Virus record (IMG/VR): IMGVR_UViG_3300031851_000147
Location: 1 to 26,385 of that record
DNA from: a virus
DNA length: 26,385 bases
Reading direction: 5' to 3' (one strand)
Both the position numbers and the translations under genes were made by a program. The notes beneath the pieces were generated by a model. The model saw only the letters and a program-made list of their open reading frames with translations. It searched no databases and was not told the origin of the DNA. Shown in pieces: positions 1 to 26,385 of the stretch. Every line of letters starts with the position of its first letter. Position 1 is the stretch's first letter.

Positions 1-26
1 CCTTTACCGCCATGCCATTTAGACAT
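1..26 (-). CDS. small phage protein, N-terminus only (runs off the window)
   Basis: Only nine residues are inside the window (MSKWHGGKG). The start codon overlaps the stop of the preceding 45-residue gene by 8 nt (ATGTCTAA), the same overlap style as between the ThyA-like and deaminase genes. From memory, short phage proteins of unknown function often begin with a similar W-H/N-G-K-G motif, so this is probably one of those, but the fragment is too short to be sure. Nothing can be said about function. Confidence 0.5.
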
Positions 27-156
27 TATCTTTTAATTCTTTACGTAATAATTGTTCAACAACAAATATCATTTTTTTACCATGCTTATCACAGTATTCT
101 TTTAATAACTTATGCGTTTCAGGTTTAACCCAAACAGCTTTCATTTGACTATCCAT
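19..156 (-). CDS. 45-residue protein, possible ribbon-helix-helix DNA-binding protein
   Basis: This short ORF starts at an ATG preceded by AAGGA with 9-nt spacing, and it overlaps the end of the exonuclease gene by 8 nt. The protein begins MDSQMKAVWVKPETHKLLKE, then has a basic KHGKK stretch and a final helix (FVVEQLLRKEL). A short beta segment followed by two helices is the outline of Arc/CopG-type ribbon-helix-helix regulators, in which the first strand reads the major groove. That assignment rests on pattern only. It lies in the operon led by the promoter near 2350-2399, so it could be a small regulator or a DNA-metabolism accessory protein. Confidence 0.65.
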   Translation of the reverse strand: MDSQMKAVWVKPETHKLLKEYCDKHGKKMIFVVEQLLRKELKDNV

Positions 157-1087
157 ATTTTTTAATCCTTAAAGTTTTTGCCCTTACTTGTCTTGCTTCT
201 TTAGCAGGAGTTACCTTTTCAGGCTGGGCTTTATAATTAATCATTGGCCACATAATTGTATGCTCATCTGTTTGGCCTCCGTCAGCATCTTTTATAATAT
301 TCTTTAACATAACCTCAGATTTATCTATGTCCTCATTAAGTAATTTAATGTGTTCTTTTTTATTTAATATATCTTCACAAATTAAATCAGCTTGACGCTC
401 TAAAGTTATTATATCTTTATTAACATTTTTGTATACTATGTTTGCGTCAGCACTTGAAGAAGGCGGATAATACTCTTTGTGTTTTACTCTATGATCAAAG
501 TCTAATACAAGTGATTGTAACTCTTGTTGAAACTCGGGTTTCCTTGAGTATAAGTATATTCTAAAATCAGTTGATTGCCATAATACAATAACGGCCGCCC
601 AGCTATAGCCAGTACATTCCATTAAACCTTTAGCTTGCAATACGCCTCGCCATTCTTCTAAATCATTTGTAGGTGCATTACGAGTAGCCTTACATTCAAT
701 AACACCAGGTCCATCTAATACAATTGTTTCTTGCTCAGGAATAATTACATAATCAAGATCACCGTTTTTAAATGTTAATTCATGTGCTATACCAGTAGCG
801 TCCAAAGAACCTGCAAGGGGGAGTGTTGGATGTAATACAGGTTCTTCGTAGTCTACTTTTACGCTTTCAAGGCCTAGTATATTTTTAGCCTCTTCACATA
901 AAACTGGTTCTAATATATCGCCCATACGTTGTAGCATGAGCTGAGGTGTTTGTTCTGGCATTTCGCCTTCACTTGCTTTGATAGCTGTATCAAGCCATTC
1001 GTTTCTTGATTGATATTGACTAATTCCTTTTATATAAGGTAATGTTGAGCAGCTAGCTTGATCATATCTTGTTTTTTTACCTACCAT
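149..1087 (-). CDS. YqaJ/lambda-exonuclease-family viral recombination nuclease
   Basis: This 312-residue protein has the motifs of the YqaJ/lambda Exo branch of PD-(D/E)XK nucleases: G-x3-E (G56 to E60), GSLDA with metal-binding D96, IECK with E131 and K133, and LQAKGLMECTGYSW beginning at L150/Q151. Enzymes of this family degrade one strand of duplex DNA 5' to 3' and feed a single-strand annealing protein (Beta, RecT or ERF) in phage recombination. The last ~100 residues are helical and charged and lie outside the core. No annealing partner is seen in the window. The start has a GGGAG Shine-Dalgarno and overlaps the upstream gene by 11 nt. A role in phage recombination or concatemer formation is inferred. 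Confidence 0.88.
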   Translation of the reverse strand: MVGKKTRYDQASCSTLPYIKGISQYQSRNEWLDTAIKASEGEMPEQTPQLMLQRMGDILEPVLCEEAKNILGLESVKVDYEEPVLHPTLPLAGSLDATGIAHELTFKNGDLDYVIIPEQETIVLDGPGVIECKATRNAPTNDLEEWRGVLQAKGLMECTGYSWAAVIVLWQSTDFRIYLYSRKPEFQQELQSLVLDFDHRVKHKEYYPPSSSADANIVYKNVNKDIITLERQADLICEDILNKKEHIKLLNEDIDKSEVMLKNIIKDADGGQTDEHTIMWPMINYKAQPEKVTPAKEARQVRAKTLRIKKYG

Positions 1088-1307
1088 TTTTACTCCCGTA
1101 ATATAAATCAGCTATTTGATTTAAAGATAAATCAGAAGGATAAACATGCGTTTCTTCTGGCTTATTTCTAGGCCGATCAGTTATTTTTATAGTTCCGTCA
1201 TTAAATATAATTTTTGTATATTTATGATTGCCCCAGTTATTTACTTCAATGAGCTTAATGTTTTGTGACCACTTAACTATTGTTGCTATGTCTTCTACTG
1301 GAATCAT
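1077..1307 (-). CDS. 76-residue hypothetical protein
   Basis: I do not recognise a family. The sequence looks like a small beta-rich fold (IKLIEVNNW, YTKIIFNDGTIKITDR) ending in a helix, SLNQIADLYYGSK. That tail resembles the end of the 59-residue protein at 1504-1683 (SLTEIAYLMGAK), which suggests a shared small fold. Many phages carry such ~60-80-residue proteins, in which strands reading 'I.V.DG' are followed by an 'S..EI..L' helix. The start codon overlaps the previous stop as ATGA and has no clear Shine-Dalgarno, so translation is probably coupled. Confidence 0.7.
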   Translation of the reverse strand: MIPVEDIATIVKWSQNIKLIEVNNWGNHKYTKIIFNDGTIKITDRPRNKPEETHVYPSDLSLNQIADLYYGSKNGR

Positions 1308-1507
1308 GCTTTATAAGACTTGTATATTGCTTTTAGTTTTTTATAAAGATTAATAAAATCTTTTTGTGTGTACTCTGCATCATCATAATGAAAGACTGTT
1401 GTTTCAACAGGATTCTCAATAGGATTGTCTTCAACAACATTTAAAAACCAAATTAAAAAAGCTACTTCATCTTTATTTAGTTTACGTTGGCTTAAGTTTA
1501 AATTCAT
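1304..1507 (-). CDS. 67-residue hypothetical protein
   Basis: Unrecognised. The sequence suggests two helices (KDEVAFLIWFLNVVED near the N-terminus and QKDFINLYKKLKAIYKSY at the C-terminus) joined by a short acidic strand. It is mildly amphipathic with no clear membrane segment. A GGGAG Shine-Dalgarno sits 7 nt before the ATG and lies inside the end of the upstream gene. The ATGA overlap with that gene and with the next one points to a translationally coupled operon leading to the exonuclease. Confidence 0.7.
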   Translation of the reverse strand: MNLNLSQRKLNKDEVAFLIWFLNVVEDNPIENPVETTVFHYDDAEYTQKDFINLYKKLKAIYKSYKA

Positions 1508-1683
1508 GTTTTTGCTCCCATTAAATAAGCGATTTCAGTTAAAGAATCACGCACTATATATTCTTGTGATCCTACTTGAACTTTATTTTCACCTGTTAAA
1601 AAATCTTTGTAATAACCTCGTACAGCTCGCTTGGGTATTATTAAAGGTTTTGTTTTGCCAACTTCATTTAGATGTATGTTCAT
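1504..1683 (-). CDS. 59-residue hypothetical protein
   Basis: The start at 1683 is chosen because AGGAGG lies 6 nt upstream; a longer frame back to 1725 has no such site and would run antiparallel in frame to the microprotein upstream. The protein begins MNIHLNEVGKTKPLIIPKRA and ends with an SLTEIAYLMGAK helix, like the 76-residue protein two genes downstream. This suggests paralogy or a shared small fold, but function is unknown. The ATG overlaps the stop of the membrane microprotein (ATGA), and the ribosome-binding site is inside that gene. Confidence 0.75.
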   Translation of the reverse strand: MNIHLNEVGKTKPLIIPKRAVRGYYKDFLTGENKVQVGSQEYIVRDSLTEIAYLMGAKT

Positions 1684-1772
1684 TGTACTCCTCCTGTTTG
1701 TAATAAATATAGTAACCATATGCAAGTAACCATTCCTAAGATTGCTAAGCGCATCATTATCCTATGCCTCAT
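1680..1772 (-). CDS. 30-residue single-span membrane microprotein
   Basis: This tiny ORF has a strong AAGGAGG Shine-Dalgarno 7 nt before its ATG. The ATG shares one base with the upstream stop (TAATG), and the stop overlaps the next start (ATGA), so it sits exactly in the operon with no spare bases. The peptide starts MRHRIMMR, with four basic residues, followed by about 16 hydrophobic residues (LAILGMVTCIWLLYLL) and a short polar tail. This is the profile of a single transmembrane helix with a positive N-terminus kept inside. Function is unknown. Host-membrane interference, a holin-like role or an antitoxin-like role are possible but not shown. Confidence 0.7.
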   Translation of the reverse strand: MRHRIMMRLAILGMVTCIWLLYLLQTGGVQ

Positions 1773-1990
1773 TATTTACCCTCCTTTAAATAAGTGTCTA
1801 CTATTCTGTTAAAAAACTTAGGAGACCATTGTGTGTAAAATGTTGATTTCAATAACTCATAATACTCACCTTCTTTTTTTATTAGGGCGTCATGCAATCT
1901 AGGATCTTGATTTACAACTTTAGCTAATCTTTTTACATAGTCAGCTTTTGTTGTTTGATTTCCTCTACCTCTTTTGCCTACTCCTAACAT
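1772..1990 (-). CDS. 72-residue basic hypothetical protein
   Basis: Unrecognised. The N-terminus MLGVGKRGRGNQTTKADYVK is glycine- and arginine-rich and may contact nucleic acid or be disordered. The rest looks helical, with repeated lysines and aromatic residues (EYYELLKSTFYTQW). The start has AAGGAGG at 7-nt spacing. Its ATG overlaps the upstream stop, and its own stop overlaps the next ATG by one base. Position in the operon that carries the exonuclease suggests an early or replication-phase role, but this is inference. Confidence 0.72.
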   Translation of the reverse strand: MLGVGKRGRGNQTTKADYVKRLAKVVNQDPRLHDALIKKEGEYYELLKSTFYTQWSPKFFNRIVDTYLKEGK

Positions 1991-2136
1991 TACCGGCCCT
2001 CCTTAATTACTTTAACTTTATGACCTGCATTTTGTAAATTAACTTTTTTCATAACCATTAAAACCATTTCATTTGTTTTCAAAGCTGTTACCCAGCCGAT
2101 GCTAGGTAATTGAACTTGTAGTGTATATCTAGTCAT
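1990..2136 (-). CDS. 48-residue hypothetical protein
   Basis: This gene is short but well supported: its ATG overlaps the upstream stop by 8 nt, its stop overlaps the next start by 1 nt, and its last codons encode the next gene's AAGGAGG site. The protein begins MTRYTLQVQLPSIGWVTALK and ends KVKVIKEGR. A strand, a helix with several methionines and a second strand give a compact beta-alpha-beta outline. Similar short 'strand, W, helix with N..A..K, strand' proteins are common in phages, where they are usually hypothetical. No function is assigned. Confidence 0.7.
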   Translation of the reverse strand: MTRYTLQVQLPSIGWVTALKTNEMVLMVMKKVNLQNAGHKVKVIKEGR

Positions 2137-2314
2137 TAGATTGCTCTTCTAAATCAAAAATTATTCTTGATATATCACTATTAACAAAATTATATAATGC
2201 GGTGCTTCTTAACTTTACACCTCTTAAATCACACTCATATCCTAACTGACTGAGTATTGACCATGCTCTATGTGCATCATTAATCATTTTTTGTGTTACT
2301 TTTTTCTTTGTCAT
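2129..2314 (-). CDS. 61-residue hypothetical protein, first gene of the left operon
   Basis: The start at 2314 (MTKKKVTQKM) is preferred over upstream ATGs because AAGGAG lies 9 nt before it and the repeated promoter lies just upstream (TATAAT at 2351-2356). That gives an inferred leader of about 30 nt. The protein is mostly helical, with a basic N-terminus, a central segment with one cysteine (GYECDLRGVKLRSTALYNF) and an acidic end. I do not recognise a family. Being the first gene after the promoter, it should be among the most strongly expressed of this operon. Confidence 0.72.
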   Translation of the reverse strand: MTKKKVTQKMINDAHRAWSILSQLGYECDLRGVKLRSTALYNFVNSDISRIIFDLEEQSND

Positions 2315-2349
2315 GTTATTTAACTCCTTAATTTTATTTAACATAAACA

Positions 2350-2399
2350 AATTATACCAAGTTATATATAATTGTATACCTTTTTATATGTAATTATTT
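2350..2399 (-). promoter_or_regulatory. repeated promoter block, copy 1 (left operon)
   Basis: On the minus strand this holds GTATAC, a 17-nt spacer, then TATAAT (2351-2356) preceded by TTGG, giving an extended TG-N -10 element. An A-rich tract lies just upstream of GTATAC. The 30 bp from GTATAC through the -10 matches the block at 24473-24502 in all but two bases, and the A/T-rich upstream arm also matches closely. Both copies sit 36-38 nt before a start codon with an AAGGAG-type site. GTATAC takes the place of a -35 box and is palindromic. It may be a bound site rather than a normal sigma-70 -35. Confidence 0.72.
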
Positions 2400-2431
2400 A
2401 TATTATATTCAAGGCTTATAAAGTAATATTA

Positions 2432-2502
2432 ATAAGAGGCTGATAATAAAATATTAATACTCCTTACTCAATATCTCCGTATTTTTAATCAGCCTCACTT
2501 AT
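2432..2502. repeat. imperfect inverted repeat at the operon junction
   Basis: Arms are 2432-2444 (ATAAGAGGCTGAT) and 2488-2502 (ATCAGCCTCACTTAT). They pair over 13 bp with a 2-nt bulge, and the A/T-rich flanks inside continue the pairing imperfectly. The loop is roughly 30-43 nt. The right arm includes the last codons and stop region of the nuclease gene. It lies between the end of the lysis/nuclease genes and the left-operon promoter, so it could be a transcription terminator with a weak U tract (CTTATTAATATT on the minus strand), an operator, or an origin-like element. No other gene is visible in 2315-2484. Confidence 0.5.
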
Positions 2503-2937
2503 GATCGGTCGAACGACAGGAACAGATGATAAGTTGTCTAATGTTTCACGAAACGTATCTATTTCTAAAGTATCAGTAATAATTTTTTTATCGAACGTAA
2601 AGTAGGTTTGCGAGCTGCAATTTGATTTGAATAAAATACGTTTTTCAGGCATAAACACAAATGCAAGAATATCACAATGATAGTTTTTATATATTTGACT
2701 TTGGTTCCTGGAATTATCAGATACAAAAACATATTTACCTTCTGGAGTTTTTGTTCGTGCTTTGACTTGTACAGTATACATAGCTGGACCTAATTCGCAT
2801 ACTAAGTCAGCTGGATGTTTATCTTGACATGGAAAACAGAAGTCGCAATACTCCAGCAAAAATGTCTGTACTAATGATTCGGCAAATGCGCCTATTCGAG
2901 AATTGTTTTGGTGTTCGTCTGAACTTTTGGTTGGCAT
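2485..2937 (-). CDS. PD-(D/E)XK nuclease-like protein
   Basis: This 150-residue protein has the layout of a small restriction-endonuclease-fold nuclease: E20 in RIGAFAESLV, PADL with D44, and TVQVKA with Q57-x-K59. It resembles the PDDEXK/archaeal Holliday-junction-resolvase-type group that includes intron-encoded and repair nucleases. It has four cysteines before residue 50 (C31, C34, C37 and C47), though they do not form an obvious zinc knuckle. The start overlaps the lysozyme gene by 46 nt with a GAAGAG-type site. It could resolve recombination junctions before packaging, trim DNA or degrade host DNA. Position after the lysis genes is unusual for such an enzyme. Confidence 0.7.
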   Translation of the reverse strand: MPTKSSDEHQNNSRIGAFAESLVQTFLLEYCDFCFPCQDKHPADLVCELGPAMYTVQVKARTKTPEGKYVFVSDNSRNQSQIYKNYHCDILAFVFMPEKRILFKSNCSSQTYFTFDKKIITDTLEIDTFRETLDNLSSVPVVRPIISEAD

Positions 2938-3338
2938 TTTTTTAACTCTTCTGAATTAAATATTGCACGTCTCCCAACTTGTTGTGCATATTTAGAATTT
3001 AATAATTCCTTACCCGCTTTTTCCCATTCTCCTAACTCCATATAAGCTCTAGTTTTTCGAAATGAAAGCCATGTATTTATTCCCATGTTAAATACCAGGT
3101 CCATAATAATAGCCTTAGCTTCTTCTGGAAATGTAGCCCACACTGGCCAGTGCTTATCTAATTTTTTTGTTACACTATCTATATCATTATCTAAAAGATA
3201 CATAGCTTCATCTTTTGATATACCGTTTGTTTCAAGATTTCTTCCAACGCCGATTGTTGTGTAACCCTGGGAACATTCATATGGTTTTAAAACCATTGCT
3301 TCCCATTGTATCAAACGTTCTTTTACAAGATCCCGCAT
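2892..3338 (-). CDS. T4-type (GH24) endolysin, muramidase
   Basis: This 148-residue protein starts MRDLVKERLIQWEAM and contains the GH24 catalytic arrangement E-8aa-(D/C)-5aa-T as E13, C22 and T28, followed by TIGVGRNL. GH24 lysozymes cut the MurNAc-GlcNAc bond of peptidoglycan. The Cys version of the triad is a known variant. The later NMGINTWLSFRKTR segment matches the C-terminal lobe of phage lysozymes. No signal peptide or signal-anchor is present at the N-terminus, so export should depend on the holin gene just upstream (1-nt gap). There is no clear Shine-Dalgarno, so translation is probably coupled to the holin gene. Confidence 0.9.
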   Translation of the reverse strand: MRDLVKERLIQWEAMVLKPYECSQGYTTIGVGRNLETNGISKDEAMYLLDNDIDSVTKKLDKHWPVWATFPEEAKAIIMDLVFNMGINTWLSFRKTRAYMELGEWEKAGKELLNSKYAQQVGRRAIFNSEELKKCQPKVQTNTKTILE

Positions 3339-3339
3339 A

Positions 3340-3711
3340 TTACTTTTTAGTTTTTTCGTATGTTCTAAGTGTGCTCATCCCAAGCATCGCCATAACGATT
3401 GTAGATAGTTGACTAAAGTCAAACTCAGGCGTATCAAATTGAATACCATTTACAATAAGAATATATTGAATGATTGGTTCTAAGATAAAATGATAAGTGA
3501 GTGATAAACCACATGCCCAGCCAATAAAAGGCCTCCACCCTGCGACAAATACATTATTATGTGCTGCTTCAACTTTGTTTACTTCCAATTGTGCTCTGTT
3601 AAGCGAAATTATTTCTTTCTCAAGTTCATGAGATAGTTTTGTTTTTAAATCTTTATCAGCAACAAATTTATCAAGTATGTTACTGACTGGTTCAATAAGT
3701 TTGTCTATCAT
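3340..3711 (-). CDS. holin, three-TM GTA type
   Basis: This 123-residue protein has a cytoplasmic-looking charged helix (residues ~1-50, DKDLKTKLSHELEKEI), then FVAGWRPFIGWACGLSL, a second hydrophobic stretch (EPIIQYILIV) and a third near the C-terminus (LSTIVMAMLGMSTLRTYEK). This matches the family of three-TM holins first described for gene-transfer-agent release (GTA_holin_3TM), known mostly from Proteobacteria. It would permeabilise the inner membrane to release the endolysin encoded next. The ATG lies in an A/T run with no Shine-Dalgarno within 20 nt, which may keep holin synthesis low. Confidence 0.88.
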   Translation of the reverse strand: MIDKLIEPVSNILDKFVADKDLKTKLSHELEKEIISLNRAQLEVNKVEAAHNNVFVAGWRPFIGWACGLSLTYHFILEPIIQYILIVNGIQFDTPEFDFSQLSTIVMAMLGMSTLRTYEKTKK

Positions 3712-3724
3712 ATATTAATTAAAA

Positions 3725-3925
3725 TTAAATTAAACCCCTGAAGACTAAAGTAAACATACTAATTAGTATTGTTGTAAGACCTGCTAACAACCACCCTTTC
3801 ATACTATTAACCGATGCTTGTAAATCGTCAGTTTTTCTATAAATAGTTTTCCAGCGTTCTTCGCACATTTTCTCATGAACTCTTAGGTCTGAGTGTACGT
3901 CATTAGCAGTCTTACGAGCAGGCAT
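3725..3925 (-). CDS. XhlA-like small membrane protein of the lysis cassette
   Basis: This 66-residue protein has an N-terminal charged helical part (LRVHEKMCEERWKTIYRK, then DDLQASVNSM) and one C-terminal hydrophobic helix (WLLAGLTTILISMFTLVF). Hemolysin XhlA-type phage proteins have this same plan, including a C-x2-RW-type motif before a coiled coil, and act beside holins and endolysins. The start has GAGGAA and overlaps the upstream stop by one base (TAATG). Placement directly before the holin supports an accessory holin or holin-modulator role. A small spanin is less likely because there is no lipobox and the TM is C-terminal. Confidence 0.68.
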   Translation of the reverse strand: MPARKTANDVHSDLRVHEKMCEERWKTIYRKTDDLQASVNSMKGWLLAGLTTILISMFTLVFRGLI

Positions 3926-4191
3926 TATTCTTCCTCTACAACCTCAGCTTCTTCTACATCTTTAGGGTTGATAGCTCTATCAAACGATTCAATACAAATA
4001 TTCTTGTATTCATTCGTTATGACATAATCATCATAATCCTCTTGTAGTCTAGCTAATTTTTTACCAGCAACATTTAATTTAGCAGCAAGAGTCATTTGCT
4101 CTTCGTTTAAATCTGCCTGTCTATATTCAACATCATTAAATGTAATTATTACGGGGTCTTGGTTTTCTATGTTATTTTCTTCATTACTCAT
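3925..4191 (-). CDS. 88-residue acidic protein, DUF6447-like
   Basis: A short strand region (VIITFNDVEYRQADL) leads into a long helix (NEEQMTLAAKLNVAGKKLAR) and an acidic tail (EEAEVVEEE). The pattern 'I.F.g.eY...dL.ee', followed by a helix containing ARLQ, recalls the small DUF6447 proteins found in marine phages and cyanobacteria, whose role is unknown. The start has AGGAGA. It is the first gene after a 61-nt gap and may begin the lysis transcription unit. The identification is from memory of the motif and only moderately certain. Confidence 0.68.
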   Translation of the reverse strand: MSNEENNIENQDPVIITFNDVEYRQADLNEEQMTLAAKLNVAGKKLARLQEDYDDYVITNEYKNICIESFDRAINPKDVEEAEVVEEE

Positions 4192-4252
4192 TAGTCTCTC
4201 CTATAAGTTTATTAAAATTAAATTATATACTAAGAAATTATATTCATAAATA
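4192..4252 (-). promoter_or_regulatory. A/T-rich gap with a weak promoter candidate before the lysis genes
   Basis: The minus strand has TATAAT at 4222-4227 within CTTAGTATATAATT. This resembles the CTTGGTATAATT of the repeated promoter but lacks GTATAC at the right place. The -35 position reads TTTATG or TTATGA, a poor match. It could be a degenerate relative of the repeated promoter serving lysis genes, or chance in A/T-rich DNA. The AGGAGA site of the next gene follows. No terminator is visible. Confidence 0.28.
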
Positions 4253-4492
4253 CTATTCTGCCCAAATAGCAGTAGCTATTGTTTGTACTAGCTGATCTTC
4301 GCCTGACACATCATCACCTTTGTTAAAGTGTAAAACTTTAGTTGCTGTTACTGGTAATTGTTCATCATCAGGGTCATCAAAAGAATCATTGTAAACAACC
4401 ATAAGTGTCGGGTAAGTTGCCTCGCCTTCAGGGGCTTCCATTGCTGGATATGTTTCTATTCTTTGTACTGTTCTTGTTAATGTTATTGCCAT
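4253..4492 (-). CDS. 79-residue hypothetical protein of the tail-fibre region
   Basis: The protein starts MAITLTRTVQRIETYPAM and contains PTLMVVYNDSFDDPDDEQLP and TKVLHFNKGDDVSGEDQL, a small beta-rich acidic protein. Comparable short genes often follow fibre genes in marine podo- and siphophages, where they have no known role. The upstream gene's stop codons contain its GGAGAA Shine-Dalgarno. A structural or fibre-assembly role is possible from position only. Confidence 0.7.
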   Translation of the reverse strand: MAITLTRTVQRIETYPAMEAPEGEATYPTLMVVYNDSFDDPDDEQLPVTATKVLHFNKGDDVSGEDQLVQTIATAIWAE

Positions 4493-4493
4493 T

Positions 4494-4688
4494 CTATTCT
4501 CCTATATAAGTTATTAATTCATCAGTATACTCAATATGAGCATCCATTTTTTTTTGTGTTGCTGTTATATTAACGTCACCACTATCATCTAGGACACATG
4601 CAACTGCATATACAGCTCCATCTTCTTTTTGTCCTACATAAAACTTTGTAAAATTATCTTCTTCTCTTTGTATTATTTCAAAATTCAT
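4494..4688 (-). CDS. 64-residue hypothetical protein
   Basis: Unrecognised. It is a beta-looking small protein (FEIIQREEDNFTKFYVGQK, then AVYAVACVLDDSGDVNITA) ending in a short helix. The start codon overlaps the stop of the fibre-type gene by one base (TAATG), so it is translated in the same unit. Nothing in the sequence shows a function. Context suggests a virion or tail-assembly accessory protein. Confidence 0.65.
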   Translation of the reverse strand: MNFEIIQREEDNFTKFYVGQKEDGAVYAVACVLDDSGDVNITATQKKMDAHIEYTDELITYIGE

Positions 4689-5272
4689 TATTCTTTAAAA
4701 GCTACTGTTACCCAAACATCAGTTATAGAAAATAATGGAAAGCCTGAAAGTGTTAATTCCCATTGCCTTAATCCTGTTGCTGTATAGTAACTTGCACCAC
4801 TTCTATTTATAGGATAGAAAGTGGCACTATTTGTATCTTGCCTACCTACATAGACATGAACTTGTGACCAGCCTGCATTACCTGTTGGTGTACCTGCTGT
4901 GTCATATACCTGAAAAATATCAGTATTATTATTTGTATGATATAGACCCCAAGTTGGAGCTGTACTATATAAATCGCAAGTTGTATCAGTTGTTGAGCCA
5001 AGAGCAGTTCCAGCAATATTCGGAGAATATCCTGTAAAAGTTTGTCCAAATTTTGTAATTTGCCCTATCGTTATTGTGTTTTGCCATTTATAAATAGACT
5101 TACCATAAAAGTTAGACATAGATATTGCACCTGAAGATACATCTGCTAAATCCCTAAGACTAGTTTCATTCATATTAGATGTGGCTGTAGCACTTCTTTT
5201 AAGTTCTAAGTTAATTGATCTCCCATAAGTAGTACCACCAATAGACATAGCTCCACTAGTTGCAAGAGTCAT
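4688..5272 (-). CDS. second tail-fibre-type protein (GGTTYGRS motif)
   Basis: The first ~60 residues contain SIGGTTYGRSINLELKRSAT, then LRDLADVSSGAISMSNFYGK, a signature seen in many marine phage fibre or receptor-binding proteins. It looks like an attachment module with a repeated 'G-Ixx-SxFYGKS' ending. The rest (residues ~60-194) is beta-rich, full of T, N, G and Y, as in receptor-binding tips. The gene overlaps the end of the large J-like gene by 17 nt. It may form the distal fibre or a decoration of the tail tip. Host-range determination is inferred. Confidence 0.72.
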   Translation of the reverse strand: MTLATSGAMSIGGTTYGRSINLELKRSATATSNMNETSLRDLADVSSGAISMSNFYGKSIYKWQNTITIGQITKFGQTFTGYSPNIAGTALGSTTDTTCDLYSTAPTWGLYHTNNNTDIFQVYDTAGTPTGNAGWSQVHVYVGRQDTNSATFYPINRSGASYYTATGLRQWELTLSGFPLFSITDVWVTVAFKE

Positions 5273-8200
5273 TGTCTAACCTCTGCTTTAATTCATCTAT
5301 TTGCTTTTGTTGGTCTTTAACTTGTTGTGAAAGTTCTTTAACAGCTTCTACTAATAAAGCTGTAGCATTTCCATAATTAACACCATATTGGTCAACATCC
5401 TCAGCATAAGTAACTAGTTCAGGAACTACCTCATCTACTTCTTGTGCTATAAAACCGATTTGTTTTGTTTTATCAGTATCATCAATCTTGTTATAGTAAA
5501 CACCTCTTAAGGCTTCTACTTTTGTTAAAGGTTTATCAATAGTGCTTATGTTTTCTTTTATTCTTCTATCAGAATATGCAGTAATGTTACCTGTTGCGTA
5601 AATTGCACCATGGACATAAATCTCATAACTAGCAGAGGTAGTAGATGCGCCAAATGCAGTACAAGAGTTACTTGTATTAAAGTATTGAGTCCAACCAGCC
5701 CCACCTTGTTGATAGAATCCACCATTACCAGCACTATCCCACATACAGGCCATGTTGCCACCGTCATCAAACATTATTCCATCATACCCACCCTTAGAAC
5801 CACTTGTTTTCCAAGTAGCGTAGCTAGTAACAGTGTTTGCTGATAAACGTGCTGAATTAGAATTTCCATAAAATGAATGAGATGTCACACCAAGTATATT
5901 ATTTAAGTTATTTAGATGGAAATCAATAAAGGTTGCAGCTCTATCTCCTGACATAACTAATGCACCTGTTGCATCACCATTATGTCCCCACATACCCCAC
6001 TGCCCATTGCCTATTTGTGATAAGCCTGTCCATTGATTACCTAAAGCAGTAGTAACACTAGTTGCACCTCCCCTATACCCTAAAGACATTCCGAAATTAT
6101 CACCTGCTGCTACTGAAGAATTATGCTCTCTAAAGAAAAGCCTACCTGAACCCTCACCGCTTGTATCTGTATTTCCTTCCATAGAAGCCCAACAGCTTTG
6201 AGCATTTGCTCCGTTTGATGGTATTCCAAAAGTTAAACATGCATTGTCATAAGCAATATTAACATTCCCATTTTCACCATTTACTACAAGTAAATCTTGA
6301 GAGGTTGCCATAGCAGAACTGCCACCATGTCTGCCTACAACTAAGTCTGCACCTGAAGAGTTGTTAGAGTTAGAATCTAGGTTTATATATAAAGCACCAT
6401 AAGAGTTAATTCTTAAATCATCAGCAGCAGTAAAGTTTCTATCTCTTGCAAAAATACTATGGTTAGTACTTGTATCTCCATAAAAAGTTATTCCACCTGA
6501 TCTAGGTATATGTATTCTTTTATCTGCCGTAGGCCCTGTACTTAGTAAATCTATAGTTCCTGAAGAAATAGTTCCTATGTTGGTTAGGTTGCGAGAGGTA
6601 TCTATCACTGTAGTTCCATTTACTTGATAAGATTTTAAATTAAGCCTTCCTGCTCCATTAAGGTTTCCGACATTTGTAGTTCCAATTTCAAAATATACAA
6701 GAATTGGTGCTTTTATATACAAAGAGTTTCCATCATGGTCTAAAGCAACAGTATTTCTTAGTTTATATTTACCTGCTGTTAAATTAATACTAGAAGATGC
6801 TGTAATAGCACCTGAAGATATAGTTCCATTAACGTCTAATCCTGCACTTGGAATAGTTGTATCAGTTTCGCCGTAGCCAACTCTTATTCCACTAGCTACT
6901 GTTAATAAACCATTAGTGGTAAGTGCCATTGCTCCTTGAGCATTTGTGTGAGTGGAATCTCCCCACCAAAAACCACGGTCATTGTCGTTGTTCATTTGGA
7001 ACGTCATGGCGTAGTCGTTGTTTAGACCACCAAATGTATAACCAGTCTGCATACCTATTCCATAAGTATTATCTGACCAAACGCCCAACTTAACTCTTGC
7101 TTGGTTTGTGCTTGTTCTTATTCCTGTACTAGTTATAGTTCCTGAAGAAGGTATACCCCAGTTATCTGCTGTTATTACATTACCTCTAAAGTGAATTGTG
7201 TCACCTGAAGCACCACCATAATATTGATTAGTAGCATAATTATAAAAATTAGGAACACTTGTTTGAATGTAAAATTCTCCACTAGAGAAGGCTGTTCTAC
7301 CATTTGTATCGCTATAGAAATAGCCATCATTACCATCACCTACTCTTAATCGTGTTCCAGTAATAAAGCCTGTTGAAGATATTCCCCCTGAAGAAATAGT
7401 TCCTATATTGGTTAGGTTTCTTGAGGAGTCTATTGCTGTTGTGTTTGCAATTCTAAGACCTCCATTCATAATGTTTACACCATAACCAACTGTTCCACCA
7501 TCTCCTACCTGAAATACATCTGTTAAAGAAGATGCATTTGTAGGCTTGTTTTGAAATCTAATAAATCCAGACGCACCACCGCCACCGCGATAGAATGTCA
7601 TATTTGCAACTTCTACACCATTTCGTCCTGATACCTTAGATACTGCTACATTAGATAAGTCTTGACGATTGTTATCTAACCTTAAATCATTTACACCATT
7701 TTGATTGCTAAATAAATCAATTAAATTTGCTCCTGTAGATATTCCAGTTGCAGAGATAGTTCCTATATTGGTTAGGTTTCTTCCACTTGTAATAATTTCA
7801 GTACCACCTATACCAATATTTCCATTTACATCTAATTTTTGTGTTGGCGTATTATCTCCCACCCCTACCTTTCCACCACCAAAAGCTAGAATAACATTAT
7901 TTGATGTATACCAGTTTAAAGCAGCACTTGCACCGCTTGAATCCATAATTAGATAACCTGAATCATCTGTACCTGCTTTGATATTAGGGTTTCCTGATAC
8001 TCTATTTACAGTAAGTGTTACACCTGTGCCTGTATTATTAACTGTTACTGTACCTGAGTTGCTTATTGATGGTGCTGTAATAGCACCTGAAGAGATAGTT
8101 CCTGCAAAGGTGGCGTTTTCTGAACTATCAATAGTAAGAGCGGTTGTATTACCAACTCCTAACTGTAATGTGCCATTATAATTATTATAGATTTTTGCAG

Positions 8201-11200
8201 CATCAGAGGTATCTTGAAATATCCTAAGACCACTTGAATCCGTTGCTGCATTTTTTATTACAAAAACACCACTCTCTAAAGTAGCACCACCTGAACCGCC
8301 AATCGTAAGTCTTGCAGTTTCATTTGTTCCTAAAACCAAACTCCTGGCAGATGAATTATGATACAAGTGCATTGCATTTCCATCTAAAGCAATAGCACCC
8401 TGATAACCATTTCCATCAACCTCTAGCTGTCCATTAGCAGAAGAATCCATACTAATGTTTGTGCCATCTCCTGCATGAAGATTGCCACTGCTAGTAATAG
8501 ACCCTGAGTTAATAGTTCCATTAACATCTATACCGCTATTATTAACAGTAAGTCTTCTAGTGCCACTCCATACAACCTGCAAGTTACCAGCGGCATTTGT
8601 TAAGTTATCAGGAGATTCAAAGATCTTAATATTTCCACCAGTCCACTCTATACCCTCATTAACTCCTGGGTCATTAAAGGCCAATTGGTTTACACCTGAT
8701 ATCGCAGTATTATTTAGAGTTAAAGCACCTGTTATGCTAAGTGGATGTGATAGGTTAAAAGTATTGTTAGCTGTAGTCCAAGTCAAAGAAGCATCATTAC
8801 CTGCACTTACAGCATCTTGTATTGTAAATCCTGCTCCATTTGCATTAGCAGAAGTATCACCAGTTCCATAGTTAAGGGTTATGTTCTTATCTTTGACATC
8901 AAGATTTGTAGTATCAATTGTTGTTGTAGTTCCTTGTACGTCTAAATTTCCTTGAATAACTACATTGTTAGAGAATGTTTTATTACCAGCAAAAGTAGAA
9001 CCTAATGCAAGAGTAAATAAAGCATCACCTGAAGCAAAATTTGCCCCTCCTGTTAAGCCACTGTTTGATGCAGTTGTTATTTGAACTCTAGTGATATCAC
9101 CTGCTGGTGCTACTGTTGACCCACTACCATCTCCAACATAAAAACCATCACCACTAGGGTCTGTTATAGAAACAACTCTTGGTGCTGTAGAGCTAACATT
9201 ATTATTTGTTGTGTCATAACTTGTATCTGTTGTTGATACTGTTGCTTTAATTCTATGAGTTGTGCCTGTACTAATTCCAGTTAATGTTAATCCTGTAAAT
9301 GCTAAAATGGTTCTACCATCCGAATCTACGCAGCCAAGATTTAAAGATGTGGTTGTTGTGGCAATAATTATGACACCACCCTGACCACCGATAAACAATT
9401 GTTCAGTTTCAGTATTTATTTTATATTCATCAGAAGCAGGAGTTGTTTTTGGATTTACTCTATCATTAACTCTTGTAAAGGTGTCTGTAACAACAGTGCT
9501 GTAATTTGCACCGCCATCACTTGAATGTTGTATTGTTAAAGTAAAGTTTTCAGGCACTTCCGCCTCTGATTCATCTATAGCTGTATTAGTAGAACTATCA
9601 TCACTATTACCGCCAAAGTTTGCATCAATACTTACTGAAACATTTACATCCGTATTTTCTGTTACTGTAATTTCTTCGTATTCTGTATCTGCATCAAATG
9701 TGTTTGATACTGTAGAAACCTTTGTTCCTGTTGTTAAAGATATCTGAGATAAAGCTGAATCACTAAAACCAGTTTGTGAATCAAAATATACTGTTCCATC
9801 TGTTAATTTTAAGACTAAGTTTTTAGCAATAACCTTACCTGCTTTATCTACAGAGAAACTTGCATTTGCTGGTGCTTCATTACCTGACCAAAATCTATAG
9901 TCACCAGTTCCAGCCATTTTTGCAATCTCACCTGAACCTGCAACACCTGCTGTAAAACTTTTTGTTGTTTGTACTTCACCAGTATTAAGTGCTTTAAAAG
10001 GTGCTGATGCAAAAGATGTGTTACCTAAATAAATACCATCCCCATCAACAGTAAATACATCACTACCTGAACCTATTTGTATTTTAGAATCGGCTGCTGT
10101 ATTGGTAAGGGATGTTGAACCTAAAGTAAATCCACCAACTTCACCTGATGTAGCTGATATAACACCTGCTGTAGATACAGTAAAAGCACCTGATCCTATG
10201 TTGAGACTACCTGCATCTATATCCCCCAAATCACTATTTATTGCTGACAAGTCATCAACAACAATTTTGTCTGCACCAATAGTTCCTGAAGTTATATTAT
10301 CTGCATCTAAATTAGTAACTGTAATAACTGAAGCATCTATAGTTCCTGCTGTAAGTTTGTTTGCTGTTAAGGAATTTATTTTTGCATCAGTAACATTATT
10401 ATTTAATATTTTAGGAGTAGTAATAGCATCATCCTTAATATCAGGAGTTCCTGCTGGAGCATCACCTATAGTAAAAGTTCCTGTTGTTGGAAATCTAGCT
10501 GGGTTTGATTCTGTGCCTAAAGTATTTAAAGAAGTAACACTAGCAACATAAGAGCCTGTCGGCACAAAGTTTAAATCACAATTCTCTACATCTACTATTC
10601 TATTTATTACTTGATTGCCTGAACTATCCACAACATTAACTCTGTATTGATAATCAGGAAAGTCTGTTGGTTCATTCCAAGATAAGAATGGTCTACCTGT
10701 TGAACTAGAATCAGTATCAGTAAATGATAATCCTGTTGGAGCTTTGACTGCATAAGCAGAAGGTAGGTTAGCTAGTTCTTCTAACGGCTCTTCAGGTGGA
10801 GTTTCCCATGTATATACATCAAAGTATTCTATTAAGCTAACAGAAACCAAACCATTGGACTGTAATTCTAACGCTTCTACTCTACAGGTTTGTACTGTAT
10901 CAAAAGTACCTACATAGCTTAGCGTCACAATATCACCAACATTTAGCTTATACATCTCAGGAGTTCCTAAAAATTGTATAGTCATTTGTTTTCTACTTCT
11001 TACAAGTATTGCTTTAGCCATGTTATAGGCTATATATGGGTCAGTTACATAAGGAAATTCTGCTTTTATTTCTAATATCTCATCACCATCATCTGAATAA
11101 TATTCAGGACTTGCATCATGTAAAACTGTAGCTGTATCTAATTCGTATTTTTTATTAGCATTAAAAAATTCAACAATAACTTTATTTGCTTTTTTGTCTT

Positions 11201-12575
11201 TATCTCCATAATCAACTGATATACCAGCATCAGAAATAATATGATCGTCAGTAATATTAAATGTAGCTGAACCTGTATCTTCTATAGATAACTCATATTT
11301 ACCATCTATATAAAGAAAGATACCTCGCATGTTTGCAAGAAGTTCTTTTGCATTATCCATGACATTTTTATTGCTATCTAAATAACCATTACAATGAAAT
11401 CTTTTTACTTTAACTAATGATGTTCCTGCCTGTGATGAGTATGTAGAACCTAGCGTATCATTAATATATACAATGTATTCGTTGTTTTGGTCGTAAAATC
11501 CATTTCTTTGAACATCTTTAATTTCTTTACCATCTACAATAAGGGTATTGCTTCCATCACGAATATCTATCACTTCTCCAACTTTATTTTGCCACCAAGC
11601 ACTATCAGGGTCAGTTCCACCAATGGTTATAAAGTCATCCCCAACATTACCTGACCACGTAAGAGATTGTGTTGAGCCATTAAAATAAGGCTGGTCAACC
11701 TTTGTATCACAAACATTAGCAGCAGCAGTAAATGTGCTCATGTTTATTTGTGATTGTGTTAATCCTTTACCATACTCATTATTGGTTATGTAATCTAAAA
11801 AGGTTAAGGCTGGATTATCTGAATACTTATAGGTAGATACGTCTCCAAATATTTGATTTGTGTCTCTTGGGTCAAATACTTTTTTACCTCTAACTTGAAC
11901 TGTTAGTTGAGGCACTCCTGACCATATACCCTCTTTATCATAACCATAGTGAGCTGCTATATAAGTAACACCATTTAGTTTATGTGCTGTAGTCCAGTTA
12001 GGCATGGAAGCAACAAGCATAGGATCTGCTGTTTGTGTTGCAGCTCCATGATGTAGATTCATAACATATCTATATCTTGATGTTGGACTTGTACCAAATT
12101 GACCAGCACCAGCATCTATACCAGTGCCATTTTGTGAAACTGTATTTAATGAGCCTGAGCCTGAAGATATCTTATCTGAACCAATATATCCACCATCTCT
12201 AAATCTTGCTGAATCAGTTAAAGGATTACCATCAAGCTCAATAGTTCTTCCGATGATCTCATCACACTCACCAACTGATAAGGCATAGACTACATATAAA
12301 TCTCTTGAGTCATTAGCAGAAACATCCATATAAACAACTTGAGCTCCAACACGTCTAGTTCCGTATATAACAGGTAGTTTGCCTCCAGCGGCAGTTTTAT
12401 TAGCTAAAATATCCTGCCCTTTGGCCATCATCTGTTTGGCTTGCATAAAGCCTTTAACGCCAACTACTGCCGTAACTGCTTGAAATACGTAGCTTATTTT
12501 TTTTAACGTACTAGCTGCATCCCATGCTATTTTTGCATCTTTAAAAAAAGTAGCAACTGCTGTCCAAAAACTCAT
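5256..12575 (-). CDS. J: 2439-residue J-like tail-tip and fibre protein with S74 chaperone end
   Basis: Residues ~1-600 look like lambda J and related tail-hub proteins (KLPVIYGTRRVGAQ near the start, then the phage-tail_3-type region with NVGDIVTLSYVG). A fibronectin-III-like domain spans ~605-705. The middle is a long beta-rich fibre with recurring NLTNIGTISSG and LDVNGTISSG units. The end is an S74 intramolecular chaperone: SDRRIKENI starting at S2335, then KQIGFIAQEVDEVVPE and a coiled coil. In S74 proteins the chain is self-cut just before that serine and the last ~105 residues are released after trimer folding. The gene begins on the stop of the L-position gene (TAATG). No K or I homologue (NlpC/P60) lies between them, unlike lambda. 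Confidence 0.9.
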   Translation of the reverse strand: MSFWTAVATFFKDAKIAWDAASTLKKISYVFQAVTAVVGVKGFMQAKQMMAKGQDILANKTAAGGKLPVIYGTRRVGAQVVYMDVSANDSRDLYVVYALSVGECDEIIGRTIELDGNPLTDSARFRDGGYIGSDKISSGSGSLNTVSQNGTGIDAGAGQFGTSPTSRYRYVMNLHHGAATQTADPMLVASMPNWTTAHKLNGVTYIAAHYGYDKEGIWSGVPQLTVQVRGKKVFDPRDTNQIFGDVSTYKYSDNPALTFLDYITNNEYGKGLTQSQINMSTFTAAANVCDTKVDQPYFNGSTQSLTWSGNVGDDFITIGGTDPDSAWWQNKVGEVIDIRDGSNTLIVDGKEIKDVQRNGFYDQNNEYIVYINDTLGSTYSSQAGTSLVKVKRFHCNGYLDSNKNVMDNAKELLANMRGIFLYIDGKYELSIEDTGSATFNITDDHIISDAGISVDYGDKDKKANKVIVEFFNANKKYELDTATVLHDASPEYYSDDGDEILEIKAEFPYVTDPYIAYNMAKAILVRSRKQMTIQFLGTPEMYKLNVGDIVTLSYVGTFDTVQTCRVEALELQSNGLVSVSLIEYFDVYTWETPPEEPLEELANLPSAYAVKAPTGLSFTDTDSSSTGRPFLSWNEPTDFPDYQYRVNVVDSSGNQVINRIVDVENCDLNFVPTGSYVASVTSLNTLGTESNPARFPTTGTFTIGDAPAGTPDIKDDAITTPKILNNNVTDAKINSLTANKLTAGTIDASVITVTNLDADNITSGTIGADKIVVDDLSAINSDLGDIDAGSLNIGSGAFTVSTAGVISATSGEVGGFTLGSTSLTNTAADSKIQIGSGSDVFTVDGDGIYLGNTSFASAPFKALNTGEVQTTKSFTAGVAGSGEIAKMAGTGDYRFWSGNEAPANASFSVDKAGKVIAKNLVLKLTDGTVYFDSQTGFSDSALSQISLTTGTKVSTVSNTFDADTEYEEITVTENTDVNVSVSIDANFGGNSDDSSTNTAIDESEAEVPENFTLTIQHSSDGGANYSTVVTDTFTRVNDRVNPKTTPASDEYKINTETEQLFIGGQGGVIIIATTTTSLNLGCVDSDGRTILAFTGLTLTGISTGTTHRIKATVSTTDTSYDTTNNNVSSTAPRVVSITDPSGDGFYVGDGSGSTVAPAGDITRVQITTASNSGLTGGANFASGDALFTLALGSTFAGNKTFSNNVVIQGNLDVQGTTTTIDTTNLDVKDKNITLNYGTGDTSANANGAGFTIQDAVSAGNDASLTWTTANNTFNLSHPLSITGALTLNNTAISGVNQLAFNDPGVNEGIEWTGGNIKIFESPDNLTNAAGNLQVVWSGTRRLTVNNSGIDVNGTINSGSITSSGNLHAGDGTNISMDSSANGQLEVDGNGYQGAIALDGNAMHLYHNSSARSLVLGTNETARLTIGGSGGATLESGVFVIKNAATDSSGLRIFQDTSDAAKIYNNYNGTLQLGVGNTTALTIDSSENATFAGTISSGAITAPSISNSGTVTVNNTGTGVTLTVNRVSGNPNIKAGTDDSGYLIMDSSGASAALNWYTSNNVILAFGGGKVGVGDNTPTQKLDVNGNIGIGGTEIITSGRNLTNIGTISATGISTGANLIDLFSNQNGVNDLRLDNNRQDLSNVAVSKVSGRNGVEVANMTFYRGGGGASGFIRFQNKPTNASSLTDVFQVGDGGTVGYGVNIMNGGLRIANTTAIDSSRNLTNIGTISSGGISSTGFITGTRLRVGDGNDGYFYSDTNGRTAFSSGEFYIQTSVPNFYNYATNQYYGGASGDTIHFRGNVITADNWGIPSSGTITSTGIRTSTNQARVKLGVWSDNTYGIGMQTGYTFGGLNNDYAMTFQMNNDNDRGFWWGDSTHTNAQGAMALTTNGLLTVASGIRVGYGETDTTIPSAGLDVNGTISSGAITASSSINLTAGKYKLRNTVALDHDGNSLYIKAPILVYFEIGTTNVGNLNGAGRLNLKSYQVNGTTVIDTSRNLTNIGTISSGTIDLLSTGPTADKRIHIPRSGGITFYGDTSTNHSIFARDRNFTAADDLRINSYGALYINLDSNSNNSSGADLVVGRHGGSSAMATSQDLLVVNGENGNVNIAYDNACLTFGIPSNGANAQSCWASMEGNTDTSGEGSGRLFFREHNSSVAAGDNFGMSLGYRGGATSVTTALGNQWTGLSQIGNGQWGMWGHNGDATGALVMSGDRAATFIDFHLNNLNNILGVTSHSFYGNSNSARLSANTVTSYATWKTSGSKGGYDGIMFDDGGNMACMWDSAGNGGFYQQGGAGWTQYFNTSNSCTAFGASTTSASYEIYVHGAIYATGNITAYSDRRIKENISTIDKPLTKVEALRGVYYNKIDDTDKTKQIGFIAQEVDEVVPELVTYAEDVDQYGVNYGNATALLVEAVKELSQQVKDQQKQIDELKQRLDNDSCN
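6559..7778 (-). repeat. dispersed near-identical DNA repeats inside the fibre gene
   Basis: Copies at 6559-6590 and 7387-7418 are identical over 32 nt except for one base, and a third at ~7750-7778 matches over about 29 nt. They encode the NLTNIGTIS unit. Related weaker copies encode GTISSGAI near 6797-6835, 8073-8105 and 8494-8520. These are domain-boundary repeats in the fibre shaft. They could allow loss or gain of fibre segments by recombination. Confidence 0.7.
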
Positions 12576-13123
12576 TATTTACCCCACCTTATATCTGATT
12601 TAACTTGTGTAGCAAATTCAAAACCTTTATCTCCCGTACTAAAGCCTTGTTGAGATTCGTCAGAGTAATGCCTGCCTTTAGTTAAGTTCCAATTAGCCCA
12701 ATGTGATGCTACTGTCATATTTAATATTGAATTGTTTAAATCTTCTTGTATAGATACATTTCTTATTTGTCCTGTAAAATAATTAATAGCTCCAACAATT
12801 GTTTCATCTGAATTAAAGTAAGCTATATAAATATCCACTGTTTTATCGGTAAATTCTCCATCTTGAACTAAAGACCTAACATCGTCTGTAATATTAGAAA
12901 AACCTAAATTAATTTCGTTAACTTGTAGCTGTCCTGTTTCTGTCGTTGAATCTACAGTTAAAAAAGCTCCTCCGGCTTCATAAGAATTAGAATCATAGGT
13001 AACATTAGAATACCAATCGGTTAATCTAATGGTAGATGATAAATTAAGTTCAACTAGAAAAGCTGTTCTTATTGATGTTGATGATACTTGAGTTTGTAGA
13101 TTAGTAGATAAACTTCTTGGCAT
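12575..13123 (-). CDS. minor tail protein at the L position (DUF2163/gpL-like)
   Basis: This 182-residue protein begins MPRSLSTNLQTQ and shows FLVELNLSSTIRLTDWYSNVTY followed by alternating strand motifs (INLGFSNIT, DIYIAYFNSDE, FTGQIRNVSI). These are typical of the DUF2163/BR0599-like tail-hub proteins that occupy the lambda L position upstream of J. I see no cysteine at all, so it lacks the iron-sulfur cluster ligands described for lambda gpL. It probably sits between the tape-measure/Dit ring and the J trimer at the tail tip. The short spacing and overlaps on both sides support a co-translated tail-tip set. Confidence 0.72.
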   Translation of the reverse strand: MPRSLSTNLQTQVSSTSIRTAFLVELNLSSTIRLTDWYSNVTYDSNSYEAGGAFLTVDSTTETGQLQVNEINLGFSNITDDVRSLVQDGEFTDKTVDIYIAYFNSDETIVGAINYFTGQIRNVSIQEDLNNSILNMTVASHWANWNLTKGRHYSDESQQGFSTGDKGFEFATQVKSDIRWGK

Positions 13124-13728
13124 TAAATTATAACCTCTCTAACATCAAATGAAATACTGTAAAAACCGTTTGCACCTGTTGAATACACGATTTCATTGTT
13201 TTCTAAATATACGGTAAAACTTGGTTTATTTACAGTGACAGCTTCATTGTCTGCTAGAGAAGTCACTAGGTTTGGAGATATCATTAATGTTAATGCTCCA
13301 CTAGAATTTGCTTGAATATTATTTTGCACCATATAAACTTTACTATGACCTGAAAACTTAACTAAGTCTCCAGCTTTTAAAGCGTCTACCTGGTTAGCTG
13401 TAAAGCCATCTAAGGCTATAGAAGCATCTCCTGATGTATGTGCCCCAACTACCTGTATATCTGTTTCTGACTTGCCTGCACCTAAGTTATCTAATGGTGC
13501 AACTATTGTGAAGTCTCCTGAAGAACCTTTTTGTTTTTGTAAAAATGCAAATATTTCCTGAGCTTTTTCTTGCTGTAATGGTGGCATTGCAACTGTAAAA
13601 GAAAAATACTGAGCACCTATTTGTCTGACTTGTTTTTTACCTGATAGTGTTTGATTTACAAGTGTTGGTCTATTGTCTTTAAAATTAAGACTTCTAAAAT
13701 TTGGATTTGTTGGAAACTGTCCTGACAT
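13123..13728 (-). CDS. distal tail / gpM-position minor tail protein
   Basis: This 201-residue protein has an N-terminal half with KKQVRQIGAQYFSFTVAMPP and QEIFAFLQKQKGSSGDFTI, an inserted beta domain (GDLVKFSGHSKVYMV, residues ~90-165) and a returning C-terminal strand set (SFTVYLENNEIVYS to the end). This split beta-sandwich plan resembles distal tail proteins and lambda gpM. It follows the tape measure directly (stop and start share one base), as M follows H in lambda. It would form the ring at the tail end that joins the tube to the L/J tip. Family name is by position and pattern. Confidence 0.68.
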   Translation of the reverse strand: MSGQFPTNPNFRSLNFKDNRPTLVNQTLSGKKQVRQIGAQYFSFTVAMPPLQQEKAQEIFAFLQKQKGSSGDFTIVAPLDNLGAGKSETDIQVVGAHTSGDASIALDGFTANQVDALKAGDLVKFSGHSKVYMVQNNIQANSSGALTLMISPNLVTSLADNEAVTVNKPSFTVYLENNEIVYSTGANGFYSISFDVREVII

Positions 13729-15518
13729 TATACTATTCCCATTTTGCCTTGATTATTCATAGCATTGTTTATGATTGATGTTATTAATCCTTTTCTTGAT
13801 GCTAGTAACTGGTCAAAACCAGCAGCATCTACTGTTGATATGTTGAAGTTCACTGTAGCCCCCATGTTTTGACCTTTAGTATGATCTATAACTGTTTCAT
13901 TAGGGTGTAATATAGCATCAAATCCTCCTTTACCATCTACACCTCCAGCTCTAGCCCCGAAGCCTGTATAACCACCACCTTCTCCTGATGGCTTTTTCCC
14001 TAAAACAGTAGTTTCACCCATGTTTCCAAAATCCTGAGCAGCTACAGCAAAATATCCAGGACTTAAATTAGCGGCTTTTGCTGTTGAGCCTTCGAACATA
14101 GCACCAATATCATTAATTTGACCTTTAACCATGCCAACTAATTTTTGCACTATAAATACATTAATTAATTCATTTATAACTGCTCTAGCTACTGATGTAG
14201 CTAAATCTTTAAAATTTAAAAACTGCTTACTTGCTATATCAAAAAATCCCTGGAATGCATTTGTTAATTGGCCTTCAACAGTATCTGCAAAATCTTTAGT
14301 TATTTGTATAGTTTCTTTTATATTTTTTTGAACTGTAGTTGCTGAATTATTTAACAGCTCATTAACTTTTGTGACTGTAGCTGCTTCATTTTCTTTTGCT
14401 GCAATTAAACCTTCAATTAATTTTATTTGTTCTTGTGTTTTGTTTATATGGACTTGTTGAGCTTGTATAGCCTCATGGTGTTGGGATCCAGTTCTCATTG
14501 TCTCCTGTTGTCTCAAAAGCTTAGTATTCTGCTCATCTAAAGAAGTATTTAATTCTTCTATAGTTCCACCATAATCTCCACTTTGTTTATTAACAATAGC
14601 AATAATACTAACTAAGGTTGCAAAACCAGCAGCTATTAAACCAACTGGGTTGGCTAACATAGTGACTGTTAACGCTCTTAATGAAGTAATTAATGCAGGA
14701 ATAGCTGTTGTTGCAAGTACTGTAACTGGAATTATTAATATTTCCATATTTTGTGCAACAAAGTTTATACCACTTGCAACAGCACCAAAAGCATTAGTAG
14801 AGTTATTAAAGTCTCCAACTAAAGTTGTAAATTGTGTTTTAAGGGCATTGATTGCCTGCCCAATAGTCATGTTCATATCTGCAACAGTCTTAGATGTATC
14901 TGCTGTTGCATTTATTAAAGTAGGTAATATGTTTTCTGCTGTAATCTTACCAGCAGCACCCATCTCTCTTAACTTGCCTGTTGAAACTCCAAGTCCTTGA
15001 GCTAATAATTCTGCTAAGGCTGAGTTTTGCTCCATAACAGAGTTAAGCTCATCTCCTCTAAGAGTTCCTGATGCTAAACCTTGAGCTAACTGCCTAGAAG
15101 CATTTGAAGCCTCAATAGCAGAAGCACCTGATATGATAAAGGTATTAGCAACTGTTTGAGTAGCATCTGCAACTTCTTGCTGAGATAAACCCATTTCTTT
15201 TGTTGCAAAAGTAATCTTTGCAAATAAATCACCAACAGAATCAAAGTCTGATCTTGACTCATTAGCAATTCTTTTCATGTGAGCCATAGCATTAGCTGTG
15301 CCTTCAGCAGTGCCAGTCAAAGCTCCCATTCTGTTCTGAAGGTTTACAAAAGTATCACCAGCTCTAACTAATTCTCGAACCCCGAATGCTGCAATAATTT
15401 GATTTCTTAAATTATTTAAAGCCCCTTGTGTAGAGTTAATATCTTTTTTAAACTTATTGAATGCCGCCCCGGTTTTATTTTCACCGAGTATTCGAAGTCT
15501 TATATCCGATTTAGCCAT
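13728..15518 (-). CDS. H: tape measure protein
   Basis: This 596-residue protein starts MAKSDIRLRILGENKTGAAF and contains the conserved tape-measure domain (TFVNLQNRMGALTG, IANESRSDFDSVGDLFAKIT, ELNSVMEQNSALAELLAQGL) in roughly residues 45-230. It then has a hydrophobic block (~255-320, several membrane-like helices), a long polar helix and a C-terminal glycine-rich part. Tape measures set tail length during tube polymerisation and enter the cell envelope on DNA delivery. At ~0.15 nm per residue of helix this would correspond to a fairly short tail, near 90 nm, an estimate only. It follows the G/GT frameshift gene with a 1-nt gap. Confidence 0.92.
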   Translation of the reverse strand: MAKSDIRLRILGENKTGAAFNKFKKDINSTQGALNNLRNQIIAAFGVRELVRAGDTFVNLQNRMGALTGTAEGTANAMAHMKRIANESRSDFDSVGDLFAKITFATKEMGLSQQEVADATQTVANTFIISGASAIEASNASRQLAQGLASGTLRGDELNSVMEQNSALAELLAQGLGVSTGKLREMGAAGKITAENILPTLINATADTSKTVADMNMTIGQAINALKTQFTTLVGDFNNSTNAFGAVASGINFVAQNMEILIIPVTVLATTAIPALITSLRALTVTMLANPVGLIAAGFATLVSIIAIVNKQSGDYGGTIEELNTSLDEQNTKLLRQQETMRTGSQHHEAIQAQQVHINKTQEQIKLIEGLIAAKENEAATVTKVNELLNNSATTVQKNIKETIQITKDFADTVEGQLTNAFQGFFDIASKQFLNFKDLATSVARAVINELINVFIVQKLVGMVKGQINDIGAMFEGSTAKAANLSPGYFAVAAQDFGNMGETTVLGKKPSGEGGGYTGFGARAGGVDGKGGFDAILHPNETVIDHTKGQNMGATVNFNISTVDAAGFDQLLASRKGLITSIINNAMNNQGKMGIV

Positions 15519-15519
15519 T

Positions 15520-16001
15520 TTATTTTTGCAGTTCCTTTTGTTGTATATTTAGATAAGCAATCCAACCGTTAAATTCTTCTACGGTCATTTGTTCAATTTC
15601 AGCAACAGTTTTATGCAATCTTTCGGCTAAGGCATACATTGAATATAGCTGCTTATCTTCAGCTACTTTTTTGCTACTTGCCCTTGTGAAATATTGCCCA
15701 TAACTTCAGTTGCCACCCTTACCAGTACTCCACTATCAACATTATTTAATAAATCATGTTTATGCTCAATAGTGTAAATCTTTTCTCCAGCCTCATCTAA
15801 TGCTTTATATATTAAAACATAGACAAGCATTTCAACTTCATCATCTTTAGCTAAAGCCATAAATTTTTTCATCTCTAAGAGGGTAATGGGTCTGCAAAAA
15901 ATTTTTAAAGGATTTGCTTCATCACTACCCCACTCAGGGACTTCTATAACCTTAGTTTCAATATCGTTGTAATGCCTTTTTGCGTTATCTATTGCTGACA
16001 T
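15520..16001 (-). CDS. tail assembly chaperone GT fusion made by -1 frameshift
   Basis: Reading the 112-residue upstream frame to its final AAA AAG and slipping one base back continues the protein for 48 more residues (VAEDKQLYSMYALAERLHKT, then VAEIEQMTVEEFNGWIAYL and a short tail) before TAA at 15520-15522. The extension resembles the T domain of lambda gpGT and its relatives, in which 'LA..L..TV.E...M...E...W.AY' is typical. GT proteins bind the tape measure (T part) and recruit tail tube subunits (G part). They are absent from mature virions. The full product is 160 residues. The extension has no start of its own, so frameshifting is the natural explanation. Confidence 0.88.
15646..15672 (-). 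promoter_or_regulatory. programmed -1 frameshift site: A AAA AAG plus hairpin
   Basis: The slippery heptamer A AAA AAG occupies 15672-15666 in the correct phase just before the zero-frame TAG (15665-15663). The next 20 nt (15665-15646) are a hairpin: TAGCTG, an 8-nt loop, CAGCTA. The stem starts immediately after the heptamer, closer than the 5-8 nt usual for stimulatory structures, so it may act only weakly. A AAA AAG is among the most efficient bacterial -1 slippery sites. Confidence 0.85.
15663..16001 (-). CDS. tail assembly chaperone G (zero-frame product)
   Basis: This 112-residue protein begins MSAIDNAKRHYNDIETKVIE, contains PLKIFCRPITLLEMKKFMAL and ends NISQGQVAKK at the slippery site. 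The pattern of a strand-rich N-terminus (W-G..., I.CRP.TL.E...) plus helical C-terminus is typical of lambda G-like tail assembly chaperones with a major-tail-protein neighbour on one side and the tape measure on the other. This shorter form is the main product. The -1 product is annotated separately. It should act in cytoplasmic tail assembly and not be in the virion. Confidence 0.85.
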   Translation of the reverse strand: MSAIDNAKRHYNDIETKVIEVPEWGSDEANPLKIFCRPITLLEMKKFMALAKDDEVEMLVYVLIYKALDEAGEKIYTIEHKHDLLNNVDSGVLVRVATEVMGNISQGQVAKK

Positions 16002-16005
16002 AGTT

Positions 16006-16392
16006 TTATGCTGTTAATAGTTCTAAGACGCCTGTTCCTTGAACAGAAATACTAGCTTCAACTAACCCATCAAATGATGCAGTTCTTGAAACACCAGTAA
16101 CAATAGCTGTGCCAGAATAATATTTAGCTGAACTTGCTGTGCCTTCTGGATAGAATTTTAATGTTACGCTTGTTCCTACAGTTAAAGCTATTTGAGCTGT
16201 ATCTGCTTCATCCCAATAAACATCTAAACTTCCTGAGAAGCTTGTTAATGATGCTAAATGAGTTCTAGCGGAATCGCCCATAGATGTAGTTTCAAGAGTA
16301 TCAGCAGTTTCTTCAACAGAATAAGATCTAATTTCAGCTACTGCATCTGTACCAACGTGCACAGTACCTTCACTTCCTTTATGAATCGCCAT
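16006..16392 (-). CDS. V: major tail tube protein
   Basis: This 128-residue protein starts MAIHKGSEGTVHVGTDAVAE and has VEETADTLETTSMGDSARTH followed by a FSGSLDVYWDEADTAQ strand set and VTLKFYPEG. Tail tube proteins of siphophages in the lambda V/phi13 group share these 'I.S.s....a.t.ett..gd' features. It is the repeating hexameric tube subunit. Its start is overlapped by 14 nt by the upstream 52-residue gene. The G/GT chaperone follows 4 nt later, the usual order in lambda-like phages. Confidence 0.9.
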   Translation of the reverse strand: MAIHKGSEGTVHVGTDAVAEIRSYSVEETADTLETTSMGDSARTHLASLTSFSGSLDVYWDEADTAQIALTVGTSVTLKFYPEGTASSAKYYSGTAIVTGVSRTASFDGLVEASISVQGTGVLELLTA

Positions 16393-16537
16393 TTTCTTTT
16401 ACCTCGTTTTTAGTTTTTTTTGAAGAAGATTTAATTGTTTGGGCTGCTTCTTCTTTCCAACCCATATTCAAAAATGACTCTACCTTAGAAGGGTGAGCAT
16501 CTATAGAAATATTTCCATTTGGACTAATCATTTTCAT
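16379..16537 (-). CDS. 52-residue hypothetical protein between tail terminator and tail tube
   Basis: This ORF starts at an ATG with GGAAA 7 nt upstream and reads MKMISPNGNISIDAHPSKVE, then SFLNMGWKEE and a lysine/serine-rich tail. Short phage proteins with 'M..I..PNG....' followed by '...L..GW' recur near head-tail genes and are usually unnamed. It overlaps the tail tube start by 14 nt, which suggests translational coupling and perhaps regulation of tube synthesis. Position fits a connector or head-completion helper, but no activity is shown. Confidence 0.7.
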   Translation of the reverse strand: MKMISPNGNISIDAHPSKVESFLNMGWKEEAAQTIKSSSKKTKNEVKENGDS

Positions 16538-16549
16538 AATTTGTTTCCT

Positions 16550-16996
16550 TTATAATGCTATATCAGGGTTAGTTTCCTTGACATAATAGTTAGTTAGAAA
16601 GGTTAAACTCACATATCCTAGTGGTTTTTCACCTTCGCCGTTAAATTCTATTTCAGTTGATTCTAAATAACAGTCTTTAGCTAATCCGTTTAATGTTCGA
16701 TCTGCTGCTATTGCTTCTTCAACTTCTTTACTTATAGTGTCAATTGTATCATCAAAATTACTATTTGCTTTAACATAACCTTCAACTACCACTGATAGCT
16801 CTCTGCTCATAACTCGATCAGTCCCGATTACAATAGGCTCCGAAGTTTCAGAATTTGTATAAATTACTAAAGAAGGTAATGTTGACTCTTGCAATGTGTA
16901 TACCCTAGATTCATACACATTAGAGCCTGTAGTTGTTAAGCCTGTTAATGTAGTTCCAAGATACTCTCTGATTTGTTGTCGAACATGATTAGCCAT
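16550..16996 (-). CDS. U: tail terminator protein (gpU-like)
   Basis: This 148-residue protein starts MANHVRQQIREYLGTTLTGL, then SNVYESRVYTL and PSLVIYTNSE, followed by helices and a final strand GYVSLTFLTNYYV. It matches the lambda gpU-type tail terminator outline, in which an N-terminal helix is followed by 'RVY.L.....PsL.VY'. The terminator ring caps the growing tail tube and joins it to the head. Its place between the FII-like gene and the tube gene agrees with lambda order (Z is absent). The ATG overlaps the upstream stop (TAATG). Confidence 0.85.
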   Translation of the reverse strand: MANHVRQQIREYLGTTLTGLTTTGSNVYESRVYTLQESTLPSLVIYTNSETSEPIVIGTDRVMSRELSVVVEGYVKANSNFDDTIDTISKEVEEAIAADRTLNGLAKDCYLESTEIEFNGEGEKPLGYVSLTFLTNYYVKETNPDIAL

Positions 16997-17343
16997 TATT
17001 GAACCTCAAGTATTAAAGATGTTACGCCTAAATTATCATGTTCAAAATTTACAACCTTATAATTAGTTGCAGCTTTAATTTGTGTTCCATCTAAATTTGT
17101 AATAGCGGGAGCAGCAAGAGAGTCGCCAAATGCAATATTTGGTATATCAGTAGTTTTAACTTGAGCTACTGGTTGATATCCTTGGACCGGTAACCCAGCA
17201 GTATCTATATCAACATATTCCTGGTCTAAAATAACATTGATAGATGAGGCGGAGCCTCCGGTTGGCGTATAAGTAACTTGTATACCATGACCATAATCAG
17301 AGTCAAAATAACCATTAAAATCTCTATCAAATTCTATTGCCAT
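16996..17343 (-). CDS. head-tail joining protein (gpFII-like)
   Basis: This 115-residue protein starts MAIEFDRDFNGYFDSDYGHG, then IQVTYTPTGG and NVILDQEYVDID, and ends with NFEHDNLGVTSLILEV. Lambda FII-like proteins (head completion, ATP-binding-sugar-transporter-like family) show the same 'FD.DF...Yf...g..v.y.p..g....i' start and 'Y.v...e.d..G...l.l' end. It would form the connector ring that accepts the tail. It lacks a Shine-Dalgarno and starts 3 nt after the previous gene. Assignment is by pattern and position. Confidence 0.8.
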   Translation of the reverse strand: MAIEFDRDFNGYFDSDYGHGIQVTYTPTGGSASSINVILDQEYVDIDTAGLPVQGYQPVAQVKTTDIPNIAFGDSLAAPAITNLDGTQIKAATNYKVVNFEHDNLGVTSLILEVQ

Positions 17344-17346
17344 AAT

Positions 17347-17562
17347 TTATTTTTTAGCTCTTGTTTTAGGAGCCTTAACTTTTGAAGTTTTTAAACCTAC
17401 ACTTCTATTTTCTTTTTCAGCTTTAGGTTTTTCAACATAAATTTCAGCTTTATTATAGCTGCATAATTCATGTCCTGTTTGTTCGTTTAATTCTACAACA
17501 TCACCGGTAAATACTTTTTTACCATTTGCTATTGTGTCTTTTGTTATTAAAAATTTTTTCAT
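17347..17562 (-). CDS. 71-residue hypothetical protein after the capsid gene
   Basis: I use the start at 17562 (MKKFLITKDT); a longer frame back to 17604 would pass through the hairpin and gains nothing recognisable. The N-terminal 45 residues form a small beta-like unit (ANGKKVFTGDVVELNEQTGH) with one cysteine, and the last 25 are a basic tail (KTSKVKAPKTRAKK). No family is certain. The lambda FI position (between capsid and FII) is where packaging accelerators and head-completion helpers lie. There is no normal Shine-Dalgarno. The strong hairpin ends 7 nt before the ATG. Confidence 0.68.
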   Translation of the reverse strand: MKKFLITKDTIANGKKVFTGDVVELNEQTGHELCSYNKAEIYVEKPKAEKENRSVGLKTSKVKAPKTRAKK

Positions 17563-17569
17563 ATTTAAG

Positions 17570-17591
17570 ATAGGGGTGTTTCCACCCCTAT
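17570..17591 (-). promoter_or_regulatory. GAAA-tetraloop hairpin after the capsid gene
   Basis: On the minus strand ATAGGGGTG, GAAA and CACCCCTAT form a perfect 9-bp stem with a GNRA tetraloop. It lies 20 nt after the capsid stop codon and 7 nt before the next ATG. No U tract follows, so it is not a standard terminator. It could protect the 3' end of capsid mRNA, lower downstream expression, or bring the GGA at 17594-17592 to about 7 nt from the ATG in the folded state. Confidence 0.75.
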
Positions 17592-17611
17592 TCCATTTAA
17601 GCATCAGTTAA

Positions 17612-20155
17612 TTAGTCGCTTGATTTACAGAAAGATACAGCATGTCGAACAGCTACATCTAAAGTTTGTAAAGCTACGATTCTTACTCCGCCTGAAGTTG
17701 ATAACGCATAAGGATCAACAGTTATATCGAGTCCTCCATACATACCAATCAATAGGTCAGCAAAATTACCAAAGTAGTAATCGCCTGCAGTAACCTGATT
17801 AGACCTAACAACATCATAGCCATTAATGTTTCCATCTGGGCCTACAATCATTTGTCCAAATCCACTTGCCTTATCTACAGTTTTTAGGTTACCCCAGTCT
17901 GAAGGTCTAGCAATATATCTTAATGAACCAGTTAATGCATTGTCATTAGATACAGCAGATTCCATAGCTACAAGCTCTCCAAATGTTGGAACAGCAGCAG
18001 CAAATGTTGTTGTGTTAATACCTGAAGTATTAGCAATACCTGTAGGTTGACCACTTGAACCAGAACCAGCTAAAGCACCTAAATCAATTGCAGTAGCAAT
18101 AGAAGCGCTTAAGTCATTTCTAATTAAGCTCTCAATATCTAAAGATGATTGTTGAAGCATAAGTCTAGAAGCATCTGTAAACGCTCCAATTACCTTAGGA
18201 GACATAGTAATGCTTCCTGTAGTAAATTCACTTTCAGCAGCAGCAGCACCTTCAGTTGCAATCCAACCAGCAGATGAAGCACCTGTTTTCTTTGGAATTA
18301 CAACATTTCCTTGTAAGCCTCTTAGCATAGTTGCACCAGCTTGCATAACACTTGATGAGTTACGTAAGACATCTATAAAATCACCAGCTCTGTAATCTTC
18401 AGATATAAGAGTTGAATCATCAGATGTATTTAAGTCCCTTTTGCTCCAGTTACCTAGAACTTCAGCAGGAAGCATAATACCTTGTGCTGTTTTACCATAC
18501 TGTCTAGCAGCTTCATCTGAACATTCAAATTCAAATTTAGCAGCTTCTTGAGCTTTTCTGTCTGAAGGATTAGCTAATGCATTAATTGCTCTAACTAATG
18601 AGAATTCTCTCACTTCTTGTTTGCTCATGCCAATTTCAGCAGTATCTAGTGGCTTGTCATTACATATTTCATTAAGTAACTCGCCTCTAAATTCTTCTAC
18701 TGACATTCCGTTTCTAATAGCGTCGTCAGCTAAATCTCTTTTGTTATGCTTAACAGCTAAATCAATGATTTCTTTTGAATTTCTTTTAAATTCAGCTTTA
18801 GCTTCTTCAAGAGTTTGGCTTCTGACTTCATCAAGATTAATATCTTGTTTTTTTTCTTCTGTCATAATAATACCTTTATTTAAGTTAGCAGAACGTCCAA
18901 CTCCGACAAGTCGTGATTGATCTGCAGGAACTGAAACACTGGAAACCTCCATTGGAGTCCAAGCAGCCCTGTAGTAATCTTCTTCGCCATCGTTATCTCG
19001 TTCTAATTTATTTACTCTATACCCAACACTAATATTCATGCGAATACCGTCTTGAATATCCTGAAAAACTTCTTGAGCTAGTGCTGATCTACCAAATCGA
19101 ACAACAGCAATAGTCCTTTTTGCTGTCTCATCAAGTTTAAATTCTTCGATAACCCCTATTTGTTTAGACATGTCATGGTCTAATAAAAATGGAGCTCTAC
19201 CTGAAGATATAAATTCCATATCTATATCTTTTTGTTCATGACTTAGTACTTCTAAGCCAAATGAACGTTCAACCGGTTCTTCTGAGCTTACGCCAATACG
19301 AACCAATCTTTTTTCTTCGTCAAGATAAGAATGCTTTGATAAATCAATAGTTCTATAATTTATAGCAATATCAATATCAAGTTCTTCATTATTTTGACGT
19401 GAAGATTCTTCTGAATCAACAAATTCATCTTCATGTTCAACATCCTCATGCTTCTGAAATTCAACAACTACAGTGTTGTCAGTCTCAGTAACATTAAGGA
19501 TATGTCTATCTTCTTTATTCATAGATTTCTCCTCTTTATTTTTTGTTGATAAAGGATGCCCACTAGGTAATAAGTCCGTATCATGCTTACCTCCTTTAAA
19601 TTTGCCATTTCTTAAGACAAATAAATAAGAGTTAACCCGAGCCGCTGCCCATTGTTCAGGACTACTCACCGATGGTCTTACTGAAGCTGGATTGCTTTTA
19701 TATGCACCAATCCCTCTTTCATAAACTTTTGATAACGTTGCTACACTTGTTCTTTTTGATTTAGTGTCTCCAACTTCATCGTTGTGTTCTTTAACTTTAT
19801 TTTTAATCATTGTAAGAGCCTTACCTGTTAAAGCTCTTTCTTCTTCGTTTTTCATTTGATTAACTAATTTTTTTGACCAGCTAAAACCTGCATCTCCGCC
19901 CCAAAGACCCCATGCAATACGGCCATTACTTGGAAATCCTTTTTCACCTGGTCGAAAACCTTGTGCTTTTTTATCTACTTCATGCCTGCTAAAAAAGCTA
20001 TACATTCTTTTGATTGTACTATCTGATAAGTTATCACCATTAACAATTTGGTTTGCTCTGGCAAGTCCAACCCTGGTTCCGCCTCTACCGAATTCTTTAC
20101 GCCAATCTAATGCTCTTTGAGCATCTTCTTTCATTCCTTTAGTCGGTATCGCCAT
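17612..20155 (-). CDS. fusion of N-terminal domain, HK97-type prohead protease and major capsid protein
   Basis: The start at 20155 (MAIPTKG) is chosen for its AAGGAGG at 8-nt spacing and small overlap with portal; the product is 847 residues. Residues ~1-100 carry RGGTRVGLARA and PSNGRIAWGLWGGDAG, and ~135-205 carry VYERGIGAYKSNPASVRP and KGGKHDTDLLPSGHPL; both are small conserved phage domains of unknown role. Residues ~265-425 are an HK97-family prohead protease (FLLDHD with H327, NISVGYRV with S376, PMEVSSVSVPAD with E403). From ~431 a delta-domain-like helix region leads into an HK97-fold capsid (AGWIATEGAAAAESEFTT, IRNDLSASIATAIDLGALAG). The chain must be cut or also be started internally for normal heads. 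Confidence 0.9.
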   Translation of the reverse strand: MAIPTKGMKEDAQRALDWRKEFGRGGTRVGLARANQIVNGDNLSDSTIKRMYSFFSRHEVDKKAQGFRPGEKGFPSNGRIAWGLWGGDAGFSWSKKLVNQMKNEEERALTGKALTMIKNKVKEHNDEVGDTKSKRTSVATLSKVYERGIGAYKSNPASVRPSVSSPEQWAAARVNSYLFVLRNGKFKGGKHDTDLLPSGHPLSTKNKEEKSMNKEDRHILNVTETDNTVVVEFQKHEDVEHEDEFVDSEESSRQNNEELDIDIAINYRTIDLSKHSYLDEEKRLVRIGVSSEEPVERSFGLEVLSHEQKDIDMEFISSGRAPFLLDHDMSKQIGVIEEFKLDETAKRTIAVVRFGRSALAQEVFQDIQDGIRMNISVGYRVNKLERDNDGEEDYYRAAWTPMEVSSVSVPADQSRLVGVGRSANLNKGIIMTEEKKQDINLDEVRSQTLEEAKAEFKRNSKEIIDLAVKHNKRDLADDAIRNGMSVEEFRGELLNEICNDKPLDTAEIGMSKQEVREFSLVRAINALANPSDRKAQEAAKFEFECSDEAARQYGKTAQGIMLPAEVLGNWSKRDLNTSDDSTLISEDYRAGDFIDVLRNSSSVMQAGATMLRGLQGNVVIPKKTGASSAGWIATEGAAAAESEFTTGSITMSPKVIGAFTDASRLMLQQSSLDIESLIRNDLSASIATAIDLGALAGSGSSGQPTGIANTSGINTTTFAAAVPTFGELVAMESAVSNDNALTGSLRYIARPSDWGNLKTVDKASGFGQMIVGPDGNINGYDVVRSNQVTAGDYYFGNFADLLIGMYGGLDITVDPYALSTSGGVRIVALQTLDVAVRHAVSFCKSSD
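18863..18877 (-). promoter_or_regulatory. internal ribosome-binding site at the capsid part
   Basis: In frame within the fusion gene, AAAGG is followed by 7 nt and an ATG (18865-18863) that encodes M431, MTEEKKQDINLDEV. That sequence looks like the natural N-terminus of an HK97-type capsid precursor with its delta domain. Starting here would give a 417-residue capsid precursor, a usual size for the family. Internal initiation is inferred from the site and length. Confidence 0.45.
19520..19534 (-). promoter_or_regulatory. internal ribosome-binding site at the protease part
   Basis: GAGGAG at 19534-19529 lies 6 nt before an in-frame ATG (19522-19520) encoding M212 (MNKEDRHILN), between the N-terminal domains and the protease. 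A good Shine-Dalgarno at a domain border suggests a second product of 636 residues (protease plus capsid). The E-E-K-S coding sequence itself gives GAGGAG only by codon choice. Confidence 0.5.
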
Positions 20156-21656
20156 TGTCTTCGCCTCCTTTAACATCAGGTTCAATTGGTAGCTTAATTC
20201 CAAATGGCTGGAATGCTGTTTTAATTCCATATTGTTCTGCTAATTTTTGTTCTCTTTCATGTTGTTCATATAGCTCTTCAACATCTCTTCCGTAATTTGA
20301 TTGAACATCTTGATATGTAACAAGACCAGCTTGCATACCGTTAATTGAAGCATTCATTTCTTTTTGAGGGTCTACCCATTGGAATGATCTTCCTATAAAG
20401 ATTGCATTATTAGAAAACTTATCATATTTTCCCATTGGTAAGGGGGCATTAGCTTCGCTACCCATTACAATAGCTCCGCTTGATATTGCCATTTCTAACC
20501 ATTTTTCAAATACTGGTCTCATGAAATGATCAACTACAAAACGTTGATATAACTTATACATTTCTCTATCTTCAAGAGCTCCTGCTCTTAATGAACTATA
20601 ATTAACAGAGCTTAAATCATTTGTTAAAGCATGATAAGAAATATTTAAACCTGAAGCTATTCCTCGTAAAACCTGTGTTGTAAATGGTCCAAATGCTGTT
20701 GATGGGTGATCTGGGTCAAATGATTTAAAATCCATTCCGGCTGGTAGCTGCTCAAAACTTCCTGCTGATGCTTCCATAATTGGGGTAAAGCTTTCTTCAT
20801 AATCTTCGCCTACATAACCGTCTCCATCAGGACTTGTAAAGAATCCCATCTTGGCTGCTGATACACGAGCTGCTGTAATTTCAGCCTCCATATAGCCATT
20901 AAGCATTTTTATTTGAGGCATAGCAGAAGCAGTCATAGGAACTCCTCTGGTCTGCTCTGCTCGCGTCGGCATGTAAGCATGTATGATTTCCTCGGCCGGA
21001 ACTCTTATGTGTTCTTTGGGTGACTGGTACGTATTATCATATGGATGATTTTTAAATAAATAATAAGCAACTGGTTTATCAAAGCGATCTACTTCAACGC
21101 CCATTTTAATTCTATTTTTTGTTTTTGAATTAATACCGTTTTTTTGTTCGTCTAAATGATCTGCCTCAAGGAATTGGATTTTATATTTATACTTTGAGTC
21201 TGTCGGGGTGGCATGCCTAACTAAAACTTCGCCATCTCTCATTAATGCTTCAACAAATAATTTTTGACAATCTAAAAATGATTGGCGGCCGTTTAATGTA
21301 CAGTTACCCATTTTTGACCATCTTTTAAATTCTTGTTCAATTGTTTGATTGCCTAAAATATCTAAATCGCCTTTTGGATTTCTTGCTTTAACACTTAATC
21401 GAATACCATTAGCTCCAATAATATTGCTTATCATTAGATTTAAGTAACGAGCAACATATGAATCATTACGAGCTAAGTCTCTGCTTCGATCTCTTAATAT
21501 TCTTAATTGGTCTTTAATTTCAGCATCTGCTGATGTATTAGATGCTTGAAAGTCTGCAAATAATCTACCTGTATTAGCACCAGCATATCTACGAACTGAT
21601 GATATTTTTTTTACTTTTGTTTTATTAGTATTTGTAAACCTGTCATACCAAGCCAT
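20139..21656 (-). CDS. B: portal protein, lambda gpB family
   Basis: This 505-residue protein begins MAWYDRFTNTNKTKVKKISS, then SVRRYAGANTGRLFADF and ARYLNLMISNIIGANGIRLS. It contains FVEALMRDGEVLVRH, YKIQFLEADHLDEQKNG and GIASGLNISYHALTNDLSSVNYSS, all typical of lambda-family (PF05136-type) portals. The dodecameric portal forms the DNA entry vertex, docks terminase and later the tail connector. The last residues after ~480 are acidic and variable. It has GAGG at 8-nt spacing. The protease-capsid fusion gene starts inside its end, so portal and capsid are translationally linked. Confidence 0.93.
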   Translation of the reverse strand: MAWYDRFTNTNKTKVKKISSVRRYAGANTGRLFADFQASNTSADAEIKDQLRILRDRSRDLARNDSYVARYLNLMISNIIGANGIRLSVKARNPKGDLDILGNQTIEQEFKRWSKMGNCTLNGRQSFLDCQKLFVEALMRDGEVLVRHATPTDSKYKYKIQFLEADHLDEQKNGINSKTKNRIKMGVEVDRFDKPVAYYLFKNHPYDNTYQSPKEHIRVPAEEIIHAYMPTRAEQTRGVPMTASAMPQIKMLNGYMEAEITAARVSAAKMGFFTSPDGDGYVGEDYEESFTPIMEASAGSFEQLPAGMDFKSFDPDHPSTAFGPFTTQVLRGIASGLNISYHALTNDLSSVNYSSLRAGALEDREMYKLYQRFVVDHFMRPVFEKWLEMAISSGAIVMGSEANAPLPMGKYDKFSNNAIFIGRSFQWVDPQKEMNASINGMQAGLVTYQDVQSNYGRDVEELYEQHEREQKLAEQYGIKTAFQPFGIKLPIEPDVKGGEDNGDTD

Positions 21657-21658
21657 GT

Positions 21659-22249
21659 TTAAAACCTCGCTTTAACTAAATTGCCTGACGCCGTTTTATT
21701 TTTAATTCGTGCTTTTTTAATTTCTTTTAAATAATCAGCCTTATAGCGATCCCTAAATGTCATAATTTCATCAATAGTCATTCGAGATAATGATCTTCCA
21801 GCTATTGACATTGAAGACTGATCTATTGATGCTCTTCCTTGAATTACAGCTTCTAAAGCATCTAATACTTTTTTTGCATGTGAACGTACATCAGCATTAG
21901 TATCTGCATAGTTTGGAGTTAATAATATAATCCCACTATCAACTATAGATCTTGCGCTATCACTTGTTCTTGTAATATATGCATTCCATTTGTAAGTATG
22001 AGCGTTATATGTTGCAGTTGTACCGGCTTCAACCTCAATATAATATGTACTATCCGCCTCAATAGCGTTTATGGTAAATTGATGATTTCCGCCTCCACCT
22101 GAGTCACAATGAAATTCATAAGATAATGAATATGAGCCTATAGGGTAATCTATTGCTAAGTCATCTTTTTTCCAAGCCCAGGTATCGCCTACAACCAACT
22201 CAAACGGTTCGTTTAACGGATAGTCTGATCTGTTGAAAATATTAGCCAT
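21659..22249 (-). CDS. head-tail joining protein: beta domain plus gpW-like C-terminus
   Basis: Residues ~1-110 form a beta-rich domain (YPLNEPFELVVGDTWAWKKD, later YYIEVEAGTTATYNAHTYKW). Residues ~120-196 are helical (VLDALEAVIQGRASIDQSSM, then GRSLSRMTIDEIMTFRDRY), like lambda gpW and the many unnamed proteins in that position, where 'AL..G....' is followed by 'GrslsR...eEl...r..Y'. gpW stabilises packaged DNA and forms part of the connector. It lies between terminase and portal as W does, apart from the inserted cassette. The extra N-terminal domain makes it much longer than the ~68 residues of lambda gpW. No clear Shine-Dalgarno. Confidence 0.72.
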   Translation of the reverse strand: MANIFNRSDYPLNEPFELVVGDTWAWKKDDLAIDYPIGSYSLSYEFHCDSGGGGNHQFTINAIEADSTYYIEVEAGTTATYNAHTYKWNAYITRTSDSARSIVDSGIILLTPNYADTNADVRSHAKKVLDALEAVIQGRASIDQSSMSIAGRSLSRMTIDEIMTFRDRYKADYLKEIKKARIKNKTASGNLVKARF

Positions 22250-22323
22250 AAATTAAAAATATATCTATACCCGATTATAACGAGTATTTATAATGATTTG
22301 TTACATTATATGAAATATTTATT
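22250..22323 (-). promoter_or_regulatory. gap with a promoter candidate before the head genes
   Basis: The minus strand has TATAAT (22274-22279) preceded by ACTCGT. The -35 position at 17-nt spacing reads AACAAA, a poor match. The -10 is 24 nt before the head gene start, giving a leader of roughly 17 nt with no Shine-Dalgarno. The ACTnGnTATAAT stretch partly matches the repeated promoter, but GTATAC is missing. A structural-gene promoter here is plausible yet weakly supported. No terminator hairpin is seen. Confidence 0.38.
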
Positions 22324-22776
22324 TTAGCCTATTTTAATATAATTTATGTTGCTTTTTTCAAATAATTCTTGTGATGCTTTAAAACTTTCAGTCCATTTGT
22401 CTTTTGGCTTATTTGAAGAATAAGTAACAACTTCTTTTATACCTACTTGTATAATACCTTTAGCACATTCATGACATACGTCTAAGCCATATACAAATAA
22501 AGTTGATCCTTCTAAAGATATGCCATTTAAAGTAGCATGATATATACAATTCATTTCTGCATGAATAATATAATTCTTTTTTAATTTTGAGTTTTTATAT
22601 ATTATTTCAGAATCATCAAAACCTTTAGGAAAACCATTATACCCCTGGGATAATACCTGCCCACGATTTCCAATAGCTACGGCTCCAACCTGAACAGATG
22701 GGTCTTTAGACCAGCTAGCAAACTTTTTAGCTAGCGTTAAATATTTTAAATTCCAGGAGTCTGAATAACTAGACAT
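22324..22776 (-). CDS. dCMP deaminase family protein
   Basis: This 150-residue protein shows the zinc-dependent cytidine/deoxycytidylate deaminase fold: VQVGAVAIGNRGQVLSQGYN, then IHAEMNCIYHA with H72 and catalytic E74, and VCHECAKGIIQVGIKEVV with C101 and C104. The usual PCxxC has Val in place of Pro here. The enzyme converts dCMP to dUMP, normally to feed thymidylate synthesis. Its start overlaps the end of the ThyA-family gene by 8 nt, so both are made together. Beside a ThyA-family enzyme that may prefer dCMP, it could instead act on the modified nucleotide or balance dCMP. Activity is not proven by sequence. Confidence 0.88.
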   Translation of the reverse strand: MSSYSDSWNLKYLTLAKKFASWSKDPSVQVGAVAIGNRGQVLSQGYNGFPKGFDDSEIIYKNSKLKKNYIIHAEMNCIYHATLNGISLEGSTLFVYGLDVCHECAKGIIQVGIKEVVTYSSNKPKDKWTESFKASQELFEKSNINYIKIG

Positions 22777-23563
22777 TTACTTCAAGCTTTTTAGCAGCAT
22801 TATGTTTATAACTTGCAATAATAAAATCAGCCGGGTATAAATTGTCAATACCTGCTTCATAATGTAATTTTACGGTAGGTGGATTAAATATTTCTAATTC
22901 ATGAGCTGTTTTTGCAAATTGTATATGATTATTATAAATATGCGCATCGCCTAAATTAAATATTAGTTTGTGAGGAGTTGTATCTAATTCATTAGACAAA
23001 ACTAACATTAATAATGAGTGGAACAATATATCCGAAGGAAGTCCCACCATTACATCAGACGAGCGCATGTTAACCAATAAACTTAAATGATTATTGTGAA
23101 TAAATAATTGAAAACCGTGAAAGCAGGGCAATAAAGCCATTTTATCTGCATCAACTGGATTCCAAGCTGAAACATACAATCTCCTTGACTCTGGATTAAC
23201 CTTAGCTTCTTGAATAACGTTTTTTAATTGGTCAATCTGTAAGCCAGAATAATTACGCCATTGAGACCCGTATATAGGACCTAAATTGCCATCTTCTTCA
23301 GCCCAAGCATCCCAGTAATTACAGCCCAGTGTTTTAAAGTCATTTACATTTGTATGACCACGTAAAAAAGCAATAAGCTCACCAATTACACCTTTATAAA
23401 ATATTCTACGATGTGTTAATAATGGAAACCCAGCTTTTAAATTTAATTCAAGATTTGCGCCAAATATACCTAAAGTGCCTACACCTGTTCTTTCTTGATT
23501 TCTTTTAACACCTTCGGTTAATACTTTATTAACTAAAGCAAAATATTTTTTTTCATTTTCCAT
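22769..23563 (-). CDS. ThyA-family nucleotide methylase, dCMP-type candidate
   Basis: At 264 residues it aligns end to end with E. coli ThyA. Conserved features are R25 (ERTGVG), E62 (GELIAFL), W84 and W87 (YWDAWA), GPIYGSQWR, SRR (R127, R128), the nucleophile C147 in LLPC, RSSD (R167, D170) and GDAHIYNNH (H208, Y210). The position of E. coli Asn177, which selects dUMP over dCMP, is D178 (GLPSDIL) here. An Asp there occurs in T4 dCMP hydroxymethylase and turns thymidylate synthase into a dCMP methylase in published mutants. PCH is also changed to PCF, and Q of QRS to Met. Likely a dCMP methylase or hydroxymethylase using methylene-tetrahydrofolate. Plain thymidylate synthase remains the alternative. 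Confidence 0.87.
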   Translation of the reverse strand: MENEKKYFALVNKVLTEGVKRNQERTGVGTLGIFGANLELNLKAGFPLLTHRRIFYKGVIGELIAFLRGHTNVNDFKTLGCNYWDAWAEEDGNLGPIYGSQWRNYSGLQIDQLKNVIQEAKVNPESRRLYVSAWNPVDADKMALLPCFHGFQLFIHNNHLSLLVNMRSSDVMVGLPSDILFHSLLMLVLSNELDTTPHKLIFNLGDAHIYNNHIQFAKTAHELEIFNPPTVKLHYEAGIDNLYPADFIIASYKHNAAKKLEVNV

Positions 23564-23819
23564 TTTGTTTTTTTAAATAAGCGCCGTAAAAACTTGCATA
23601 GTTAATTAAATCTAAAACTGAATCATAACTAGATTCAAAATTAGGTTTTTTGTCATCAAAAGCTACTGACTCTAAACGTTTTACTTTTGTTTGAATCATT
23701 TGCAAATATGAATAATGACCATAAGGAAAGTATTCTTGTTTAGCTTCTGAGTCAACAGAGTTATAGTCTTCTTCTTTTTGTTTTTGTAAAGCTGCGGCTT
23801 CGCTTAATACTGAATGCAT
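23553..23819 (-). CDS. Nmad1/DUF1599-like small protein
   Basis: This 88-residue protein is mostly helical: ALQKQKEEDYN, EYFPYGHYSYLQMIQTKVKR, then SSYDSVLDLINYASFYGAYL. The arrangement 'K..DY ... yG..SY..mI..K..Rl ... DS..DLinYa' resembles the nucleotide-modification-associated domain 1 family (Nmad1, DUF1599). That family was linked to modified-base genes by gene context, with biochemistry unknown. I recall the family from its motif and cannot verify it here. It has AAGGAG at 5-nt spacing, and its stop overlaps the ThyA-family start by 11 nt. It is probably a partner in the same nucleotide cassette. Confidence 0.66.
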   Translation of the reverse strand: MHSVLSEAAALQKQKEEDYNSVDSEAKQEYFPYGHYSYLQMIQTKVKRLESVAFDDKKPNFESSYDSVLDLINYASFYGAYLKKQNGK

Positions 23820-23821
23820 AG

Positions 23822-24223
23822 TTACTCCTTATTTAAAAAATCTAATTTACCAACATTATCAAAATGTTGTGGGGCTTGCCAGCCTTTAGGTTTTACAAGA
23901 TCAGGTAATCCTAATGGATTAGGCCTGGTATCTTTAACCCCTATTTTTTTCTGCATATTTGCATGATGTACTCGCTTCCACGCTTTTTTAATATTTACAT
24001 CAAATGCATCTAGTGTTCCTAATGCAATAACAATAATATCTATAAAAGCATCTACTACTTCATCAGCTTCATCATTTTCAATTGCTGTAATTAATTCGTT
24101 TAATTCTTCTTGAATAAACTTAGCTCGAAATTCAAGATAATGTAATTTTTCATTATCTGAAGCATTAGCAATAAACCGGTATATTTTGTAATACCGGTTT
24201 AAGTTTTTTATGTCGCCGAGCAT
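23822..24223 (-). CDS. MazG-like NTP pyrophosphohydrolase
   Basis: This 133-residue helical protein contains the EExxE motif (E39, E40, E43 in FIQEELNELITAI) followed by ExxD (E55, D58 in DEVVDAFIDIIVIALGTL). These are the metal-binding motifs of all-alpha NTP pyrophosphohydrolases (MazG, dUTPase, dCTPase groups). These enzymes cut NTPs or dNTPs to the monophosphate. In this operon a dCTPase activity would supply dCMP for the ThyA-family enzyme and lower unmodified dCTP, as T4 gp56 does, but substrate cannot be read from sequence. The C-terminal ~50 residues (NPLGLPDLVKPKGW) are an added tail. The start lacks a Shine-Dalgarno. Confidence 0.75.
   Translation of the reverse strand: MLGDIKNLNRYYKIYRFIANASDNEKLHYLEFRAKFIQEELNELITAIENDEADEVVDAFIDIIVIALGTLDAFDVNIKKAWKRVHHANMQKKIGVKDTRPNPLGLPDLVKPKGWQAPQHFDNVGKLDFLNKE
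24173..24200 (-). repeat. perfect 10-bp hairpin in the start of the MazG-like gene
   Basis: AAACCGGTAT (24173-24182) and ATACCGGTTT (24191-24200) are perfect inverted repeats with an 8-nt loop. The stem starts about 20 nt inside the coding sequence and spans codons ~9-17 of the MazG-like gene, whose start has no Shine-Dalgarno. It could slow initiation or ribosome entry, protect processed mRNA, or bind a protein. The two CCGG cores stand out in this A/T-rich DNA. Confidence 0.7.
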
Positions 24224-24435
24224 TTTTTATTAAAATCCGCAATAACTTTTTTATTTTCTTTAACCATAAAATTGTAAGCGTCTTGCTTGTTATTAAAACG
24301 AAAATGTTTAGGTGCGTTATGTTTAAAAGGGTTCATGCCTTTAACAACAAAATGTGTATAAGAGGCCGATGGTCCTCCAAGCACATACCAAGTATAAGCA
24401 GGGTTTTTTGCATATGGATTATTTTGTATATTCAT
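24208..24435 (-). CDS. 75-residue hypothetical protein, first gene of the nucleotide cassette
   Basis: The protein starts MNIQNNPYAKNPAYTWYVLG and contains ASYTHFVVKGMNPFKHN and HFRFNNKQDAYNFMVKENKK, a compact basic protein rich in aromatics with a likely helix at the end. I do not recognise it. It has AAGGAG at 7-nt spacing, 38 nt after the repeated promoter's -10. Its stop lies within the next gene (16-nt overlap). Placement suggests an early expressed partner of the nucleotide enzymes or a host-directed small protein. Confidence 0.7.
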   Translation of the reverse strand: MNIQNNPYAKNPAYTWYVLGGPSASYTHFVVKGMNPFKHNAPKHFRFNNKQDAYNFMVKENKKVIADFNKKCSAT

Positions 24436-24472
24436 AATTAACTCCTTAAATTATGTTGTTTGTTTATAAAAT

Positions 24473-24520
24473 AATTATACCAAGTTATATATAAAAGTAT
24501 ACTTTTTTATATAATTATTT
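24473..24520 (-). promoter_or_regulatory. repeated promoter block, copy 2 (nucleotide cassette)
   Basis: The minus strand reads GTATAC (24502-24497), a 17-nt spacer and TATAAT (24479-24474) with TTGG before it, as in the block at 2350-2399. Only two bases differ across 30 bp from GTATAC through the -10, and the A/T-rich upstream arm is also similar. It lies between the terminase stop and the cassette, and the arm overlaps the last codons of the terminase gene. The inferred leader to the first start is about 30 nt. It should drive genes 24435 to 22324 apart from the terminase transcript. Confidence 0.72.
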
Positions 24521-26341
24521 CCAATCATTAACCCAATTAGGTCTATGGTTAGCTTTAAAAGAGTTTTGTTTTATATTTTTACTATGCTCTGCTTGTGTAG
24601 ATTTGTTTTTATTAATCAACTGCTCTAAGCGATCATAATTCGGCTGTAGTATATACAAAGCAGCTAATCCATAAACAAAAGTATCAAGAGCTTCATTACG
24701 TGTTGTTTTTTTAACCCATTCGAACTTTTTAGCACCTTTGAAGTATTTAATAACTCTTTTTTCAGATGTAAGTTGTCTAAAATACTCTTCATCAACTGTA
24801 GCTGGAAAATGTATTGTTTTTGTTTCAGATTTTAATCTTGTATATATAGCTTCTTTTGCAGTATCAGAACCAACAGGATAAAGTATATGCCTAGACCGGC
24901 CAATAAAAGACGGACGGCCTGCTATTGGTTTGTTACTTTGTGATTGGCCTTTTATAGCAAATACTTTTCTGTGTACACGTTTTGCAGTAAATGCATAAAC
25001 CTGTTGAGTATGATGGCCACCTGAGTCAATACAAGCACATGCTATTCTTAACGTTTTTTCATCTTCACGCTTGAATGTTGTCCCTAAATAAGTATCTAAA
25101 TCTTTCCAAACAATATTACTTGAAGGGTCGCCAAAAAATACACGATAATCTAAAACCCAAGCTTCATTGTTTTGACCCCAGCCAATAACTTGAGCTTCCA
25201 GTCTATCGCCCTGAACATCAACACCTGCTGTAACTAATAAAACATTATTTGGAATATTAGTATAATCATATTCTTCTCTTTGATTCATTAATGAGCTATG
25301 CTCAATACTTTCTCCTGGATCATCAAACGTTTTACCTAGTGCAGTATTGACCCAGGTTTTTAACATTTCAGGTTGACTCTTTACAGCATAAAAATCAACA
25401 GCCATATCTTTCCATGATCTCCAAGGGGAATATAACTCTGATATATGAAAACCTGCTGTTTTCTTTGTTTCTTCTGTAGCTACCCATTTACCTTTTGACA
25501 GCATCCACATTTTCTTTGTTTCCGGAATTACTACATCACAATGCTTACAAGTATACTCAGCTGTTTCAGGTTTCTTAGATTCCCAGTGTATTTGCTCCCA
25601 TTCAAGCGTTTGATATTCATTGCATTTAGGACAAGGTACATGATAATATCGTTGATCTGATTGTTCAAATGCAATTTCAATTCTTGATAAGCCTTTAATA
25701 GTTGGCGTTGAAGTAATAAATACTTTTCTGTTCCAGAAAGTTGTTGTACGTTTTACAGCTAAGTTAATCGGATCGCCTTCTGCTCCTGCACTAGGATCGT
25801 ATCTGTCAATTTCATCGCAAAGCAAAATACGGATTGGTCTTGAAGCGAGCCCTGCTGCCGAGTTAGAACCAACAATATTAATATTACCACCTGGGAATTG
25901 TTTTGATAAAACGGTGTTTGAGCTGTCTTTACTTCGGGGGTCTTTTACTTTTGAACGTAATCGATCACAATCACGAATCATATTAGCTAATCTGTCTTTA
26001 CTCCAGGCCTGGGCCATTTGTAAAGTAGGCTGTAAAACTAAACAAGGGCTAGGGTCCTGGTCAATATAATAAGCAACTATATTATTTAATATTTCAGTTG
26101 CTCCAACTTGAGCACTTTTCATAAATACAATTGTATGAATCTTAGGATCATTAACGGCATCCATAATACCTTTTTGATATGGCGCCCGTGATGTTTTCCA
26201 CATACCTGCTTCAGCTGAAGATTCAGGCGATAGTGTCCTATATTGATCAGCCCATTCTGAAACTGTTAAATTAGGAGGTGGTGTCCACGTCTTTTTTGTC
26301 GATAAGAGTATTTTCTCTATATTCTCTTGGTATTGGGTCAT
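24515..26341 (-). CDS. A: terminase large subunit, lambda gpA family
   Basis: This 608-residue protein has an N-terminal ATPase with MKSAQVGATEIL (residues ~74-85, the lambda-type variant Walker A) and RILLCDEIDRYD with D176 and E177 (Walker B). It also has a zinc-ribbon-like CPKC (C237, C240) and CKHC (C265, C268), then a nuclease part (GVDVQGDRLEAQVIGWG with D375, ACIDSGGH, NEALDTFVYGLAAL). It cuts concatemers and pumps DNA into the prohead through the portal. The start has AGAGGA at 8-nt spacing inside the end of the upstream gene, and the two overlap by 71 nt. The GpA family usually makes cohesive ends, so cos packaging is inferred. Confidence 0.93.
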   Translation of the reverse strand: MTQYQENIEKILLSTKKTWTPPPNLTVSEWADQYRTLSPESSAEAGMWKTSRAPYQKGIMDAVNDPKIHTIVFMKSAQVGATEILNNIVAYYIDQDPSPCLVLQPTLQMAQAWSKDRLANMIRDCDRLRSKVKDPRSKDSSNTVLSKQFPGGNINIVGSNSAAGLASRPIRILLCDEIDRYDPSAGAEGDPINLAVKRTTTFWNRKVFITSTPTIKGLSRIEIAFEQSDQRYYHVPCPKCNEYQTLEWEQIHWESKKPETAEYTCKHCDVVIPETKKMWMLSKGKWVATEETKKTAGFHISELYSPWRSWKDMAVDFYAVKSQPEMLKTWVNTALGKTFDDPGESIEHSSLMNQREEYDYTNIPNNVLLVTAGVDVQGDRLEAQVIGWGQNNEAWVLDYRVFFGDPSSNIVWKDLDTYLGTTFKREDEKTLRIACACIDSGGHHTQQVYAFTAKRVHRKVFAIKGQSQSNKPIAGRPSFIGRSRHILYPVGSDTAKEAIYTRLKSETKTIHFPATVDEEYFRQLTSEKRVIKYFKGAKKFEWVKKTTRNEALDTFVYGLAALYILQPNYDRLEQLINKNKSTQAEHSKNIKQNSFKANHRPNWVNDWK

Positions 26342-26385
26342 TTGCTAATTCCTCTAATGCTTCATATACTGAATCTTTAATTATC
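26271..26385 (-). CDS. C-terminal part of the gene before terminase (small terminase position), partial
   Basis: One frame is open from the window edge to a TAA at 26273-26271 and overlaps the terminase start by 71 nt. The visible residues are IIKDSVYEALEELANDPIPR followed by EYRENTLIDKKDVDTTS, an acidic helix then a polar tail. A small terminase subunit (Nu1-like) usually ends here in lambda-like phages, and its C-terminus binds the large subunit. The fragment is too short to prove this. The terminase ribosome-binding site lies inside it. Confidence 0.5.
   Translation of the reverse strand, partial: IIKDSVYEALEELANDPIPREYRENTLIDKKDVDTTS

Follow-up and report, generated by a model that had tools for sequence, protein, structure and literature searches.

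Candidate nested in-frame start sites in a fused prohead protease-capsid gene of a marine tailed phage

Results

Organisation of the fused head gene

The window, by which the whole 26385-base IMG/VR virus record is meant, carries on its minus strand a single frame of 847 residues with an ATG at 20155 and a stop at 17612. The plus strand is closed at 17612-20155 by stops throughout. According to translation, Pfam, PHROGs and structural models, the frame (17612-20155, minus strand) begins with a helical N-terminal module (N-module) and a DUF5824-like piece. An S78-type prohead protease comes next, and a delta domain leads over to the HK97-fold capsid protein at the C-terminal end. This bears out the original prediction of one ORF joining N-terminal domains, prohead protease and capsid, which had left the strand unstated. 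The portal gene (20139-21656) precedes and overlaps the fused ORF.

With an E value of 2.9e-143, phrog_617 ('major head protein') covers residues 266-845, which makes the product a member of the fused protease-MCP group. The NCBIfam model for prohead protease/MCP fusions (NF045541) scored 138.9 bits, below its curated cut-off of 525. The core of the prohead serine protease comprises residues 319-413 (18917-19201, minus strand). Peptidase_S78 (PF04586) reached 25.9 bits against a cut-off of 21 when a 219-aa piece was searched and was not listed for the whole ORF, and TIGR01543 scored 28.2 bits on the protease, under its curated cut-off of 59. The protease core is intact; H327 and S376, which we take to be the catalytic His and Ser of the S78 protease, are invariant across the aligned relatives.

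The mature HK97-fold capsid protein occupies residues ∼580-847 (17615-18418, minus strand) and was matched by Phage_capsid (PF05065, residues 590-844) with 134.9 bits (cut-off 24.2) and by TIGR01554 with 101.9 bits (cut-off 27.5). It is preceded by a predicted delta (scaffold) domain at residues ∼431-579 (18419-18865, minus strand). The 417 residues from M431 to the stop were modelled with AlphaFold using 52 sequences (mean pLDDT 82). The model starts with a short disordered tail. Helices, with breaks, span 11-39, 43-52, 56-70 and 82-123; confidence is low in the linker that follows at about 144-160 (pLDDT <50 at 144-152 and 157-160), and the HK97 fold completes the model. Judged by this model, delta would be expected to be cleaved off within the linker before the capsid. 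A Foldseek search of the PDB ranked 8gta, the capsid of R4C, first (E 1.3e-22), with the capsids of HK97 and of gene-transfer agents after it. The R4C gene encodes a 629-aa fusion, of which only residues 362-629 form the chain deposited as 8gta, and the first residue of this chain maps to D580 of the window. The R4C paper gives 415 capsid subunits, and its text contains neither 'protease' nor 'cleav'.

The fusion was followed through related phages. A tblastn search against 50,697 phage records returned 288 records with a match, nine of them with a query coverage of at least 80%. The three-part relatives include the Roseobacter phages CRP-811, CRP-821 and CRP-406 and the Synechococcus phage S-CBS3. 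Among 549 confirmed IMG/VR loci, the best 80 all had a single open frame where they were covered. The protease piece as sole query led to 49 loci, of which 44 were fused and five were cut by the contig end; split protease and capsid copies were absent from these 49. Since the frames of the relatives are intact and no split was seen among the protease loci, an artefact of sequencing or assembly, which the original prediction had considered, is ruled out. The fusion is real and conserved. It had also been stated that the parts are separate genes in most phages. This holds for phages of the HK97 type but not for the fused protease-capsid family, where fusion is the rule. Phages of Rhodobacter and Paracoccus with such fusions have been described before.

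N-terminal module and junction inserts

Upstream of the protease, the original prediction had placed two unknown domains. Both can now be matched to uncharacterised families. The N-module comprises residues 1-105 (19841-20155, minus strand), with a match to phrog_2859 at about residues 4-109. Its AlphaFold model is helical (mean pLDDT 84.2); the PDB gave no match by sequence and a best E value of 2.7 by fold, while the BFVD matches were prohead proteases and portal, XkdF- and ChaB-named proteins. Among the loci collected by profile, the N-module frequently forms the C-terminus of a different ORF. Three such ORFs from marine phages were checked and are portal fusions (L213:2597-4657, L231:2582-4660 and L233:2471-4645). 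The N-module is a travelling module of head genes. A role in seating the protein at the portal is a guess by analogy with the portal proteins that carry the same module at their C-termini.

The DUF5824-like domain follows at residues 126-192 (19580-19780, minus strand) and was found with PF19141 at 33.3 bits (cut-off 25) in a 211-aa piece. Three loci (L043, L044 and L051) share >90% identity with the window across residues 200-847 but do not have the DUF5824-like stretch, pointing to a recent loss or gain of a module at the junction of N-module and protease. A 'YPNEHAARL...' domain lies between N-module and protease in both CRP-821 and S-CBS3 (linkers of L002 and L003, columns 240-310 of alignment A1). 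The window does not have this domain, which is another mobile insert at this junction. A single T, in a run of T, separates CRP-823 from CRP-821 and splits N-module from protease (L099:2195-2210); this may be a slip in sequencing, or else a frameshift that is tolerated ahead of an M212-type start. Since a slip is possible, CRP-823 was not counted as a natural split of N-module and protease.

The start site of the full frame

Shine-Dalgarno (SD) sequences were scored by their pairing with the 16S tail in kcal/mol, with a threshold of ≤-5. The first methionine, M1 (ATG 20155-20153), has the site TTAAAGGAGGCGAAGACA-ATG, which has the best SD among the ATGs of the ORF at -12.1 kcal/mol; the SD itself, AAAGGAGG, lies at 20164-20171 on the minus strand and overlaps the end of the portal gene. 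An alternative start at ATG 20230, giving 872 aa, is less likely because the SD of M1 is stronger and the frames of most relatives begin closer to M1.

For comparison, 70 distinct proteins from near relatives were used (66 from IMG/VR or the window and four from named phages). Methionine is found at the M212 column in 66 of the 70 and at the M431 column in 69. The M212 column had the best SD of all Met columns (mean -8.6, 66/66 at ≤-5), followed by the M1 column (mean -7.6). The M431 column came fourth, after one with only 17 methionines, with a mean of -6.5 and 74% of 69 at ≤-5. The conserved M610 within the capsid core also looks SD-like (mean -5.7), though nothing suggests a start there, and an SD score alone thus proves nothing.

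The start site at the protease border

M212 (ATG 19522-19520) opens a nested frame of 636 aa with protease, delta and capsid (17612-19522, minus strand). Its SD AAAGAGGAG (19529-19537, minus strand) is located 6 nt from the ATG and scores -9.0 kcal/mol. In the window alone, comparison with synonymous recoding gave p=0.05. The SD is conserved in relatives, where the variants AAAGAGGAG, AACAAGGAG, CTAAAGGAGG and GAAAGGGAG occur. The seven codons leading up to M212 favour GAG over GAA (109:29, compared to 1055:4245 overall). Of 135 three-part proteins, 109 have an M..RH[IVL] motif after the N-terminal part and 26 do not. Twenty representatives of these 109 (<80% identical) had a mean score of -6.48 with 17 at ≤-5, a mean that was reached by none of 2000 synonymous recodings (-4.35 ± 0.51).

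Two relatives without the N-module (L452 and L455) match the window with ∼63.5% identity across residues 207-847. Their protease-capsid gene begins right at the end of the portal gene, eight codons before the equivalent of M212. Because of this position, M212 looks like the ancestral gene start, and the sequences read best as an old start retained after in-frame insertion of the N-module upstream. The internal SD and ATG proposed at the protease border are thus supported both by the recodings and by the nearby starts of relatives without the N-module.

A 21-codon out-of-frame ORF (19584-19519, minus strand) with a perfect AAAGGAGG SD ends in a TGA that overlaps the ATG of M212. Translational coupling was considered and rejected. 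The SD of this ORF is present only in the nearest clade, where it falls on KFKGG codons, and absent in the other relatives shown, so the ORF was treated as a chance occurrence.

The start site between protease and delta

M431 (ATG 18865-18863) opens the shortest frame, 417 aa with delta and capsid (17612-18865, minus strand). The lengths of 636 and 417 residues originally given for the two internal-start products are correct. The SD of M431, AAAGG (18873-18877, minus strand), lies 7 nt from the ATG and scores -4.0 kcal/mol, near the median of -5.0 for the other starts of this phage. In the window alone it is no better than synonymous recoding (p=0.78), and the case for M431 therefore rests on comparison. 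The SD variants of relatives at this position are AAAGG, AAGGAG, GAGGT and AAGGTG, and GAG outnumbers GAA 35:3 in the five preceding codons, again compared to 1055:4245 overall.

A profile of 14 fused proteins was used to collect further loci from IMG/VR and bacterial genomes, and 287 frames were matched. The alignment held 285 proteins covering both halves (284 loci and the window); an incomplete L181 ORF was left out, as were two additional ORFs, in L285 and L323, that encode a capsid only. Thinning to one protein per 70% identity gave 113 representatives. The linker was taken from the invariant Arg after the protease to the conserved Ile of delta. It is hypervariable, with 26-96 residues among the 113 representatives. 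Still, it contains an in-frame ATG in 112 of these 113, which are <70% identical (284/285 before thinning). An SD of ≤-5 precedes a linker ATG in 88/113 (202/285 unthinned) and one of ≤-7 in 36/113. Synonymous recoding gave 49.8 ± 4.2 with a maximum of 59 in 300 trials, and codon shuffling gave 26.3 ± 4.0. Segments of equal length elsewhere had an SD in 22% of 1819 cases, and SD-ATG combinations in the other frames of the linker were found in 20/113 (+1) and 0/113 (+2). The remaining 25 representatives fall short of ≤-5, and the Synechococcus phages S-CBS3 and S-LBS1 are essentially without an SD. Two more distant Helicobacter prophage proteins have AAGGAG or AAAGGAGG before a linker ATG. The proposed start at the beginning of the delta domain is thus conserved across divergent relatives, although it is at chance level in the window itself. 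By this comparison, the capsid start site in the linker is common to most of the fused family and not peculiar to the phage of the window.

Accessibility of the RNA at the linker start was 0.87 against random windows and 0.83 against other linker windows. Against synonymous recoding the effect was weak (0.576 ± 0.035), and it is for this reason not taken as evidence for the start; the low RNA structure at the sites is mostly explained by amino-acid composition.

Two phages allow a direct comparison. In R4C, no other ATG of the gene has as good an SD as the one in the linker (M189). The phage phi39:1 is of the split type, with a protease gene and a capsid gene that overlap in TAATG; residue 95 of its capsid protein is aligned with position 86 of the 417-aa product. 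A homologue with split genes, a comparison proposed at the outset, thus begins its capsid gene ∼9 residues from the position of M431.

Discussion

Proposed mechanism

The most likely mechanism, to which we assign a probability of about three in four, is nested translation, in which the head gene of this marine tailed phage would be read from several in-frame starts. The conserved sites show selection at the nucleotide level. The use of the internal starts is inferred, and so are the ratio of the products, the cleavage site and the role of the N-module. Ribosomes would start at M1 (847 aa), M212 (636 aa) and M431 (417 aa). The 417-aa product would be an ordinary HK97-type prohead subunit. Its helical delta would serve as an integral scaffold until it is removed by a cut near residue 575-580. 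With the longer products, the S78-type protease would enter the prohead tethered covalently to a capsid subunit, and would then free itself and trim delta. M431 would supply delta-capsid, M212 the ancestral protease-capsid protein and M1 its module-extended version, with the capsid start being ancestral to the fused protease-capsid family.

The original prediction had further expected few protease copies and many capsid subunits. This does not follow from the sequence because the predicted SD strength in the window decreases from M1 (-12.1) over M212 (-9.0) to M431 (-4.0). The full and the 636-aa products could also yield capsid subunits after cleavage.

Alternative explanations

If only the full product were made, the protease could cut this single polyprotein into N-module, protease, delta and capsid, and the SD-like strings would be incidental. 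The invariant H327 and S376 in an intact protease core and the low-confidence linker before the capsid would suit such processing, and the comparable fusion of MD8 has been published as a single gene with a single propeptide. We nevertheless regard a pure polyprotein as unlikely. It leaves unexplained the linker ATG in 112/113 representatives, the excess of SDs over synonymous recoding and the GAG bias, and it needs one protease chain per capsid subunit in particles such as that of R4C with the 415 subunits mentioned above. Cutting of the longer products as polyproteins alongside nested starts is possible.

It is quite improbable that the sites are relics, i.e. the old starts of separate genes that were fused by loss of a stop and survive unused. 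Relatives that still begin where such starts would lie do exist, namely the split phi39:1 for the capsid and the phages without N-module for M212. M212 occurs in a younger clade and may yet be a relic in part. Unused sites should decay, however, whereas the capsid site persists at <70% identity despite the turnover of length and sequence in the linker, and none of the 49 loci reached through the protease was a split copy.

That a conserved charged 'KE..M' peptide, for example a protease cleavage site, merely mimics an SD is highly improbable: the GG of the linker SD does lie in one codon phase at 64 of 87 sites, KE and EE are the commonest dipeptides (37/87) and the residues at the start are also conserved in the MD8-type family, but synonymous recoding keeps the peptide and yet lets the sites fall from 88 to ∼50, GG occurs in all three phases (64/12/11) with 29 different dipeptides, and GAG is chosen over GAA.

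The nested-start reading can be extended to the fused protease-capsid phages as a class, which would use internal initiation and not polyprotein cleavage for their shell protein. In the marine clade, the portal-associated module of the longest tier could place the protease-capsid protein at the portal vertex, where it would act as nucleator. Taken as a whole this extension is rather doubtful. Its class-wide half, internal initiation, is supported by the linker sites of the family.

Comparison with known systems

The phrog_617 fusions (VP882, phiHAP-1, ep3, R4C, RcCronus and the FoX phages, by similarity) have protease, delta and capsid in one frame like the window, and most share the linker ATG with an SD. 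The window differs from them by the added N-module and DUF5824-like piece with a third start. These additions are so far shared with marine IMG/VR phages and with Roseobacter phages such as CRP-821 and CRP-406, of which CRP-406 does not have the DUF5824-like piece. S-CBS1 and S-CBS3 have an N-module like the window but no SD at the start of delta.

An internal in-frame start in a protease gene is known from C/Nu3 of lambda. Mu and PaMx73 likewise have such a start with its own SD, leading to the scaffold (PMC4378225). The frames of Mu and lambda C/Nu3 resemble the window in that an in-frame SD start lies inside the protease gene and the products share their C-terminus. Their nested product, however, is the scaffold alone with the capsid as a separate gene, whereas that of the window would be delta plus capsid. 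HK97 gp4/gp5 share with the window the S78 protease, the delta scaffold (predicted in the window) joined to the capsid and the HK97 fold; protease and delta-capsid are two genes in HK97, as described in section 9 of PMC8508860, and one frame in the window. In MD8, a lambda-type ClpP protease, a scaffold and a Mu-type capsid form one gene with a single propeptide (same source). The protease family of this fusion is unrelated to that of the window. All 14 representatives of the MD8 type (L341:4371-6452, L342-L421) carry an ATG with an SD at 26 residues past the end of the protease (-5.6 to -8.7), which is suggestive only because the residues at the start are conserved and this weakens the evidence at the nucleotide level. 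Among the listings and passages of open-licence PMC papers covered by the analysis, no published internal capsid start in a protease-capsid fusion was found.

Implications and further observations

The fused genes are annotated as a single 'major capsid protein' of 600-970 aa. Use of the linker start would mean that the real precursor of the capsid is a separate and much shorter product, and that translation of a single frame could set the ratio of protease to capsid. Capsid gene predictions, virion proteomics and structural work on many phages (R4C, VP882, ep3, RcCronus) would then need to be read again. The fused gene offers a simple test case for how a protease is kept scarce when it is joined to the most abundant protein of the particle.

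Two minor observations concern gene content. In a Haematospirillum prophage, a second, capsid-only ORF directly follows the fused gene (L285:2895-5851). In the window, the region between terminase and head genes (22324-24223, minus strand) appears by eye to encode a dCMP deaminase, a thymidylate synthase and a MazG-like protein.

Follow-up and report, generated by a model that had tools for sequence, protein, structure and literature searches.

A ThyA-family gene with aspartate at the pyrimidine-selecting position in a marine phage: a predicted dCMP 5-methylase within an Xp12-like gene cassette

A ThyA-family gene of a marine phage raises the question of whether its product is a thymidylate synthase (TS) acting on dUMP or an enzyme acting on dCMP, and if the latter, whether the product is methylated or hydroxymethylated. 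The gene lies on the minus strand at positions 22769–23563 of a 26,385 bp stretch of viral DNA (IMG/VR record IMGVR_UViG_3300031851_000147; the whole stretch is referred to here as the window), and its open reading frame encodes a 264-residue protein, here called ThyA-Asp, which matches PF00303 with an E-value of 9.9e-76. An AlphaFold model (mean pLDDT 94.5) superimposes on E. coli TS with a TM score of 0.95 and an rmsd of 1.4 Å over 264 columns, and the best structural matches of the model are all TS. The fold and the catalytic residues of TS (Cys146, Tyr94, Glu58, Asp169 and Arg166 in E. coli numbering) are present, and ThyA-Asp also has in common with E. coli ThyA and phage TS the residues Trp80, Trp83 and Leu143 and the C-terminal tail. 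However, the TS hallmark pair of Asn177 and His147 is absent, with Asp178 and Phe148 in their places, and there are further departures from E. coli ThyA at Gln165 (Met), Lys48 (Arg) and Phe176 (Ser).

The position of the aspartate corresponds to the residue involved in pyrimidine selection, Asn177 in E. coli TS and Asp179 in T4 gp42. A sequence-only reading had assigned Asp178 (in GLPS-D-IL; GAT codon at 23030–23032, minus strand) to this position, and the MAFFT and HMMER alignments both place it in that column, as supported by a structure-based alignment with E. coli TS. The other residue assignments of that reading also hold: the Phe after the catalytic Cys is Phe148, aligned with E. coli His147 (codons for Cys147 and Phe148 at 23120–23125), and the Met before R-S is Met166, aligned with Gln165 and also Met in T4 gp42 (23066–23068). 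Both tryptophans of the YWDAWA motif are kept, as W84 and W87 (E. coli W80 and W83; the Trp87 codon is at 23303–23305, and T4 gp42 has Val85 there), and the nearly complete set of TS residues it described is evident in Cys147, Tyr98, Glu62, Arg167, Asp170, Trp84, Trp87 and Leu144 (23132–23134; E. coli Leu143, T4 gp42 Asp145), all codons being on the minus strand.

The aspartate is fixed among close relatives. In a first scan of viral contigs it is present in 18 of 18 orthologues with 83–100% identity, and a later scan added further orthologues at 83–87% and three at 59% identity, all of them with Asp. The codon is GAT in 28/28 orthologues, in spite of nucleotide divergence of up to 21%, and Asp178 is thus more than chance or a sequencing error. 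In the wider phage clade holding ThyA-Asp, whose members were retrieved with patterns that omit position 177 (sampling is not blind, since Asp members were used to build the profile for the first set), Asp occurs in 43 of 44 tree rows. Among 80 background phage TS fetched with a TS alignment, 79 have Asn177 and one has Asp, and all 80 have His147.

Trees were built with columns 48, 147, 165, 176 and 177 excluded, and even with these diagnostic columns left out ThyA-Asp groups with Asp177 enzymes and apart from the Asn177 TS. These are quick trees without bootstrap, and support is given as SH-aLRT, with a value for the Asp clade of 99 in the first tree and of 89 in a second tree that has more outgroups. 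There are two more Asp lineages, that of T4 gp42, whose very long branch lies apart from the ThyA-Asp clade, and that of the Xp12-type enzymes; long branches make the placing of both unsure. ThyA-Asp does not group with the enzyme of the Bradleyvirinae, the subfamily that holds the 5-methylcytosine (5mC) phage Xp12 (PMC11946847), and represents a separate Asp177 lineage.

Other members of the ThyA-Asp clade include proteins of Edwardsiella phage KF-1, pelagiphage Kolga EXVC016S and podovirus MW202744, which are usually annotated as thymidylate synthase. They share with ThyA-Asp the motifs FYKGVxGEL and GCNYWDAW together with Asp177, Arg48, Ser176 (Phe in Kolga) and Leu143, and in many members there are MazG and Nmad1-like neighbours as described below. 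Most, however, have His147 where the lineage of the window has Phe, and the window lineage differs in having its cassette between the terminase and head genes. Only one bacterial relative was found, in a Candidatus Komeilibacteria MAG contig. There are two exceptions to the partition by residue 177: a lone Asp177 protein, which also has Met165, lies within the Asn177 TS clade (L180), and an Asn177 protein lies within the Asp177 clade (L092). These are natural test cases for the residue-177 rule.

The gene is one of four in a cassette spanning 22324–24223 (minus strand), and the order along that strand is terminase large subunit, MazG-like gene, a gene for an 88-residue protein, ThyA-Asp, deaminase, head-tail joining protein and portal. 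Close relatives have an identical cassette order wherever the contig reaches, and the ThyA gene overlaps the genes on both sides of it. The MazG-like gene (23822–24223, minus strand) encodes a 133-residue predicted all-alpha NTP pyrophosphohydrolase with a PF01503 match (E-value 3.3e-11; 43.9 bits against a cut-off of 21.3) and the EExxE...ExxD motif in the form EELNE...EVVD. Downstream of ThyA-Asp is a 150-residue protein of the dCMP-deaminase family (22324–22776, minus strand; PF00383, 3.2e-19), the start of whose gene shares 8 bases with the end of the ThyA gene. It is possibly a (methyl-)dCMP/dCTP deaminase, and its nearest solved structure is 7fh4. A terminator-like hairpin, a consensus match only, is located just past the deaminase gene (22267–22287, minus strand).

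The 88-residue protein (23553–23819, minus strand) is assigned as Nmad1/DUF1599-like from tblastn, alignment and a sub-cut-off match to PF07659, which scores 14.9 bits against a cut-off of 25; it aligns with a Bacteroides phage protein that passes with 38.3 bits. Its structural model is all-helical, and with VIA-align the best Z score is 9.2, to AF_0060, with scores of ~5–6 to PRA-PH, MazG and DCTPP1. This is suggestive of an all-alpha NTP pyrophosphohydrolase fold, with the caveat that a small helical bundle makes such scores less telling. A Foldseek search with the model gave no match below an E-value of 0.001, and no PDB sequence was matched by a profile made from the Nmad1-like alignment.

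The nearest cultured phages by terminase are Roseobacter phages CRP-821 and CRP-811 (52%), in which the terminase is followed directly by the head-tail gene. Because there is no cassette at that place in these two genomes, an insertion or a loss at the terminase/head-tail junction seems likely. At the upstream edge of the cassette is a small open reading frame at about 24246–24435 (minus strand), between the terminase and MazG genes, and at the start of the MazG gene (24172–24201) there is a near-perfect inverted repeat (TAAACCGGTATATTTTGTAATACCGGTTTA) that is terminator-like on the plus strand. Elsewhere in the window (5256–12575, minus strand) an open reading frame of 2439 residues combines a phage-tail domain with a Peptidase_S74 chaperone domain at its C terminus; tail-tip and fibre functions appear to be united in this single protein. 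We found nothing in the literature specific to this marine cassette.

The cassette genes are associated with Asp177. Using neighbour HMMs built from the window and cultured-phage sequences, and thus including Asp-group members, a MazG-like gene was found within 1 kb of ThyA at 30 of 38 Asp177 loci versus 3 of 78 Asn177 loci, an Nmad1-like gene at 20/38 versus 0/78, and a deaminase at 22/38 versus 1/78. Fisher p values range from 1e-12 to 1e-17, although these overstate independence because the loci are related. With these HMMs, NTP-pyrophosphohydrolase neighbours are absent from eight of the 38 Asp177 loci; one of the eight, MW202744 (L107), has an annotated MazG-like gene further off. At the two exceptional loci, the Asn177 member of the Asp clade has none of the three cassette genes in 10.8 kb, and the Asp177 protein in the TS clade has none within 1 kb. 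In the MetaGPA study, positions 177 and 147 were those most strongly tied to cytosine-modified phage contigs (PMC8670742), and ThyA-Asp departs from TS at both. The same study found PF01503, PF00383 and PF14437 together with TS domains, a combination that was often specific to the modified contigs (PMC8670742), and all three are found in the window cassette. Work on an engineered TS cited in that paper reports that Asn177Asp switches TS to dCMP, yielding 5mdCMP (cited in PMC8670742).

A tblastn search with the 88-residue protein identified 42 phage records, mostly Mesyanzhinovviridae/Bradleyvirinae, with 41–46% identity to PaMx74, Mallos and A1432. It is the counterpart of the C-terminal half of a fused Bradleyvirinae nucleotide pyrophosphohydrolase, and the N-terminal half of the fusion is homologous to the window MazG protein (43% identity in PaMx74), with a VKPxGWQAPxH motif common to both. 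In the Bradleyvirinae loci examined (Mallos, PaMx74, A1432, AXL1, Elanor and YB23) the genes downstream of the fused one are an Asp177 'thymidylate synthase' and a deaminase, and in most of these loci DHFR comes next. The order NTP pyrophosphohydrolase, Asp177 ThyA and deaminase is therefore common to both groups, and because the MazG and Nmad1-like parts are fused in the Bradleyvirinae, the window has the Xp12-type set in the same order with its first gene split in two. Xp12 itself (MT664984) is outside the phage collection, and a tblastn search with the AXL1 enzyme did not recover it; the comparison was therefore made with AXL1, another member of its genus (Bosavirus).

There are also clear differences. 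The ThyA proteins belong to different Asp177 lineages (29% identity between the window and AXL1), with Asn143, Phe83 and Pro147 in the Bradleyvirinae and Leu143, Trp83 and Phe147 in the window, and the Bradleyvirinae genomes are about 55–64 kb, whereas the window phage is about 33 kb and neither DHFR nor a family A DNA polymerase was found in it. Because of the low identity and separate branches, the analogy with the Xp12 cassette rests on Asp177 and gene order and not on orthology, and although ThyA-Asp may work like the Xp12 enzyme, with dCMP methylation as the expected chemistry, orthology is not implied by the tree. In Xp12, 5-methyl-dCTP is a substrate of the deaminase, and a contact between Trp128 of that enzyme and the 5-methyl group has been proposed (PMC12088426); Trp is residue 128 in both AXL1 and the window (22393–22395, minus strand) and falls in the same alignment column, with 30% identity between the two deaminases. 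However, the T4 and PBCV-1 deaminases are also reported to have an aromatic residue at this site, and Trp128 is thus compatible with action on a methylated substrate but not diagnostic.

Two observations concern the other phages. The annotated TS of AXL1 (Stenotrophomonas phage; L193:5279-6220) and those of the other Bradleyvirinae loci (L190-L192, L195 and L196) all have Asp177. AXL1 DNA is cut by only five of 31 restriction enzymes (26/31 resisted), an Xp12-like pattern (PMC9206674), and its authors describe the genetic mechanism of this resistance as unknown (PMC9206674); the Asp177 enzyme offers a testable genetic basis for it. The annotated TS of Roseobacter phage RDJL Phi 1 (L109:4980-5867) has Asp177, Pro147 and Asn143 like the Xp12 group, and is followed by a deaminase and DHFR, with a MazG-like domain upstream in a gene annotated as Cof hydrolase. 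From these features RDJL Phi 1 is a candidate 5mC phage.

We strongly infer that the substrate of ThyA-Asp is dCMP rather than dUMP, from Asp178, the clade and the genomic context, because the substrate-choosing residue and the neighbouring genes match those of Xp12-like phages. A likely dCMP-acting enzyme was what the sequence-only reading had proposed, and the alignment, the Asp clade and a neighbourhood typical of cytosine-modifying phages all point the same way. The alternative is that ThyA-Asp is still a dUMP-acting TS with a tolerant active site, and that the cassette simply takes dCTP to dTMP by way of dCMP and dUMP. The remaining catalytic residues and the fold are indeed TS-like, and MazG, deaminase and TS together make up a conventional route to dTMP. 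But Asp177 is reported, in the engineered-TS work noted above, to shift the preference of TS to dCMP, the Asp is invariant in the family, and the cassette genes track Asp177 loci and hardly ever Asn177 loci, where a plain dTMP route predicts the reverse. That the sole Asn177 member of the Asp clade lacks the cassette genes over 10.8 kb also argues against it, and we regard a dUMP-acting enzyme as very improbable. A related explanation is that dCMP is methylated only as a step towards thymidylate, the deaminase converting 5-methyl-dCMP to dTMP, with ordinary cytosine kept in the DNA. Overlap of the deaminase and ThyA genes, the AT-rich phage DNA (34% GC), the aromatic Trp128 at the proposed methyl contact, and the lack of a second ThyA or a ThyX in five related contigs of 29–34 kb all fit this, and Xp12 makes dTTP by deaminating 5-methyl-dCTP (PMC12088426). 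In Xp12, however, the deamination route coexists with full replacement of cytosine by 5mC, comparable MetaGPA contexts came from cytosine-modified DNA, and a dCTP-lowering MazG fits better if dC is kept out of the DNA. We consider a role confined to thymidylate synthesis improbable.

If dCMP is the substrate, ThyA-Asp could also be a dCMP hydroxymethylase, with Asp178 selecting dCMP and water closing the reaction to give 5-hydroxymethyl-dCMP, and hydroxymethylcytosine in the DNA. T4 gp42 and that of Serratia phage PS2 belong to the same ThyA superfamily, with Asp at 177 and Met at 165 in common with ThyA-Asp, and in PS2 an Nmad1-like gene adjoins a true gp42 gene. However, the signature of T4 gp42 is an Asp or Glu three residues before the catalytic Cys and a Ser or Thr two before the active-site Tyr (PMC6400193), with Asp145 being required for hydroxylation (PMC6400193); gp42 also lacks a C-terminal tail and has Val in place of Trp83 (PMC6400193). 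None of these gp42 residues (Asp145, Ser94 and Val85) has an equivalent in ThyA-Asp, which has Leu144 three before the Cys, Pro96 two before Tyr98, Trp87 in the Trp83 column and a tail as long as that of TS (...KKLEVNV aligned with ...IKAPVAI). Trp87 and the tail are features that exclude water in TS, neither a glucosyltransferase nor a carbamoyltransferase was noticed in the window or the relatives examined, and the best structural matches of ThyA-Asp are TS. Hydroxymethylation thus seems unlikely. Because the gp42 signature is absent and the hydride-transfer features of TS (the Trp80, Trp83 and Leu143 equivalents and the C-terminal tail) are kept, the residues lean towards 5-methyl-dCMP as the product rather than 5-hydroxymethyl-dCMP, and ThyA-Asp resembles a TS scaffold into which the Asp has been introduced, the combination for which the cited engineering work reports 5mdCMP. 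We note that such TS-like residues are not required for methylation, since the Bradleyvirinae, which include a proven 5mC phage, have Asn143 and Phe83.

The Nmad1-like gene of Serratia phage PS2, a T4-like phage, is directly upstream of the gp42 dCMP hydroxymethylase gene (L197:2794-3300). The idea that the Nmad1-like protein is a simple replacement of the T4 dCTPase gp56 is rejected, as PS2 keeps gp56 besides it.

Our preferred interpretation, to which we give a probability of roughly two in three, is that the product of the gene is a dCMP 5-methylase and that the cassette around it is an Xp12-like set for cytosine methylation. In the pathway that this predicts, the MazG-like enzyme with its Nmad1-like partner would convert dCTP to dCMP. 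Cys147 of ThyA-Asp would then attack C6, with Asp178 selecting cytosine and protonating N3, and a carbon from methylene-tetrahydrofolate would be reduced by hydride transfer to give 5-methyl-dCMP, a methyl product being predicted from the residues described above. Host kinases would convert this to 5-methyl-dCTP, and the host replisome would put it in phage DNA in place of some or all of the cytosine. By analogy with Xp12, the deaminase may turn part of the dCMP and/or 5-methyl-dCMP(/dCTP) into dUMP/dTMP(/dTTP) for the AT-rich genome.

The reliance on host functions in this pathway follows from the gene content. DHFR, cytidylate kinase (PF02224) and family A DNA polymerase (PF00476) were sought in the window and five related contigs of 28.7–33.7 kb, these two Pfam families being the only kinase and polymerase families searched, and none of the three was found. 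Because no kinase or family A polymerase was found, host kinases and a host polymerase are invoked; likewise, because no DHFR was found, although a methylase of this type consumes tetrahydrofolate, recycling of tetrahydrofolate would be the host's. Nor was a second ThyA or a ThyX found in the window and the same contigs, although these records may be incomplete. For the phage, the probable advantage is DNA that is protected from host restriction.

The Asp177 rule and the co-occurrence of these domains in cytosine-modified phages are already published (MetaGPA 2021, PMC8670742). What is new is the placing of a marine lineage in a third Asp177 clade apart from the gp42 and Xp12 enzymes, the split form of the Xp12-type cassette genes, their presence in ~33 kb genomes in which family A polymerase, DHFR and cytidylate kinase were not detected, and the link of Nmad1-like genes across phage lineages, with a two-part NTP pyrophosphohydrolase (MazG plus Nmad1-like) tied to Asp177 enzymes both in the window clade and in the Bradleyvirinae. 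In dozens of phages the Asp177 ThyA genes are annotated as thymidylate synthase, an annotation that hides DNA cytosine chemistry. We tentatively suggest, as a possibility held with less than even confidence, that the third Asp177 lineage makes 5-methyl-dCMP in a large, unrecognised and mainly marine group of phages, that in the window lineage this one product is the source of 5mC and also, by way of the deaminase whose gene overlaps, of thymine, and that the host replisome builds the 5mC genome of a ~33 kb phage in which a family A DNA polymerase was not detected. Should 5mC be confirmed in such a phage without its own polymerase, a short cassette would be sufficient to turn the host replisome into a factory for 5mC-DNA, and this could explain the restriction-resistant DNA in marine viromes.
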